From a virus, in IMG/VR virus record IMGVR_UViG_3300035698_026482, positions 62,001-126,000 of that record: DNA of 64,000 nucleotides. The stretch is one strand, 5' to 3'. Of the stretch, positions 1 through 64,000 are shown one piece after another. Each line of letters starts with the position of its first letter. The first letter of the stretch is position 1. The notes beneath the pieces are model-generated. The model saw nothing but the letters and a program-made list of their open reading frames with translations, did not search any database and was not told where the DNA came from. A program made the translations under genes and the position numbers.

Positions 1-278
1 GTAGTATACAAAGCCTGCGAAATTCTTGCAATGTCATCTGATAACTGTTGTATACGCTTTTTAACGTTGTATGGGATTCTATTCGCTAGCGGTTCGTGGC
101 CAGCATTAAGCGTATGGCTTAAATCAACTGAAATCGTATCAAGCTCACCAGCTAACGCGAGAAGCTTATTACCAATATTTTCATAACCTTCCGTTAATGA
201 CGGAACATTCCGTTCATGGACAGCTTCTGCAATCGTGCTTCTAATGATGCTACGCAATCTTTCTTTAGTAATCTTCAC
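1..278 (-). CDS. Partial gene, unknown protein with charged N-terminal helix (3' end off the window)
   Basis: A GTG start at 278-276 follows an AGGAG Shine-Dalgarno about seven bases upstream. The frame is open to base 1, so only about 92 N-terminal residues are visible. The protein begins MKITKERLRSIIRSTIAEA. This LRxII-type amphipathic N-terminus recurs in several other small proteins here, and I-A-E followed by A (residues 16-19) fits the (L/I)-x-E cleavage rule of T4-type prohead proteases. The rest is helical and polar with no recognised domain. It is the next gene after the two sheath genes, behind a hairpin terminator at 332-367, so it may have its own promoter. Function unknown; a head-targeted small protein is a guess from the N-terminus. 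Confidence 0.7.
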   Translation of the reverse strand, partial: MKITKERLRSIIRSTIAEAVHERNVPSLTEGYENIGNKLLALAGELDTISVDLSHTLNAGHEPLANRIPYNVKKRIQQLSDDIARISQALYT

Positions 279-331
279 GTTGTCTCCTAACGCCTTTTTA
301 TGTTTACCCTATGTTTCCCAATTGGGTGGGA

Positions 332-367
332 CAAAAGCCCTCACGAAGTCATGTGAGATTCGTGAGG
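332..367 (-). terminator. Rho-independent terminator after the sheath genes
   Basis: On the minus strand a 9-bp perfect stem (arms 359-367 and 339-347, CCTCACGAA / TTCGTGAGG) with an 11-base loop is followed by GC and TTTT. It starts about 10 bases after the stop codon of the first sheath gene. The U-run is short, so termination may be partial. Confidence 0.6.
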
Positions 368-376
368 ACGTGTGAC

Positions 377-3364
377 CTAGCTTAATCCGCCCTGGTTGGT
401 AATTACGAAATCGAGATCAATGAATTCTGCGACCTTCGTAGGCTTGAGGAAGATTTTTCCTCTAATCGTATTATTTTCAATGTCTGCTTGACTGGTTGTC
501 GTTGCGTCGATAATCACGCGGAATCCGTCGAGACCCTGTTGTTCTTGAACGCGTTGCAGAATTGGGTTTACCAACGCAGAGAATCGACGAAGCGTTTCTT
601 CACGATTTGGCTCGAATAGGATGCTATTTGAAACTGTGCGCACTTCACGGCGAATTTCAATAAGCAAGCGGCGAACATTGATTCGATCAAGTGAGCTTTG
701 CGCACGCTTGAGCGTCTTTTGTCCCCATGTTACAATGCCTTCCGATCCTGGAAAGCTAACGATTGGGTTAATATCAACGTCATATAGATCGTCCATATTC
801 GCACGTGAAAGCTTGACTGCTGTATCAACAGTAGTTTCAAGCACGCCACGTTTATAACCGGCAGGTGCAAACCATGGACGGGCCACGGAGTCGTTCAATG
901 ACATGGCACCAAGTGCAACAACCGAAGGTGGTACACGGGTCTCTAGACCATTGAATGGATCGATCATTACAACGTCCGGGTAGTACGCGGCTGCAAAGCT
1001 CGAATCAAGTGCGCGAGCCGAGAAAGCATTTGCTGTATTACCAACAGATTGTGGCTGATCAGCCGAGCTCGTGACAACATTGTTGAGGGAATCTCTTTCC
1101 TCAATATCCATGATTGCCAATGCATCAAATCGTGTTTCTGTCGTATTGATCAATTGATCAGTGATGATTTCATGACGCATACCTGGGATTGCAAGAAGCT
1201 TAACATCAACTTCTGTCGTATTACCCATCAGATCAAGGGCCTTAGTATATGCCTTAACAGTTGGGCCTTCGTTCTGGCCGCGGGCAACATATGTCATCTC
1301 CTCATTAACGGCCTTGTCATTCATTGCGGTGGCGTCAGTATCAAAGATATTAACACCATCATATCCGCCTTGAAGAAAGAATGAGAACTTGACAACATTC
1401 TTAACTGCTAGCGAAGCAAGGTCTGTATCTGCTACAAGCGCCCTTGTTTTATTTGCTGCGTTGCTAACAATGCCACCTGCACGTTGATAAGTCCAATCCG
1501 CAAGATACTTTGTTGATGCGAGACCGTCTGTACCTGTAACAACCTGAATGTTTTCAAGCGAAAAGAGATTGTTGTTATACCTGTCTGCGTCGATAATTCC
1601 GTTTGCGGCTGTATCTAGTGCACCCTCGTTATCGCCAACAAGGAAATTCTGCCATGACGCTTGAAAGTCAGGATAGTATTGCGTGTATGTTCCAACTGTT
1701 GGTTCACTTCGCTTGCCAAGATTTGGTTCTGCTGTCGAAATTTGTGCCTCGAAATGTACGCCCCAATAGAAATCTTTATTGGAGTCTTTCTTTTGTCCCG
1801 TTCCAACCGCAATTGTACGTCTATACGGTACTGGAGGCTCTGCGATAGCGTTCAATACACCTGATGTTGCGGCAAGCGAATCTGCATCATTTGCAGACGT
1901 TGCAAGTGGTGCAGACCCAGATAGTGAAAGGTGGCGAGGGCCGCGAAATCCAATTGGAAGCGCGGTTGCATCAATTTCCTTATCATCGACTTCACTTGTA
2001 ACCTCAACACGAATTAGGTTCGAGCGATTCTCAAAGTTACCGTCGACTCTAATCTTTTGACTAGCGACATTTTTGTCAAAGTCAAAGTAGATATTCATGT
2101 CACCAATTGCACGAGCAATATAACGAGCATCACCAGGATCAAGACTAAGTCCTGCAAATCGTTCTAGGACGATTTTGTCTTCGTCGGTATCATTCCAATC
2201 ACGAACAAGAAGGTCAAAGCGCCCATAGCGATTTGTACTAATATTGGATTTTGCAATTGACTCGATAGAAATCTTCAATCGCCTATTCGAAAACGCGCCG
2301 TCAGACAACGCATGAATCTTGAATAGATTCTTGTGACTGCCACCAAACTTTTGCGAAATAACATATGTTGAAGAAGGTGTTCGGAACCTATCTTCGAAGT
2401 TCTCGAAGCTAGGCGCAGTCGCTGATCCTACGTTGCGATCAAGCGCACCAGTTGTTAAGAATGCGACGGGTTGTGAATCACCAGCAACTGCATCTGTAAT
2501 AACGTTAGTGCCCGTAACAACTGCCCATTGTGAATGAATATCGTAGCGAGCGTATAGAAAGTGACCAGCTTCCTGTATCTTCGTTGGATCACGATTAAGA
2601 ACATTTGCAAAATAATTTGCTGCGGTCGGATCAAATGATGCTGTAATTGCGCGAGGATAGCTGGCATCAGTTCCCTTATGCCCGTTTAGCAACATAACGA
2701 ATTCTTCTTTAGCAACGCTATTATTAAGAAGAGTAACTGATCCTGTGATACCTCCGGCGAGACCTGCATTCGCAACAAGGCCAGTCGCAGGTGTCGCTTC
2801 ATTTGCTGCTGCAAGCATTGGCACAACCCCTGAAGCGGCCATGATGACACCCCTTAGTGTAGGTGTAGCAGTAGAAACTGCTTGACGCCCTGCTTCGCTA
2901 AAGATTGTCGAGCCAGCAGACTCTGACATGTAAGCGCCTAAAAAGTGCACACGTCCTAGTGGACCACCTGCATTTGCGTACGGATTACCACCAGGCGAGC
3001 CATCTGCATCTGGCAATTCAGCACCGACAACGTATCCCGCAGATGCTACGCGTCCTGCGTTGTCACCTGACGTCTCGCGTTTAAGACCCGTGCCGACGCC
3101 TAGAACACGCAGGAACGTAGCAGCCTGTGCATTTCTTAGCCATTCGGCAACCGCAATCGGTCCAAATAGACCGGCATTTCCTACGTCACCGTACTGAACC
3201 TTGAAATCATCAAGTGATGCAAATGTTAGCGGAACGAATGCTTTACCCTGTTGGGCTGTACCTACCACTCCGGCGGGTACGCCAACGGGTACTACATTTC
3301 CTGGTCCTGTAAGGTCTGACTCGGTTAGACCGACTCCTGCGCTTTTGAAGGTTAGTTGAACCAT
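377..3364 (-). CDS. gp18: Tail sheath protein A (gp18-like)
   Basis: A contractile-tail sheath subunit that polymerises around the tail tube and contracts at infection. The N-terminus has the sheath pattern GVPAGVVGTAQQGKAFVP (about residues 28-45) and an FGPIAVAEWLRN segment. The C-terminal 170 residues show the conserved sheath end: INPIVSFPG, a GQKTL motif, DRINVRRLLIEIRREV, FEPN and TKVAEFIDLDFVIT. It has 995 residues against 659 for T4 gp18, the extra length lying in the middle of the protein. Start ATG 3364 has GAGAGGAT upstream. It is 48 bases downstream of a clear paralogue (3413-6451). Sheath identity is secure; why two are encoded is not known. Confidence 0.93.
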   Translation of the reverse strand: MVQLTFKSAGVGLTESDLTGPGNVVPVGVPAGVVGTAQQGKAFVPLTFASLDDFKVQYGDVGNAGLFGPIAVAEWLRNAQAATFLRVLGVGTGLKRETSGDNAGRVASAGYVVGAELPDADGSPGGNPYANAGGPLGRVHFLGAYMSESAGSTIFSEAGRQAVSTATPTLRGVIMAASGVVPMLAAANEATPATGLVANAGLAGGITGSVTLLNNSVAKEEFVMLLNGHKGTDASYPRAITASFDPTAANYFANVLNRDPTKIQEAGHFLYARYDIHSQWAVVTGTNVITDAVAGDSQPVAFLTTGALDRNVGSATAPSFENFEDRFRTPSSTYVISQKFGGSHKNLFKIHALSDGAFSNRRLKISIESIAKSNISTNRYGRFDLLVRDWNDTDEDKIVLERFAGLSLDPGDARYIARAIGDMNIYFDFDKNVASQKIRVDGNFENRSNLIRVEVTSEVDDKEIDATALPIGFRGPRHLSLSGSAPLATSANDADSLAATSGVLNAIAEPPVPYRRTIAVGTGQKKDSNKDFYWGVHFEAQISTAEPNLGKRSEPTVGTYTQYYPDFQASWQNFLVGDNEGALDTAANGIIDADRYNNNLFSLENIQVVTGTDGLASTKYLADWTYQRAGGIVSNAANKTRALVADTDLASLAVKNVVKFSFFLQGGYDGVNIFDTDATAMNDKAVNEEMTYVARGQNEGPTVKAYTKALDLMGNTTEVDVKLLAIPGMRHEIITDQLINTTETRFDALAIMDIEERDSLNNVVTSSADQPQSVGNTANAFSARALDSSFAAAYYPDVVMIDPFNGLETRVPPSVVALGAMSLNDSVARPWFAPAGYKRGVLETTVDTAVKLSRANMDDLYDVDINPIVSFPGSEGIVTWGQKTLKRAQSSLDRINVRRLLIEIRREVRTVSNSILFEPNREETLRRFSALVNPILQRVQEQQGLDGFRVIIDATTTSQADIENNTIRGKIFLKPTKVAEFIDLDFVITNQGGLS

Positions 3365-3412
3365 CTTTTAATATCCTCTCTGTAGTCGCCTATAAACTGT
3401 CTGTACATATGC

Positions 3413-6400
3413 TTATTGTACAAACTGAACTCCTGATGGCGTTACGATGAAATCGATTGCGATAAATTCAACAGCTCTTGTTGGAATCACTATGATTTTA
3501 CCGTTCATCTTATTGGCGTCGATATCCGCCTGAGTGTTGTTGGATTCATCCATGACGACCTTGAATCCCTCAATACCTTGTTGTGCCTGTACCAATCCGA
3601 GCAAGGGTGTGACTTGCGTGACAAATTTTGCACGAGTCTCCACATTATTTTGTTCGAATACGATTCGTCGAGCAATATCCAAAATCAAACGCTTAAGTTC
3701 AAGCATTAGACGACGAACGTTAACACGATCACGAGCCGATTTTGCAAACTGCAGAGTTTTCTGGCCGAAGATTGCAATACCCTCACGTGGGAAGCGCGCA
3801 ACTGGGTTGATGCGTGCCTCATAAAGAATGTCTCTGTCGCCACTATCTAGACGAACATCCAGACCCTTGACAAATTCAAGTGCGCCTCTGTTAAATCCAG
3901 CTGGTGCAAACCATGGATATGCAACGTTGTCATTAAATGATAGTGCTGCAAGGGCCGCAACCGATGACGGAACCTTAACGCGGCGATTATTCGTCACATC
4001 ATCAATCTTCACATCTGGGAAGTATGTTGCAACGTAATTGTTATCAATTGCACGTGACGCAAAATTGTCTGTGGTCTTACGAACATCTGGTTTCGCGGCG
4101 CTGTCTTCGAACAGGCGATTTCCGCTGTCATCGTATTGAACCATATCCATCACGTACATTGCAAGGCCGTAGTCACGCGTGCGTTGTGATGCGAAGTCGG
4201 TGATGAACGAGTCTCTAATACCTGGGATTGCAAGGATATTCGTATTGACTGTCAACTCATCAGTCATGATGCGCGTTGCCGTGCGATAACTGAAGATTGC
4301 GTTATTTGTTCTTCCCGTACCTGCTGGATTAACAGCTAATGACGTTGGGATGAATCCCGTGGCCGCACCGCCGTCTGTATCGGTGGATGCTGCCTTATCA
4401 TTTAGACGATTTGCATCGCTGTCCAAGATGTTAACGCCATCGAATCCGCCTGCCATTGGTGCAGTGAACTTCGTGAAATCAACGAACCTGTTGAATTCAA
4501 CCGAGCTTGTTAGCGATACAAGCGACGCGAACGTTAATCGATTTGTAATTGTCCCATCGGTTACAGTATATGAGGTGCCGTCTGGATTACCGTTTCTGAT
4601 ATATGCCGTTTCAAGCATGTGGGCAGACGGTGAACCAGTTAGGTGACTTATCGAAGTATTTGATAGCGCCACGCGTGCTAGCGTGAACTTGTTATCGTTT
4701 TGATCATCAGCCTGTGATCCCGTAACAGTAACATCAAGTTTTTCAAGACCTTGTAACTTACTGTATGCAATTGCAAGAGCATTTTTCTCTTGTACGCTAT
4801 TCGGATTAAGCGCATTATTATTACGCTCAAGCTTGGCGCCCCAGTAAAGGCGACCATCAACCAACTCCGTTACGCCAGGTGAACCTGCGAACACAGAAGA
4901 ATCAGCTGTACCCTTAGTGACCTTGAATCTGTATGGGAGAGGAGGAACAATTGCGCCAGACAGTGCCGCAGCTGCGCCTAATCCACCACCATTAAATGCA
5001 AGGCGCTCTGTACCGCCGACCTCATCTAATCCTGTGTCATTGGTTTTCAATGCAGCAGGACCGCGGAAGCCGAACGGAAGAATTGATTCAGGAAGCAAGA
5101 GCTTGTCAATACTCGAATTGAGCACGACGCGAACAATGTTTGATTTGTTGGCGAATTTACCATCAATCAAGAGGCGTCGCTCTTGATCATCATCTGCATC
5201 GAAATCATAGCGAACCCTCTTATCACCAATCATTTTGGCAATAAAGTTGTCAGCCTTTGGATTGAGCGTTACCTCTGGGAATTGCTCAAGGATTTCTGGA
5301 TTTTGATCCGTATCACCCCAAGCACGAATTTGAACAGAGAATGTTCCCCAGCTAGACTTAGGATCATCTGATTTACGAACTTGCGCTATCGAAACCTTAA
5401 ACTTGTTATTAGCGTAAGCGCCATCGTCAAGTGACTCGAAGTAAAACAGGTTATGTTCGGTTGTGCCATATGGCTGCGAGATGAACCATGGTGTACGAGG
5501 TGTGGTGTATCTCGTATCAAAATGACCGAATGCGTCTCGGAATGACATCGCTGTGTCACCAGACGTTTGTGATGTTGCCGCCGAACCAGACGCAATTGCA
5601 ATCGCTGCAGGACCAGCAACGACAGATGCAAGTTCATCATCAACGGCAAAATCAAGATAAAGCAAATGCTTTTCTGCGCCAAATCGCTCAGGATCTGTAT
5701 TAAGGATCTTTGAGATATAGTTCGGATTATCTGGATTAAGAGATGCAGACAAGGCGCGAAGACCGCCAAAGCCGTCAGACGTATCATACGTTGCATCGGA
5801 TGATGAAATGATTAGCTTGAATGTGCCAGCTGCATCACTTGTACCCAGTGCTGCAACGTCGTCCTCAGTTTCAAGTGCTGCCACAACGGCGCTGTCACCA
5901 TCAATAATATAAATTCGAGTGTCGTCGGCTGTAAAAATAGCAGCGCGAACAAGCTTGATATCCGAACCTGATCCTAGAGACGTCCCGTAACTGTCATTGT
6001 CGGAAAACATTGGCATTCCGAGCAACTCGTTTGAGCGCAAATCATGTGTTGCCAATAGAAATTGAACGGAGCCAAGATGACCGGCGCCCAGCGTTGCAAC
6101 AGTACCTGTAACAACAAAACCAGCATTGTTGACTTGACCCGTGAGTCGCGTCTTTTCAATGTGATCAAGTGTATCATTAGCGCCTGCGCCCAATACACGC
6201 ATGTAAGTTACGGCGTTCCTATTTTTAAGGAACTCACTTACTGCATATGGGCCGGCCTTATTAGGATCTAGGTCTCCAAACTTTGTACGAAAGTCTGGAA
6301 ATGAGCCAACTGTTACTGGCACGAACGCAGGGCCCTTTTGGGCTGTACCAATAATGCCGGCAGGCGTCCCAATCGGGGCCTGTACTCTTGCGGTCAGGTC

Positions 6401-6451
6401 GATTTCGCGCTCGAAAAATCCTGGTGATCTGAAAGTAAACTCTCTTGCCAT
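3413..6451 (-). CDS. gp18: Tail sheath protein B (gp18-like paralogue)
   Basis: A second sheath protein of 1012 residues. It shares with its neighbour the N-terminal GTPAGIIGTAQKGPAFVPVT block and the C-terminal run INPVARFPREGIAIFGQKTL, DRVNVRRLMLELKR, VFEQNNVETRAKF, QQGIEGFKVVMDESNNTQADI and AVEFIAIDFIVTPSG. The middle domains differ strongly, so the duplication is old or the exposed domains evolve fast. The ATG is preceded by AAAGGAG with good spacing. It follows the gp15-like gene, matching the T4 order 13-14-15-18. It may form a mixed sheath with protein A, or the two may occupy different parts of the tail; this is inference. Confidence 0.93.
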   Translation of the reverse strand: MAREFTFRSPGFFEREIDLTARVQAPIGTPAGIIGTAQKGPAFVPVTVGSFPDFRTKFGDLDPNKAGPYAVSEFLKNRNAVTYMRVLGAGANDTLDHIEKTRLTGQVNNAGFVVTGTVATLGAGHLGSVQFLLATHDLRSNELLGMPMFSDNDSYGTSLGSGSDIKLVRAAIFTADDTRIYIIDGDSAVVAALETEDDVAALGTSDAAGTFKLIISSSDATYDTSDGFGGLRALSASLNPDNPNYISKILNTDPERFGAEKHLLYLDFAVDDELASVVAGPAAIAIASGSAATSQTSGDTAMSFRDAFGHFDTRYTTPRTPWFISQPYGTTEHNLFYFESLDDGAYANNKFKVSIAQVRKSDDPKSSWGTFSVQIRAWGDTDQNPEILEQFPEVTLNPKADNFIAKMIGDKRVRYDFDADDDQERRLLIDGKFANKSNIVRVVLNSSIDKLLLPESILPFGFRGPAALKTNDTGLDEVGGTERLAFNGGGLGAAAALSGAIVPPLPYRFKVTKGTADSSVFAGSPGVTELVDGRLYWGAKLERNNNALNPNSVQEKNALAIAYSKLQGLEKLDVTVTGSQADDQNDNKFTLARVALSNTSISHLTGSPSAHMLETAYIRNGNPDGTSYTVTDGTITNRLTFASLVSLTSSVEFNRFVDFTKFTAPMAGGFDGVNILDSDANRLNDKAASTDTDGGAATGFIPTSLAVNPAGTGRTNNAIFSYRTATRIMTDELTVNTNILAIPGIRDSFITDFASQRTRDYGLAMYVMDMVQYDDSGNRLFEDSAAKPDVRKTTDNFASRAIDNNYVATYFPDVKIDDVTNNRRVKVPSSVAALAALSFNDNVAYPWFAPAGFNRGALEFVKGLDVRLDSGDRDILYEARINPVARFPREGIAIFGQKTLQFAKSARDRVNVRRLMLELKRLILDIARRIVFEQNNVETRAKFVTQVTPLLGLVQAQQGIEGFKVVMDESNNTQADIDANKMNGKIIVIPTRAVEFIAIDFIVTPSGVQFVQ

Positions 6452-6533
6452 CTGGCGATACTCCTTTAGCTTCTCAAGGGAACTACGACATTAAATATGA
6501 GTCCTGTAACCCAAAAGCTACGATCTTGATCTT

Positions 6534-7784
6534 TCAAGGTTTCGTAATTCTCCCCAGGGTTAGTGCCTCAGTCGTTTTGCCAACCCTTTCACCCTTTTTA
6601 GAAACGCAAACAATTCGCGAAAACCTAGGGTCCCCTTCTTTGTGGGAGGCAAATGGATTAAATACGTATTGTTTTGTAACTAGGCCGTCGCCAACGCGAC
6701 CAGACTCAATTCTTCCATCAATACCAACATTTTCAACGTCACTTAATATCAAAGTCGGATCATCAGATCCGATAAGCGGCATTCGTCTTATAAATGATTC
6801 TACTAACGCGTCTGTTTCACAAACCTCAAAATCGATCTTTGGCGCTGACACGTAACTTCTTATTGAGCTTGCTTCGCCAGCGCCCATCGATGCGAGCGTC
6901 CATGCAGGAACCTTTACGGTTATTGTCGACTTGATCAATCGTTGCTGGTTAGTATAATCTTCAAAATTATCACCCGTATTCCAGGTGTCATCAAAATATG
7001 CAACGTACCAGTAGCCCTTGGTCGTTTCAATACGTGCTGACGGTATCTGACCAATTTCATACGCACTTAAAACGCGCTCGATAATTTGGTTCATTTCTTG
7101 AACATAATTTGTCCAGACAGTAATTTGGTAATTTATTGTGAAAAAATCAGGCGCTGGAATAACAATCGTCTCAACGATGTTATCGCCAATTGGGTTATCA
7201 AGCGCAGTTTGTAGTGGTTGTCCGCCCTTATCCCTACGCGATGCGACCTTGCCCTCTTTCGCCAAAGAGCCCGGCGTAGTTAAATCTTGAAGATTTTCTG
7301 ACGACGCTACATTATCTTGATTCTTTAAATTGAATCTGTTTCGTAACTGCTGATAACGGCGATCGCCCTTATGCAAGCGACGCCTAATAATAATTTCACC
7401 AGGATCAACGCCAAAAGCCAAATTAGGCTCAGAGTTTGACGTGATTTGCATTCGCTTAATTGCAATTACAGGTACAATTATAGCCCCGCGCCTATCACGA
7501 ATGGGACGACCAGATTTGGATAATGCAAACCTTTCACCACCAGCAAAAATTGTCGGTACTAACTTAATGTTATTTTGCATTTGAACCTGTAGGTTCAATG
7601 ACTTATCGAAAAAGTTAAATAACGCTTTATCAACGTCCTCAATCGTCGCCGGTGGAATATTGAAGTCATCAGGTATATTATTACCGCTATGTCCCTGCGA
7701 CACGAATGGAACACCCGTCTGTTGTTCAACAAGCGACTCACGCCTATTTGACGTGCCAATCGGTAATTTGCCATCAGTACTCAT
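6534..7784 (-). CDS. gp15: gp15-like tail completion / proximal sheath stabiliser
   Basis: A 416-residue protein in the position of T4 gene 15, between gp14 and the sheath. Sequence support: KLVPTIFAGGERFALSK (about 73-90) resembles the 'IRVPITYASKEHF' region of T4 gp15, and FFTINYQITVWTNYVQEMNQIIERVL (from about 219) resembles its 'YELSIFTRYEDDMFQIVEQIL'. T4 gp15 caps the finished tail and lets it join the head. The N-terminal 50 residues are polar and probably disordered. The protein is about 1.5 times the T4 length. It starts five bases after the gp14-like gene stops, so the two are translationally linked. Assignment rests on remembered family patterns plus synteny. Confidence 0.75.
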   Translation of the reverse strand: MSTDGKLPIGTSNRRESLVEQQTGVPFVSQGHSGNNIPDDFNIPPATIEDVDKALFNFFDKSLNLQVQMQNNIKLVPTIFAGGERFALSKSGRPIRDRRGAIIVPVIAIKRMQITSNSEPNLAFGVDPGEIIIRRRLHKGDRRYQQLRNRFNLKNQDNVASSENLQDLTTPGSLAKEGKVASRRDKGGQPLQTALDNPIGDNIVETIVIPAPDFFTINYQITVWTNYVQEMNQIIERVLSAYEIGQIPSARIETTKGYWYVAYFDDTWNTGDNFEDYTNQQRLIKSTITVKVPAWTLASMGAGEASSIRSYVSAPKIDFEVCETDALVESFIRRMPLIGSDDPTLILSDVENVGIDGRIESGRVGDGLVTKQYVFNPFASHKEGDPRFSRIVCVSKKGERVGKTTEALTLGRITKP

Positions 7785-7789
7785 TATTA

Positions 7790-8452
7790 TTACTCATCGT
7801 AAAAAGAGCTATCATCATCACGTGAACCAGCCCTTTTAGAAACTTCACGTGTGCCTTCGAGGGGTTCTTCTAAAACGCCCTTGCGAATCAAGTCACGAGT
7901 ATCGCCTGTTTCGCCTTCTTCATTTACAGCGAATCCACGCTGCTGATGAAATGTTTTTTGTGTGGCGTCTTCGTCTGAGAAGCCTTCCCATGTTGGTCCC
8001 AGAATTCTCGCTAGAAATTGATCTTGACGTGCTTGAACACAAGAAAGCTTCACACCCATCTCATATTCAATTTGCCCAAAAACTGTATCGGCGCCGACAA
8101 TGCCTGTAACTTCATAAAAGCTGTCGCCGTAACTAATAAAATCGCCCATTGCGACATTGATTTTCCTGTGAATCAAGTCTCGCGTGTGCAAATAAACTTC
8201 TAACTGTCGAATTGCGTCGTGACCGTGCACACCGGTCTGTAACTCTGATTGGTTCCATTTAACCAATGCTGCAACCTCGATTGGATGATCGAACATCTTC
8301 TGTGGTGCCTCTTGATATAAATCATGAACAAGTGTGCGTGCATAATCAATAGGATAGTAATAGACCTTTTGGCCGATTACATCTTTCATGATTTCGCGGG
8401 CTACGTCATTGAAAAAATCGAGCTCTCTCGACCCAACGAATAATCTAGGCAT
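7790..8452 (-). CDS. gp14: gp14-like neck protein
   Basis: Head-completion/neck protein of about 220 residues. I chose the ATG at 8452 (MPRLFVGSRELDFFNDVAREI). The in-frame extension to 8542 runs inside the GIY-YIG gene and reads as its shadow. DFFNDVAREIMKDVIGQKVYYYPID and the later GDFISYGDSFYEVTGIV fit the gp14 family pattern ('GxxVYYxPR', 'GDxxxxxxxxYEI'). GGAG lies 11 bases before the ATG, inside the end of the upstream endonuclease gene. Its first 8 bases overlap the endonuclease stop region (8445). It probably forms the collar ring with gp13 below the portal. The acidic C-terminus (about 190-220) looks flexible. Confidence 0.8.
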   Translation of the reverse strand: MPRLFVGSRELDFFNDVAREIMKDVIGQKVYYYPIDYARTLVHDLYQEAPQKMFDHPIEVAALVKWNQSELQTGVHGHDAIRQLEVYLHTRDLIHRKINVAMGDFISYGDSFYEVTGIVGADTVFGQIEYEMGVKLSCVQARQDQFLARILGPTWEGFSDEDATQKTFHQQRGFAVNEEGETGDTRDLIRKGVLEEPLEGTREVSKRAGSRDDDSSFYDE

Positions 8453-9011
8453 CGTCTGACCAGCTCCAAGTATGTCCGTATGCCGTCTTAGCATTACCCA
8501 TGGCAACGTTGCTAATTTTGCTACCTTGGCCGTCGACGGCATTCGCAGCGTCAGTCAAGGACATATAGGTCGATAATTCGCCTGTTTTAATATTTTTGCC
8601 AACGACGGCCTTACGACCGCGCGTAATTCCATGCATGATGGGCGCGTCGGATTTTTTTGTTTCGTCTCTTTTTCGACCCGTTCCGCCAACGTCGCCGTTG
8701 TATCCTTTTTCATGCGCATTGAATGCGTGAATATGCTTGACCTCTAAAAGGTCAAGCTCTTCATTCGTGCCTAAATGCTGTTCGACAACTTTAAAATCAA
8801 AGTTGCTAAATCCATGTTCACGCATCGCTTCATAAAGCTTAGACTTTTTGCCAGTAACAGCAGCCTTGATGTGTTCACGCCAGCGCGATCCCACAGGACG
8901 TGATGATTTACCAACATAACATTTGCCATCTAATTGGTTTTCAATGCAGTAAATGTAACCATACTGCTGCTCGATAGCAGAACTTGACACACCATTAAGT
9001 ATTGTGGCCAA
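8445..9011 (-). CDS. GIY-YIG homing endonuclease
   Basis: A free-standing mobile DNA endonuclease of 188 residues, inserted between the gp13 and gp14 genes. The GIY-YIG nuclease domain is at about 16-105: YGYIYCIEN, ten residues on KCYVGKS, the catalytic-type arginine region SRWREH (42-47), and glutamates near 84-90. The C-terminal part (about 130-188) is a NUMOD-type DNA-binding segment: VVGKNIKTGELSTYMSLTDAANAV, with GHTWSW at the end. The start appears to be TTG at 9011 with no clear Shine-Dalgarno; a GTG seven codons on is an alternative. Its stop overlaps the start of the neck gene by eight bases. Such genes copy themselves into endonuclease-free alleles; it has no expected role in the virion. 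Confidence 0.9.
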   Translation of the reverse strand: MATILNGVSSSAIEQQYGYIYCIENQLDGKCYVGKSSRPVGSRWREHIKAAVTGKKSKLYEAMREHGFSNFDFKVVEQHLGTNEELDLLEVKHIHAFNAHEKGYNGDVGGTGRKRDETKKSDAPIMHGITRGRKAVVGKNIKTGELSTYMSLTDAANAVDGQGSKISNVAMGNAKTAYGHTWSWSDDA

Positions 9012-9038
9012 TACAAGATAGTGGATTAAGAACCAACG

Positions 9039-10235
9039 TTATCCTGTAAAGATGGATCCACCAGGCATAGGAATCATGCGTAACATTTTTAGCATGTTTT
9101 CAGCCTTTGCGGCATCTTTCTCTAGCAGCTTATCGTAAGTCGTCTCTTCGAGCAATGATGTTAGACGCTCTTTGATGCGCTCTTGATCGTCGCGCGCCTC
9201 TGTTTTTAGTGCCTCACCGTTAAGCGTAACTTCAGCGCCTGGAATCGGAATTCGATCGGTCTTTGTTCTGATAATTCCTAACAGCTCTTTTGAATATGCC
9301 AACGACATCTCTCGAATGAACTGTTTTCCAATTTCGTTTATTGAAGTATATGGAATAATTCCATACGGGACATTAGAAATACTGCTTACAGCTTGGACCG
9401 ACGCATCAATATCACCACCGGCGCCCGAGCCAGTGCCGGCACCGCCGTCAGCCGTTGGACTTTGGGCAAATGCTACGCGAACGAATAAATTACCGGGTGG
9501 CGACTTAGTAGGCAACGGCATAACACGTATATGTCCGTTACCAAAGATTTGATAGCTGTAATGTGAACGACGTACCTTGAACGATGTCGCCATCTGCTGA
9601 GCGCGTAAAATATCTTCAAATACTGGTAGTACGTAAAAGATAGTCTCGGGTGTGAAGCTTTCGAAAGAAAACTCGTTGTTCAAATAGTTGACTGCCGATG
9701 TGGAATCGAAAAAACGATATGCTGTCGTGGGTGAAAAATGAAACACTTCCATCACACGAAGCCTTTGTTTCGTAGAGTCAGGCTGTGTATCATACACGAC
9801 GCTACCAGATGAATCCAGAAGGTCCGTATGCAGATTGTAATCCTGTACCCCTACAGTCAATGGAAGCTTCCCCAGAACCTGCGTATATGTTCCTCCGAGG
9901 TTCGCATGAACAGCATACGGTGCGGCCTGTCTAAGAACAAATTCAAGCGTATTACGCGGATACAGATTTGATACGTCGATGCTACCCGTTGCTGATCCCA
10001 AATAATTTGTGAGATGTGACTTTGCCTGATATTGGTTAATGATGCTACCCCATTCTGAGGTTGCACGCTCCATACACGTCCAAATTTCTTTTTTGGTTAG
10101 CTCAACCTGCAATACATCGTCGCCAAGCATTCGCTTAACAAAAACGACCATGCCATCCGCATCATTTATGAAACTTGTGTCGGAGTCGTATAAACCAAAC
10201 GCCGTCGGCTGAACCGTATTTGCGAAAGAAACCAT
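9039..10235 (-). CDS. gp13: gp13-like neck protein (head completion)
   Basis: 398 residues. The family N-terminus is clear: FGLYDSDTSFINDADGMVVFVKRMLGDDVLQVELTKKEIWTCMERA, as in T4 gp13 relatives. The C-terminus has FIREMSLAYSKELLGIIRTKTDRIPIPGAEVTLNGEAL followed by a charged helix. It completes the head after packaging and forms the neck with gp14. A Gly/Ala-rich segment near residues 260-275 (GGAGTGSGAGGD) is probably a surface loop. A GGGGAT Shine-Dalgarno-like run lies about 14 bases before the ATG. The order gp13, then gp14, then gp15 is kept, interrupted only by the GIY-YIG gene. Confidence 0.85.
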   Translation of the reverse strand: MVSFANTVQPTAFGLYDSDTSFINDADGMVVFVKRMLGDDVLQVELTKKEIWTCMERATSEWGSIINQYQAKSHLTNYLGSATGSIDVSNLYPRNTLEFVLRQAAPYAVHANLGGTYTQVLGKLPLTVGVQDYNLHTDLLDSSGSVVYDTQPDSTKQRLRVMEVFHFSPTTAYRFFDSTSAVNYLNNEFSFESFTPETIFYVLPVFEDILRAQQMATSFKVRRSHYSYQIFGNGHIRVMPLPTKSPPGNLFVRVAFAQSPTADGGAGTGSGAGGDIDASVQAVSSISNVPYGIIPYTSINEIGKQFIREMSLAYSKELLGIIRTKTDRIPIPGAEVTLNGEALKTEARDDQERIKERLTSLLEETTYDKLLEKDAAKAENMLKMLRMIPMPGGSIFTG

Positions 10236-10259
10236 TTGATATAACTATCCCCGAAGTTA

Positions 10260-10328
10260 TTACAGTTCGTTGATTAGCTTATCAAGCTCGTCGAGGGCAA
10301 TAGCGCTTGGCTTCTTAACGCTTTTCAT
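10260..10328 (-). CDS. Possible 22-residue micro-ORF
   Basis: ATG 10328 to TAA 10260 encodes MKSVKKPSAIALDELDKLINEL, a basic start followed by an amphipathic helix. It begins one base after the TAA of the upstream gene and fills most of the gap to gp13. No good Shine-Dalgarno is visible, so expression would depend on re-initiation. It may be chance, or a remnant of a gene end. Confidence 0.3.
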   Translation of the reverse strand: MKSVKKPSAIALDELDKLINEL

Positions 10329-10329
10329 T

Positions 10330-10887
10330 TTAATCACGCGTTGCCTGATAATTTACGCCTCGAGGCACCTTCCGGGCGATGTCATCAATTGCTGTTCCTG
10401 GCTCAAAGATTTGTGGCGCGTAGGTTAGCGTTGTTTCAGGCGCCATGGGTGGCTCGGGCTTTATCGGCTTAAACTCGAGTATTCGCGGTTCAACGTTCAT
10501 CCTACTTGAGAAATTCGCGAATCTCCAAAATGGACTCATTGCGACGCCGCCGCCTTCCATCGATTCAAATGGAAACTCGTGCTGCATTAATTCTGCATGT
10601 ATCCACACTCGCTTACAGTGTGCATGAAGATCCTGTGCGGGTAATTGGGCATCAATATTGACTATTTTTTCAATTAAATCAATTTCGATAGTTGCGTCAC
10701 CTACGAATAAAGTGAAGCCTAGCCCATCATTGAGCTTGTAATTTACTTCATGAATATCTGGTGCGGTCGACATGAGTTCTTTTTCTTGTTCATACATATC
10801 CAGCCACAATACTTTAGTGTCTCTCACGACGTCACGTATGTCTTCTAGTGAAGGGAAGTATGTACGTAATAATATACAATAAATCAA
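10330..10887 (-). CDS. Unknown protein upstream of neck genes
   Basis: A 185-residue reading frame between the 10895-10920 terminator and gp13. The longest start is TTG at 10887, only eight bases after the terminator T-run and without a clear Shine-Dalgarno. ATG at 10797 (MYEQEKELM) or 10773 (MSTAPDIHEV) are alternatives. The middle is a mixed alpha/beta stretch (FTLFVGDATIEIDLIEKIV). The C-terminus is proline-rich (EFKPIKPEPPMAPE) and likely disordered. No family recognised. Position suggests a head or neck accessory protein, but nothing in the sequence proves it. Confidence 0.65.
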   Translation of the reverse strand: MIYCILLRTYFPSLEDIRDVVRDTKVLWLDMYEQEKELMSTAPDIHEVNYKLNDGLGFTLFVGDATIEIDLIEKIVNIDAQLPAQDLHAHCKRVWIHAELMQHEFPFESMEGGGVAMSPFWRFANFSSRMNVEPRILEFKPIKPEPPMAPETTLTYAPQIFEPGTAIDDIARKVPRGVNYQATRD

Positions 10888-10894
10888 CAGAAAT

Positions 10895-10920
10895 AAAAAA
10901 GGGACCCCGAAGGGTCCCTA
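10895..10920 (-). terminator. UUCG-tetraloop Rho-independent terminator (copy 1)
   Basis: On the minus strand AGGGACCC, UUCG, GGGTCCCT forms an 8-bp stem with an extra-stable UUCG tetraloop, followed by six T, one A and three more T. It ends the transcript of the 10940-11308 gene, which stops about 20 bases upstream. A near-identical copy lies at 13258-13283 after the capsid gene. Confidence 0.9.
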
Positions 10921-10939
10921 ACGCTGTTGGGCTTGCGTC

Positions 10940-11308
10940 TTAAACTTTGATTACTTTGTTGATGATGCTTCTTACAGCTTCACGAATTACAGCTTCATCC
11001 ATGCTGGCGAGTCCTTCTTTATCCAAAAGCTCTTGAAACTTGATTAATCGTGTATTGCTGATCGTGGCTCGCCCAGTACCTGTTTTCTCCCAAAAAACAA
11101 ACTTTGAATTTGTCTGTGCAGGATCAACATCAAAAAAACGCTGCGATTTATGCCCGCTACGATTAAATTGAACTTCGACGGCCCAAGAACCCGGAAATAC
11201 ATCTGAGGGTTTCACAGCTCGTACGCGCATTATGCGATAGCCTGCGTGTTGGCCTGTTAACGCCTGCTCGCCCTTCCGCTTGGTTAGATAGTGGCCCTTG
11301 AGCTTCAT
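10940..11308 (-). CDS. Unknown small basic protein downstream of a homing endonuclease
   Basis: 122 residues from ATG 11308 (MKLKGHYLTKRKGEQAL). A longer frame to 11392 overlaps the endonuclease gene and is taken as shadow. The endonuclease stop is 13 bases upstream, with no strong Shine-Dalgarno between them. The body looks like a small beta-rich fold (GYRIMRVRAVKPSDVFPG, SWAVEVQFNRSG, RFFDVDPAQ). The last 25 residues form an amphipathic helix, MDEAVIREAVRSIINKVIKV, similar in style to the LRxII helices of other small proteins here. It is followed by a strong terminator. Function unknown. Confidence 0.65.
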   Translation of the reverse strand: MKLKGHYLTKRKGEQALTGQHAGYRIMRVRAVKPSDVFPGSWAVEVQFNRSGHKSQRFFDVDPAQTNSKFVFWEKTGTGRATISNTRLIKFQELLDKEGLASMDEAVIREAVRSIINKVIKV

Positions 11309-11321
11309 ACGCTTAATTACG

Positions 11322-13109
11322 TTATGCCAATTCAAACTTGGCGACGCCGCAATCATAAATGCGAAAAAGCCCACGTGATAACGCAACGTCACGTTCTGTT
11401 AGTCCGTTCTTTTTGTCTGCTACACATCTTGATCGATGAAGTCGTTGACCACCGCCGTGTGTCCAAAAGAAACCGTATTTTGTCTCATCAAGCTTCTTGA
11501 ACCCAACGTTAACATATCCTGCACCTTCGCCATGTCTGAGATGCACATACGTCATCAATTTTGGCTTACTGGTGTATATGGCTTCGATCTTGGCACGTTT
11601 TATTAACTTGCCTAGCCCTCCTCGTACAGAGACATTTAATAGCGATGCAAATCGTTTAACTTCAAGATGATCTGGAAAGCGTTGGCCCTGTCTTGGCTTG
11701 CCTAGCGTCATAACCGATACTAGACAATGTTCCTCTGAAGTGAATAGACCAAAGCGCAGTGAACATGGCGTCGATCCGTCAAGATGATTGGTGTTTAAAA
11801 ATTCTTTAGCGATTTCTGTTGATATTGGCGCCACATAACATTTGCGCGCGTTTGCTTTTGCTAGTGGTTTGCCTAGTCGTCCTCTTATCATTGATTCAAC
11901 GATGTCACGCTTTTGTAACCACTCGTCTTCAAACACGTGAAATACGTTGATACCCGCATTTCTGCATTCGTCTAGTTTTGTTCGCATATAATCCTGGCCA
12001 CAACCGTTAGCTTCACAATGCCACCATAGTCCATTATATTCGACGCCAAAATTCATTGACGGTACCCATATATCAATTTCCTTACCACCTAGCACGGATC
12101 GATTATTGCGCTCAACATCAAATCCAAGCGATTCAATAAATGCGGCAACTTCTTCTTCACCAATTGATCTGCCCGTAGGATAACATTTTTGACATCGACC
12201 GATATCACGATCTAGATTCTCAAGCGTCACATCAAATTCAATTTGACATTGTTGACATCTTGTTTTTAGAGGCGTCTTGCGTGTTTCATATTCTTCGTAC
12301 GACGATAATACAACGTATTCTTGAGGTTTTCGCGTTGTTCTAATCGTGAATTCTTCTAGCGACAGGCGCTTGTAGTCAGCCATCTTCTTTTTGCTTTCGT
12401 CTGTATGACTCTTTCCGAAAAAGGGATTGCCAGTGTCGGCATATCGTTTTGATTGTTCGACAAGGTATTCGATACCGTCGCTTTTTGTCTTTCCGTTATA
12501 TGGATTTGCAATGGCGCCGCCTTTTTTGCCACCTTCGCTTTCGGCAACATGTGCGTGGTTCTTACAGTATTTCTTGAATTTGGTTACATCAAGCCGTGTA
12601 AACTCATTACATCCATCAAAATGACATACGGGCCTAACACCTCTATAATGATGCTTCGTGATATACCCGTCGAATTTCATGCCGTGTGTGTTACCTAGAT
12701 GTACAGATAGAGGATGGTGTCCCACAAATCCATCACACCCGCATTCTTTACATGTTATATTTTCAATTGCCAAAGTCTGCTGACGGCGCCTGTGCTGGGT
12801 GGCCGACTTTTTTGTTCTACGATTATGTCCAGCAGCAAATGCTGCGTAATGTCCACCTGGATTCCATCTGGTAAACGCTGCATTATTCACATCCATAATG
12901 CACTTGGGACATGCGCAGCCAGGTATCTTACCACCAAAAATGATATTGCGATGATATTGCTCCCGCTTTATTCCGTCATGAAGTGAGCGCAAATGATCTG
13001 CTAGTGTCTTGCCGTATTTTCCATTTTTTGCAGGTGGAATGCTTTCACTGCACAAATGACATCTTGATTCGAATTCATCGCCAAAGTTATCATATGCAGG
13101 ATGTTTCAT
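11322..13109 (-). CDS. Vsr-like (EDxHD type) homing endonuclease with zinc fingers and NUMOD3
   Basis: 595 residues. The N-terminus has C2H2-like finger CHLC...HLRSLH (17-44), CACPKC (65-70), CKEC...HLGNTH (120-142) and a C/H cluster at 162-185, all suited to sequence-specific DNA binding. A NUMOD3-type motif NPFFGKSHTDESKKKM is at 228-243, then two Cys pairs (CQQC 285-288, CQKC 306-309). The nuclease domain (about 316-412) resembles very-short-patch-repair endonucleases: GGKEIDIWVPSMNFGVEYNG then LWWHCE, and VFHVFEDEW. A C-terminal domain (421-595) follows the pattern seen in phage HEGs of this family (ARKC, NHLDG, GGLGKLI). It sits between the capsid gene and 10940-11308. A second homologue is at 38749-40449. 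Confidence 0.87.
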   Translation of the reverse strand: MKHPAYDNFGDEFESRCHLCSESIPPAKNGKYGKTLADHLRSLHDGIKREQYHRNIIFGGKIPGCACPKCIMDVNNAAFTRWNPGGHYAAFAAGHNRRTKKSATQHRRRQQTLAIENITCKECGCDGFVGHHPLSVHLGNTHGMKFDGYITKHHYRGVRPVCHFDGCNEFTRLDVTKFKKYCKNHAHVAESEGGKKGGAIANPYNGKTKSDGIEYLVEQSKRYADTGNPFFGKSHTDESKKKMADYKRLSLEEFTIRTTRKPQEYVVLSSYEEYETRKTPLKTRCQQCQIEFDVTLENLDRDIGRCQKCYPTGRSIGEEEVAAFIESLGFDVERNNRSVLGGKEIDIWVPSMNFGVEYNGLWWHCEANGCGQDYMRTKLDECRNAGINVFHVFEDEWLQKRDIVESMIRGRLGKPLAKANARKCYVAPISTEIAKEFLNTNHLDGSTPCSLRFGLFTSEEHCLVSVMTLGKPRQGQRFPDHLEVKRFASLLNVSVRGGLGKLIKRAKIEAIYTSKPKLMTYVHLRHGEGAGYVNVGFKKLDETKYGFFWTHGGGQRLHRSRCVADKKNGLTERDVALSRGLFRIYDCGVAKFELA

Positions 13110-13257
13110 GATTATATTATATTGTTAATTAACATGGATGTATCAATAACGACGAAAATAATATGGTTACATATAGAAGACAAATGACTCTTTGCGGAAG
13201 GCAAATGAGACCAAAATGCTATGAATTGTCAACTATCGATGTCTAAATTTAGGCAAA
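13110..13257 (-). promoter_or_regulatory. AT-rich leader of the Vsr-like HEG; possible weak promoter
   Basis: About 150 non-coding bases between the capsid terminator and the HEG start. Just before the ATG the minus strand reads TTGATA, 19 bases, TATAAT, ATAATC, then ATG. The two boxes resemble a sigma70 promoter, but the spacing is long and the start would fall at the ATG, so the call is weak. A promoter somewhere here is expected because a strong terminator lies directly upstream. Confidence 0.25.
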
Positions 13258-13283
13258 TAAAAAGGGACCCCGAAGGGTCCCTA
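13258..13283 (-). terminator. UUCG-tetraloop Rho-independent terminator of the capsid gene (copy 2)
   Basis: On the minus strand it has the same 8-bp stem and UUCG tetraloop as the terminator at 10895-10920, followed by TTTTT, A, TTT. It lies 28 bases after the major capsid stop codon. Only the length of the first T-run differs (five against six) within the shared 26 bases. Confidence 0.92.
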
Positions 13284-13311
13284 GTTAATCTAAGTTGTTG
13301 TAATCGTTAAC

Positions 13312-15210
13312 TTAGATGACGTTGAGGTCCATGACGTTAACAACGCCGTAGAAGTCAGAACGTACCATTTGCTTGCCGTAGCGAGTCATAACACCTTTGC
13401 GCGGTGTGAAATCGTCCGGGCCGTAAATGGTTGGCGTGACGATAAGTGGCACGTACGGAGCGTACACGTAGCCTGTCTCAAGGTAGCTGCCACCCTTGTA
13501 ACCGATAAGAATACGGTTGCGCGGGAAGAAGGGATCCTTGTACACAGTGAAACGGTTGGAAACCGTGCCAATTGCCTCTGCGCCAATCACGAAAGGAGCA
13601 GCTGCTTGACCCGAGCCATCAAACTTAATGGATGGCTTGTACATCACCGAGCTCTCCAGAATCGTGCAAACGTCCGGTGAGGTGACAAGGAAGTTCGCAG
13701 AACCTCTCAATGTCTTACGATGAATCTCATTGGCTGCATCGATGATGGTCTCAATCAAGACACCATACCACTCTGCCACGTTGCCCGTGAAGCTTGGTCC
13801 TGTCGAAAGGGTGTTTGCGAGATTCTGAACGTTACCGTTCGTCTTATCAACAAATACGCCTGGCTTACGTGACCAGTAACGGATTGCTCCATTAGCTTGT
13901 CGGACAAGATCACCAAGAACTTCGCGGTCGATCTCAAGAGCGATCTGTTGCGAGAGGATCTGGGTAAGCTCAACCTCTGCGTCCAGCGAGTGGTACGCGT
14001 TGAGGTCCTGAGCAAGCTCAGGGGTCCAACGGGCACGTAGCTTACGGGAATCAGCTGTTACAGGAATAGCTTCAATCTTGATATCGATCTCTGGGATAAC
14101 AGCCGAAGGCGGGTTACCGAAATCAGACTCGAATGATGGGATGGTCAAAGACGTTCCATCATTGGAGTTAACATCAAACGAATCGCGAAGCATGGTGCTT
14201 AACTTGGAGGTACCTTCAGCTGGGACAGGTAGCGCACCACCATTTGCCAGACGAAGAACAAGTTGAACGTGCGTGCCGTTCTCTGCATTCTCAGTGAAGT
14301 TGACACCGTCGAAATCACCGCGCTTGTTAAGGCGACGGAGGTTTAGGACGCCACGACCATCTTGATAGCTTGAACCCCAAGCCAATGCAGACCCATTGGA
14401 TCCAAGATCGGTCAATGTTACTTGGCTGATTGCTGATCCACGAAGGTCAGCGCTTGGGATTGCTGCTGTCAACGCCGATGCTGACACATGCACGAATGCA
14501 ACGTCAAAGGTACCAACCTCAAGTGCTGTCACAAGATCAGCATCGAAGTACAAGTGGCGACCATTGGAGCCCGTTGCTCCGACTGCATCCGTAAGTGCTG
14601 AGCCCGAAAGCCAAGCGCCATTAGTTCCACCGAAGTGACCGACATCGTTGTTCAACGTAAACGCCGAACCAGAGTGGACCTTGGTGTAACCAATACCTGC
14701 ATGATCATACATGCCGCCGGCTGCAAGGGAGCCAGATTGAACTCCCTTACCTGTTGGTTGACCATAAATGGATGAACCAGCAGCGTACGTTGCGTCTGTT
14801 CCTGCAGTTGCAGTTGCATCAGGACCATAATCACCACCGACATTACTGCCGTAAGTGTAATCCAGATAGAAAAGCAAGCCAGAGGGAAGACTCATTGGTT
14901 GAATCGAAACCAGTTCATTGGCGACGAGGCCACCGAAAACCTTACGGACAATCGGGAAAGCGATATTAGAGAAACCGCGAATCTGACCACTCGATGTGAG
15001 TGCACCACCGCCTGTCGAAAGAGCATTGCTCTCTCTAAGGACTTGCGCCATCTGGTTTTCCAGAAGGCGAGCCATGGTTGATCGCTTACGCGATGAAAGG
15101 TTCTTAAGGAGGCCTGTGCGACCCCATTTCTCGACGAGACGTGAATCTTCGTCGGCGACGTTACGCTCGCGAATACCTTCGGCGAGCTGTGATAGTGAAA
15201 ACTTACGCAT
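13312..15210 (-). CDS. gp23: Major capsid protein (gp23-like)
   Basis: 632 residues (T4 gp23 is 521). Hallmarks: FPIVRKVFGGLVANELVSIQ and PMSLPSGLLFYLDYTYG (85-121), and PEIDIKIEAIPVTADSRKLR followed by RWTPELAQDLNAYHSLDAE, the HK97-fold segment conserved in T4-type capsids. Residues about 122-350 are Gly/Ser/Ala-rich, longer than the T4 insertion domain, and probably face the capsid exterior. L58-R59-E60 followed by S61 fits the T4 prohead protease rule (L/I)-x-E and lies close to the T4 maturation site at residue 65, so it is a candidate cleavage point. AAGGA precedes the ATG. The UUCG terminator after the gene fits high expression of a single late unit. Confidence 0.95.
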   Translation of the reverse strand: MRKFSLSQLAEGIRERNVADEDSRLVEKWGRTGLLKNLSSRKRSTMARLLENQMAQVLRESNALSTGGGALTSSGQIRGFSNIAFPIVRKVFGGLVANELVSIQPMSLPSGLLFYLDYTYGSNVGGDYGPDATATAGTDATYAAGSSIYGQPTGKGVQSGSLAAGGMYDHAGIGYTKVHSGSAFTLNNDVGHFGGTNGAWLSGSALTDAVGATGSNGRHLYFDADLVTALEVGTFDVAFVHVSASALTAAIPSADLRGSAISQVTLTDLGSNGSALAWGSSYQDGRGVLNLRRLNKRGDFDGVNFTENAENGTHVQLVLRLANGGALPVPAEGTSKLSTMLRDSFDVNSNDGTSLTIPSFESDFGNPPSAVIPEIDIKIEAIPVTADSRKLRARWTPELAQDLNAYHSLDAEVELTQILSQQIALEIDREVLGDLVRQANGAIRYWSRKPGVFVDKTNGNVQNLANTLSTGPSFTGNVAEWYGVLIETIIDAANEIHRKTLRGSANFLVTSPDVCTILESSVMYKPSIKFDGSGQAAAPFVIGAEAIGTVSNRFTVYKDPFFPRNRILIGYKGGSYLETGYVYAPYVPLIVTPTIYGPDDFTPRKGVMTRYGKQMVRSDFYGVVNVMDLNVI

Positions 15211-15264
15211 GTTCGTTTTTTCCTTGCAAATAAATAGTGTGTTAGTAGTGCAAAATGCTCAAAA

Positions 15265-17454
15265 TTAATCAGCTAAGCCGGCATGCCTCTTCCAGAGGTC
15301 CAGATCAATTGATTCGCTTAGTAACGGAGAACTTCCGTCACTGGACTGTACTGTGCCAGCTTTATCAAGGCGTCCTCTAGAGGCGCCACCAGATGTGCTG
15401 ACCTGAGATGCTGAACCGATTGGGCGATGACGTCCTTCGGATAGCCTACGTGACTTACGTTTAAGCGAACGTGTCAGGTTACGGTACAGGAGCTGTGCTT
15501 CTCTAAGATTTCTCGCTTCGTCGATGGCGTCAGTGATTCGCTCTTTTTGTGAACGAGACAATTCTTCCATCGTGAGAATCCTATTAGTATAAAGAAGCTT
15601 GGCTGCAAGAAGACTTGATTCTGCTTGCTTTTGCTTACTTTCGACCAAACTACGTCGAAGTGTTGCCACCTCGCGTGCAGTTGGGCCAGCTGTTGGGCGT
15701 GTACAACGACCTTCAGCGACTCTGTTTTGTGTTCTACGTGATCGAGCTCTTGCTCGCATCCGTGCACGCGCTTCATCGATTACGTCTGTGTCAGATGAGT
15801 CAGTAAATGCCTCACCCTCCTCGTCTGCATCGCCAAAGTCTTTTACGCCCTTGCCTGGGCCAGGTGTTGGTGTCTTATGATATCCGGTATCCATTTCGCG
15901 AAGCTTAGAGCTTCGACCGCCACGAACTGCGTTACGAACTGCTTCGGCAACGTCTTCCATGTCGATATCGACGACGTCATCATCATCTTCGCCAAATTCG
16001 CCACCCATGTCAAATTCTTCGTCATCAACGATTTCAATTGAAACAGAGCCAGCCTCTAGCGCGCTAACAACCTTATCTAATGCTGATGCAGCCTCTGATT
16101 CGGATTCTTCTGCAACATCGAAATCAAGTTCATCGCCACCATCTTCGCCACCGTCATCATCACCATCATCGAGATCACCGAGGTCTACATCTGATTCGCC
16201 CTCGTCTTCATCATCATCTTCGAATAGGCGACTTAGTTGACGGGCGATCGTAGTCTCTTCGACCATTTCATCATCCATGTCATCGCCCATACCACCTGCA
16301 TCGTCAGCATCATAGTCGAATTCGTTACCTTCATCCTCATCGTCAAGAAGAGAATCAAGGTCATCATCGCCGCCTAGGTCATCATCACCTAATGCAGATT
16401 TAAGATCCTGTGCATCCTCATCTTCGTCAAAAGAAAGTCTAAGAAGTACGTCTTCCGTCTCCTGTAGTTTGCCACGGCGCTTAGTAGTCATATTATTGAT
16501 CTCCTTCATCAGAGTCGACATCCTGGTTTTAAGTTTCCTGGCATCGCCAGGATTTGTACGATCGACAACGGCTTCCAGGACGCGACCCAAGCCTTCGATC
16601 TTAGTTGAAAGAACTTTACCTCTTTTGATTCGTGAGGACTCACTAAGTCTTTTAAGAGATTTTGCATTGCGTTCGTAAGCTGAAACTTGGCGGGCGATTC
16701 TGTTACAAACAGCGACGCCTAGTGCTTCATTAACTGTACCGTAAGTACACTCGAGCTTTGAACAAAGCCCTTCACGAATAGATTTTTCAATTTTCGCGTT
16801 GCCCTTAAGCATCATGTAAGACTCATTAATGAAACTTGCAAGGATTGTTAATCCAGCAACATTTGATCGACTAATGTTCTTTTTATTCGATGTTAGGGTT
16901 TCCGATAATTTTTTAAAGGCGCCTGTAAGCTTACTATAAGCGGCTGCCTTATCTTCAATGGCTTCGGCGATTTTCATCACATTACGAAGCTTATCAAGCG
17001 ATTCTTTAACGTCGGCGTCGGTTAAATCGTCGATAACGCCGTCGGGCGATGGAACCTGTACGTCTGCAGATTCAGGATCGATTTCTTCGACATCATCCTC
17101 TTCGGGAACGACAACATCGTCTAGATCCAGCGTCCAGGTGCCATCAGTATTCATGCTGATACCGCCAGCATCACCTACATCATTACCTGCAGCTTCATCT
17201 TCTATACCTGCCGCTACATCAGCAGCGACGTCGTCTTGACCATCAAGTGCCTGGGCGGCGTCATCGGATGCCATTTCAATATCCGTAAGAATATTTTCAT
17301 CGTCATCGCCGTCGTCATCTTCGAGCAAGGCTTGCTCGATATAACGCTCAACTTTAGGGGCAAACTGCTCCATAATTTGGCGATGTGCATCTTCACGCGC
17401 CTTTTGTCGAAGTCGCTTAGCATCGGCGACGGCCTCTTCATAAATGTTTGACAT
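15265..17454 (-). CDS. gp22: Prohead core scaffold (gp22-like), very acidic
   Basis: 729 residues directly upstream of the capsid gene, as in T4. The recognisable part is C-terminal (about 610-690): SLLAAKLLYTNRILTMEELS then RSQKERITDAIDEARNLREA, the helical repeat seen in T4-type prohead core proteins. The centre has long Asp/Glu/Gly runs, and helical segments occupy about 155-345. Several sites fit (L/I)-x-E cleavage by the gp21 protease (LVES, LSEG, LSES), as expected for a scaffold degraded to peptides before packaging. It is about 2.7 times the T4 gp22 length. AGGGAG lies 10 bases before the ATG. Confidence 0.82.
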   Translation of the reverse strand: MSNIYEEAVADAKRLRQKAREDAHRQIMEQFAPKVERYIEQALLEDDDGDDDENILTDIEMASDDAAQALDGQDDVAADVAAGIEDEAAGNDVGDAGGISMNTDGTWTLDLDDVVVPEEDDVEEIDPESADVQVPSPDGVIDDLTDADVKESLDKLRNVMKIAEAIEDKAAAYSKLTGAFKKLSETLTSNKKNISRSNVAGLTILASFINESYMMLKGNAKIEKSIREGLCSKLECTYGTVNEALGVAVCNRIARQVSAYERNAKSLKRLSESSRIKRGKVLSTKIEGLGRVLEAVVDRTNPGDARKLKTRMSTLMKEINNMTTKRRGKLQETEDVLLRLSFDEDEDAQDLKSALGDDDLGGDDDLDSLLDDEDEGNEFDYDADDAGGMGDDMDDEMVEETTIARQLSRLFEDDDEDEGESDVDLGDLDDGDDDGGEDGGDELDFDVAEESESEAASALDKVVSALEAGSVSIEIVDDEEFDMGGEFGEDDDDVVDIDMEDVAEAVRNAVRGGRSSKLREMDTGYHKTPTPGPGKGVKDFGDADEEGEAFTDSSDTDVIDEARARMRARARSRRTQNRVAEGRCTRPTAGPTAREVATLRRSLVESKQKQAESSLLAAKLLYTNRILTMEELSRSQKERITDAIDEARNLREAQLLYRNLTRSLKRKSRRLSEGRHRPIGSASQVSTSGGASRGRLDKAGTVQSSDGSSPLLSESIDLDLWKRHAGLAD

Positions 17455-17514
17455 ATGTGTGAGTCTCCCTATTTTGGGTGCCGACGATAACTATTGTTAG
17501 CATTGTGAAACTTT

Positions 17515-17739
17515 TCAGTCATCGCGGCGCTTATGTTTTGTCATAGTGTACTTTCGATGCATTTGAACAAGCTTATGTTTATATGCATATGTGATAATTT
17601 TCTTTGCACGCACCAATTTTAAGGTGCAATTATTGGCGATACGATCGGTGCAATTATGCAGCCTAATACATCGTGTGGCTAACTGAGGTACATATCGGGA
17701 TGAGCGCAATGACAGCTGTCTGTTTGCTATCATTTCCAT
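17515..17739 (-). CDS. Small basic protein, putative core/internal head protein
   Basis: 74 residues from ATG 17739. The start is fixed by GGAGGG overlapping the end of the upstream gene, whose stop lies one base before this ATG, so the two are translationally coupled. The protein is strongly basic (Arg/Lys/His throughout, ending TKHKRRDD) with three cysteines. A longer frame to 17940 overlaps the upstream gene and is rejected. In T4 small core proteins (gp67, gp68) lie between portal and scaffold, and this gene has the equivalent position. Its basic charge would suit binding the acidic scaffold or DNA; this is inference. Confidence 0.6.
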   Translation of the reverse strand: MEMIANRQLSLRSSRYVPQLATRCIRLHNCTDRIANNCTLKLVRAKKIITYAYKHKLVQMHRKYTMTKHKRRDD

Positions 17740-17740
17740 G

Positions 17741-18349
17741 CTATCCCTCCAAGACCTGTCTAATGAATTGTCTAAGAACAGCTTCTTCAATGCCATAATG
17801 GCGAGCAGACAATTGGTCAAATTCTTTTTCTTCGTCGTCATCAATAATATCAAGATATCGATAATTGTCAGAATTTGCTTTTTTCGGCGGCTTATTCCAC
17901 TGCGGCGCACGCGACCAGCCGTACATTGTACCAGACCCAAATTCAGATGATTTAGGTCTCATTCTAATTTCAGATTCAGCGAATACAGGCACGCTTGGAA
18001 ATCCATTGGAGCTTGTATATGTCCGTAGATCTTTAACGCCTTTCGTATTAGAATTTTTTGAAAGTCTAGACTTCGAAATTCTCATTGACATATCGACGTC
18101 ATCGGGATCACCAGCCTCATCCTCTTCGTCATCCTCATACCCAGTTGATGCTAAATCATCCATATACGGAAACCCCTCAGGATATCCGCGCATTTGATTT
18201 AGCGAACTGTTTCCAGTTGAAGACGCATATCCATGCCCCTGTCTTCCATCAGCTCTTCCTGCACCAGCGGCGCCTGCCCCTTGAGCAAGGCCAGCAAATT
18301 CAGTAAGTTTTTTACGTCTCATGCGTTGTGTACTAATAAGGGGATGCAT
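17741..18349 (-). CDS. Unknown acidic/low-complexity head-region protein with C-terminal helix
   Basis: 202 residues from ATG 18349. A second ATG at 18322 (MRRKKLTEFAGLAQG) is an alternative. GAGGGG lies about ten bases before the first ATG, inside one arm of a perfect hairpin (18340-18363) that overlaps the start codon, so the start may be regulated. The N-terminus is Gly/Ala/Arg-rich and the middle has an acidic run (YEDDEEDEAGDPDDVD). The C-terminus EEAVLRQFIRQVLEG is an amphipathic helix of the LRxxI type. The stop is coupled to the next gene. Probably part of the prohead core or interior by position; no family recognised. Confidence 0.65.
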   Translation of the reverse strand: MHPLISTQRMRRKKLTEFAGLAQGAGAAGAGRADGRQGHGYASSTGNSSLNQMRGYPEGFPYMDDLASTGYEDDEEDEAGDPDDVDMSMRISKSRLSKNSNTKGVKDLRTYTSSNGFPSVPVFAESEIRMRPKSSEFGSGTMYGWSRAPQWNKPPKKANSDNYRYLDIIDDDEEKEFDQLSARHYGIEEAVLRQFIRQVLEG

Positions 18350-18363
18350 TTACACGCATCCCC
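18340..18363 (-). promoter_or_regulatory. Perfect hairpin overlapping a start codon and Shine-Dalgarno
   Basis: Arms GGGGATGC and GCATCCCC (8 bp) with an 8-base loop. In the mRNA the 5' arm contains the GGGG of the Shine-Dalgarno, and the ATG at 18349-18347 lies in the loop and the first base of the 3' arm. No T-run follows, so a translational control element is more likely than a terminator. Confidence 0.5.
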
Positions 18364-18385
18364 TCGTTAGAGTGAAATTAAATCA

Positions 18386-18772
18386 TCAAGTTGACGATTT
18401 GCCGAAAATGTAGTCACCAATTTTGTGTTTTGAAATTACCGTTGTAGATTCAGCTGGCGACGTAGTGGAGCCTGCACCAGACGATTTAGCCGCAGGGCCT
18501 TCAGTGATATCTTGCGGATTAGTAGTTCCGCCTGCGGGCCACCCACGATCTGGAACAAACTTTTCAATCTCTGGGGCATCCGAGAAATCCATTGAAATTG
18601 CCCCTAGGTCTGGATTGCCAGATTGAACACCGTCGATAACGGATTGCTGTAATGCTAAAGCAGTCGCAGGATCATACCCAACAAGCGTGGTTGCAAATTG
18701 TAGTTGCAAATTACCATGGCCTGCTGTGCCTAATCCGTACTGTGTCTTTTTTTCAACTTCTGTAGTTGCCAT
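18386..18772 (-). CDS. Unknown small head-region protein
   Basis: 128 residues. ATG 18772 is preferred because GAGG lies seven bases upstream; the frame also contains a TTG two codons earlier. The first 60 residues look folded (YGLGTAGHGNLQLQFATTLVG, YDPATALALQQSVIDGVQSG). The rest is Pro/Ser/Thr/Gly-rich and ends VISKHKIGDYIFGKSST. No domain recognised. It lies in the run of small genes between protease and scaffold, so a core or internal-head role is possible. Confidence 0.65.
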   Translation of the reverse strand: MATTEVEKKTQYGLGTAGHGNLQLQFATTLVGYDPATALALQQSVIDGVQSGNPDLGAISMDFSDAPEIEKFVPDRGWPAGGTTNPQDITEGPAAKSSGAGSTTSPAESTTVISKHKIGDYIFGKSST

Positions 18773-18808
18773 TATCAATCCTCACTAGGTAAATATGCTA
18801 AACTTATT

Positions 18809-19135
18809 TTAGCGACGGCGACGACGAGTTGCTGGACGCCTGCGTGCTGCTTCGTCTAGGCGGATTTCTTCGGAACGAATAGCGCGACGGCATTCGCGAA
18901 GGCGACGGGAAAGTCGAGCTGCTTCGACGCGTAGGCGACGAATTCGTGCTTCTTTTTTCACGCCCTGAGCGGCAAGTTGATCAACATCTTTAACGCCTGT
19001 TTCCTCTTCCCAAGGCTCTTCCTTGGCGTTGACGTCTTCAGCCTGACCGGTCGCAAGGCCTTCGGCCTCCTCCTTGATCATCCTACGAAGTTGTTGCATA
19101 GAAAGGGTGCGAACTGTTTGTCCGGATTTTTTCAT
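18809..19135 (-). CDS. Small charged coiled-coil protein, putative internal head protein
   Basis: 108 residues. The N-terminus has LSMQQLRRMIKEEAEGLATG (11-30), a clear member of the LRxxI-KEE class in this window, with (L/I)-x-E at I20-K21-E22. Residues about 57-95 form a heptad-like helix rich in Arg and Glu. The C-terminus is a basic tail ending RRPATRRRRR, suited to DNA binding. The arrangement (targeting-like N-terminus, then basic body) resembles T4 internal proteins packaged with DNA, but no homology is claimed. Confidence 0.65.
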   Translation of the reverse strand: MKKSGQTVRTLSMQQLRRMIKEEAEGLATGQAEDVNAKEEPWEEETGVKDVDQLAAQGVKKEARIRRLRVEAARLSRRLRECRRAIRSEEIRLDEAARRRPATRRRRR

Positions 19136-19230
19136 TGTAATTCCTCTAAAAGGGCACGTTGTTGCCGCGCCTACAGATGCTACTTATCACGCTCAAATGC
19201 GTTCTGTCGCTTTGATAATAATTTTCTATC

Positions 19231-20052
19231 TTATAGACCATTATTCATTTCTGCAGCAAGGGCAGCAAGCGTAGGATCTATATTGGTCGATGTAACCTGC
19301 GTGGGCATATCCAGATGGCCACTCATATCACCAATACCGAGCATTGCTAAATCATCTGGCACTGCAGGTAATGATTGTTCGCGTGATCTGGTTGGTGGTC
19401 CACCCGCGTTCATATGTTGAAATTGTTTTGCCAGTTGGCTCGGACTTGGTGCTGCCCCATCGCTAAAAACAGCTTGTGCCGGCGGGGCCAGTTGTGACTG
19501 TCTATGCGTGGTAGGCTGTGGAGGCGCAGCTTGACCATTCATGGCTGCAGCCTCAAGTTGCCGAATATAAGCTTGTTGTTGCGCATGAATCGCACCTGGG
19601 CTTTGGGTAGGTGCAGCGTGTTGTGCCTGCTGCATTTGGGCCAGACGCGTCAGCGGACCCTCTTCGGTAGACATGCTATTAATTGTTGCCCAGCTCGTTA
19701 AGCCCTTTTCGGGCATATTACTGGTATTACCTGCCGGTTGGGATTGAAGAGTCGTATTCAGTGTGTCAGTAGCGAGCGATTCCCATAAATCACCTGGTCC
19801 TGCAAGATCATGTCCACTTGATTGCTGGTGATCGGCGCGCTGCAATGCTGGAACATTTGTTCCGCGAGGGCGTCTCGTCTGTCTGGTCGGCGTAGACGCC
19901 GTAGCACGCTTAGTTGACTTGTTTTTTGATCGCATGGTCAACTCGACCAAGCTTTCCCTTACGAGTGCCTTCATAAGACGCGGATCATCATCATATAGTT
20001 CAATAATGCACTCTTTGATGAGTGACTTGAGCATAGATTTATTAAGCTTCAT
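19231..20052 (-). CDS. Gln/Pro/Ala-rich putative internal head protein
   Basis: 273 residues. Two tandem amphipathic segments open the protein: MLKSLIKECIIEL (6-18) and RLMKALVRESLVEL (25-38), each with (L/I/V)-x-E sites. Then comes a basic stretch (RSKNKSTKRATASTPTRQTRRPRG) and a long low-complexity region rich in Gln, Pro, Ala and Ser. No enzyme motif. It lies between the decoration-like protein and the coiled-coil protein, within the head module. A scaffold-associated or internal protein processed by the prohead protease is a reasonable guess. Confidence 0.6.
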   Translation of the reverse strand: MKLNKSMLKSLIKECIIELYDDDPRLMKALVRESLVELTMRSKNKSTKRATASTPTRQTRRPRGTNVPALQRADHQQSSGHDLAGPGDLWESLATDTLNTTLQSQPAGNTSNMPEKGLTSWATINSMSTEEGPLTRLAQMQQAQHAAPTQSPGAIHAQQQAYIRQLEAAAMNGQAAPPQPTTHRQSQLAPPAQAVFSDGAAPSPSQLAKQFQHMNAGGPPTRSREQSLPAVPDDLAMLGIGDMSGHLDMPTQVTSTNIDPTLAALAAEMNNGL

Positions 20053-20092
20053 TTATAGTTCCTCGTGACGATATAATGCCTAATCAGCCCAA

Positions 20093-20500
20093 TCATCCAA
20101 CGCCTTGCCATTCGCCGCCGGGTGCGTTAGTAAATGCAGCAGATCCTGTAAGGAATGGAACACCATCACGCTTATCGATCAATGTAAGCCCAGCAAACAT
20201 ATCCATAGTAGCCACGCCACCGACGCCCTGAACATATACTTCTAATACACGTACGTCAAACGTCTCAACTGTTCCTGCTGGTACGTCAAAGTAATTAGAC
20301 CCAGTTATGCCGTTTTCAGTAAAGCCTACACGAAGAGGCGAGCCGACGGCACTAATTTTCAGATATTTCGTCACCTTCGGAAAGGTGAATCGTTGTGTAA
20401 CGCTGTCGGCTACAGCCACTGATCCTGTTACCCACGGAAGAGCAGCAGTTTGATATGCAGCAACAAATTGAAAACCATTGCCTGTATTTCCTAGACTCAT
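20093..20500 (-). CDS. Small beta-rich protein, possible capsid decoration protein
   Basis: 135 residues with alternating hydrophobic and polar residues typical of beta-sandwich folds: VTQRFTFPKVTKYLKISAVG, LRVGFTENGITGSNYFDVP and TVETFDVRVLEVYVQGVGG. There are few charged clusters and no low-complexity regions. The gene begins four bases after the protease stop, so they are co-transcribed. Size, predicted fold and place in the head cluster suit an outer-capsid decoration or vertex protein. I do not recognise a named family. Confidence 0.6.
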   Translation of the reverse strand: MSLGNTGNGFQFVAAYQTAALPWVTGSVAVADSVTQRFTFPKVTKYLKISAVGSPLRVGFTENGITGSNYFDVPAGTVETFDVRVLEVYVQGVGGVATMDMFAGLTLIDKRDGVPFLTGSAAFTNAPGGEWQGVG

Positions 20501-20503
20501 GAC

Positions 20504-21136
20504 TTATTTTCCCCACCTAAGCACTTCATTCAGGATCCTATCAACGCGAACGTCCTTCGTAAAGCGTTCTTTCTTAAGTTGCTGAATTTCTGCAGATGTA
20601 ACCTCGCGACCCTCTTTCATGATGAAAGCATTTGGTGTACTGGGCTCTGACACTACATCCCAACAAATTAGTTGAAAATCATCCTGTACGATTGTCCTGC
20701 CGCCCTCATCTTTTGTTGAACCTACACCTCTGCTAGAAATACCAATCGTTACACCTGCTTCGACAAGTCCCTTCAGGATGTTTCCAGCGGGAGTAGGTAA
20801 TACCTCAACGGCGCCCCAAACAACACCCTCAGAGTCAATCGTCGCTTCACGTATGATGTGTGAAGCGTTCTTTAGCTCGACAACGCTAGAATCTGGATGA
20901 TCTAATTCGCCCAGGGCTCTATTTTCAACAATGAACTTTTGATAGTTGGCAATTTCTGCCTCCAAAACAGCACGTGGATAAATTCGACCGTTTTGATTTA
21001 GGACATCAGCTTTTTGCAAAATGCCCCGCATAATGAAAGGACCCCCTTTCTTTTTTTGCTCATCGATACGCTCGTATTTGAATGGTGACCATTCCCTAAG
21101 AATGCGCATTACATTTGGTTTATCTGTGTCACTCAT
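20504..21136 (-). CDS. gp21: Prohead maturation protease (gp21-like)
   Basis: 210 residues. A serine protease of the herpes-assemblin/T4 gp21 fold that cleaves scaffold, capsid and internal proteins. Catalytic signature: histidine in GELDHP (H80) and serine in GISSRG (134-135). Conserved surroundings include DVLNQNGRIYP (44-54), NASHIIREA (90-98) and VSEPSTPNAF. It starts inside the stop of the upstream gene (ATGA overlap), a classic coupling. Its substrates are likely the capsid protein, the scaffold and the small proteins with (L/I)-x-E motifs. Confidence 0.93.
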   Translation of the reverse strand: MSDTDKPNVMRILREWSPFKYERIDEQKKKGGPFIMRGILQKADVLNQNGRIYPRAVLEAEIANYQKFIVENRALGELDHPDSSVVELKNASHIIREATIDSEGVVWGAVEVLPTPAGNILKGLVEAGVTIGISSRGVGSTKDEGGRTIVQDDFQLICWDVVSEPSTPNAFIMKEGREVTSAEIQQLKKERFTKDVRVDRILNEVLRWGK

Positions 21137-21990
21137 TTCTGTAACTCGTCCTTTAGTTCACAAAGCTTAAGAAATCGCGCAATTGAACCATCATCCAACT
21201 TGTTGATATCGAGAGCTGTAATATTGTCACATGCTTCGTTGATCTTCTTTAACGAAAATTTATCGCTAGTGGGAAGCGTGCCAGCATAATGACTAAGCGC
21301 CTTAAGCGCCAGTTCTCTCATCTCCTTAAGATCTGACTTAAGCTTGTCTGTGACACCTTCAAATGTGTAACGGCCTAAAATTGAACGTTGTTCAGCATTT
21401 AACTTATTTGCATAATGCTCATTCAATTTTTGAATCATAAGCTTAATAACAAGCGCATCGGCCTCCGGGTCAGGCTTATGATCTAGTACAACGGCCTGTT
21501 CAACCAACAGCCGTTCATGTAACTTTTTCTCATAGTCGGCAATTCTACCGATATTCGGGACACCGGTAGTACGCCAATCCTCAAATAGCGTTTGAATTGT
21601 AGCATAGGTTTTGTATTCAGGTACACCTATGCTATAAAAATCCATTCCAAACGTATGATTTAGTTCACGAATCAAAAGCGATTTTTCTCGATCAAGTTTA
21701 ACTCGATCATAGCGCCGAACGGCATCCCTTGTTTCGCGAATAATCGCATTTGCAACAGTTTCATCAACGCCAGAGGTTTTCACAAGCGCATTCATAAGGC
21801 GCCACTCACGATAAAGCTCTGTGCCAGGCTTAAACCGTCGTCTAATGATTGACAACGCACGATCAGATGTAGGTTTATGCTCCTTAAGCACACCATCAAT
21901 CATATGTCGAATGAGAAATTCATAGAGAAGCCCACTGTTTCTCTTTTTCTGGTGTTTTCGGCCCTTATAATGCAGTTTATTCTTTGACAT
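21133..21990 (-). CDS. Unknown helical basic protein between portal and protease
   Basis: 285 residues from ATG 21990 (MSKNKLHYKGRKHQKKRN). The longer frame to 22020 adds ten unlikely residues. It has a very basic N-terminus, then largely alpha-helical sequence: GLLYEFLIRHMIDGVL, EWRLMNALVKTSGVDETVAN and MDFYSIGVPEYKTYATIQTL. No membrane segment and no known catalytic motif. It overlaps the protease start by four bases, so expression is coupled. In T4 this interval holds the small core genes 67 and 68; the present protein is larger and not visibly related. A head-assembly role is inferred from position only. Confidence 0.7.
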   Translation of the reverse strand: MSKNKLHYKGRKHQKKRNSGLLYEFLIRHMIDGVLKEHKPTSDRALSIIRRRFKPGTELYREWRLMNALVKTSGVDETVANAIIRETRDAVRRYDRVKLDREKSLLIRELNHTFGMDFYSIGVPEYKTYATIQTLFEDWRTTGVPNIGRIADYEKKLHERLLVEQAVVLDHKPDPEADALVIKLMIQKLNEHYANKLNAEQRSILGRYTFEGVTDKLKSDLKEMRELALKALSHYAGTLPTSDKFSLKKINEACDNITALDINKLDDGSIARFLKLCELKDELQK

Positions 21991-22092
21991 AATCGTATTA
22001 TTTCCCGGCTCCTGCGGCAAACGATTTTTTATTAGAAATCATTGTTATATATGACTCGATATGGCAAATCGTGTTCGTTGTATACTGCATCG

Positions 22093-25000
22093 TTAATCAT
22101 CCGATAGATCTAAATCAAAATCGATGGTAAAATCAGACCCATCGTTCGTATCATTTTCATCGTGCTTGCCAAGCTTTGACTCATCAGAACCTTCAATTAG
22201 TTGATTAACTAGATCAGTGGTTGAATCTGATCCCTCAGTGAGAAGTCCCTCTTCCTCATCACCTTCACGCATTCTGGCTAATTCCGGCGCGAACTCTTCT
22301 TCTAATTGATTAAGCACTGACTGTAGCGCCCCTGTAATACGAGGGGCAGCTGGGGCCCTATCATCCTCGGCACCAATAAGGTAACCATCAAGCTCTGCAA
22401 GGGCAGATAATTGTTGCTCTAATAGACGTCGAGCCGGATCATTGGGATGCATTTGCTCAAGCTTTATGCTGAGGGCGTTCTTGAACGGGCTTTCAAGTGG
22501 ATTACCAAATGGATCTTGTTGCGGATCGTCAATTATATTAACCATCTTTCCAAAATCGGGCGTAACCATTGCCTCAGCGCCATGCCGGCGATGACGTGAA
22601 CGATTATATTGCTTCTTCTTCATTTCTGGACTTACGTTAATAGGCCTGTCGTCATCGCTATCCGTCAATGAAGGTTTTTTCTTTTTATCTGTTTTTAGCG
22701 GATCCTGTTCGCCTAGAATCGATCCTGCCTTAACTTGACCAGCAAAAAGATCTTCTTCATCATCGCCACCAGCATCATCAACGGCTTCATCATCGCCACC
22801 GAGATCATCGCCGCCAAAATCGTCACCGCCGAGATCATCACCGCCTTCGACGTCATCTAAACCATCTTCTGGCATATCGAAATTGCCGCCGTCAAAGCCT
22901 CCACTCCCGGCGCCACCGAAGCCAACGCTTTCCGGAACTGCGCCTTCGCTGATCTTTGTAAGGGCCGCTCGACGCTGAATATCATCAACGACTTCTTCTG
23001 CAAGCTCCTTCTGTTGCTGTTCAGACATATCCATAAGCGTTCTCAACAGGTATTGCTGTGAGAATACTTGGCCGTCGGCGATGCCCAATGCGTTGCCAAT
23101 CACTTCAAATTTGCGATTGTATAGCTCTAGTTTCTGTTGCTGCGCAATTGTAGATGGGTTATTGAGGCGCAGCTCGAAATCAAACATATCGTCGCCCTCA
23201 TATCCGTTAAGGAAGAGGTGCACGTATGCAAGCATTTGTAGTTCTGCGGTAATAACCTTTTGAATCGCCTGTACGGTTCTGGAAAAACGAATGTCTTCGG
23301 CCGCAAGCGTGGCTTTCGATGATAGCATCTCGTCGTATCCCAAGTATGCTCTAGGGATCTTTAATGCGGCGAAAAGCTTCTTTTGAATATACTCAACGTC
23401 CTCGGTGGCCGAGACATGTTGACCGCCTGCGAGGGTCGTGATCTCTGTACCGCTTTCTGTGCCACGCCGAGGTACAAAATAATCTTCGTCAACAGAGTTG
23501 TGTAAGTATATGAAATCATTACATTTTTCAATATCATCCACACACTCGCTAGAGGGCCCTGCAGCAAAATTATGCCACTTTGTAATTGTGACGCAGCCGG
23601 TGTCTTCACGATGTTCGAGCCTTTCAACTCTTACGACCCTATGATTCTTATATCCTTCTGACGCTGTGTATCTAGCATTTCCAGGCATATATGTCTGTCT
23701 AAATTCATCAATATCGCAATCTGACTCACGAATTAATGTTTCAAGCATATGTCGAGACATATCGAATTGTCGTAAAACATCTGCACGGCGACAATTTTCT
23801 GTTGCTTCACAAAATTTTGTAATCTCCTTAATTTCAAATCGATTGCTTAACCAAGATTTTTTAAGATCAGATAGTGCTCGAGGAAAACCGGCTGATTTTA
23901 GTCTTGCCTGTAATGACGATCGTGTAAATCCTACTTTTCCATTTTTGAATATTGGATTTGTATTGTGCAGATGTTTCCCAAACTTTTTATGCGCATTGAG
24001 CAACGCAAGTAGTGTCTTTTCTTTCACAGAATATCCTGTTTTGTCGAGAATCTCAAAATAAGCAGAAATAAAACGATTGTTGTCAAATTGCAGTGTTAAT
24101 TTGTCGATTCGTTTTTTTCGAATATCAACATCTTTCCACAGATTAACAAACGTTTTAGGTGTAATAGACCCCTCTTCCCATGTTTTTTTCATCCTGCGGG
24201 CTGATGCTTTGCGACCCGCGGGGGATCTGTTGCGTTCTGCGGCAAGCTCACCATGCAAGCGCATATGGTCACGCCATGTCATAGTCTGCAAATTTTGAGG
24301 ATTATTGTTCATCTTATCAAAATCTATATGATGAACGATCTTGCCTTTTATCGTTTCAAATCCTTCTGTTTCAATAACATTATTGCGGTGTGTCGACACA
24401 TATTTTTTTGCAAAGGGATCATAGAATTTTTCATATCCCGTGATTTTATGACCATCCTCTTTTGATGTACGCGCAAGATATAGTGGCATTAACGGATCTC
24501 CTGCAACTAAATCCTCTGCCTTTCGATATGATCCATCACGAAGCATGAATCGATGATCAGGTGTGCAATCATACCATGTGCCGGTGTCAATATGAACACG
24601 AACAAGTTCTGCATTTTTACGCGTAATACCCGCCCATTCAATTTTGCCCGGGACAATCTTTTTATTCTCAATGTCAACAGAATAAACCCATTGATCCTTT
24701 TTTCCATCATTCCATTCATCAATCAATGTGCCAAGGGTTATTACCCTGCCATCCATCAATTTTATTAATGATTTCAAGCTGTTACAAAGCGGATTGTAGC
24801 GAAGATCAACGCGGCCTGTCGAACGATCAATGATTGTGTTAGAGCGCAGCTTAGCCTCCTGCTGCTTCATGTAGTTTTCGACTTCTTCTGGTGGCACACC
24901 ACCGACGTCAACATAAAAAATGCGACGTTCAGGTGAGCGTACAACGCGATAAACCATCATGGCATCCTCAATGAGGATTAGCTGCCGCCAAATTCTGCGA

Positions 25001-27150
25001 GCAGGCTCAATAACTGATGAACCATATGGTAGAAATGCATCGTTACCAAGCATCCTGAAGTGTGTCATTTGCCAGTTTTCTAAGGCGACATTACCCTGCG
25101 TGACCCAACGGAATCTAATGGCTTGAGGATCTTCTGGATCAAAGCCTTCCTCTCGTTCGATTTCATTTACAGGTACTGGAAAAGCTTGCAATACGCCGAA
25201 ACCTGGCGCAACATCATTGAACAGAAAGAAGTCACCATACTTGACAAGATTGCGGACCCACATGCGCAGGTTGAAATCAACGTTTAGCGTGTCGAAGAAT
25301 AGTTCTTCTAGTAATGATCGGATCTTACGATTGTCACTAAAGATGTGAAGGACGTTTCCCTTTTCATCTTGGCTAACTGATTCGTCTGCATAAATGTCAA
25401 GCGCGGCGCTGATCTCCGGTGTATATTCCATTTCGGAATTGTGTACAATAACGCCACTATTATCTTTTAGGATAATGGAGAAGTTATGATGTACTGGTAC
25501 TTCTATATCATAAACTGGTACAATATCGCCTGTTAGGCGTACCGCAACAATTTTGTGATTTTGATAACGTTCTGAAAAATCACCAAAATGCTTGTACCCT
25601 TCCCATTGAAGGCGCTTCCTAACTTTCCACGTGCTAGCATCAAGCTCTGAAGCTAGTTCGGCAAGCGTCATACCTTTTGTATAGTGATTAGCAATGCGCT
25701 GAAACGTTAATGTTTTATCGGCGTTGCCATTTTGAAGCTGAACCTGATCAGTTCTTCCCTTATTAAATCGACCGGGTTTAAATGTTTTATTGTATTCAAT
25801 AACACCATCGAGGTCCCTTCCAAAAAGATGGTTACCGTGTTGTGCACGCTTTTTCTGATTTAAATCATTATTTTCTCGAAGGTCTCCACCCGGAAGCCAG
25901 CGACTAGACATTATTTTTGATTGTTTCGCACGCTCAGCAGGATCTTCAAATCGTTTATTATTGATTTTAGCATGTAACGAAAGATGATCATGCGCAGTCA
26001 TAACACGCAAATTTTTATGAGTATTGTTATGAGGGTTAAAATCAACATGATGTACATGCATGTCACTTGGTTTTCCAAGCTGTTGACCAGACATCGACTC
26101 GGCAACAAGAACGTGTTCAGGCCTAAATTTACCAGTCCGTGGCGATCTTAACCAACGATATGTGCGATCACTTTTACCTTTTGATCCAAATTCCTTACGG
26201 GTAAATGGCATAATGGCCATATCTGGCTTAAGCTCGTCTACTCGTCTATATTCACCGCCACGAAGAAGGAACGGATGATTGCCAGTCGCACGAATAATCG
26301 ATCCGTCATCAAATTCAACTTCATAAACCCGGCGTTCGCCAGTCTTCCACGCTTTGGTAGGCGTGGAACTTACCAAATCGCCTGTTGCGTGATTATATGA
26401 AAAAACATCAATCTCTTCGCCATCGTTGAATCGCCTTACAAATTCATCAATACGAATTGAACCTTCTTCAGTATTTGTTGCAATTAATGTTTCGCTTGCG
26501 AGGCAAAAGTCGGCATAACGTGAGTTATGCACGATTATCGAATCAGTTGCAAAATTTTCATGGCCATCGACGGTTAGATCACCACAAACTTGCGTCGTGC
26601 AAGGTTCAACTGAAATAATCGTGTGATTTTGATACTCCGTCTTGAACTGTTTTCGATAAAACGGCATCATCGATTCACCAGGTCTTAAATCTTGTGCTTC
26701 TCGATAAGTTCCGTCACGAAGCATACATTCATGATCAGGCGTGCAAATTAACGTGTTACCGTCGTCGAACGTAACCTTTACGGTTTCTTTAATGCCGGAA
26801 CTGCGCGGGTGATGGGCCCATGCGGGAACAATTTGTTTTTTCTTATGATCATATGCATAAACAAGAAACTTTTCGCCCGAGTCGCCGAACTCAGCGATCA
26901 GTTGTTCAAGCGTTTTAAACTTCTCGGGGCCAGGAATAGCGATTTGTGTACTCAATGATACGCACAAACGATCGTATTGACCATATGCATTGATTGCGTT
27001 GCTATAGATAAAACTTTGTGTCTTACTAAAAAGCTCTAACGCTGTTGAAGTTGGAGGTTGTCTATAGTCTCGTACACGCCTCTTTACCGAAGTGGGAGAC
27101 TTGAAGATTCTACTGACCCGTGCGTACCAATTATTTTTAGCTTTGCTCAT
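22093..27150 (-). CDS. gp20: Portal vertex protein (gp20-like) precursor with three inteins
   Basis: 1685 residues, of which 933 are intein. The joined exteins give about 752 residues (T4 gp20 is 524). Extein blocks are unmistakable: DRL/SRYADF/SEMEYTPEISAALDIYADES, then YGSSVIEPARRIWRQLILIEDAMMVYRVVRSPERRIFYVDVG, NTIIDRSTGRVDLRYNPL/SVDEDYFVPRRG, EITTLAGGQH and IQKKLFAALKIPRAYLGYDE. The dodecameric portal nucleates prohead assembly and is the DNA channel. Inteins occupy residues 63-209, 216-571 and 789-1218, each beginning with Cys, ending His-Asn and followed by Ser. The C-terminal extension beyond T4 is rich in Asp/Gly (GGDDLGGDDFGG). Unspliced precursor could not be functional, so portal supply depends on three splicing events. 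Confidence 0.95.
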   Translation of the reverse strand: MSKAKNNWYARVSRIFKSPTSVKRRVRDYRQPPTSTALELFSKTQSFIYSNAINAYGQYDRLCVSLSTQIAIPGPEKFKTLEQLIAEFGDSGEKFLVYAYDHKKKQIVPAWAHHPRSSGIKETVKVTFDDGNTLICTPDHECMLRDGTYREAQDLRPGESMMPFYRKQFKTEYQNHTIISVEPCTTQVCGDLTVDGHENFATDSIIVHNSRYADFCLASETLIATNTEEGSIRIDEFVRRFNDGEEIDVFSYNHATGDLVSSTPTKAWKTGERRVYEVEFDDGSIIRATGNHPFLLRGGEYRRVDELKPDMAIMPFTRKEFGSKGKSDRTYRWLRSPRTGKFRPEHVLVAESMSGQQLGKPSDMHVHHVDFNPHNNTHKNLRVMTAHDHLSLHAKINNKRFEDPAERAKQSKIMSSRWLPGGDLRENNDLNQKKRAQHGNHLFGRDLDGVIEYNKTFKPGRFNKGRTDQVQLQNGNADKTLTFQRIANHYTKGMTLAELASELDASTWKVRKRLQWEGYKHFGDFSERYQNHKIVAVRLTGDIVPVYDIEVPVHHNFSIILKDNSGVIVHNSEMEYTPEISAALDIYADESVSQDEKGNVLHIFSDNRKIRSLLEELFFDTLNVDFNLRMWVRNLVKYGDFFLFNDVAPGFGVLQAFPVPVNEIEREEGFDPEDPQAIRFRWVTQGNVALENWQMTHFRMLGNDAFLPYGSSVIEPARRIWRQLILIEDAMMVYRVVRSPERRIFYVDVGGVPPEEVENYMKQQEAKLRSNTIIDRSTGRVDLRYNPLCNSLKSLIKLMDGRVITLGTLIDEWNDGKKDQWVYSVDIENKKIVPGKIEWAGITRKNAELVRVHIDTGTWYDCTPDHRFMLRDGSYRKAEDLVAGDPLMPLYLARTSKEDGHKITGYEKFYDPFAKKYVSTHRNNVIETEGFETIKGKIVHHIDFDKMNNNPQNLQTMTWRDHMRLHGELAAERNRSPAGRKASARRMKKTWEEGSITPKTFVNLWKDVDIRKKRIDKLTLQFDNNRFISAYFEILDKTGYSVKEKTLLALLNAHKKFGKHLHNTNPIFKNGKVGFTRSSLQARLKSAGFPRALSDLKKSWLSNRFEIKEITKFCEATENCRRADVLRQFDMSRHMLETLIRESDCDIDEFRQTYMPGNARYTASEGYKNHRVVRVERLEHREDTGCVTITKWHNFAAGPSSECVDDIEKCNDFIYLHNSVDEDYFVPRRGTESGTEITTLAGGQHVSATEDVEYIQKKLFAALKIPRAYLGYDEMLSSKATLAAEDIRFSRTVQAIQKVITAELQMLAYVHLFLNGYEGDDMFDFELRLNNPSTIAQQQKLELYNRKFEVIGNALGIADGQVFSQQYLLRTLMDMSEQQQKELAEEVVDDIQRRAALTKISEGAVPESVGFGGAGSGGFDGGNFDMPEDGLDDVEGGDDLGGDDFGGDDLGGDDEAVDDAGGDDEEDLFAGQVKAGSILGEQDPLKTDKKKKPSLTDSDDDRPINVSPEMKKKQYNRSRHRRHGAEAMVTPDFGKMVNIIDDPQQDPFGNPLESPFKNALSIKLEQMHPNDPARRLLEQQLSALAELDGYLIGAEDDRAPAAPRITGALQSVLNQLEEEFAPELARMREGDEEEGLLTEGSDSTTDLVNQLIEGSDESKLGKHDENDTNDGSDFTIDFDLDLSDD
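23497..24786 (-). mobile_element. Portal intein 3 (HNH endonuclease-bearing, 430 aa)
   Basis: Residues 789-1218 of the portal precursor. The first residue is Cys789; CTPDHRFMLRDGSYRKAEDL is the B-block region; IYLHN ends the intein and Ser1219 is the +1 residue. An HNH-type nuclease sits in the middle: KIVHHIDFDKMNNNPQNLQTM (937-957). The C-terminal block HNFAAG is separated from LHN by an unusual insert of about 15 residues (PSSECVDDIEKCNDF). It is inserted between RYNPL and SVDEDYFVPRR, a highly conserved portal site matching the T4 'SMTEDYWLQRR' region. Confidence 0.9.
25438..26505 (-). mobile_element. Portal intein 2 (HNH endonuclease-bearing, 356 aa)
   Basis: Residues 216-571 of the portal precursor. 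It begins CLASETLI, has ATGNHPFLLRGGEYRRVDEL as B block, and ends with HHNFSIIL...GVIVHN before Ser572. The nuclease has MHVHHVDFNPHNNTHKNLRVM (364-384), an HNH motif. A NUMOD/helix-turn-helix-like segment MTLAELASELDASTWKVRKR (494-513) probably binds DNA. It is inserted after RYADF, only six extein residues downstream of intein 1. Confidence 0.92.
26524..26964 (-). other. Portal intein 1 (mini-intein, 147 aa, no endonuclease)
   Basis: Residues 63-209. It begins Cys63 (CVSLSTQI), carries the B-block CTPDHECMLRDGTYREAQDL and ends GHENFATDSIIVHN before Ser210. The splicing blocks are present, but the stretch where inteins 2 and 3 hold their HNH nuclease is missing: MMPFYRKQFKTEYQNHTIISV joins the two halves directly. 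It strongly resembles intein 3 in the N-terminal half and shares the Y-x-NH-(I/V) motif before the last block with both others. Confidence 0.9.
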
Positions 27151-27192
27151 GACGGACTTTTAATTATACCACGTCTGGATATGTTGGGTATA

Positions 27193-30087
27193 TCAGTTGA
27201 GCCAGTTTAAGCCGCCTAATCGCCGACGAATATGTTCTGGTAATCTTGCACCGTAATCTTTTTCAGCTTCGGGGTTTGTTGATTGGCGCTCTATTAACTC
27301 TTTTTCAGTCTTTGGTAGGTTGATTTTATCGAGCTCGGAAAACGCGCTCAAATATTGTGAAGATACAATCCCGCTATTTTTGCCTGGTGACTCATAAATT
27401 CCAGATGATTTATTTGTGCCATTCAGCATTGCATATGCCATTGCACGTGCAGATTCGTCAATATTTCCTAGCTTAAGAATTCTGACGCCGATTGCATAGC
27501 TCATTATGAGGTCATCGTGTTCGCCTCTAGAAGCTGCAGCCCTACCTTCCGCCTCAACGTTTTTACCTGGTTGCCAGACAAAGCTTTGCAGCTGATGAAT
27601 GAATCTTGCAGAATAGCTGCGAATCTGGCGATTACGAATAATGCCCTCCATATTCGATAGAAGTTCATTTCTTTTTTTCTTGCCCTGGTTGTTATATCCA
27701 GGAATATCATCAGGACCAGGATAAAAATTGGGGTTTCGTTCTTGTTGCTCGTAATACATCGACGGATAATCACGATGTTGTAGGACCGTGATCGTGTGAT
27801 GCCCGTATGTATTTTGCTCAGGTGCCATTAGGGCGTTGTTAAAGTGCCGTCCCCAATGATCCAGCAACTTACCAAAGCCATCTGGACGAATATGCCCCAT
27901 AAATTCTGCGACGACTTCGCCCTCATTGCTGTCAAACACATGAAATGTTGAATAATCACCGCCGCCATCGCCCCTTGCAACGTCTGCCGATATGATGTAA
28001 TGATGTCCCTGGACAGGTTCTTTCCAAATCCACACTTGACCCGCTGGTCCATCACGCCTAATTGGTGGTATAGCCATCGATTTCAGCCAAGCAATATCAT
28101 CACCTGACACGTATGTATCGCCAGAGCCTAGGAAGTCACAGTTGTGAACAATTAAAGATTCAACGATATATGTGTGATCGTCTTTTACTTCAAAGTTGTA
28201 AACGAAGCCATTATATTCTGACGGTGTTATTTGCACACGTCCTGCAAACATTTCATTAGATGTTGTCTTAACCAGCTTCGTTCTGCTACCCGCTTTTGTT
28301 TGATGCTTCTTTTGTGCAAGTATTTCGTGCATTTTCATGCCATCAACATTATTCAATTCTAGACACCATGGTTGATTTTTTACATGATGAATGCGCGGAT
28401 AACATCTAAACATTGACATCAATGTTCGCATTTGATATAGCAGCTTGCTCGAAGCAGAAGCTATTACAATTTTGTTTTCTGGAAAATGCGTCCCATCACC
28501 GTCTGCCCAACCTGCGATTAGTCCTCTTACAAACTCAACGTTTGTCTTGAGTAACAACTGCATATCGATTGATTTCTCAGTAGCATATGATCCCTTAATG
28601 AAGTATCTACATAATGCAGCAATGTAGTAATTGTGTGTTTGCAGATTAAAACTATTTGATTCGTTTGGTCGAAAATATTCTCTTACTCGGGTACCCAACG
28701 ATTTCATAAAGTTGCTCGCCCAGCCACCGTGTGTTGTCTGTTCATCTGCGTGAAATGCAAACTGTGTACACCACCCCGTCTTGTTTGCGCGTGTTATAGA
28801 CCCTTCTGCAAGGTACAATCCTATAAAGCGACCTAAGTCATAATCAATACCAATAAAACGTTGTGTGTGACCACGCTGATTTTCATAATGCGTTTTGTCT
28901 TTTGTTACAGCAGATGAAGGGTATAATTTAGATAGATCGATTTCGTGTAGTTCATTACTGAACTGAGTCTCTTTAAGTACAGGCATTAGCGCACATGCAA
29001 ATCTCGCACCGCGTGATGATTTTTTGTACTTCTCTAGTTTCGTATTTAGCGAATCAATTGATTCAAATTTCCAATCTAAATCTCCGCTTAAATCTGCCGT
29101 TCTAACGATACCGGCGCCTGAAGACATTAATATTGGGTGATTTCCTGTAACCGTAATATTAGCTTTACGGTTGCCAGGTACTGACACATCCCATACTGTT
29201 TCGCAAGGTTTTATCCTTCGCTTGTTTACCTTAACAACAGGGCGATAGTGTCCAGTATGTGTCAAGACGTTGTCGCCAACAGCAATATCCTCAACAAACC
29301 TATATCCTGTATCGGTGACAATCCTGGCGCCCTCGCCGACGCAGTCATACTCTTGTGCATAGTATCTTTTACTATACATCTTGCGCGTTTCTTCTTCCCA
29401 CTTTTCATCGCGCTCAGGATGGACATCCCATTTCAATTCAAACGGAACAAAATCATTCTTTTTTGAAACTGCGTCAACGTATGTTTTGTAAAAAAGGCCC
29501 GCAGCACCATTTGGTGATGAAAGCATGACTGCCGATCCACCTGCAGAAATGGATGGAAGAAGGGCAGCCCAGATTTTTTCAAATCCTTCAATGTGCGCAG
29601 CCTCATCAATGATGATAAATGAAGCCGCAATACCACGTCCCGCAGACTCAGAGCGCGGAATCGCGCGAATCTGTGAACCATTGGCAAACTTTATATGCTG
29701 TCGTGAATCGCCAGTCTTGGGTTTTAGAATAAGCCACTTTGGAAGTGATGCAAATGCAACCTTCACCTTATCCATAAACTCAACAGCTGTCGCTAGTTTT
29801 GTAGCGATACAGATGATGTTTTTATCTCGATAAAATATTGCAAGCCATAACGCGTATGCGGCAGTGGTTGTTGAAATACCCAGCTGACGTGACTTAAGAA
29901 TAATATTGAAACGTTTTTTTACTAACGAATCAATTACATCATCCTGAAAATCAAACGTGTTAAACGCAATTGTGCCACGCTGCGGATGCTGAATTTTTAC
30001 GTATCGATTGATAAAATACTTGGGATCTTTACCACACTTCAGAATCTCTTTTACTTGGTGATCCTTACTAAGGATTGGTGAAGCCAC
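27193..30087 (-). CDS. gp17: Terminase large subunit (gp17-like) precursor with one intein
   Basis: 964 residues, 401 of them intein; the spliced product is about 563 residues (T4 gp17 is 610). ATPase: Walker A-type KSRQLGISTTTA (65-76), Walker B FIIIDEAAH (157-165), coupling motif SSPNG (190-194). Nuclease: ISADVARGDGGGDYSTFHVFD after the intein, APEQNTYGHH, and GEHDDLIMSYAIG near the C-terminus, supplying the acidic residues for headful cutting. It pumps DNA through the portal encoded next. The start is GTG 30087, sharing one base with the TAG of the preceding gene (TAGTG). The intein splits QEYD from CDFLGSGDTYVSG, at the ATPase-nuclease boundary region. Confidence 0.95.
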   Translation of the reverse strand: MASPILSKDHQVKEILKCGKDPKYFINRYVKIQHPQRGTIAFNTFDFQDDVIDSLVKKRFNIILKSRQLGISTTTAAYALWLAIFYRDKNIICIATKLATAVEFMDKVKVAFASLPKWLILKPKTGDSRQHIKFANGSQIRAIPRSESAGRGIAASFIIIDEAAHIEGFEKIWAALLPSISAGGSAVMLSSPNGAAGLFYKTYVDAVSKKNDFVPFELKWDVHPERDEKWEEETRKMYSKRYYAQEYDCVGEGARIVTDTGYRFVEDIAVGDNVLTHTGHYRPVVKVNKRRIKPCETVWDVSVPGNRKANITVTGNHPILMSSGAGIVRTADLSGDLDWKFESIDSLNTKLEKYKKSSRGARFACALMPVLKETQFSNELHEIDLSKLYPSSAVTKDKTHYENQRGHTQRFIGIDYDLGRFIGLYLAEGSITRANKTGWCTQFAFHADEQTTHGGWASNFMKSLGTRVREYFRPNESNSFNLQTHNYYIAALCRYFIKGSYATEKSIDMQLLLKTNVEFVRGLIAGWADGDGTHFPENKIVIASASSKLLYQMRTLMSMFRCYPRIHHVKNQPWCLELNNVDGMKMHEILAQKKHQTKAGSRTKLVKTTSNEMFAGRVQITPSEYNGFVYNFEVKDDHTYIVESLIVHNCDFLGSGDTYVSGDDIAWLKSMAIPPIRRDGPAGQVWIWKEPVQGHHYIISADVARGDGGGDYSTFHVFDSNEGEVVAEFMGHIRPDGFGKLLDHWGRHFNNALMAPEQNTYGHHTITVLQHRDYPSMYYEQQERNPNFYPGPDDIPGYNNQGKKKRNELLSNMEGIIRNRQIRSYSARFIHQLQSFVWQPGKNVEAEGRAAASRGEHDDLIMSYAIGVRILKLGNIDESARAMAYAMLNGTNKSSGIYESPGKNSGIVSSQYLSAFSELDKINLPKTEKELIERQSTNPEAEKDYGARLPEHIRRRLGGLNWLN
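28141..29343 (-). mobile_element. Terminase intein with LAGLIDADG endonuclease (401 aa)
   Basis: Residues 249-649 of the terminase precursor. Begins CVGEGARIVTDTG; B block ITVTGNHPILMSSG; ends HTYIVESLIVHN and is followed by Cys650. Two LAGLIDADG helices are visible: LGRFIGLYLAEGS (418-430) and FVRGLIAGWADGDGT (519-533), so it is of a different endonuclease class from the portal inteins. Removal gives the continuous conserved sequence YAQEYD-CDFLGSGDT. Confidence 0.95.
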
Positions 30088-30476
30088 TAGCCTACCTCAA
30101 CAATACCGTGGCACTTATAATACGCTGTTCTTACGGCCCGCAAAGGCGAAAACGTATTAATATCGATTTGTTCAACAACGGCCTCTAGATTTACAAGCTT
30201 AAGCTTGAGCGTTTTGCCGGTCGCTTCTTTAAATTGCTTTTTGACCTCCTTGAGATAGGCGTCAATCGCTTGTTCGCCGACGGCGCGCTGTTGTTGTAAA
30301 TGAGTTTGATGTAGATTGCCTTGATACGTGACAACTGTCGTGTACGTAATAAGAGCTGCTTCATCATCAGCCAACCTCATTTTGACGGACATTGTAGGCG
30401 TAGGGTTCGTCGAGCTGCGCCCCCAAGTCGTATCAAGGATTTGTCCTAATGCGTTTGTTTCTTCGAATGACAACAT
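30087..30476 (-). CDS. Unknown protein coupled to terminase
   Basis: 129 residues starting MLSFEETNALGQILDTTWG, with beta-like strands in the first half (MSVKMRLADDEAALITYTTVVTY) and a Gln-rich helix next (HLQQQRAVGEQAIDAYLKEVKKQFKE). Its stop overlaps the terminase GTG by one base. Position directly before gp17 raises the idea of a small terminase subunit, but I see no DNA-binding helix-turn-helix and do not call it that. No recognised family. Confidence 0.65.
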   Translation of the reverse strand: MLSFEETNALGQILDTTWGRSSTNPTPTMSVKMRLADDEAALITYTTVVTYQGNLHQTHLQQQRAVGEQAIDAYLKEVKKQFKEATGKTLKLKLVNLEAVVEQIDINTFSPLRAVRTAYYKCHGIVEVG

Positions 30477-30527
30477 CTGGTGTAACCTTCGTTGTCAATA
30501 AGTATCAAGTTTTTAGCAGTACGTACA

Positions 30528-30794
30528 TTATATCATTCCTAGCGCTTGAAGAACTGTCAGCACGTGTTCGTCTGTAGGCCTTTTGCCTTCATGCCATCTT
30601 GCTTCGGCAATCGCACCTCTAACAAACATATCTTTGCACCATGTGCAACAAGACCACGAATTAAAGGTCGCAAGATCTTCACGTGTTCCCATAACAAATT
30701 TGCACACAGGACAAGCTATCGGAATGCATTCACCGACATTCGCTGGTGTAACAACGATATATCCGTCGCATTTTTCAATTTTACGGTCTGTCAT
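30528..30794 (-). CDS. Small zinc-ribbon protein
   Basis: 88 residues with two cysteine pairs, CPVC at 28-31 and CTWC at 50-53 (preceded by another Cys), spaced as in a zinc ribbon. The C-terminal part (ARWHEGKRPTDEHVLTVLQALGMI) is helical. It overlaps the end of the 30781-31071 gene by 14 bases. Small ribbon proteins are common near replication genes of large phages; a nucleic-acid or protein-binding role is likely but undefined. Confidence 0.65.
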   Translation of the reverse strand: MTDRKIEKCDGYIVVTPANVGECIPIACPVCKFVMGTREDLATFNSWSCCTWCKDMFVRGAIAEARWHEGKRPTDEHVLTVLQALGMI

Positions 30795-31071
30795 GTGTCA
30801 AACTTCTACTGCTAAATGCGCAAGCATAAAAAATATTGGTGTCGTAGTTTCGTCTAAATGAATGGCGCCCCATTTTATCAGGATTATGATATCGAAAGCA
30901 CCATCTAAGTGAGTCAACATTACGCGAAGTAAGTGCCTTAATTTTCTTCATGTGTCCGAAAAATCCAAGCGTATTCTGCGAAGATTCAACGTATGCATAA
31001 TCTTTTTCCCGCACCCACATAAGTGGCCATGGACGTGCGCTCGGGTGAGGCGCATTTCTTGCTTCAAACAT
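30781..31071 (-). CDS. Unknown small basic protein
   Basis: 96 residues, aromatic-rich and basic (RPWPLMWVREKDYAYVESSQ, RWCFRYHNPDKMGRHSFRR). The ATG overlaps the last bases of the Mre11-Rad50 fusion gene by eight bases, and its end overlaps the zinc-ribbon gene start, so it is embedded in a tightly packed operon. No family recognised. Confidence 0.55.
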   Translation of the reverse strand: MFEARNAPHPSARPWPLMWVREKDYAYVESSQNTLGFFGHMKKIKALTSRNVDSLRWCFRYHNPDKMGRHSFRRNYDTNIFYACAFSSRSLTHDRP

Positions 31072-34000
31072 GCGAAACCTTAGCGTCCTTGCCTATGCGA
31101 GCTATATCGATTACGTTGTCAACGACGTCCTTAAGCGTATCGATATGCGTGATGATAATAATATTCTTAAACCATTGTGTAAGTGATCTTAACAATTGAC
31201 CACACGCCTCGATATTATTATCATCAAGCTCGCTAAATCCCTCATCAATCATCAACATGTCTGTCTTCGGAAGGCTTGATACGTTGATTAGTGCAACGCG
31301 AATAGCGATTGATGCAACCATCTTCTCCATACCGCTACCTAGTTCGATAATACGACGACTATCGCCGTAATTGATGTAAACATCCATCGATGTAGAATCT
31401 TCAGGTAATTCAAGCTCGATTGTGAACTTTACAATGCCATTCAAAATCGAAGCAATTTCGTTATTGATAACAGGTACCATATGACGTAACAATTGAGACG
31501 GGATTCCCTTTTTCGAAGTAGCCTTAATTAATAATTCGTATGCTCGCCAAGATTTAGCAAGTTCAAGATATTCGATGTGCTCACGTTTCAATGTTGCGGT
31601 GAGCTCTTGTAGCTGTCCCAGTTTTTGAAGCTTTAATGAGCGTTCGCCGTCAAGATCATTAATAACAGATTCAATATCGTCAATATCGTCCTTCAATATT
31701 CTCTGATCATGCGAATATGTTGCACGTTCAGCCTTCTTGAATTTTTGTTCTATATCGGCCAAGGTGCCGCGTTCACGATCTAATGAAACTGAGATGTCGT
31801 TGTTATCACGTTCAATACTGTCTTGTTGATGTTGTAGACGAGCGAGCGATAGGTTATATTGATCCTCTTTTGCAATAATACGTCGATATCGCTTAAGCCG
31901 TAAAGCAGATCCGTCCTGCATTAGCGAATCAAATACGGTCTTCTTACCGCTGAGATCATTTAGTAGTTCATCAACGAGTTGTTGTAGATCAGGCAGGTCT
32001 AGTTTATCCTGATGTGAATCCTTAATGAATTTGCAGCTAGGAAAGCTATCACCACAAGGAACCTCAGCAAGTTTAAGTGTTGATTTGCGCTTACGATCCA
32101 GTCGCTGTTTTTGTTCGGTCAGACGTTGTTCAAGTGCGAAGATCCATTCAGACAGATCCTTGCGTTTTTCTTCACGCTCAAGATGCGATTTAAGTGAAAA
32201 ATTTTGCTTAACACGCGAAACAATTTCGATTCTGTGCTCGGCTGCTTCCACACGTTTTTCCAATGCGTCTAGCTGAATTACGCTTTGCTTCATTTTGCTT
32301 TCAAGTTCTGCAATGCGCAGCTTTTGTTTGCTAATATCAGCTTCCGTTACAAGCTCACCATCCCCAAATCCAGCAAGCTTTGTGCGCTTATCTTGTAACG
32401 TATTGCGAGATGTATTAAGCTCTGCTTCAAGTTCATGTATACGCGCTGCTGTATTTTGGGTTTCGTCGATAAGGCGGGTCTTCATGCCTTCCCAGTCACG
32501 CTCGGGCATGTCTTTGATTTTCCCCTTAAGCTCAAGCGAATCAGCTTTTACTTTTTCATGCATCCAATCAAAGATATACATGTCAAGAAAACGTGACAAA
32601 ATTGCCTTACGTTGCGAGGCGCCCTCTGAAATGAATGACTTGAGACCCCCTTGAACAGCGAGTGATGTCAACATGAAATCTTCTGGTGATCCAATCGACC
32701 GACGAATTCTCTTTTCTGTTTCGCGTCTTTGTGTACCATTAAGATTCACGTTGGCGTCTGGCTGATAAAAGTCTAATGACGTCGTCGAAGTAATCTGTCC
32801 CTTGCTTGTTGTTTGTTTGTTGGAGCTTCGCTTGATCTCATGTCGACGACCGTTGACAGTAAGCAATGCCGTCGCTTCACATGAATTCTTACGAATATTG
32901 ATAACGTGCTGGTTTTTCATTGGACCGCGATCGGTCGAGTTGAAAAGCGCATACATCATTGTTCCAATAATCGATGACTTGCCCATTGCGTTGGCAGCGA
33001 AAATGCCGGTGATACCAGATAACGACGCAAAATCGATTTCGTTGTCTTCGCCGTAAGCAAACGTATTGCTAAAATTTAATTTCTCTAGCGTCCATTTCGT
33101 ATGACGTGCTACATCATCGCTTGCGGCGCACTGCGTGATATATGAAGAGACAAATCGTTCTAAATCTTTCCACGTATCATCTGATATTTCGACATCATAA
33201 AAATCCCTAAGCAACTTCATATGTGTCTTGGGATCACGAAGATCATGAGACATCTCCATAACGATATTAGAGCGAGTTGATGTATAATCATCAATCACTT
33301 CAACCTTTGGAACAACTTCCTTGGCATTTTTATTATCACGAAGCTTCTGGCTTAGCGAGCGCCAGTCTGCTTGTGCAATTGTTCCATGCGATCGCACGCG
33401 AAATCGAACGCCATCAGGATATTGCTTTGCATCATCAATAAGTGCATCTACGTCGCCAGTCCAGTCAAGCGTTACAAATCTACTCGGGTTCGGAAGCGTG
33501 ATAAAATCAACAGTAAAATCATCTTTTGACTTGATTTGCCAGAATAAAAACCCGTGGTCTGGATCTTCTGCATAGTTTTGTTGAATAGTTGATCCGCAGT
33601 ACGCCAACCAAGGACGACGTTCACCGTCAATACAATCACGATATGCAAGAAATTGCATTTTATGAATGTCGCCAAGAAGGCCAAAGTCATAGTCTTCAAA
33701 AAAGTCGACGCCTACCTCACCCTTCAGTTCAAAATCAGCTTCAGTTTTAGATCCCCAAACACCGCCATGAAAGACAGCTAGATTAATTTCGCCAGGAACA
33801 GGCTTAACATCTGCCCAACCTTCTTCATCAAAACACGAAAAGACGCACCAGTTAAAGCCTGGTACTGTCGCAGGATATGTGCCAGAGTCCTTAAACAGTG
33901 TGATATTAGGATTGTTGATTAGCTTTAGAATTGGTGAAATAGCATCCTGACGTCCCTTATTCATAAGGTTACCGTCATGATTGCCTAATGTAACAACCAC

Positions 34001-34228
34001 ATGCGCAATGTCCGCCAAGCTGTTAAACCACCATCCCAGAAGATCAACAATCTCCGGACTAATGTTTTGTGTTTTCGTATGAAAAATGTCCCCTCCGATA
34101 TAGATGACATCCGGTTGTAATTCTGTTGCCTTCTTGAAGAAGGCTTCAAAAACGCTTTTAAACTCCCCGTGTCGTGTCAATCCACGAAAGTGAACATCTG
34201 CGATATGTGCAATTTTAAATGCGGACAC
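31064..34228 (-). CDS. gp47-gp46: Fused Mre11-Rad50 (gp47-gp46) recombination nuclease
   Basis: 1054 residues carrying both subunits of the T4 gp46/47 (SbcCD) end-resection complex. Residues 1-330 are Mre11-type: HIADVHF (8-14), GGDIFH (45-50), LGNHDGN (81-87), FHGG (153-156), LGDIHK (185-190), CGSTIQQNY (211-219). Residues about 380-1054 are Rad50-type: Walker A GIFAANAMGKSSI (408-420), long coiled coil (about 560-900), signature LGSGMEKMVA (963-972), Walker B MLMIDEGFSELD (991-1002) and ITHID. A C725-x6-C732 pair lies near the coil centre where the zinc hook is expected. Such proteins process DNA ends for recombination-dependent replication. There is no stop or frameshift at the junction. 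Confidence 0.92.
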   Translation of the reverse strand: MSAFKIAHIADVHFRGLTRHGEFKSVFEAFFKKATELQPDVIYIGGDIFHTKTQNISPEIVDLLGWWFNSLADIAHVVVTLGNHDGNLMNKGRQDAISPILKLINNPNITLFKDSGTYPATVPGFNWCVFSCFDEEGWADVKPVPGEINLAVFHGGVWGSKTEADFELKGEVGVDFFEDYDFGLLGDIHKMQFLAYRDCIDGERRPWLAYCGSTIQQNYAEDPDHGFLFWQIKSKDDFTVDFITLPNPSRFVTLDWTGDVDALIDDAKQYPDGVRFRVRSHGTIAQADWRSLSQKLRDNKNAKEVVPKVEVIDDYTSTRSNIVMEMSHDLRDPKTHMKLLRDFYDVEISDDTWKDLERFVSSYITQCAASDDVARHTKWTLEKLNFSNTFAYGEDNEIDFASLSGITGIFAANAMGKSSIIGTMMYALFNSTDRGPMKNQHVINIRKNSCEATALLTVNGRRHEIKRSSNKQTTSKGQITSTTSLDFYQPDANVNLNGTQRRETEKRIRRSIGSPEDFMLTSLAVQGGLKSFISEGASQRKAILSRFLDMYIFDWMHEKVKADSLELKGKIKDMPERDWEGMKTRLIDETQNTAARIHELEAELNTSRNTLQDKRTKLAGFGDGELVTEADISKQKLRIAELESKMKQSVIQLDALEKRVEAAEHRIEIVSRVKQNFSLKSHLEREEKRKDLSEWIFALEQRLTEQKQRLDRKRKSTLKLAEVPCGDSFPSCKFIKDSHQDKLDLPDLQQLVDELLNDLSGKKTVFDSLMQDGSALRLKRYRRIIAKEDQYNLSLARLQHQQDSIERDNNDISVSLDRERGTLADIEQKFKKAERATYSHDQRILKDDIDDIESVINDLDGERSLKLQKLGQLQELTATLKREHIEYLELAKSWRAYELLIKATSKKGIPSQLLRHMVPVINNEIASILNGIVKFTIELELPEDSTSMDVYINYGDSRRIIELGSGMEKMVASIAIRVALINVSSLPKTDMLMIDEGFSELDDNNIEACGQLLRSLTQWFKNIIIITHIDTLKDVVDNVIDIARIGKDAKVSHV

Positions 34229-34260
34229 TAAATAATTGTATAACTGTTACGTAAGTTTGT

Positions 34261-35271
34261 TCAAATTGTGATTGCAAATGAGCCGCTATTTGCTGACACG
34301 TTTAAGTCAGCTATACGATCCATTAATGCCGATGCGGGTGTCCATCTTTTTGCCGCAGCGATGCATTGCATAATTTCTTCACGTGGCATTTCGCCCAAGT
34401 CCTTATGCTCACCTAGATCCATTACTTTAACACTAATATCGTAGCTATACAAAAGTTTGGCTATCTTCTTTGTCTTCTGTTTTTCCTCGGCATCTAATGC
34501 TAAAATAACAGGTGTGCCATTTTCAACAATGCGTCGAAATACGAGAAATCCAGAATCCATTGAGTTGCCCAACAGACATGCTGCGTTAGTCGGACAGTTC
34601 AATGCATCAAATGCGCCTTCTGTCAAAACAAGTTCTTTGTTCCAGTCGATATCGAGCTCGTTAAAAACAACTGCATGTTTCTTCGTCGGCGCATTTCTGT
34701 ATCTAGGAAATGTCCATTTTGAAATAGCGCGTGACATGAAAAAATTCAGTTGTCCTGCAGCGTCAAATGATGGAATTATTACTCTGTTGACATACAATTC
34801 ATCATTCGAAAATCCAAGCTTGAACCGCCAAATATCATCATCAGTAAAACCTCTTTCTCTAACGTATCTAATAATTGCGCGATATTCAGGTATCATCGTG
34901 TCTAAATTTTGCGCCATTAATCGAAATCCGGGTGGCAACGTGACAACCTCCGACTCTATCTGCTCCTCTTCGGATAATCTTGGGCGCTTTGATGGGAACG
35001 CCTTGGCGACTTCATCAAAGTAATTTCCTCTAAATCGCTTAATCAACCATGAAACATTGCCGCCCTTAGTACCACATACCCAACAATGATAGCGACCATC
35101 AGTTAGATGCACAGCAAGCTTAAGTTTATTTGATTGTTGTGCCGTCGAGCATTTCGGATCAGGACAATGACATGCTACATTAACACGATCTGCAGATTGA
35201 TGCAACTTTCCAAGTGCACGGCGAAGTGAATCAACCTTTGCTTGTCTACCATGCATCACATATAATGTCAC
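34261..35271 (-). CDS. DnaG/Toprim-type DNA primase
   Basis: 336 residues. Zinc-binding module: CHCPDPKC (34-41) and YHCWVCGTKGGNV (61-73), CHC2-like. Toprim domain: LVLTEGAFDAL (213-223, catalytic-type Glu217) and PVILALDAEE (253-262, Asp259). The middle (about 120-190) has the ERGFTDDDIWRFKLGF pattern of phage primases. It synthesises RNA primers for lagging-strand replication and probably works with a helicase encoded elsewhere. The start appears to be GTG 35271; ATG at codon 6 is an alternative; neither has a strong Shine-Dalgarno. It lies between the resolvase and the Mre11-Rad50 gene. Confidence 0.87.
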   Translation of the reverse strand: MTLYVMHGRQAKVDSLRRALGKLHQSADRVNVACHCPDPKCSTAQQSNKLKLAVHLTDGRYHCWVCGTKGGNVSWLIKRFRGNYFDEVAKAFPSKRPRLSEEEQIESEVVTLPPGFRLMAQNLDTMIPEYRAIIRYVRERGFTDDDIWRFKLGFSNDELYVNRVIIPSFDAAGQLNFFMSRAISKWTFPRYRNAPTKKHAVVFNELDIDWNKELVLTEGAFDALNCPTNAACLLGNSMDSGFLVFRRIVENGTPVILALDAEEKQKTKKIAKLLYSYDISVKVMDLGEHKDLGEMPREEIMQCIAAAKRWTPASALMDRIADLNVSANSGSFAITI

Positions 35272-35301
35272 ACAGGGATCATCAAATGTATTTTAGTGCA
35301 G

Positions 35302-35892
35302 CTAGATCGTGTAATTCTTACAGTCCTTGAATCCAGCAATTGCAATAACGTAGGCATCCATCATATCAAAGCAGCAATCCTGCATGCGCCCGAACGGGTT
35401 CGCCTTCGATGGTCTTGTTATTGGCCACACGAGTGGGTGTAAATCAGGATGCTTTAGCATCATTTGATCGTATACCTGTTGTTTTACGAAACGTGTATCC
35501 TTTTTTTCTTTTTTATCTACAGCTTTACGAATCTTAATTCCACATACGCCACGCGCACCGGACGAGCTGATATAAAGTGGGTCGATTCCAAATGCATCAC
35601 GGGCCGTATATGAAGCAATCCCGTTAACCTTTGCTAACAAAGATAATGTGTGTGCAGATGAAAATCCTTTTCTAAAGCGCTGCAACGACTCTTCAACGTA
35701 AAGACCTGTGAAGTTACCGGTCGTTGCAAGCCTCTTCAATTCATTTCTGATTGCGTCAGTCGTTTCCCAAAGTGATTTTTTCTTACGCGTATCGATGTAT
35801 CCAAGGTTGACCAACGTGCCTGTATCTGCATTCAAAATGGCGAACCCAGTGATAGCAGTTGAAACGTCAAGACCTATAATCAGGTCAGTCAT
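35302..35892 (-). CDS. RuvC-like Holliday junction resolvase
   Basis: 196 residues of RNase H fold. Acidic residues in the expected order: Asp9 in GLDVSTAITG, Glu67/Glu68 in YVEESLQRF, Asp176 and Asp179 in DMMDAYVIA. The basic stretch KIRKAVDKKEKKDTRFVK (120-137) may contact DNA. Phage RuvC-like enzymes resolve junctions and branched DNA before packaging. In T4 this job is done by gp49, which has a different fold. The start overlaps the end of the 35885-36106 gene. Confidence 0.85.
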   Translation of the reverse strand: MTDLIIGLDVSTAITGFAILNADTGTLVNLGYIDTRKKKSLWETTDAIRNELKRLATTGNFTGLYVEESLQRFRKGFSSAHTLSLLAKVNGIASYTARDAFGIDPLYISSSGARGVCGIKIRKAVDKKEKKDTRFVKQQVYDQMMLKHPDLHPLVWPITRPSKANPFGRMQDCCFDMMDAYVIAIAGFKDCKNYTI

Positions 35893-36106
35893 CGAAATTG
35901 TGCTCTAATATTATCTTAGGCCACTCGTCAGCTGTGTCTTGTAGAACAATACGTATATGTTCACTTGCATTGCATTGCTTCATCGCCATTTTGAAATAAC
36001 GGCGGGCTTCTGTTAACTTGTCTGTTGATTTGCCTACAGTCGTAATCGAAATGGTCTCGCCAGACTTTGTACGATCTTGATAGTAAACAATGTATTTGTG
36101 TTTCAT
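35885..36106 (-). CDS. Unknown small protein
   Basis: 73 residues from ATG 36106 (MKHKYIVYYQDRTKSGETI); a GTG two codons upstream is possible. A compact alpha/beta pattern: strand KYIVYYQD, strand ISITTVGKS, helix KLTEARRYFKMAMKQC, strand IRIVLQD. Its stop overlaps the resolvase start by eight bases. No family recognised. Confidence 0.6.
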   Translation of the reverse strand: MKHKYIVYYQDRTKSGETISITTVGKSTDKLTEARRYFKMAMKQCNASEHIRIVLQDTADEWPKIILEHNFDD

Positions 36107-36142
36107 ACGCACACATTACATAAAATGATGCATCGCATAAAA

Positions 36143-38560
36143 TCAAAAATCGATGCCCGGGCGAAAGCTAATCTTATCACCACTTCTTTTCATAACCGGC
36201 TGCGCTAGTGTGCATTTTGCAACAACATTTAAATTCTCGTCATGGAGATTAATACCTGTAATGTATACAAAGTCTCTATCAAATTCATTTGCATCTAGGC
36301 TTGCGGAAGCTGGCACAAATGCAGGGTTTGACGATGAATTTATCATGCCAGCTGGCGCCTGGACACGTACCTTAAATGTATGAATATTGCGGACACCTTC
36401 AAATTCTAGTTCATGGGCCTCTTTGCCGAAGAATGGCAAGTTCGGACTCTTGACAACTACAAGCCCTTCATCGTATAAGATGTTACCAACAGATGTCCAC
36501 TCTGGATGTGCTGTTAACGCATCTGCGCGGTAAAGCGATCCGAATCCGTTATCCTTAAGCTTAATAGATACTCTTCCGCCCGATCCTGTAACTGCTGGGT
36601 CAGTAATTTCGAACGTGCCAGGATTAAATCTATTACCGTAAAAAATATTGCTAGCGTCAAAGATCGCAATCTCGTTAGATGAATTGTCACGTGTACGTTG
36701 GTAAACCGCTAAAACTTCGCCTGGGTCAACGCCAAGATTATCGGGCGTGGCGCCAACAACATCACCGAATAATGTCCCAGATTCGTTTGTAATCGTTGAA
36801 TACCAAGAGTTGTCTGGGATCAGTTCTGTTAAGCTAATTAGCGTTGGATCATATATTCCCAGGTCATTCGTGTACTTGTAATTCAAGCTTGAGGATGCTG
36901 GAACAAAATCAATTGTGCCTGTTGCAATCAAGCGATAATCAGGTATGAATTGTCCGTCATCACATGGGAGAATTGTCAAATTTCGCTTTCGAACAGATGC
37001 AGTCGAATACAGAAAATCATTCATTGCTTTCGTATCCGAATTCTCCGTTATTTGTGATGCTGTCAATGCCCACGCCCGAGGATAATTCGCATTTGCGAAA
37101 TCTCTTGTAAAATTTTCAAGATTCAAATAATGACCACCGACGCCAAATGATAGCGCAACATTAAATGGATCGTCTGTACGTCCATTAATTGCGAAGAATG
37201 GTGTTTGTAGAATACCACCGATGCTGTCAACTTCGGTTCGAAACGGTGACTCAGGTGTAAAGAATGGGGGCAGGTAAAAGGCTAAATCATCGAGGTCATC
37301 GACGACAGAGGTAAGTGACGCAGAATATATTTCGTGAGTTGAAAGACTTTTTTTCCAGATTTTCAACTCATGAACTTCCGCGTTTAACGGGTGCGAAAAT
37401 TCGAATTGATCTGTTTGCGGTGCATCACCTGCAATTGTTGTCAACTCGGGCAGACCTTCTCTCAATGATGGGTCTGATGTGAAGAATATGCTTGAGCTAA
37501 GCGTGTTTCCTGTGTAGTAATTTCCGACGAATAACACGTCTGGACTATTTGTCAATCCTGTAAGTAGGGATGCCGAGGGAATAACAAAATTGCCCACGTT
37601 TTCGCCGTCAACAATAAATGAGCCTGATCCGTCATTAACGGCATTTGTACCCCATTTAACTGATACATGATGCCAATGGTTTTTTGATAGCACGTTATCA
37701 TCAGACAAAAAGATGCCGCTTGCGCTATCAACAATTTGCGAAGGTTCAGTCGCTGTGCCTTCTAAAACCTGCAAGGCCAATCTAAATTGATCAACGAATC
37801 CATTTTTATCTTTGTGCGTGCCTGATAGGATTGACACTGCATACACATCAGGCAGATGAAAAAGCGTGCCTGGTCGCCATGGATCGCCTGCATTCGGTGT
37901 TGTATATCGTGGGTTTATGCGAAAGTCGAACGTGAATGGTCCCGGTGGCAAATATACATTACCAGATACACTGCCAGAGGCTGCGAGACCTGCCCCGGCG
38001 TTCTGATTCGCATACATTAATACTGTATCGGTAGGCACAGGTTCAGTACCGTCTTCATTCGATCCAGTAAAGAAATTTATCGTGTGATAATTGCTATATG
38101 CCCATTGCATTGACGGGTAAACATCGCGATAGTATGGATACAGTATTTCGCGAATTATTCGCTTTCGACCAAAATCTTTATTAAAGAAAAATGGGGTTTC
38201 GAAACGGACGATCTCAAGCGTTTGTTGTTTTCGGGCAGATCGATCTAACGAGTTTGCCCTTGTTAACAAATTTTGTAATGCGCCAAAATTGTTACCTGCA
38301 GTTACAGCGATTCTTTTCGCATCTGCATATAATCCGTCGATGTCACGACCACCTTCATTTGTGGCAGTATCAAGAAACGGTGATAGCGGGCGCGGATCTT
38401 TTTCTATAGTTGATGCCCTTGCGAATAGGGCAACATTGCCGGTAACAGCGCTATAGGTTCCAGAAACAGCATCATACCCATTCGCGGTATATTCGCGGCT
38501 AGGATTCGTTTGAACTGTAAAATGTTCAAAATGTTCCGGAAGTATTCTAATGATGGTCAT
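36143..38560 (-). CDS. Virion structural protein with LamG/ConA-like domain (tail or baseplate)
   Basis: 805 residues. The start MTIIRILPEHFEHFTV reads as an intact N-terminus. Residues about 195-420 resemble a LamG/concanavalin-type sugar-binding sandwich: FTFDFRINPRY, DQFRLALQVLEG, NHWHHVSVKWG, SFIVDGENVG and AEVHELKIWKKSLSTHEI. The C-terminus (FVYITGINLHDENLNVVAKCTLAQPVMK) is shared with the 40532-41752 protein. A carbohydrate-binding baseplate or tail protein fits, possibly touching the host surface. The gene follows a highly structured 188-base leader. Confidence 0.7.
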   Translation of the reverse strand: MTIIRILPEHFEHFTVQTNPSREYTANGYDAVSGTYSAVTGNVALFARASTIEKDPRPLSPFLDTATNEGGRDIDGLYADAKRIAVTAGNNFGALQNLLTRANSLDRSARKQQTLEIVRFETPFFFNKDFGRKRIIREILYPYYRDVYPSMQWAYSNYHTINFFTGSNEDGTEPVPTDTVLMYANQNAGAGLAASGSVSGNVYLPPGPFTFDFRINPRYTTPNAGDPWRPGTLFHLPDVYAVSILSGTHKDKNGFVDQFRLALQVLEGTATEPSQIVDSASGIFLSDDNVLSKNHWHHVSVKWGTNAVNDGSGSFIVDGENVGNFVIPSASLLTGLTNSPDVLFVGNYYTGNTLSSSIFFTSDPSLREGLPELTTIAGDAPQTDQFEFSHPLNAEVHELKIWKKSLSTHEIYSASLTSVVDDLDDLAFYLPPFFTPESPFRTEVDSIGGILQTPFFAINGRTDDPFNVALSFGVGGHYLNLENFTRDFANANYPRAWALTASQITENSDTKAMNDFLYSTASVRKRNLTILPCDDGQFIPDYRLIATGTIDFVPASSSLNYKYTNDLGIYDPTLISLTELIPDNSWYSTITNESGTLFGDVVGATPDNLGVDPGEVLAVYQRTRDNSSNEIAIFDASNIFYGNRFNPGTFEITDPAVTGSGGRVSIKLKDNGFGSLYRADALTAHPEWTSVGNILYDEGLVVVKSPNLPFFGKEAHELEFEGVRNIHTFKVRVQAPAGMINSSSNPAFVPASASLDANEFDRDFVYITGINLHDENLNVVAKCTLAQPVMKRSGDKISFRPGIDF

Positions 38561-38575
38561 GTTTCACTGTCGCGA

Positions 38576-38712
38576 TCACATTTCACACGAGCCCTCGTGA
38601 GGGTCTCTAATTTTTGCCATTGGAATATCCATCCTCTAGGTTAGAGACCCCCATGATTGCCCCTATGAAATGTGAGACTAGGGTGTGGGGCTTCATAGGA
38701 TATGTGGCTCGT
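38576..38712 (-). promoter_or_regulatory. Highly structured leader with crossing inverted repeats
   Basis: Between the HEG stop (38749) and the start of the structural gene (38560) are several perfect inverted repeats: TCACATTTCA 38576-38585 with 38666-38675 (10 bp); GGGTCTCTAA 38601-38610 with 38641-38650 (10 bp, nested inside the first); ACGAGCC 38587-38593 with 38706-38712 (7 bp, crossing the first, so a pseudoknot if both form); CCTATGAA 38662-38669 with 38692-38699 (8 bp, mutually exclusive with the first). This is an unusual density for random sequence. It could be a folded 5' leader, a structured RNA, or a mobile-element remnant. Confidence 0.55.
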
Positions 38713-38748
38713 TAGACGTGTATAACTATTCCCGCGATTGAATTGCGA

Positions 38749-40449
38749 TCATACATCAATCGTATACACCGTGTTAGTATCGCCCCAAACTCGGCAAACA
38801 CGTGCCTGTTGGGCAACGGTTGCTTGTGACATATCTTTTTTTGCCTTGATATGAAAACGATCAAGCCTTGTAACAAAGTCTGTCCACCAGAATCGAGGCT
38901 GCGTTTCATGTATTAGCTTATATCCTGAAGACGGATACCCGTCACCTGAGGAGATCCTCATATCGGCATATGTGATTAATCCTATTCTTTCATTTTCGCG
39001 AGCTATTTTTAGTGCATGCTTCGTTAGCTTAGACAGGCCACCAATAACTGCACAATCACGCTTAATCGCAAACCTAGCAACTTCGTAACGTTTTTCATAT
39101 ATCTTTTTTTGTGGGGAACGTAGCGATATCGCACAAACAAGTTCATCATCATATACTAGTCCATACGCAGATTTAGCACGAATGTCTCCTGCAATATGAT
39201 TCTCGTCGAAGAAAGAGCGACGCTGTTCTCTTGTTAGTTTCACCAATTCACACTTTCTAGCAAAGATTTTTCTATCAGCATCGCCAAGTCGATATCTTAT
39301 CATCGAGGTAATAAGATCTTTTTTGTCGCGCCACTCGTCTTCAAAAATTGTAATGACACGATATCCAAGCTTTTCAGCTAGCTTACGTTTTAGCTGTGTT
39401 CGCCTACTGTCTGCTTCAACAGCTTCACTATGCCAGTATAATCCATGATATTCGATTGCTAATTTGTTATTGGGAAATACAATGTCAAGTTCATATGGGC
39501 GAATTAGCTGCCAATTAGATACTTCAGGTTTATATCCAAGTGCTAAGAACGTATTGGCGATATCTTGTTGTCCAATAGAAACAGACTGCTGTCTATCACA
39601 TAACATGCATCGCGGCGCTAATAACACGCTGCTAAGAACCCTTGCATCACTCTTACCACATTGTGCGCAGGCTACGTTAACAGGCATCATTATTCCTGTA
39701 TATGTCTCAAGCGTAACTGTCGGGGTTATGGCAATTGTTTCGTTCTCGGCAACGATTGCTAATCTTTTTGATAGCTCTTCATATGAAAGTCGATTACTGT
39801 CGCTTATTTTTTTCGCAGTAAGTCTAAGTTGAGCTTGACCTTCTTTCGTTTTATAGAACTTTGATTGCTCTTGTCCACGAGTCTTATGAAAATCTATACC
39901 GTCAGGGGAAGAAGCCCATTTTGCAACGCTAATAGCAACCTGCTGCTTTTTTAATTTGCCAACATCCGAGTCCCAAAATTGCTTAAGAGTAAGACTTCGA
40001 CGCTTATTAATTGCGCGGCCGTATTCAGTTTTGTATAGCTCCTTACACGCCTTTGAACGCTTTGCTATTAGCGTTTGACCTTCAGCTGTCTTATAAAATT
40101 GACGCATAGCGAAAGAGCGCTTTTTGGCGGCCAGCTTTACAGCGTTAGAGCCACTCAGCGCGCTTGATAGATTAAGACGATGATTAGCAGTTAAAGGCTT
40201 CCCTTTACGTCGTTTCGAAATACTTTCCCGCATGTCAGTAGTGTAATGGCCACTGACCAATGACATGAATTTGATGCCATTATGAAATCTTGTATACTGT
40301 CCACATCCACACAAGCACATTGGGCGTATGCCGCTGTGCACATGCTTAACAACATAATCTTCATAGGAAATGTCTAGGTGACATTTACGTAGATGATGCT
40401 TAAGGGCACAACGTGATTTCGTTAATAACCCGCATTCCAAACATTTCAT
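38749..40449 (-). CDS. Vsr-like (EDxHD type) homing endonuclease with zinc finger and tandem repeats
   Basis: 566 residues, homologous in its C-terminal half to the HEG at 11322-13109. N-terminal zinc finger MKCLECG...HHLRKCH (1-24) and Cys cluster PMCLCGCGQYTRF (43-55). Residues about 115-215 hold repeated modules of 20-27 residues containing FYKTxxG or similar, likely DNA contacts. A second Cys pair set is at 261-284 (CAQC, CMLC). The nuclease (about 292-395) has YELDIVFPNNKLAIEYHG then LYWHSE, and VITIFEDEW. The C-terminal domain has ARKCELVKL, NHIAG, GGLSKL and TYADMR. It sits between two tail genes and follows tandem hairpins. Confidence 0.87.
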   Translation of the reverse strand: MKCLECGLLTKSRCALKHHLRKCHLDISYEDYVVKHVHSGIRPMCLCGCGQYTRFHNGIKFMSLVSGHYTTDMRESISKRRKGKPLTANHRLNLSSALSGSNAVKLAAKKRSFAMRQFYKTAEGQTLIAKRSKACKELYKTEYGRAINKRRSLTLKQFWDSDVGKLKKQQVAISVAKWASSPDGIDFHKTRGQEQSKFYKTKEGQAQLRLTAKKISDSNRLSYEELSKRLAIVAENETIAITPTVTLETYTGIMMPVNVACAQCGKSDARVLSSVLLAPRCMLCDRQQSVSIGQQDIANTFLALGYKPEVSNWQLIRPYELDIVFPNNKLAIEYHGLYWHSEAVEADSRRTQLKRKLAEKLGYRVITIFEDEWRDKKDLITSMIRYRLGDADRKIFARKCELVKLTREQRRSFFDENHIAGDIRAKSAYGLVYDDELVCAISLRSPQKKIYEKRYEVARFAIKRDCAVIGGLSKLTKHALKIARENERIGLITYADMRISSGDGYPSSGYKLIHETQPRFWWTDFVTRLDRFHIKAKKDMSQATVAQQARVCRVWGDTNTVYTIDV

Positions 40450-40464
40450 ATAAAGAAAATAGAC

Positions 40465-40485
40465 TTAACACACGTATGTGTTTAA
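40465..40485 (-). promoter_or_regulatory. Hairpin before the HEG, possible attenuator
   Basis: Arms AACACA and TGTGTT (6 bp) around a CGTA loop at 40467-40482, extendable with one bulge to 40465-40485. On the minus strand it is followed by GTCTATTTTCTTT, a T-rich run ending just before the HEG start codon, so it could weakly terminate transcripts arriving from the upstream tail gene. Confidence 0.4.
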
Positions 40486-40515
40486 CACCACTTACACATT
40501 AATGTGTAAGTGGTG
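40486..40515. repeat. 30-bp perfect palindrome
   Basis: The left arm CACCACTTACACATT (40486-40500) is the exact reverse complement of AATGTGTAAGTGGTG (40501-40515) with no spacer. It lies 16 bases after the stop of the 40532-41752 gene. As RNA it would form a 13-bp stem with a TTAA loop. No T-run follows directly, so it is not a textbook terminator; a protein-binding dyad or RNA-processing site is possible. Confidence 0.8.
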
Positions 40516-40531
40516 GATATCATTAACAAAA

Positions 40532-41752
40532 TTAGTAGTCCATTCGCACGGTATATGTCACGTCGCGTTCGTCATTTTTTTCAATTGGGCGCGAAAACTT
40601 GGCCACTGCCAACAGGTTGTCATTCCCATCATAGAAGCCGAGAGTTGTAATCATAGTAAACGACTTTTGGGTCTCTTCTTGACCCTCGTCAATTACAACA
40701 ATACGATCGTCAGCATCAACATACGTCGGATTCGATGAATAATTGAATTCATCAGCGCCTAGTCGTGCAAAAATCAGTGTTGAATTGATATTCGTGATGT
40801 TTTCATAGACGACTGCCGATAATGTGCCTGATCCGAATCGCGTCGAGGCCACATGATCAATAATATCATCAATTGACGCTGACACAACAAAATCCGGAAT
40901 GAATGAAGCCGAAACAATCATTTCACCTGGACCAGCATCAGTATTTGTTGATGTGGTGCCTGCCTTCATGGCGTCGATTACGCCTGTCATTACTTGATCT
41001 GCCTTTGTGACCTTCGCCATATCAAGCACAACAATACCTGCATCGTTAAACAAAAGACCAACTGTACGTGTGGTGTCAGATGCATCTACAATGTCTGATA
41101 CCTGTCCACCAAATGTAACTTCCTTGTTGGTTGATGCGCCAATATCGGTGTAGATTGAAAATCCAGAGGGATCCGAATCAACTATTTGTAGGTTGGAACC
41201 TGTAGTGTTTACAGTATCCTTATGTGAAAGTGATCCTGTTTGATAGAATCCCAGCACGAATGTCTCGCGCTTCATTTGATCGCGATGAAACAAGCGCTTG
41301 AAGTCTAGAAATAGTGCTGCATCAATAGTATCACTGGCGGTGCTTGACCCAAATGGAGCAACAAATGCGGAGTCGGCGCTGCCTAGCAATTTCTGTGCAT
41401 GCTGCTGATACATGAAGATCTTTTCACGCATCATCATTGTACTGGATGGAAAAAGAAATTTCCCGTTTGCATCTTCTCCAGATTTAAAGCCCTCAACGAT
41501 AGATGATGTATGATACAGGCCCATCGTTATATCAAGCACTGGATTGGCCGTTTGGGCCGTAAACGCTTGATCATGAACGGTGTGAAACAATGAGCTTGTT
41601 ACGCCGGGTCCTATACCTCCCGTGACCCACACTTGATATTGCTCGCGGGTTGCGGATCCAGAAATATCTTCTTGAATCACGTCAACGATCTGGTCTAAAA
41701 ATGACCGTCGTGTTTTAAAATCGTTCGACGAGAGCTCTTTCCAGGTTGACAC
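40532..41752 (-). CDS. Virion structural protein sharing a C-terminal module with the LamG protein
   Basis: 406 residues starting GTG 41752 (MSTWKELSSNDFKTRRSFLDQIVD), directly after the TAA of the upstream HEG (TAAGTG). GAGGGG inside the HEG end serves as Shine-Dalgarno. The N-terminal half has VFxxQHAQKLLGS-type helix MMREKIFMYQQHAQKLLGSAD and FKRLFHRDQMKRETFVLGF. The C-terminus FNYSSNPTYVDADDRIVVID followed by SFTMITTLGFYDGNDNLLAVAKFSRPIEK resembles that of the 36143-38560 protein. This is a pattern of tail/baseplate proteins in large T4-related phages. Exact role unknown. Confidence 0.7.
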   Translation of the reverse strand: MSTWKELSSNDFKTRRSFLDQIVDVIQEDISGSATREQYQVWVTGGIGPGVTSSLFHTVHDQAFTAQTANPVLDITMGLYHTSSIVEGFKSGEDANGKFLFPSSTMMMREKIFMYQQHAQKLLGSADSAFVAPFGSSTASDTIDAALFLDFKRLFHRDQMKRETFVLGFYQTGSLSHKDTVNTTGSNLQIVDSDPSGFSIYTDIGASTNKEVTFGGQVSDIVDASDTTRTVGLLFNDAGIVVLDMAKVTKADQVMTGVIDAMKAGTTSTNTDAGPGEMIVSASFIPDFVVSASIDDIIDHVASTRFGSGTLSAVVYENITNINSTLIFARLGADEFNYSSNPTYVDADDRIVVIDEGQEETQKSFTMITTLGFYDGNDNLLAVAKFSRPIEKNDERDVTYTVRMDY

Positions 41753-42634
41753 TTATGCTATCCCCTCTACAACATCAACAATTTGTTGATCAGTCATTGA
41801 ATTAAGTTTTTTATCAGTTAAACGTAACATTTTTTTTCCGTTATGAGCGCACCATTCAATTTGTTGAGCGTCAAGTAATTGTTTGGCGTTTATCGCATAT
41901 GCCTGTGTGCCGGGCTTTGCATTGACTGAGCCGCCTTCGCCGTGCCAATATACACCATCGACCTGAATGTATAACTCGTGATGCTTTATATACATGTCAA
42001 TATCCCATCCGTTCAAGCGTACATGAGTTTCTACATAGCTATCGCCGTACGCCGACCTAAGCACCTGTACAACACGGCGCTCTACCCATGATTCATTAAA
42101 TGTACCATTTTTGCGTTTTGTAGCATGAGACTTTTTTCTAATCGTAGTGCTCTGCATTGGACTATAGACACCATGGCGATGTTGCATAGTCCGATGATAC
42201 TTCTCAGAAACAACAGGATTATCATGAATCGGCGCTGGTGATCCATATTTCTCGATGCGAGTCTCAATCATCTTATCTTTTGTTGCCTTAAGCTTGGTCG
42301 GATGACATCCGTACTTATTATCAAATACCTTCTTAATCTTCTTTTGAACAGTAGTTGATGCAATTGCATGTTCGTGACCATAGCGTTCAAGGTTTGTGGC
42401 TTTCGTTTTTGTGCGAACAGCTGCATTTTGATGCGGATAATCAACGCCATAACGCTCACGACAAGTTATAACGCATTTGACGTGTTTTGCGGCGCCCGTT
42501 TTTTGGGCAACATTTGAACATTTCCGCGAACAAAAATGCAAGTCTTGTGACACAAAATGCACAGAATACTTCTTCATAAACGATTCGCTGCATGAATCGC
42601 ATGTCATTACCGACGTTTTTTTCGGTCTGGACAT
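41753..42634 (-). CDS. Homing endonuclease with Zn motif, YG-repeats and Vsr-like nuclease
   Basis: 293 residues from ATG 42634 (MSRPKKTSVMTCDSCSESF). A longer start at 42676 lacks a good Shine-Dalgarno and only adds 14 residues that cross a hairpin. Zinc motif CDSC...FCSRKC at about 12-38. Four tandem repeats of about 24-30 residues follow, each with the pattern (R/K)YG plus polar helix: ERYGVDYPHQN, ERYGHEHAI, NKYGCHPTK, EKYGSPAPI, HRHGVYSPM. The C-terminal nuclease has NESWVERRVVQVL, GWDIDMYIKHHELYIQVDGVYWHGEGG and KKMLRLTD, resembling Vsr/PD-(D/E)xK cores. Its stop abuts the next gene's GTG. Confidence 0.82.
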   Translation of the reverse strand: MSRPKKTSVMTCDSCSESFMKKYSVHFVSQDLHFCSRKCSNVAQKTGAAKHVKCVITCRERYGVDYPHQNAAVRTKTKATNLERYGHEHAIASTTVQKKIKKVFDNKYGCHPTKLKATKDKMIETRIEKYGSPAPIHDNPVVSEKYHRTMQHRHGVYSPMQSTTIRKKSHATKRKNGTFNESWVERRVVQVLRSAYGDSYVETHVRLNGWDIDMYIKHHELYIQVDGVYWHGEGGSVNAKPGTQAYAINAKQLLDAQQIEWCAHNGKKMLRLTDKKLNSMTDQQIVDVVEGIA

Positions 42635-42635
42635 T

Positions 42636-42653
42636 CCCCAGCGCTCGCTGGGG
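42636..42653 (-). promoter_or_regulatory. Hairpin one base upstream of the HEG start codon
   Basis: Arms CCCCAGC and GCTGGGG (7 bp, GC-rich) with a 4-base loop end one base before the ATG at 42634. The only G-rich sequence that could act as Shine-Dalgarno is in the 3' arm, so folding would block initiation. No T-run follows. Confidence 0.5.
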
Positions 42654-42689
42654 CTTATTAGAGTTTTAGTGTACATATCAATTTATCTT

Positions 42690-43403
42690 TTAGCCCGTCT
42701 TCGAAATCTGAACTTCAAATTCTTTTACAGCGCCCGATTGCGCACCGGAAACCTTGACAAACGTCTTTATAAGGTTCTTGTTTGCTTTTTGGCCAAAAAT
42801 TGTAAATTGAGCATCTGTAATCGCCCTGACCTGTAGCGTGAATGTTAACTGTGATCCACCGAGTGTTGTTTCACCTGCGTCACGACTAAGAAGGAACGTT
42901 GCCCTACGCTGGAAATCAATGTCGTCGGCGACTTGGCCTGCAACTTCAAGAAACTGACTATCAAGAGTAATGATAAAGATCTGATCACGTAACTCAGGAT
43001 CAATTTCATCTTCGTCTTGAATTGTCTGTGCAAGTTGTAGACGACGTGCCGTATTGGTCACACGACTCATGGAGACAACAGCGGCAGTTGAATCTAGACC
43101 TTCACCTGTTAGTTGTACACGAGGCAGGCGTATTAGGTTTGGATTTGAAACACTAATAGCACGATACTTGAGCGCAAGGTTGCCATTCGTTTGGGCCTCG
43201 AAGATAGGCGTATTCTTCTCAATCTTCTCCTTGCCAAGCGTCCGCCCGAATTGTCTAATGATGTTATAATTGACCTCATCGTCAGCGGCTGCAAATTTGA
43301 CAATGTCAAAGCTGCCATCGTTACGGGCAAGGAATTGTCTGCCCGTGTCCGTCAGGACGCAGTCGAGGATGATATTATTGGTGGAATGCTGTAGAAAACC
43401 CAT
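42690..43403 (-). CDS. Virion structural protein (tail/baseplate), family shared with 52473-53396
   Basis: 237 residues. The N-terminus ILDCVLTDTGRQFLARNDGSFDIVKFAAADDEVNY (about 11-45) matches the N-terminal pattern of the 52473-53396 protein (IFDTIVTNEGRRQMARGKMRIKFATFTDQDAFYEYD). The rest is beta-rich (IFIITLDSQFLEVAG, SQLTFTLQVRAITDAQFTIFG), ending VSGAQSGAVKEFEVQISKTG. Proteins with this 'LTxxGRxxLA' N-terminus occur in structural clusters of T4-like phages. Role in the tail is unknown. Confidence 0.7.
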   Translation of the reverse strand: MGFLQHSTNNIILDCVLTDTGRQFLARNDGSFDIVKFAAADDEVNYNIIRQFGRTLGKEKIEKNTPIFEAQTNGNLALKYRAISVSNPNLIRLPRVQLTGEGLDSTAAVVSMSRVTNTARRLQLAQTIQDEDEIDPELRDQIFIITLDSQFLEVAGQVADDIDFQRRATFLLSRDAGETTLGGSQLTFTLQVRAITDAQFTIFGQKANKNLIKTFVKVSGAQSGAVKEFEVQISKTG

Positions 43404-43496
43404 GATGTGATATCTTTATATCTTGGTAGCTTGCTTGTTGATCGTCAACGACGTGTGGTATGTGGTTCATGATTGGGTAGATTGACTATGATTGAA

Positions 43497-43742
43497 CTAG
43501 TCGCCGACGTTAGAAGGACCTATCCATTCAATCCATTCCCAGGCCTTGAGTTTAACTTCTTCATCCGTTGTATCCCAATCCGTTCCTATATGTGCTACGC
43601 TACCGTCGGTGTATAAAAGACCAATTTCAGGCTGTTCGCTTGGGCGATAACGAATCCACCAATAGCCAGATTTCCTTGATTCGCTTCGATTCTCGAGCTC
43701 CTCGCGAATAATCTTGCGTAGTTTTTTTATTACGGATGACAT
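43497..43742 (-). CDS. Small protein with LRKIIREE N-terminus
   Basis: 81 residues, MSSVIKKLRKIIREELENRS, then an aromatic body (GYWWIRYRPSEQPEIGLLYTDG, KLKAWEWIEWIGPS). The N-terminal helix is the clearest example here of the LRxII(R/K)EE motif. It sits alone between two large structural genes, 15 bases after one and 93 before the next. Unknown function; the N-terminus may target the prohead or mediate protein binding. Confidence 0.65.
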   Translation of the reverse strand: MSSVIKKLRKIIREELENRSESRKSGYWWIRYRPSEQPEIGLLYTDGSVAHIGTDWDTTDEEVKLKAWEWIEWIGPSNVGD

Positions 43743-43757
43743 CTTGTTCGATAAATA

Positions 43758-45668
43758 TCAACCCCCACCGGAACCCTTCTTTTTAGTCTTCGTTGTGGGA
43801 ACTGACTTTCCTTCTGCAGGCGGCGCCTTTCGTCTGTCCTTCAGGACTATATCAAGGACGGCAGGTTGCTGTAAATCGGTATTCATGAGTTGTAGACGAT
43901 ATGATCCGCCAGTCTTATCTGTTGACAATAGATTAAGCTTACGTTGTCGACGATCGAATATTTCCAGAAATTCTGGGTCAAAATATACTGCCATTTGCGA
44001 GTGACGTGAATCTTTTATCACATCGACGATTACGTCGTCTTGTGTAACAAACATATTTGGGTATGGTTTTGGTGCGCCTGCTGACGAAACAATCCGACGA
44101 ATGATACTGTTTTTAGCAGAGTCAAATGATGCCTCAATTTGCGTTGAATAATTTGAAACAAGTCCATGTGCATCAACACAACTAACAGCGTAGATAAATT
44201 TCGATGTCCGATTAAAATCTAAGTCAATATACATCGTTTTTGCAGATTTATGCGTTTCAATCAGTGATGGTGCTGGTGTTTCACCTGATTCAATACGCAC
44301 TAAGCTATTATTGAAATCATATTCACGTAGCAATTGAAACGGCTCGTATATTGAGCTTCTTCGGAATACTTGGAACTTCTTAATATCACGTTGTCTATTG
44401 ACTGGGAATGCCCATGTAATACGGGCTGCTTTTGCCTTACGATCCCAGCCAACCTGGAAGTCAGCTGGTGGTGGTGGGGGTACGTTTTCCACACAATCGA
44501 TAACGATTCGCTGACCAGGCTTTGACGAAATAAGCATTGTTGCAGCAACTAATTCATCTTGTCCTTCGACTGTCGCAACAAATTCAACTTCGGCGACGGC
44601 ACGAATTGTATACGAATATCTTTTTCCATAAGCGATATCAGTATCAAACGCACGACTTGTAAGTGGATTTTCAATAATAATCGGATCACGTGTGATCATA
44701 CGACCATCCTCTATAATCTCAGATTTATCAATGATATATCCTGCAATTTTTTTACGAGTATTGAATGACGATACGTTAACACTTCGTGTTTTTACTGGAT
44801 CACCGAATGTTTCATATTCCGCAGTATCGATTGACCCTGCATCAAATTCAGAAACAGCGGATGCTTGTTGAGCTTCCGCGTCTGAAAGTATTGGAGCAAC
44901 TTCATCTATAAAAAGACTGAAGGGGTCTGCACCAATTGATTTAAGAGTTGTACCGATAAATTTGGAGTTGATTTGTACATCCAATCCGACGTCCTTTACT
45001 CGTTCAAATCGCCGTTCAATTTTTTCAGCTTGCATTCCTTCATCAATAAATCTAGCATTTAACTGCTTTAGATTATTCAATGATTCAATAACAAATTTGG
45101 CATCATCTTCACCTTGCCCCACTGATAACAATTTTGCGGCGTCGAATAAGCTAATATTGGGCTTCCCTAATACTCGATTGATCTTTCGTTCGGTCGCTCG
45201 AAACGCATGTTTTAGCTGACGATTATGATTGCTAACCTGGCGAGCCATTGCACCCGATGCGATTAAGAACAGTTTTTCATCAAGCCCATCGTCTTGAAAT
45301 CTTACGCCCGTAAACGAAGTGTTCGTAAGCTCATTTTCGATTTTAATTTTATCAAAGTTTTGCTCAATCGAAGTATCAATCTGGTCGGCAGGGTCGAACT
45401 CGGGCGCCCTGAACATGTTATTATGAAAACCTCCCGCGTTGAGTTTCACAGTAACATAATCAAACTGAATAAACCGAGGGGCTGCTCGTTCAAGTTTTCT
45501 AACAATATCCGTATCTGTCTGATCGAGTTCTTCGCCTACGTCATTGACGCTTTCATCTGGCGAAAAAAAGTTGTAAACAAATTTGCCGCGAAATCCGGGA
45601 ACTTCTGGTACATCTGCAAATGTAACCGGTGACGACGGAAATGATTTATCTAATGAAGCGCGGCCCAT
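43758..45668 (-). CDS. Virion structural protein with FN3-like domain
   Basis: 636 residues. N-terminal helices (about 90-260) include repeated amphipathic segments (QVSNHNRQLKHAFRATERKINRVLG). A beta region at about 270-390 includes GKRYSYTIRAVAEVEFVATVEG. A proline hinge (VPPPPPADF) opens a fibronectin-III-like domain at about 395-495: ARITWAFPVNRQRDIKKFQVFRRS and FIYAVSCVDAHGLVSNYS. The C-terminus is basic, ending KTKKKGSGGG. The ATG overlaps the stop of the upstream 1411-residue gene. Probably tail or baseplate. Confidence 0.68.
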   Translation of the reverse strand: MGRASLDKSFPSSPVTFADVPEVPGFRGKFVYNFFSPDESVNDVGEELDQTDTDIVRKLERAAPRFIQFDYVTVKLNAGGFHNNMFRAPEFDPADQIDTSIEQNFDKIKIENELTNTSFTGVRFQDDGLDEKLFLIASGAMARQVSNHNRQLKHAFRATERKINRVLGKPNISLFDAAKLLSVGQGEDDAKFVIESLNNLKQLNARFIDEGMQAEKIERRFERVKDVGLDVQINSKFIGTTLKSIGADPFSLFIDEVAPILSDAEAQQASAVSEFDAGSIDTAEYETFGDPVKTRSVNVSSFNTRKKIAGYIIDKSEIIEDGRMITRDPIIIENPLTSRAFDTDIAYGKRYSYTIRAVAEVEFVATVEGQDELVAATMLISSKPGQRIVIDCVENVPPPPPADFQVGWDRKAKAARITWAFPVNRQRDIKKFQVFRRSSIYEPFQLLREYDFNNSLVRIESGETPAPSLIETHKSAKTMYIDLDFNRTSKFIYAVSCVDAHGLVSNYSTQIEASFDSAKNSIIRRIVSSAGAPKPYPNMFVTQDDVIVDVIKDSRHSQMAVYFDPEFLEIFDRRQRKLNLLSTDKTGGSYRLQLMNTDLQQPAVLDIVLKDRRKAPPAEGKSVPTTKTKKKGSGGG

Positions 45669-48600
45669 TATTTGTTACCTAGCTGAGTAATTTTTGGTGC
45701 AAATTTTAAGCGTGGTCGAACAGATGATTGTCCCGGTCGAGCGGATCTTTGATTCGTAACTGCACGAGGATTTGCACGACGAGCCCGAGACAATTTAATT
45801 GCGCGATCACGGGATGACGCGGGCGGTTCGTATCTTGATATGACGGTAAAATATTGTTCAATTGTTACATCACGCTCGACAGGAGGGCGTCTGACCAGTG
45901 TCTTAGTTTCGCCCGTTGTGGCGTTTCTGGTTTCAATAATACGGTCTTCAGCCCGGAGACGTCTTAGCGCATATCGACCCGATGCAGTTTCATTTGTTTT
46001 CTCGACGTCGATTTCGAATGAAAACGGGTCGACGACAACATTAAAAATTCGTTCAAAAAGCTTTGGTGACGTAATTGCGCGACGCTGGCGCTCGCCACCC
46101 GTCATAATGCTTCTCGAGCTTGCTAGCTTCGCTAAGTCAGTAAGATCATTTGTGACCAACACATTGCCACCGTCAATGTCTGATTTATCAATAATGAGCT
46201 GTTGCTCAAGAATTCCGGGCGTAAATTCACCGTCTTCGATGTTTTGTAATAGCTCATCAAATTCTAAAAAGCGCTCCCGCAGATCGGCAAGCGTAAGATC
46301 ATGAGAGCCTTTTTCTACAAGACGCTCGGCAATGCGCGAAAAAATTGCGCCTGAGTTTGGGTCATCTTGCGACGATATTGCATCAGGCTCGAGCAGGAAT
46401 GAACTTTCTCTAACATCCATGCCTGTGAGCATCCTCAAATATACACCCAACAAATAACTTGAAGTATGATTCTCCGTCATGCTTTCACGATCAGTTTTTG
46501 ACATAAAAGAATAACGGTCGTCTTTTAGTACATCAGCCCCTAATTGACCCCGAATATCACGCAAACTAAATGACGAAAGATCAATAAACTTTGTTAGCTT
46601 AGATATTGTCGATTGATAATTTAGCGGACGCGTTGCCCCTCTGCGCTTTGTATCACGAAACGAGAATGACGATACAAAACGTGACATTTCAAAAACGAAT
46701 TTCTGGGGCTTGAATGTGATATCTTCCTCAATCACGTCCTTTTTATATACGTCAATGGATATCATATCAAGCTCACGATCATTAAGACTGTCCTGGAAGT
46801 CAAGTTCATCAAAGCGATCAGAATCCTCCAACCTGTCTGTAAAACCAGACGGCACACCAATTGTTAGAATTTTTGAAACCTTACCATCAGATCCTCTAAA
46901 GCGAGGGTCGCTGAGCATGCTCCACAACGCATTTTGAACTGGGCGGGAAACATGTGAATCGTCGGCGAACGGTGAACTTACTGTTTTGTCGCCACTTTCC
47001 TTATCCAGCTGCGGATCGAATACAACTTTATCGTTCTTAAAGCGGGCTGGCGAAAATTTTGCGTTGGCGGCAGTAATATCATATAATTGTATCAATGACA
47101 ATGCAGCCTGTTGTTTTGATAGTAACAGACGACGTGCTTCTTTTTCTCGCTTGTCCGATAAAATTCGCAATGCCTCAGGCAACAATTTTGCTTTCTTAAT
47201 GCCGGTATTTTTTTTAACCCTCTTTGACGGCAAGCGCTTACGCGTACGTGCCTGTCCACGGCTGCGCGTTGATTTTTCTGGTCTTACTTTAAACGCGTTA
47301 AATATTGATTTAGGCTGTTTATCTTCAACGCCTAACGTTTGTGCTGCGCTATCAACTGCTTCGTCCAAATCAACAACAAGCGCTCTTAACGTAGCTGTCA
47401 TCGATTCAATAACGTGTCGATCTTCTTGCAAGCTTTTTTTGATGCCGCCGATCTCTGTTTTCAGTTCCTCCAAAATACCGTCGTTAGCGCTATTTCCTGA
47501 TGAGAGTGCGCCTAGTGAACTCCCTATTTGTTTATTTGCATTTTGTGGCTTCAAAAACTTTATTGCCTTAAATGACTTAAACTTTGTGCCTAGAAGGGGA
47601 TTTTTTGTATTAACGGCCTCTATGAATGTTTTCGCCAATGAACGATCAAGCTGAATTTTAACTTGATTGTTGGACGATAGGCTACCAAATGACGAGAAGC
47701 CGTACGATCCAAGCGTAGACGCGAACAACTCAAATCCCATGAGTAATCTTGTGCTTGAACTAATCGAAAGATATCGTGATCTACCTGTTCTATCAGGTCG
47801 AAGATGGCCTTGCGTTTTATTACCTGCAAGGTCCTCTGTTTCATCTATGAACCTGGCTATAATAAGCATGATATCTCGAAAATCTTCGCTAAAATCTTCG
47901 CTTGTAGTGGGTCTATTAAAGTTTATAGAAGTTTTTCTTGCTGCAATCGACGGGCGGCCGAGCGGAGATTTTGCTTGTTTGGCGCTATTCGACGCCATTA
48001 TTGATAAAGAAGATACACGCGTTTGTCCTGCAAGGACAATATTGCCAATCTTTCCTCTACGTGATAATAGCTCAAACGTCCTATCAACGATCAAGCGTTG
48101 TACATGTTTGTAAGCTGCACCAAGTACACGCGTTGTGCGTATCGGTAGTGGTCCAATATTTTCTGCTTCTGTAAAATTAAATTCGTTTGCCTGCGGAGAT
48201 GTTTCTAGAAATACATCCAGTGTTGCGTTATTTAACGCAGGTAAATCGTTATAGATCGCAACTTCATTATTGATTATCTCATCAACAATTTCAATGGTCT
48301 CAGCGTCTTCTGATCCTAGTTTGTCATTCCAAACTACAGACATGAACATCAATTGGAACAATAAGCGTCTCAATCTGCGATCTGTTTGTGCAAGCTCAAA
48401 CACGCCGATTATAAATGCGTAATTACGCATTTTGCCGTCTGTCTTATCAAGACGTTCCAAAATCAAGTTCGTTGATTTTAGCATTCGATTAAAAACAACA
48501 TCGGCACGAACCGCTGCAACTTGCGACCCCCACGCCTTTTTAGATGCGGGTGAAGAGGTTCTTGCCGCTATATCAAGTATGTCAAGCGCAGGCAATAACT

Positions 48601-49903
48601 TTGCCTTAAAATTACGATTGTAATCAATAAGCTTAGAAATATCGAATGAATCTTCACGGCCTACTAGGCCATCGAAAAAATAATCGCTTCCTGGCGCAAA
48701 CCTTCGACCACGCGAATCAATGATATAACGCTTTTCGAAGGGTAGTATTATATCAGTGCCTGTTGACGTTGAATCTTCGATTCTAAAGACGTTCAGAATA
48801 CTATTATCTTGATCAGGCTCATCCAAAATTGATTCGCCGGGTGTGCCAACAAGCTCTGCGATCGGATCGCCTGCATCTACATCAATATTCAATCGACGCA
48901 GTTTGCCCTGTACATCTCGTTTCGATAGCGCGCCAGAAATGCTTAAAAGACGAGCAGTTGTAACTGACAAGAGCTTTACTCGATCTTCACGATTTGACGG
49001 CAATGCACGCATGAATCTAGAAAACGTCTTACGATCGAAAGCATTAAGCGTTTTATTTTCACGAGAGAAATCTGCGATATCAAAAGTAAATTTGCCGTCA
49101 GTTAGTGTTGGTGTTCTATCGTATTTAAGCGAATCTAAATCATCAACCCTGTCGGCATCGACTAATCCAAAAAGACCCGGCGTGTAGCGACGTGTGGCAT
49201 TCGTTAGATCGAACACCATTTGGCCTAAAATTTTCGTATTTGAAAAATGCTTATAACCATCAGATGAAAAACCTAGATGTTCAACGAACAGTTCTTGTAT
49301 ATCAAGGACATGAGAAGTTCGGAACCCGAGTAGCCTGTCAGCTTTCATTCGTAATTGTTTACGATTACCGTAAACGTTAAATTGACGAAGAACCTTATCT
49401 AGGGCACGGTATGTATCAACCATGAATTGAGTATCAACGTTTGCCTGTTCGAGATGATCAAGATATTCGCGTTCTAACGTTCCCAATAATCCAGCAAGCT
49501 CTTCGTCGGCGTGTAGCTGCTTAATAAACGCGTTGATATTGTTTAAACGCAAATTGCGTGTGCACATCTGTAAGTCAAGCATTTCGCCGGAAGGGGCCAA
49601 TATCCCACCGCGCTCGCCGCTATACGCGGGTGAAAAACGTGTAGCTGCAATTATTTCGGGCCTAAAAACGCTAATGCCTTTTTCTGCAAGAATTTTCGCC
49701 CTGCGCATACGAAGTGCTGATAGCTTTAGTTTGTCACCGAAGCGAATTAGTTTACTTGCATTAAAACGCGGCTTTGAAAGACTTAACGGCTTGGCCTTTA
49801 AAATCAACGGGTCAGCCGCTTGGCTAGTAGAAGGCTTCTTTGGTTGAACCGTTAAGCCACCAACGTTTATTGTGCCCTGTTTAAGTTTTAATCCTGTAGG
49901 CAT
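45668..49903 (-). CDS. Very large unknown virion-cluster protein
   Basis: 1411 residues from ATG 49903 (MPTGLKLKQGTINVGGL), which shares one base with the upstream stop (TAATG). The sequence is mixed helical and very rich in Arg, Ser and Asp, with a basic linker at about 870-905 (STRSRGQARTRKRLPSKRVKK) and a basic C-terminal tail (RARRANPRAVTNQRSARPGQ). A helical segment near 810-860 (LKTEIGGIKKSLQEDRHVIESMTATL) may be coiled coil. No enzyme motif or membrane helix stands out. The length could suit a tape measure, but the composition is not the usual long uniform helix; a baseplate hub or wedge component is equally possible. Confidence 0.65.
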   Translation of the reverse strand: MPTGLKLKQGTINVGGLTVQPKKPSTSQAADPLILKAKPLSLSKPRFNASKLIRFGDKLKLSALRMRRAKILAEKGISVFRPEIIAATRFSPAYSGERGGILAPSGEMLDLQMCTRNLRLNNINAFIKQLHADEELAGLLGTLEREYLDHLEQANVDTQFMVDTYRALDKVLRQFNVYGNRKQLRMKADRLLGFRTSHVLDIQELFVEHLGFSSDGYKHFSNTKILGQMVFDLTNATRRYTPGLFGLVDADRVDDLDSLKYDRTPTLTDGKFTFDIADFSRENKTLNAFDRKTFSRFMRALPSNREDRVKLLSVTTARLLSISGALSKRDVQGKLRRLNIDVDAGDPIAELVGTPGESILDEPDQDNSILNVFRIEDSTSTGTDIILPFEKRYIIDSRGRRFAPGSDYFFDGLVGREDSFDISKLIDYNRNFKAKLLPALDILDIAARTSSPASKKAWGSQVAAVRADVVFNRMLKSTNLILERLDKTDGKMRNYAFIIGVFELAQTDRRLRRLLFQLMFMSVVWNDKLGSEDAETIEIVDEIINNEVAIYNDLPALNNATLDVFLETSPQANEFNFTEAENIGPLPIRTTRVLGAAYKHVQRLIVDRTFELLSRRGKIGNIVLAGQTRVSSLSIMASNSAKQAKSPLGRPSIAARKTSINFNRPTTSEDFSEDFRDIMLIIARFIDETEDLAGNKTQGHLRPDRTGRSRYLSISSSTRLLMGFELFASTLGSYGFSSFGSLSSNNQVKIQLDRSLAKTFIEAVNTKNPLLGTKFKSFKAIKFLKPQNANKQIGSSLGALSSGNSANDGILEELKTEIGGIKKSLQEDRHVIESMTATLRALVVDLDEAVDSAAQTLGVEDKQPKSIFNAFKVRPEKSTRSRGQARTRKRLPSKRVKKNTGIKKAKLLPEALRILSDKREKEARRLLLSKQQAALSLIQLYDITAANAKFSPARFKNDKVVFDPQLDKESGDKTVSSPFADDSHVSRPVQNALWSMLSDPRFRGSDGKVSKILTIGVPSGFTDRLEDSDRFDELDFQDSLNDRELDMISIDVYKKDVIEEDITFKPQKFVFEMSRFVSSFSFRDTKRRGATRPLNYQSTISKLTKFIDLSSFSLRDIRGQLGADVLKDDRYSFMSKTDRESMTENHTSSYLLGVYLRMLTGMDVRESSFLLEPDAISSQDDPNSGAIFSRIAERLVEKGSHDLTLADLRERFLEFDELLQNIEDGEFTPGILEQQLIIDKSDIDGGNVLVTNDLTDLAKLASSRSIMTGGERQRRAITSPKLFERIFNVVVDPFSFEIDVEKTNETASGRYALRRLRAEDRIIETRNATTGETKTLVRRPPVERDVTIEQYFTVISRYEPPASSRDRAIKLSRARRANPRAVTNQRSARPGQSSVRPRLKFAPKITQLGNK

Positions 49904-52470
49904 TAGATGCAAAACCGATCAGTGTCAGCCGAAGGACCTTTTTCAAAGGTCGTTAGCATAGCTGTAATTGTATATTGTGCTGTACCTACATCAATATCTT
50001 CAAGTTCATGAATAAATTCGAATGTTGACGTATCAGACAACGCATGTACTTGACCAATAATTTGTTCTGTTCCTAAATGGTCGAGCGTAATCATGAAATA
50101 ATCAATCCTAGATGTATCACCGATTATATCCCATGTAACGATATTTGTGAATTTATCGGCGCGTTGAACACGTGTTCTAACGATATCTGTATCCTCCGAG
50201 GGAATTGTTATTTCGATGGTCTTGGTATTTCCGATAGCGCCATACATAAATTCTTGGCGGCCATGGTTGCTTTTTCGCGATGAAGTTGTTGTCAATGTGC
50301 CCGTCCTAAGTGTAAGCGGGTGCAAAAATTTTGCGGGCTTAAATGAATACTGTTGCGTCGTTAAATTTGATGGATGGGCACTTGTGCCAGTTAGGCGCGA
50401 CGGCGATTTTGCAACCTTCAGATTACTTTTGAACATTGTCTCAGCTGATCTTAATAACGTAGAAATCATATACCGATATGTTACGCCAGGTTGCAGCGGT
50501 TTAACGGCGTGGGTTTTGCCGACATCTATATCTGAGAATACGCGATTCGACACTACGCCGAAATTCTCTAACTCGCCTGTAGCTGTATTGAACCTCATTA
50601 CGCTGTGAGCAACAAGCTTTGATAGTTGTTCACGATCTTCAAATAATTCCTGCGCAAATAGGCCTGCGATACCTTGGCGGGTGAGTGTTTTCTTTACTTG
50701 ATCTAAATTTGTTTCATCTAGTTCTGATTTAATTGAAAACTTCACATTGAACCCCGCTTGCACCGCCCTGTTACCAATCTTGGTTGATTTACCGGAGTTT
50801 GCGATTTTTTGTATGACAGGATCAGTTGTTGATATATCTACACCGTCTTGATCAACATTCGGGTGTTCATAAAGAAAGTATGCAGATGAAAGCTCCTCTG
50901 ATCCGCATTCGAAATAAAGCAAACAACGATATTCATAGATGTTGTTTGGTTTTACACCGTTGTCCAAAAACTCGATATCGTCATCACTATTCAAAAGAAT
51001 AACGGGCCTTGGTTGACCCACGAATGAAAAACTAGATTCATGTGTTGTTCGATTACGTCTTTGAAGCGCTAACGATACAGGGCCTCTGGCGATGTTTGTG
51101 AGACGTATTCTAGATGAGTCACCCTCAGTGATAACATCGATTGCTGCATGCACGATGCTTTTTCTTCGCCTATTGATTCCAAGGCCCGTGCCGGGTACGA
51201 TGATATTAGTGAATTCAGCACCAACTTCAGCGTTTGGGCCGACGGCAATAAATCTGTAAATTATCGTGCTACTATTGTTGACCCTATCAACAATCTTTAT
51301 TGACCCGTCCGATTTAGATATGCTAAATTCGCCGCTAAATGCATATGCCATAGACAATGCATCGTTTACATTTGTTACGCGTGTGATTGTCTTTCGATAC
51401 ATCTTAATTGATGACGCGTTTGCATCGAGTTGCGTTAGCTCAATTACGTTCCTACCTGGTAATTGCACAGGCGCAATTTGAACAAGTGGGGCCTCACGAG
51501 GCGTATTGAAAATAGTTAACAGGTTTCTATGCGGTACTGTCTTTGTGATAGTTGCAATTACGCTATTGTTTTCGCCAATTAGTTTCATTTCAACGACAAA
51601 CTTATCGACGTCTTTTAATTCGTCTTGATTAATAAGCATCTGTTGTGTAACCTCAACGAAGCGTTGCGTCGTCTCTTCGATAACAGGTATTTCAACGTCA
51701 GCTAAAACATTGGCATCAGATTCCGGATTCGTAGGTTTTCCAGTCAATGAAGCCATTGATGAAAGAAGCTTTGCACCTAGCGCAACGGATCTAGGCGTCG
51801 ACGTCGTTATTTTTGCTTTAGGTGAAGTTCCTGCAAAAGCATGCTGTGTTGAAACAATATGCGTGTTAATTCCAAGAGTCGCAGACGGATCTATTTTTTT
51901 ATTTAGGATTAGTGTTAATGCAGCTGCCTGAATATTACCTACACTTTGATCTACTGGCTGTACGCTAGAAGCAATCTTCATTATTGGCGCTGATCTATTT
52001 TGCGAATTCAGCGTCGAAACAAGTCGTGAAACAATCGATTTTTGACGAGGTAGCAATAGTTCTGCCGCCGCCTCAGATTCACTACTCTTTACTAGACGGG
52101 CAAGCGATGTTGCAATTTTTGATTTGACGCCCGTTGAACTCATCTGGAATGCAGATTGCAGATTCGATAATTTTGAATCCTTCTTTATCGCTGCACCCGA
52201 AAGTAATCCTGCAATTGCGTACGCAGGTTTCACAGCCTGCTCATTTTCGTTGGTCGTAAAAATACTTGTTGGTTTTGATTTTGGAATTCTGCGAATCAAA
52301 ACTTGAACTGTTGATAAATCGTGTTTAATAGCCTTAAGTTGGTCAACCGTAAACGAAAATTCATATGAAAATGTGCCTCGTTCACGCGATACTCGGGAGA
52401 TTCTTGCAAAGTCAGAATTGACGATAACAATGTCATCATCCTTCTTCTTAGTTGGTGCTGTAATACGCAT
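49903..52470 (-). CDS. Virion structural protein with FN3-like repeats
   Basis: 855 residues. The first 60 residues contain FSYEFSFTVDQLKAIKHDLSTVQVLIRRI, a beta-rich start. A Ser/Ala-rich helical part spans about 90-260. Later segments look like successive fibronectin-type or related sandwiches: KMYRKTITRVTNVNDALSMAYAF, NNIYEYRCLLYFECGSEELSS, PGVTYRYMISTLLRSAETMF and NIVTWDIIGDTSRIDYFMITLDHLG. It is coupled to the 1411-residue gene on one side and starts two bases after the 52473 gene. Probably a tail or baseplate structural component. Confidence 0.65.
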   Translation of the reverse strand: MRITAPTKKKDDDIVIVNSDFARISRVSRERGTFSYEFSFTVDQLKAIKHDLSTVQVLIRRIPKSKPTSIFTTNENEQAVKPAYAIAGLLSGAAIKKDSKLSNLQSAFQMSSTGVKSKIATSLARLVKSSESEAAAELLLPRQKSIVSRLVSTLNSQNRSAPIMKIASSVQPVDQSVGNIQAAALTLILNKKIDPSATLGINTHIVSTQHAFAGTSPKAKITTSTPRSVALGAKLLSSMASLTGKPTNPESDANVLADVEIPVIEETTQRFVEVTQQMLINQDELKDVDKFVVEMKLIGENNSVIATITKTVPHRNLLTIFNTPREAPLVQIAPVQLPGRNVIELTQLDANASSIKMYRKTITRVTNVNDALSMAYAFSGEFSISKSDGSIKIVDRVNNSSTIIYRFIAVGPNAEVGAEFTNIIVPGTGLGINRRRKSIVHAAIDVITEGDSSRIRLTNIARGPVSLALQRRNRTTHESSFSFVGQPRPVILLNSDDDIEFLDNGVKPNNIYEYRCLLYFECGSEELSSAYFLYEHPNVDQDGVDISTTDPVIQKIANSGKSTKIGNRAVQAGFNVKFSIKSELDETNLDQVKKTLTRQGIAGLFAQELFEDREQLSKLVAHSVMRFNTATGELENFGVVSNRVFSDIDVGKTHAVKPLQPGVTYRYMISTLLRSAETMFKSNLKVAKSPSRLTGTSAHPSNLTTQQYSFKPAKFLHPLTLRTGTLTTTSSRKSNHGRQEFMYGAIGNTKTIEITIPSEDTDIVRTRVQRADKFTNIVTWDIIGDTSRIDYFMITLDHLGTEQIIGQVHALSDTSTFEFIHELEDIDVGTAQYTITAMLTTFEKGPSADTDRFCI

Positions 52471-52472
52471 GA

Positions 52473-53396
52473 TTATGAGAAAATAATTGTAAAAATGTTA
52501 ACAAACGTATCTGATCCGCGAGAATCTTGAAAAATTCTGCCAACGAAAAATACGTGTTGATTGTCACCATCATCACCGACAAAATCGCCAAAATCAATCA
52601 CGTCAAGCTTAATGACACGATGAACTCGAACATCAAAAATTTGACCGAATATATTGCTATCTGTCGATGTTTCGCTAAAATTGACGACAGTTTTTTGTGT
52701 ATCCTCCAAGTCACCCATAAGCTCTTTAAGCGAGAACGTGTCGCCTTGATCAAGCCTCGGATAATCTGCTAGAGGTGTGCCTATTGGATTTTCTAACGTG
52801 GGTGAATTTATCGGAGGCAAGTATTTAAAGTTGGGCGAATGCGAAAGTCTTTTATCTTGAAACAAGCTTTCGATGGCCTCTAACGATGCATTATCTGTGC
52901 CTTGTTGATCTACTAGCAGCGCGTTAGTGATATCAAAATTAATGCTCTGGCGACTGAGATTAAATTCATTTGAATCGAGTAATGGTTCTGTCGTTGATAT
53001 TGCGTATAGTTGCTTGAATGCGTCAAATGATGAGCTTAAAGCACCTTGGGCAAGTATTTTTCGTTCATCTACAGGCGGAAAATTAAGGTAATTACTACCA
53101 GATGGCACAAGAATATGACCAGATTTCATAGAGAAATTGCCACCCGGTGATTGAACCAAGTTGCCTACATTATCGGCTTCAAAAGTAATCTGATCCTGCG
53201 GTCTACTAAATGCCTCTATGTGTGGACGCTCGGATGCATCTGTTGATCCACTTACTGGATCATATTCATAAAATGCATCCTGGTCTGTAAATGTAGCAAA
53301 TTTAATACGCATTTTGCCACGCGCCATTTGACGACGACCCTCGTTTGTAACGATCGTGTCAAAAATACGCTTTTTGCTATCTAGTAATCCGGCCAT
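52473..53396 (-). CDS. Virion structural protein (tail/baseplate), paralogous N-terminus to 42690-43403
   Basis: 307 residues starting MAGLLDSKKRIFDTIVTNEG. Residues 11-46 match the N-terminal module of the 42690-43403 protein. The middle (about 85-190) is polar with scattered hydrophobics. The C-terminus is beta-rich: VHRVIKLDVIDFGDFVGDDGDN and VFFVGRIFQDSRGSDTFVNIFTIIF. It precedes the 855-residue FN3-like gene in transcription order. Confidence 0.68.
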   Translation of the reverse strand: MAGLLDSKKRIFDTIVTNEGRRQMARGKMRIKFATFTDQDAFYEYDPVSGSTDASERPHIEAFSRPQDQITFEADNVGNLVQSPGGNFSMKSGHILVPSGSNYLNFPPVDERKILAQGALSSSFDAFKQLYAISTTEPLLDSNEFNLSRQSINFDITNALLVDQQGTDNASLEAIESLFQDKRLSHSPNFKYLPPINSPTLENPIGTPLADYPRLDQGDTFSLKELMGDLEDTQKTVVNFSETSTDSNIFGQIFDVRVHRVIKLDVIDFGDFVGDDGDNQHVFFVGRIFQDSRGSDTFVNIFTIIFS

Positions 53397-53446
53397 ATGC
53401 TATTAGAAATTATGGTGCTGCTATTAATGAAGGTGGTAAAGGTCTA

Positions 53447-54652
53447 TTATGTGAACTTAATAGAATTGATGCTAATGTTAACTGAATGCATATTTTCGCC
53501 GTCAAGCGGATCAAGAGGTAGCCAGGTTGATACAGAGCCGCTTGCCTGGGCATATTCAAGTGCCATCCAATCGCCTACACCTGTTACTTCAAAGATGCCG
53601 CTGAGATTGGCGCGATGTTGGCCGATCATATTAATGTAATCTGATTGCTGGAGTATTGTTGTGCCAAGTGATGATGTTAACCTAAAGCCTAGATAGTTGT
53701 CGATGCCAAGCGCATTGAACAATGCATCGATCTTATAGTATCCAGAGCTAACAAACGTGAATTGATTATTGACACGAGTGATGCCATCAACTATCACATC
53801 CTCAATGTTCGCCACGTTTGTTACATCATGCCATGTTGTTGATGACCATTGTAATGATCCAGAAGCAAATCCGTGATATACAGCTGCGTCAAATACTGAT
53901 ATGGACGAGCCGGTGACGGCGTGAATGGTGACAGCTCCATTACTTGCACTAGTAATGCGTACATTATCACCCGGCAACCATGCAGGTGAACCGTCAATGA
54001 GACGATGAAGAGATCCGGAAAAGCCCAATGACGCACTAACAAATCCACCAAATCCTGCGCTACCACCGACCGTAATAGAGCCTGTCTGGCTAACGCCTCC
54101 AACGCCTTCATCAACCCAGAGACCGGCCCCACCGCCGGTGCCTGATCCTGTTATCGCGTGAAATGTTACAGCACCGTTGCTTGCGCTTGTAATACGAATA
54201 TTGTCACCGGCAACAAAGGCAGACGAACCGTCGATTAACGTAGTATGTGATCCGGAAAACCCGAATTCAGCGATAAATGAGCCTGATGATAACGTGTCGC
54301 CACCAAATGCGGCGATACCAGAAATGCCTCTACCGCCAATCGATCCTGATACGTAAAAAGACGCATCGGGTAAGACGTCTTCGATTTTATTTGCTTGTCC
54401 TATAACGAGTGAACTCGTCGTGTATAGTGAGCTGCCAGATACGACCCAATCGGAATCAGCAACCGCTTCAATTGTCGCCGCCCATGTCGAACCGGCCGGG
54501 GTCGACGTCAAACAAACGTAAAGCCCGCCACCAGATAAAAGACAATGCTCGCCTACTTCAAGTTTATCGTCAAACGTAATAGCATCACGTTGCGCAGCGT
54601 TAGCTGCGCGCCATAGGCCCATGCCCTTAAATACGCCTTCTGGATATGCCAT
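53447..54652 (-). CDS. Tail fibre protein with internal repeats and jelly-roll-like tip
   Basis: 401 residues rich in Gly, Ser and Thr. Two copies of a repeat of about 42 residues are at 129-170 and 208-249: (F/L)GFSGS...LIDGS, GDN(I/V)RITSASNGAVT(F/I)HA(I/V)TGS, the second 79 residues after the first, as in trimeric fibre shafts. Residues about 255-401 look like a C1q/TNF-type jelly roll: VSSGYYKIDALFNALG, GFRLTSSLGTTILQ and MHSVNISINSIKFT, a fold often used for receptor binding. It starts three bases after the 54656 gene stops, so the two are probably parts of one fibre. Confidence 0.72.
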   Translation of the reverse strand: MAYPEGVFKGMGLWRAANAAQRDAITFDDKLEVGEHCLLSGGGLYVCLTSTPAGSTWAATIEAVADSDWVVSGSSLYTTSSLVIGQANKIEDVLPDASFYVSGSIGGRGISGIAAFGGDTLSSGSFIAEFGFSGSHTTLIDGSSAFVAGDNIRITSASNGAVTFHAITGSGTGGGAGLWVDEGVGGVSQTGSITVGGSAGFGGFVSASLGFSGSLHRLIDGSPAWLPGDNVRITSASNGAVTIHAVTGSSISVFDAAVYHGFASGSLQWSSTTWHDVTNVANIEDVIVDGITRVNNQFTFVSSGYYKIDALFNALGIDNYLGFRLTSSLGTTILQQSDYINMIGQHRANLSGIFEVTGVGDWMALEYAQASGSVSTWLPLDPLDGENMHSVNISINSIKFT

Positions 54653-54655
54653 GGG

Positions 54656-56302
54656 TTAAGTGTTCCCCGCAGAGCTAGCAATTGCATCGCTGCATGCAGA
54701 CCATGACGCGACCCAAAGCATATTATGGTTTGCGCTACCTGTGCAGTCAAGTGCAATTTCAGATCCAGTAATTACAAGATTCGTGCTCCAAGAGGTCGCC
54801 GTCGGTAGAGGTATTTCGGCTGTATATGATGATGAAATAATTGGTTTACTTAGATAATCGTATGTATAATCCGCATTCGCATCATCGGCATGCAAAAACA
54901 TCGCAAAATCTCTATTCCATCCACTTAGGCGCATCCTACGCGTATAAATAGCTTCAACCTGTCTTTGCTTAAGTGATCCTGTACTTCGCGCGAATGCAAC
55001 ACCCTGGATTTTAATATCGATCCATGCAAGCGCCCCATGATTCGGAAATACAGATCTTAATGTCGCCAGCCGCGTACCAGCTGCAATAAAGCTGCCCGTA
55101 CCGGTTGTTTCTTGAAAGATCGCTTCTGTAAATGATCCCGTTACTCTACATTGAGGAAATTCCCACCACTCTTGCGTGTTGCTAGCATTACCTCCATCGC
55201 TGGCAAGAACGCCAAATCCATTTGACGTTGTACCACCGGCGGCGACAAAATTTGTACGCTTAATATGAAAGCTTGGATAAGCCAAAAATGCGTATGTGTT
55301 AGCGGCGTTTGTTACTCCGCCTTCAATGCTTGCAATATTGCTTCCTGCCACACCGGGATTTAACCACAAATGACCTACATTTCCCGTATGAGCTTGTGTT
55401 TCTAGACCAGGCTGGACAGACGTGTCACCCCAGGGACCATGAATGCTATCGCCCAGTTCGGGCGGAGTATTGCGAACATGCAATGACGATGATGCTGTCC
55501 ACGCTGGCGCGCCACTTGAATATTCAACGTCGAATAACGTTACAACAGGTGTATCAATCGTTGCGGGTGCGGTCGAGCCATCGCCCGCAAACGGCGTTTC
55601 AATCTTTAGATTTGAAACATATGTTCGTGCCATACCAAAGTCGCCTTGAAACGTAGTCCCGACAAGATTTGTTGGCATGCCGGTCGACGACCGTCCCGAT
55701 AAACCAGCTTGAATAAATACGTTTCCACCGTACCCATCTGGTGTAGACGCTGAGGTGTGTATTCTACCACCCGTAATCAATGCGTTGCCTGCTGTTGAGC
55801 CCCCCTCGGTTGAACCGCCGCCTAGCCGTGCATCACCGCCGTCACCAGTTAGTGTACCAGACCCGCCTAAAAATGATGCAGCAGCTGCGTTTGCCGAAGT
55901 TGCAGTTGATCCGCCTATTATTGTTACAGGATGCGCAGCGTTAAGATCACCTGTTTCAACGCCAAGACCTCTAATAATACTACCGCCATTAAGTGTAGGA
56001 TGGTAGCCCTCTGAGTGTTCATCTGCCGCCAACACTGCTGCCCAATCCTGTGTGGTGGCGCCAATAATCGAACCACAAACGATAAGATTACCTGAAATAA
56101 CAGATGTCGAGTCACCACATAGTGAAAACAGTGGACCTGTCACCGTTAATACTGCGTCACATGGACTAATACCTACACGAAAGTGAGTAGGCGTTATAAC
56201 TTGCCTAATCTTGCCCGTATTTTTATCAGTTTGAACCAGAAATTTCTGGCCCAAAACGTCCTTCATTCGGGTTACTGATCTTGTTGCATTAGCTAATGGC
56301 AT
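54656..56302 (-). CDS. Glycine-rich tail fibre or fibre-associated protein
   Basis: 548 residues. The start MPLANATRSVTRMKDVLGQK is followed by TGKIRQVITPTHFRVG and a beta-helical-looking section (LFSLCGDSTSVISGNLIVCGSIIG). Residues about 125-215 are Gly/Ser/Ala-rich (GGSGTLTGDGGDARLGGGST), suggesting a polyglycine-type sandwich or flexible shaft. The C-terminal 200 residues are more globular with many aromatics (WWEFPQCRV, WNRDFAMFLHADD) and cysteines near the end. It neighbours the repeat-bearing fibre gene. Receptor binding is plausible but not shown. Confidence 0.65.
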   Translation of the reverse strand: MPLANATRSVTRMKDVLGQKFLVQTDKNTGKIRQVITPTHFRVGISPCDAVLTVTGPLFSLCGDSTSVISGNLIVCGSIIGATTQDWAAVLAADEHSEGYHPTLNGGSIIRGLGVETGDLNAAHPVTIIGGSTATSANAAAASFLGGSGTLTGDGGDARLGGGSTEGGSTAGNALITGGRIHTSASTPDGYGGNVFIQAGLSGRSSTGMPTNLVGTTFQGDFGMARTYVSNLKIETPFAGDGSTAPATIDTPVVTLFDVEYSSGAPAWTASSSLHVRNTPPELGDSIHGPWGDTSVQPGLETQAHTGNVGHLWLNPGVAGSNIASIEGGVTNAANTYAFLAYPSFHIKRTNFVAAGGTTSNGFGVLASDGGNASNTQEWWEFPQCRVTGSFTEAIFQETTGTGSFIAAGTRLATLRSVFPNHGALAWIDIKIQGVAFARSTGSLKQRQVEAIYTRRMRLSGWNRDFAMFLHADDANADYTYDYLSKPIISSSYTAEIPLPTATSWSTNLVITGSEIALDCTGSANHNMLWVASWSACSDAIASSAGNT

Positions 56303-56314
56303 ATAGTTTCACCA

Positions 56315-59236
56315 TTATGGACTGGCTAATGGAAGATTAAAATTACCAGGTGAAATTACATCAGGTATATCGACCTGAACTAGATCAACGCTTGGCTCTA
56401 TACCTCTGTTACGAGCATGACCATCAAAATACGGTAATGATGAAGTAGCAAATGCGCTTAAATTTGAACTATCTGTGTCTGCAGCATCTGGTAACGTAAA
56501 TCGTACTCTTACGGCTCCCTGACCTATGCCATTTCCTGCATAGCGAGTAAACTGTCTTTGTTCGAGCATGTCGCGAAATTGTCCAAAGTGATCACGACGA
56601 AATACCATCGACGAGTTTTGTGGCAATCCATTTTTTATTCCGTATTTCCATCCTTGGATTTCTACGTTCGGAGCCTTAATATAGCTATTCGTGCCGTCTG
56701 ATCCGGGAATTCCACCAAGCAATCTCATTTGCGGCGAGCCGTCAGCAATACCGGAATTAACAAGATTGTAATTCCTTCCCTTACCGAATCCATAAAATGC
56801 CTTAATGGCTATTTCTTGGCCGATGTAATTACCAGCGCTATTATTAAATAGCACAAATCCCGGACCAGGTGTATCTGTGAAATGCTTTGAAACAGTAAAT
56901 TTCTGACTAATAATGCTCACGTCAGTTGTTACGCCGGGGGCAAATGTTGTATTAACATACACAGTAGCGCTGGTATCAGACCCTGGATTACGTTGTCGAA
57001 TGATATCTGCATATTTTGATTCAAACGGAAATGATCTGTACCATTTTGTATTTGTTTCAATATCGCCCGGACCATTAGCTGGGCCAAGATGAATATAATT
57101 CCAGTCGTTATTATTCTGATTCCAAACTTCACCGCCATCGATGACAGTGATTTTTCCTGCCGGCGGTAATAGCGTATCGTAATATCTTTCGTTTGACGTT
57201 ATAAGGCGAACATTTCTAGAAAGTGAGCCTGTTGACGCTACGCCTATGGGCCGTGTTGTAACTGTGCTGGCGGCGACGCCTCGTGTATTAACAATCGTGC
57301 CATTTACAACGCCGAGTGTTCCCGTGATGATGTCATCAACATAGCTTCCCGAAAATACAACTGGAGCTTCAACGTCAAACTGGTCAAGCCCAATGCTATC
57401 GAAACTCAGCGTCTCATGGACACTCAGTGACGTAAGGGGCTGATTACCGCCATAATGAAATTCCTTTCGCGCCTTGATAAGCGATCCATACATCGTTAAT
57501 TCAATGTTACCAGCGCCGATTGCAAAATCATGCGACCCAGACAATTGTCCTAGAATTAGGTCTGATGCGCTGTGTAATAATTGTACGCTGCCTGTTGCAT
57601 GTTGATCGCGTACAGGCCTATACTTGCTCACGCTAAGTATAATTTTGTCGCCGGGCAAAAGCAAATAAGGTGATGCGCTGCTTTTTTCTATTGCAAAAAT
57701 ATCAAGCGATGGATCCGATGTACCTTCATATAGCGGATCAGGCGATGAAGCATAAGAAGGCGCAACATATTCCTTTCCCATGTAACTTCGACCCGAAGGT
57801 CGAAGATCCATCGCTCTACCAAATGGATTGATACCATAAACTAACGATGTATTAAATGTTGCCTGTTCATATGCGTTTGTCGGAACCTCTGTGTCGCCAG
57901 CAATTCCAGTATAACGATGTGATGAAATAACGCCGTTTGAGACAGCGGCATGAGCATGAAATTCTACTGTACCTGTGAATTGAGAATTTTCATCAGGCGT
58001 TATGACGACAGACGGAGTTCCAAATGACAGAAATCCTGCAGGTGTTGTATGGGCAGCGCCCGGGTCAGGTGCGTCTGTAGTTTGTACAATACCGACGTCC
58101 TCAAGATGTGTCATTGTATTCAGTGTAATAATATTATCGCCGCTTGGAATGATTACACCACTCAGAATTAGTTCCCGACGGTTATTCGCGTCTTGTCGTT
58201 GTAATGCAAAAGTAACAGCAGGGCCGCCTACATCTGCTATTGCGCCCGTGATGTCTGTTGAGACACCAACTGATTCACCGTATGTATAAGCTAAAAATTG
58301 CGTTTGTGTGTAATCCTGAAACCATGTCGGGCCAGCCTGGATCGGTAATTTAACATGCACCTTTTCCAACAAAAATGGATGCTGTATTTGGTTTAGCGTG
58401 ACTTGTTGATTATTCGTCGCCGCTAGCCTTTCGTTCAACAGGGCCGAGTCAGGACCTATAGTTGAAAGCAACGTATTCATAACACCATTTTCAACATCAA
58501 TAGCCGAAGTGTCGCCGAAATTTGTTCCCCCCAATTTATTGGTACCTGAAATAATGTTATTTCCGAACGGTCCAAATAAACGTGCATCAGTGCCGCCAAA
58601 GTTCACAATCGAGACATCACTATGCCACGATCCAAGGGCGCCAACATTAAGTGGTTTTCCAAGATCGCCAGGGTTAGTAACAGCATCACTATTACCAGCT
58701 CCCGCTAATTCAAATGTAGCATCAACTTCATTATAATATATCATTGATGCTGTCGTTGACAACATCGTATACGCAGACGCAACTGGTAGTGTTAACCTTA
58801 ACGTTGTTTTGGATGCCAGTCGGGATTCAAACCCGGGACCAACCAATAGAGGATCAGTTCCCGTTAAATAAAAATCAGTAAAACGACCCTGTTCAGGTAA
58901 TTGTGACTCAACAAATGCGCCTAATGCTTGGACGACTGTTGATTGTGTAATTAGCGAATCACTAACGCCTGCAGTTACACTGCCTGATACGTTTATAAAC
59001 TTCCCAGTTGGGTTCAGTGCTGAGTCATAATGTACCGAATCGCTTGACAAACGCTGTGGAAATGCTACGTTGCTCGCGGTCGTATAGACAATTGTTCGTC
59101 TATCATCGAATGGATCATTTTGCACTCCATTACGCGTTCTATCTCCCGTTCTTTTAATTGTGGGAAATGTGCCTGCCTTATTATCACGCATGCGCTGTAA
59201 CAAACGTGGCGGAACGCCTCTAAATGGTGTGCTCAT
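56315..59236 (-). CDS. Large virion structural protein (baseplate/tail)
   Basis: 973 residues starting MSTPFRGVPPRLLQRMRDN. Mostly beta-rich and Gly/Ser/Thr-rich. Conserved-looking segments include PFLLEKVHVKLPIQAG (about 288-303), KIILSVSKYRPVRD (about 555-568) and, near the C-terminus, EIQGWKYGIKNGLPQNSSMV then FRRDHFGQFRDMLEQRQF. This last block recalls virion proteins of other large T4-related phages. Packed between the fibre gene (13 bases) and the 59240 gene (3 bases). Assigned to baseplate or tail by context. Confidence 0.65.
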   Translation of the reverse strand: MSTPFRGVPPRLLQRMRDNKAGTFPTIKRTGDRTRNGVQNDPFDDRRTIVYTTASNVAFPQRLSSDSVHYDSALNPTGKFINVSGSVTAGVSDSLITQSTVVQALGAFVESQLPEQGRFTDFYLTGTDPLLVGPGFESRLASKTTLRLTLPVASAYTMLSTTASMIYYNEVDATFELAGAGNSDAVTNPGDLGKPLNVGALGSWHSDVSIVNFGGTDARLFGPFGNNIISGTNKLGGTNFGDTSAIDVENGVMNTLLSTIGPDSALLNERLAATNNQQVTLNQIQHPFLLEKVHVKLPIQAGPTWFQDYTQTQFLAYTYGESVGVSTDITGAIADVGGPAVTFALQRQDANNRRELILSGVIIPSGDNIITLNTMTHLEDVGIVQTTDAPDPGAAHTTPAGFLSFGTPSVVITPDENSQFTGTVEFHAHAAVSNGVISSHRYTGIAGDTEVPTNAYEQATFNTSLVYGINPFGRAMDLRPSGRSYMGKEYVAPSYASSPDPLYEGTSDPSLDIFAIEKSSASPYLLLPGDKIILSVSKYRPVRDQHATGSVQLLHSASDLILGQLSGSHDFAIGAGNIELTMYGSLIKARKEFHYGGNQPLTSLSVHETLSFDSIGLDQFDVEAPVVFSGSYVDDIITGTLGVVNGTIVNTRGVAASTVTTRPIGVASTGSLSRNVRLITSNERYYDTLLPPAGKITVIDGGEVWNQNNNDWNYIHLGPANGPGDIETNTKWYRSFPFESKYADIIRQRNPGSDTSATVYVNTTFAPGVTTDVSIISQKFTVSKHFTDTPGPGFVLFNNSAGNYIGQEIAIKAFYGFGKGRNYNLVNSGIADGSPQMRLLGGIPGSDGTNSYIKAPNVEIQGWKYGIKNGLPQNSSMVFRRDHFGQFRDMLEQRQFTRYAGNGIGQGAVRVRFTLPDAADTDSSNLSAFATSSLPYFDGHARNRGIEPSVDLVQVDIPDVISPGNFNLPLASP

Positions 59237-59239
59237 AAA

Positions 59240-60115
59240 TTAGTCCCCGATAGCCTTATAGCGCGTCAGACCACCAAATGCAATTGAATTGGTGCCACAT
59301 GGCGAATCATGATAAACGCTACCGGCGGTTGTTGATGTATTTCTAGATAATGCTTCAGAGACGGTTGATCCCGACAACTGCATTAACGCTGTCATAAAAT
59401 GTTCGCGCCCAGAACCTGACATAATTGTGCTCTTCGCAAGTGATGGTGTAACACCCCTAGTTTCGTCAAATGGTACTATCAACGTTTTTATTTCAGGACG
59501 TGGCACTGTTGCTTCAGGAAGATCTGATCCCGTTGTATTAATAATAATCCTAGGAAACGATGCTGCCAAGGTACCCACGTCGATAAACGGGCTCAATACA
59601 GATGGAGCATCGAAAGTTTTTTCCTGCAATACATTGTCACCCGCACGGTGACGATTGATATTACCTCCAGTAAATTGGCCACGAAATTGCTTTGTTACGA
59701 TATCCCGACCTGGATATAACACATTATTTCTAATTTCAAATGTTTCAATTGCTCCGTCAAACGACTCAATTAATCCATCATCGTCGCCAGCGCCTACGAA
59801 TGCATCTGTAACAGAAATACCACCACTCGCGAAGTGATCAATTACAGCTTCAATGTTAAATTGACTCTTATTATCAGCAAACGGATCACCATCGGAATAC
59901 ATTCCTGGCACACCAAATACTTGTCTTATAAGATGATGATTAAGGTTGCCTGCCCAAATCTTGGGTTGTGTACCACAATAACGGTGCTTGTTGGACCTCA
60001 GGGAAACACCCTGACGTACACAATCAATCAGCGAAGTATCAATACCACCAGACGCGGGTACATCGTCGGTTCTATTATTCGATTTTTCAACGTATGGTGG
60101 ATGTACGGCAGCCAT
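59240..60115 (-). CDS. Unknown virion-cluster protein
   Basis: 291 residues starting MAAVHPPYVEKSNNRTDDVP. A central acidic loop (AFVGAGDDDGLIESFDGAIETF) and a segment of strands and turns follow. The C-terminal part has TLIVPFDETRGVTPSLAK and a Ser/Thr-rich end. Its ATG overlaps the stop of the LamG/P2-I-like gene at 60115 by one base, so the two are coupled. No family recognised; a baseplate or tail component by context. Confidence 0.6.
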   Translation of the reverse strand: MAAVHPPYVEKSNNRTDDVPASGGIDTSLIDCVRQGVSLRSNKHRYCGTQPKIWAGNLNHHLIRQVFGVPGMYSDGDPFADNKSQFNIEAVIDHFASGGISVTDAFVGAGDDDGLIESFDGAIETFEIRNNVLYPGRDIVTKQFRGQFTGGNINRHRAGDNVLQEKTFDAPSVLSPFIDVGTLAASFPRIIINTTGSDLPEATVPRPEIKTLIVPFDETRGVTPSLAKSTIMSGSGREHFMTALMQLSGSTVSEALSRNTSTTAGSVYHDSPCGTNSIAFGGLTRYKAIGD

Positions 60116-63100
60116 TAATACCTTTTTATCTGTCCTGTGATTAATCGAAGAAGTAAGGTGCCCTTGAGACCATGTCGATTGTTAATTCCAATATACACGT
60201 CTTCGTACTGATATTGGAATTTGGGGCGCTCAAGCATATGTGATTCTACCACGAAACTCGTTCCAAGGAAACGTGTTTTCCTTGGAATTAACTGCTCAAT
60301 AAACATTCCAACAGATGCATCAAACCACTTAAAGAACTCAAAGAACGCCTTAAGATTAACTTTATCAGTTAGGCGATTGAAATAGATATCACGTAGCTCT
60401 TGCAGACTTGGATAATCTTCTGCAAAAATCAGTTCAGGATCACCAATTGCATTATCTAGAGAATCAAGTGTTGCAAAAATATTGATCATATCCTCATTTA
60501 ACGAATCAACAATCGAAATATCAATCGCAAATCGTGGATCATCTTCAGGAATTTCGCTAGGAGGTGATTCAAAAATGGGCGAAACCTGACCTCCATAACG
60601 TTGAACATTTTCAAAACTTTGAAAGCTCCTAATTCTTACTTTATTATTTGTAACAGCTTCGTCAAACTTTGGTGAAATAATGCTGTAGCGAAACGTTTCA
60701 GGTAGAATGATGGCTGTTGATGCTTGAAAGCCGGAACCTGTCAGATGCAACCCATTTTGCGAGAAATCAAAAATCGAAAGCTCGCCGGCGCCGTTAGATT
60801 GCGTAACTATTTGATCAGTTGATGCATCAATTCGTATGCGTTCAAATGATCCAGATTCAGTTGTTATGAAATTGAAGTTTTTTAGTGGATTCTCGACGCC
60901 AAGCGAACGATAATTCTGTGCATGTTCTCTAGTTTCATTAAGTGTTAAGCCCTTCGACCAAAAACGTAAATGCCCTAAACGACCGTTAAACGCAACAACT
61001 GTTTCATCTGTTCCAGTAAGAAATTCAGAAGAAGTATCAAAAGTTTGCAATCCGTATCCAAGCGTGGGACCTTGTGCATTATACGTTGCTGTTATATGTT
61101 GCAGCGTATTCATATCTTGGTTACTTGACGCATTCTCAAGAAACAATGATGATGTCACATGTTCTTCGTAGATTGTACCATTTGATTGACGAATTGCCCT
61201 AATAAAATACGATGATGAAAAATTCGATTCAAGTTCTGCAGCTGGTTCATCGTTTCTATTTCTGCCAAAAGATACATGCCATTGTTCGCCATCGTATACG
61301 TTGACGCCAGTTAATTGTAATTGTAGCTTGTTTGCATCATTACCGAAACCCGGCTTACCGTATAGCGTTAACGACGCAGAATTAGGCATCGATGATGAAA
61401 GGGCAAGAAGGTTGAACGTCAGTCCATATGCCGTCAATGCCGATCCAGTGACGGTCATGCGCGCTAGGCTTTGTGTCGTTGCATTAGCGCTAGTAATGGG
61501 AAATCTATAAATCCCCTCAACAGTCCAGGAACCTGATGTGAAGCAACCATCATCAGGTGATGATGAAACGAGCGGCCAGCCTGGCTCGACTCTTGTACCT
61601 GATAACGGTGGAGAAACTAGCGAGAAGGTATCTTCTGATCCCGAAGTTTCTAATAACGTTGATACGTTTGTTTTATTTTCACGAGAGGCTCCTAACTTAC
61701 CTACCTTTGGGCCCCCGAATTCTCTAATTCTAAAATTCTGATCAGGCTCAATGCCAAGCGTTCTAATAAACGACTTAACGCTATGAATTGTACCTTTCGA
61801 CCGAACAATTTCAGTTAAATTCGCCAAAATTCGACGCCAAATTTCGTTTTGTACTTGCTGTAAAGAAAGTTCGCCGACACTGGCGGTGCGATCTAGATTA
61901 TCTGCATTGATAAATTGTTCAAATGTAGCATTTGAAAACATACCTGGAAGCTCAAATCCATAGTATGACGCAACAAACGGTAGCAATTGATCTGGCGCAA
62001 CGTCGAAGTCTTCGTAATCGACAAAGATTGATTTACCGAAGGCGTCAAGAAATAATTTGACCTCATCGAAGTGTTTTGCAATTGTGTACAAGAACGCAGA
62101 TAGTAGTTGTGCAGTACCGAGCTCACCCTCGCCAGGGATACCATCACCGCCGTATTCATCGCCGATGTTCCCGTCTTCGGTTTCTAGTGCCTCATATGCC
62201 TGGCCTTCCAGGAAGTAATGTTTTGGAACTAGCTTCGTGATTAAATTTGGATTTTCATCATCGTATGTGCTAGCAGTTAAAAGCAGTGATGAGTTTAGAT
62301 CGGCGACAGCACCATATGACGGGAAAAGAACCGGGCTATTTGACAGCCTCTCATGAGTCATAGGATTGACCAGGGAGCCTGTCTCGCGTAGGGCTATGGA
62401 ATATCCACCCTCATTAATATAAGAGTGGAGGGACTGTCCTGAGCTGTCTAGGACGATCCTATTGGTGCTATCACCTGACGTCGAAGCGAGGGACCCAGAA
62501 GGTTCGTTGAATTTGTAATATAGGCGTAAATTGTCTTGCGCGAAAATCGATTTTTTAGCATACGCAACCTGATCAGTCAATGTTCTAATATCATGGAAAA
62601 TTCTTAGTTCATCTAACGATCCAGACAATGTCGCGGCAGGTACAAAGCTTCCCGTTGTTGTATCGGTGATTGAACCAGAGCCAATATACATCGATGATAG
62701 GGTGAAATCTATGGTCCCCATGTTTATGCTAGTCGAGCTTGTTGCGATCAATTGCTCATTGGCATAAAGATATAACTTGTTTTCTCCGGGTTCGCGATCA
62801 TATGCAGCGACGAGGTGTGTGAACGCGCCCTTATCAATAGCACCTGTTACTGATATTAGCGCTGACGCGCTAGCAAATGCTAGCATTACATTCGCCTTAT
62901 TCGTTGATCCAGTCGCAACCAGTCCTAGTGTGAACCCGTTGTTCGAACCTGACAACTTTTGTAAGATGACTTGGTTGTCATTTATCCCTGTTGGCACATG
63001 CAATTGCATTTCAAATGCCATCGAACCAAGCCCTGGATCTAATGCAGAACGTCCCGTCTGCGTTTTAGATAATGCTGGAAATGTAACGCCTGCGTGATCT

Positions 63101-63543
63101 ATTACTTCAATATATGATCCGCACGACGCTCCCGTCGAACCGGAAAAATTTAGATAACCAATATTCTTTGGGAACTCATCATAAACCCATTTTTCAAATC
63201 CTGTCAGTCCATCGAAAAAAGCTTCCAGTTCTTTTCTTGATCCGTCAAATGGAAATTTGTTGATAATAGCCTCAAACGCCACATTGACAGCAACTTCAGC
63301 GGAGTTAAAGAAAACATGATTTTGAAACTGTGACCAATCAACGCGTAATTGCTGTGTTGATTTCATACCCGTGCCGGGTGGGTCATATCTAAACGACGTA
63401 GAGCTAAGCAGATTGGTGTCTTCAAAATCACTTAAACTATACTTTTGTATTGAGGCACCCTTTTCTAATGCCGCCCTAGTAAAGGCAGGTACAAAAACAC
63501 CTGGTCTATCAAACTTAAGTACGTTGTCGCTATTGTCGCCCAT
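60115..63543 (-). CDS. Baseplate protein with LamG-like domains and a P2 gpI-like core
   Basis: 1142 residues. Residues about 145-350 form a LamG/ConA-type sandwich: MAFEMQLHVPTG, TLGLVATGSTNK, THLVAAYDREPGENKLYLYANEQLIA and SGSLDELRIFHDIRTL. The centre (about 485-615) resembles phage tail protein I: FLYTIAKHFDEVKLFLDAFG, QLLPFVASYYGFELPG, EIWRRILANLTEIVRSKGTI then HSVKSFIRTLGIEPD and RIREFGG. A second LamG-like region lies at about 640-880 (GSWTVEGIYRFP, GRLGHLRFWSKGLTLNET). The C-terminus (about 1000-1142) is helical. P2 gpI links the baseplate to fibres, so this protein probably joins baseplate and glycan-binding modules. Confidence 0.75.
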   Translation of the reverse strand: MGDNSDNVLKFDRPGVFVPAFTRAALEKGASIQKYSLSDFEDTNLLSSTSFRYDPPGTGMKSTQQLRVDWSQFQNHVFFNSAEVAVNVAFEAIINKFPFDGSRKELEAFFDGLTGFEKWVYDEFPKNIGYLNFSGSTGASCGSYIEVIDHAGVTFPALSKTQTGRSALDPGLGSMAFEMQLHVPTGINDNQVILQKLSGSNNGFTLGLVATGSTNKANVMLAFASASALISVTGAIDKGAFTHLVAAYDREPGENKLYLYANEQLIATSSTSINMGTIDFTLSSMYIGSGSITDTTTGSFVPAATLSGSLDELRIFHDIRTLTDQVAYAKKSIFAQDNLRLYYKFNEPSGSLASTSGDSTNRIVLDSSGQSLHSYINEGGYSIALRETGSLVNPMTHERLSNSPVLFPSYGAVADLNSSLLLTASTYDDENPNLITKLVPKHYFLEGQAYEALETEDGNIGDEYGGDGIPGEGELGTAQLLSAFLYTIAKHFDEVKLFLDAFGKSIFVDYEDFDVAPDQLLPFVASYYGFELPGMFSNATFEQFINADNLDRTASVGELSLQQVQNEIWRRILANLTEIVRSKGTIHSVKSFIRTLGIEPDQNFRIREFGGPKVGKLGASRENKTNVSTLLETSGSEDTFSLVSPPLSGTRVEPGWPLVSSSPDDGCFTSGSWTVEGIYRFPITSANATTQSLARMTVTGSALTAYGLTFNLLALSSSMPNSASLTLYGKPGFGNDANKLQLQLTGVNVYDGEQWHVSFGRNRNDEPAAELESNFSSSYFIRAIRQSNGTIYEEHVTSSLFLENASSNQDMNTLQHITATYNAQGPTLGYGLQTFDTSSEFLTGTDETVVAFNGRLGHLRFWSKGLTLNETREHAQNYRSLGVENPLKNFNFITTESGSFERIRIDASTDQIVTQSNGAGELSIFDFSQNGLHLTGSGFQASTAIILPETFRYSIISPKFDEAVTNNKVRIRSFQSFENVQRYGGQVSPIFESPPSEIPEDDPRFAIDISIVDSLNEDMINIFATLDSLDNAIGDPELIFAEDYPSLQELRDIYFNRLTDKVNLKAFFEFFKWFDASVGMFIEQLIPRKTRFLGTSFVVESHMLERPKFQYQYEDVYIGINNRHGLKGTLLLRLITGQIKRY

Positions 63544-63552
63544 TAAATTCCG

Positions 63553-64000
63553 TTATGGCATCACTCTAAATGATGGAAGGTTTTGATCAATCACAATATC
63601 TTCACCGTGTTCGCGGATTAAAAATTCAAAGCCGTACACTCGGCCGATCGATAGATCACTTGGGAAGAAATCAAAGAACATACCTCTTGAATCAGTTGAA
63701 AGGCGTGTCGAATTTGTTGTTGTGTCCCAAGGGATAACTACCTCGCCAGAATAAACATCAATAACGCGCCAATACATTTGCTCGACCATTGTACCCGTCC
63801 GTCTAACTGGCAGCTTGGAGAAAAATAGTCCATCCTCAATGCTAGAATCAAAAACTGTTACTCTGATGCGTGGCTGCTCTGCGGAAGTATATGAAACCTG
63901 CATGTTACCTACGCCTACTGAATAGCTTCGTGCCCCCGCAATGTATGAATTGGCGTTCGACGTTAGTACACTTAAGCTTCCTGTTTTAAACGCGATGGTG
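63553..64000 (-). CDS. Partial virion structural protein (5' part off the window)
   Basis: The frame stops at 63553 and stays open through base 64000; an internal ATG at 63903 is not needed as start because upstream codons (TIAFKTGSLSVLTSNANSYI...) read as protein with no stop. At least 149 codons are visible. The end is beta-rich: QPRIRVTVFDSS, MVEQMYWRVIDVYSGEVVIPWD, GMFFDFFPSDLSIGRVYGFEF and a final SFRVMP. It lies immediately upstream of the LamG/P2-I-like gene, nine bases from its start, so it belongs to the same tail/baseplate operon. No exact family named. Confidence 0.65.
   Translation of the reverse strand, partial: TIAFKTGSLSVLTSNANSYIAGARSYSVGVGNMQVSYTSAEQPRIRVTVFDSSIEDGLFFSKLPVRRTGTMVEQMYWRVIDVYSGEVVIPWDTTTNSTRLSTDSRGMFFDFFPSDLSIGRVYGFEFLIREHGEDIVIDQNLPSFRVMP

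Follow-up and report, generated by a model that had tools for sequence, protein, structure and literature searches.

The gene described here raises the question of whether a phage portal protein can be encoded with three inteins in a single chain and, if so, how the inteins came to be there and how the protein would be freed of them. We analyzed a 64-kb window (the whole stretch of DNA under study, 64,000 nucleotides, positions 62001-126000 of the record) from an uncultured T4-like virus with a record of 182,840 bp. A sequence-only reading had claimed that a gp20-like portal gene in this window holds three complete inteins, and searches with Pfam and NCBIfam together with alignments bore this out, boundaries included (Table 1). 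The portal ORF begins with ATG and is uninterrupted by stops. Its Portal_T4 match, which is split in two, scored 220.6 bits against a curated cut-off of 22.9, and this score and the likeness to the solved T4 gp20 identify the protein as a T4-type gp20. Pfam also found three stretches of Intein_splicing and two of HNH_3, and the NCBIfam model intein_Nterm gave three matches along the ORF. The inteins make up 933 of the 1685 residues of the precursor (55%), in agreement with the earlier statement that over half of the translated protein is intein, and the joined extein of 752 residues that had been proposed was reproduced exactly. A simple promoter and terminator scan gave signal no better than chance.

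Table 1. Features of the portal gene in the window (splice sites in spliced numbering; a slash marks the site)
Feature	Position	Strand	Remark
Portal (gp20-type) precursor ORF, 1685 aa	22093..27150	-	Portal_T4 PF07230 4e-65
N-extein, portal residues 1-62, ending ...GQYDRL	26965..27150	-	
Intein 1 (I1), 147 aa, precursor aa 63-209, mini-intein without endonuclease	26524..26964	-	site L62/S63
Extein hexapeptide SRYADF, spacer between I1 and I2, 18 bp	26506..26523	-	
Intein 2 (I2), 356 aa, precursor aa 216-571, HNH-bearing	25438..26505	-	site F68/S69
HNH motif of I2, HHVDFNPHNNTHKNL	26008..26052	-	
Middle extein, spliced portal residues 69-285	24787..25437	-	
Intein 3 (I3), 430 aa, precursor aa 789-1218, HNH-bearing	23497..24786	-	site L285/S286
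HNH motif of I3, HHIDFDKMNNNPQNL	24289..24333	-	
C-extein, spliced residues 286-752, D/G-rich tail and stop	22093..23496	-	matches T4 gp20, PDB 3ja7

I1, I2 and I3 each have Cys1, the block B motif TxxH, a terminal His-Asn and Ser+1, which includes the Cys start, His-Asn end and Ser+1 read earlier from the sequence, and the residues of all three are those of class 1 inteins. Both I1 and I2 end in VHN/S. The HNH pattern HH...N...NL is present in I2 and I3; an HNH motif was looked for in I1 and was absent. Block F of I3 holds a Cys (TGCVTI) where most inteins have Asp, and the spacing between its blocks F and G is long, features that the site-285 lineage keeps and that make the splicing efficiency of I3 uncertain. 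A class 3 mechanism was ruled out by Cys1 in all three inteins, and a split-intein reading by their being contiguous within one ORF.

The joined extein aligned without gaps at the junctions to the portals of Microcystis phage Mel-JY01, Flavobacterium phage immuto and Rhodothermus phage RM378, with identities of 27-36%, and it matched the solved T4 gp20 (PDB 3ja7, 1.4e-26) over a region that covers the third site. Many intein-free marine portals on IMG/VR contigs, in which the sites are empty, are 60-71% identical to it. In these alignments, joining the exteins restores conserved portal sequence at each of the three sites, as had been claimed. The earlier reading would have failed if the segments were ordinary portal domains in homologues; they are wholly missing there, and because the joined flanks match homologues that are without the inserts, this possibility was rejected. 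Tyr65, which lies in the SRYADF hexapeptide, is invariant in a four-sequence portal alignment. The tryptic peptides predicted across the spliced site-68 and site-285 junctions are YADFSEMEYTPEISAALDIYADESVSQDEK and YNPLSVDEDYFVPR, respectively. A scan of genome contigs also found two portals with no intein, in MAGs that carry the labels Halobacteriovorax and Flavobacteriales; we did not accept them as evidence on the host.

Structure models agreed with the assignment, more clearly for the tandem inteins than for the splicing part of I3. In a model of I1-SRYADF-I2 both Hint domains were fairly confident (pLDDT mostly 70-90), and its best Foldseek matches in the PDB were mini-inteins, with TMt up to 0.88 (Ssp DnaB); I1 matched the PDB intein 4o1r and I2 matched 19 PDB intein chains. 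The I3 model was weak overall (mean pLDDT 50.5) and poor outside the splicing part, for which the best PDB folds were inteins at a TMt of about 0.6. The reading that we prefer, and consider very probable, is that a T4-type portal was invaded at three sites by independently acquired class 1 inteins, each excising itself, with I2 and I3 probably homing and I1 probably co-converted. Once translated, each intein would fold as a Hint domain, cut itself out and ligate its flanks, so that in vivo the 1685-aa precursor would mature to a 752-aa portal able to form the ring. Autocatalytic class 1 splicing is likely at each site, in either order, because every intein has its own flanks.

The closeness of I1 and I2 suggests a variant of this scheme, in which the N-terminal half of I1 would pair with the C-terminal half of I2 and produce a minor portal form without SRYADF (mispaired junction DRL-SEMEY; predicted peptide LSEMEYTPEISAALDIYADESVSQDEK). 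In favour of such pairing, the two inteins are homologous, share the same VHN/S ending and are six residues apart. However, they are just 34% identical, the tandem model fits a pair of distinct Hint domains, and the product should be defective because the invariant Tyr65 lies in the skipped hexapeptide. We regard mispairing as unlikely and retain the separate excision of I1 and I2.

We then surveyed portal inteins in other viruses. IMG/VR virus contigs were scanned with portal sequences and intein junction patterns, inserts were positioned on the spliced portal by alignment permitting intein-length gaps, and 216 portal ORFs were kept after removal of duplicates (contigs are labelled L plus a number). 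Scans with whole I3 and whole I2 sequences gave only 1 and 0 loci, respectively, probably because inteins diverge fast, and it was the junction patterns that succeeded. About ten recurrent sites were found, namely, in spliced numbering with the number of inteins in brackets, 62 (5), 68 (5), 73 (65), 87 (5), 132 (6), 208 (4), 221 (2), 233 (1), 285 (8) and 344 (15); these counts are not prevalences, because the sample was partly picked by intein junctions. A single case at site 310 and the site-208 placement in L279 may be misplaced, and inserts placed near residue 455 are artefacts of the C-terminal tail. In this biased sample, 118 of the 194 full-span portal ORFs are intein-free. Three inteins in one portal had been called very rare in the earlier reading, a view that did not hold, since public virus contigs contain no fewer than eight further portal ORFs with three or more: three are present in L011, L178, L180, L208, L232, L327 and L328 as in the window, and at least four in L177. 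In L178, sites 62, 68 and 73, which lie within 11 portal residues, are each occupied by an intein. The tandem layout at sites 62 and 68 recurs in L178, L180 and L179/L181, which come from separate samples, and the spacer, SRY(A/S)DF, recurs in L178-L181. The portal inteins are not chance matches, since one frame passes three curated intein models and the same three sites are occupied in independent contigs. A search of isolated phages with I3 and a site-73 intein returned distant intein/HNH matches only; these portal inteins were found in none of the isolates.

The census also brought out inteins of other types. The partial portal ORF of L177 (L177:3-5618, 1872 aa) has inteins at 87, 132, 285 and 344, the contig beginning within the first. 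The site-132 inteins, in the L177, L184, L208, L230, L232 and L262 portals, sit at RNL/CKYG, RNT/CKYG or RNT/CKFG and look class 3-like, because their first residue is Pro, the penultimate residue is not His, F:4 is Cys, and B:12 is Trp or Tyr; L268 has one class 3-like intein at site 285. The last residue is Gln (FQ or YQ) rather than Asn in the inteins at site 68 in L178 and L181 and at site 285 in L328 and L201.

Inteins are not confined to the portal gene in this virus, and at least nine with both ends, some of them split, were found in the 183-kb record. The TerL ORF adjoining the portal gene (27193-30087, minus strand) has a 401-aa LAGLIDADG intein at 28141-29343 (EYD/C...VHN/C). The PolIII-alpha (DnaE-like) gene (G000:C1:2482-11894; L003) is broken by inteins into several ORFs, with one contiguous intein (GRG/C...VHN/S), one split intein (GHM/CITGD ... 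VVHN/CFQES) and more unpaired intein halves with endonuclease-like ORFs in between. A class II-type RNR gene (G000:C1:19333-26990; L004) contains one contiguous HNH intein and one split intein, the halves of which flank a TnsA-like endonuclease ORF, and a DnaB-like helicase has an intein at the Walker A motif. Within the window there are also two large free-standing homing-endonuclease-like ORFs (phrog_3339; 11322-13109 and 38749-40449, minus strand) and a 1054-aa ORF (31064-34228, minus strand) with a metallophosphatase and an SMC-type ATPase, resembling a fused SbcD-SbcC (T4 gp47-gp46).

In T4, head assembly begins from the portal. The inteins might therefore be kept for control of head assembly, slow or conditional splicing delaying portal formation, and conditional splicing has a reported precedent in some inteins, e.g. 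mycobacterial DnaB (PMC6195587). However, most of the sampled portals, close relatives included, do without inteins, the occupancy of sites among portals is patchy, and the same virus has inteins in its polymerase, RNR, helicase and terminase genes too. We therefore consider such a role quite unlikely, and the preferred reading remains that of three invading elements.

The origin of these elements was examined in a tree of 75 intein splicing domains, in which the inteins of portals cluster according to where they are inserted (the site label changes 18 times; the minimum is 14, and shuffled labels give a mean of 49.8). I1 lies inside the site-62 clade (support 100/99), I2 has the site-68 intein of L266 as its sister (100/99), and I3 belongs to a clade of five site-285 inteins, the others being those of L184, L177, L232 and L327 (100/94). 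A portal tree made by a quick method scatters the same sites, with 4 changes for 5 site-62 rows, 7 for 8 site-285 rows and 14 for 15 site-344 rows. The L266 portal groups with those of L178-L180, yet its site-68 intein belongs to the lineage of the window, and the site-68 inteins of L178-L180 form a different lineage. Site-wise grouping of the inteins together with scattered sites on the portal tree is a signature of site-specific horizontal movement, although loss is also possible, and on these sequence comparisons the portal inteins appear to have moved horizontally, site by site. The layout common to all three could also suggest that one intein was duplicated inside the portal gene, and the splicing parts of I1 are indeed 34-37% identical to those of I2 and I3. 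I1 is, however, 62-64% identical to the same-site inteins of L180 and L328, and because the tree places each intein, with strong support, beside same-site inteins of other viruses and not beside its two neighbours, we rejected duplication as very unlikely. That the gene is an assembly chimera or dead is scarcely credible, since, although the virus is known as a metagenome contig, the single 1685-aa frame is open with catalytic residues intact, the terminase-portal-protease-major head protein order is undisturbed around it, and L178, L180 and L179/L181 repeat the tandem layout.

Under the reading of independent invasions, the putative HNH endonucleases of I2 and I3 would cleave portal genes that lack the intein, each at its own site, and then be copied in, i.e., they would home. 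I1, having lost its endonuclease, lies 18 bp from I2 and probably now travels with it by co-conversion. The site-62 inteins of L180 and L328 retain the HNH motif; those without it, in the window, L178 and L181, all sit beside an HNH-bearing neighbour at site 68 (L179, near-identical to L181, was left out of this comparison). L328, with no neighbour at 68, has kept its HNH, and L180 has kept it too with a neighbour present. When all sites are pooled, lengths below 280 aa are seen in 6 of the 13 inteins that have a neighbour no more than 15 residues away and in 7 of the 100 that have none so close (Fisher p 0.0008), in a small comparison of related sequences with a cut-off set after the data had been viewed; the hitch-hiking of I1 is for these reasons a lead. 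Work of 2023 on neighbouring inteins asked whether an endonuclease can hitch-hike on another in a multi-intein gene and decay (PMC10643990), and the window portal and its relatives show the pattern predicted, with an intein that has no endonuclease lying 18 bp away from one that has an HNH. We put at about even the chances that gp20-type portal genes of T4-like viruses are an intein hotspot of some ten sites in which inteins accumulate in tandem, 5-6 codons apart, and, as they hitch-hike on a neighbour, lose their endonucleases. If this is true, the portal gene is a natural test of co-homing and of side-by-side self-splicing domains. The DNA gate of the virion, needed in twelve copies, would rely on three splicing events per chain; each splicing failure should spoil a subunit, and for this reason portal inteins offer a strong test of ideas on how parasitic splicing elements survive in genes that are essential. 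Tools that splice several inteins in one chain could also naturally be developed from the tandem inteins.

Split inteins in fractured genes were reportedly described by Dassa et al. in 2009. Like such genes, the NrdJ and DnaE-like polymerase genes of the window virus have split inteins with endonuclease ORFs between the halves, whereas the portal inteins are contiguous. Intein-interrupted RNR genes occur in Global Ocean Sampling data (PMC3653736). Haloarchaeal polB and mcm genes hold several inteins each, with three large ones in Haloquadratum walsbyi polB and four neighbouring sites in mcm (PMC10643990), and they resemble the portal gene in that a single essential gene holds several inteins, each at a conserved site of its own. 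They are, however, cellular replication genes, whereas the portal gene encodes a virion structural protein and has HNH endonucleases and two inteins six residues apart. The crAss-like phages are similar to the window virus in that their genomes are dense in self-splicing elements, rich in inteins and introns, with a reported maximum of 3 inteins per genome (alongside 14 introns) and one TerL with two inteins (PMC7886860); here, a single gene has three inteins, and the genome as a whole has no fewer than nine. Inteins also occur in portal proteins of mycobacteriophages, which are different phages, and the part of that report available to us contains no multi-intein portal (PMC5050341); the window portal differs in being of the gp20 type and in holding three inteins, and about ten insertion sites are found among its relatives. 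Portal inteins (PMC5050341) and three-intein genes (PMC10643990) are each already known, and in the open-licence literature, with most subscription papers outside it, we found no report combining the two. The portal of LR756508.1 (L011), an uncultured huge phage of 484 kb, is also gp20-type with three inteins, but at sites 208, 221 and 346, and its unannotated record illustrates how easily intein-bearing portals are missed in annotation. The three-intein arrangement of the window portal is real and striking, but it recurs in other viruses and is one instance of an intein hotspot.
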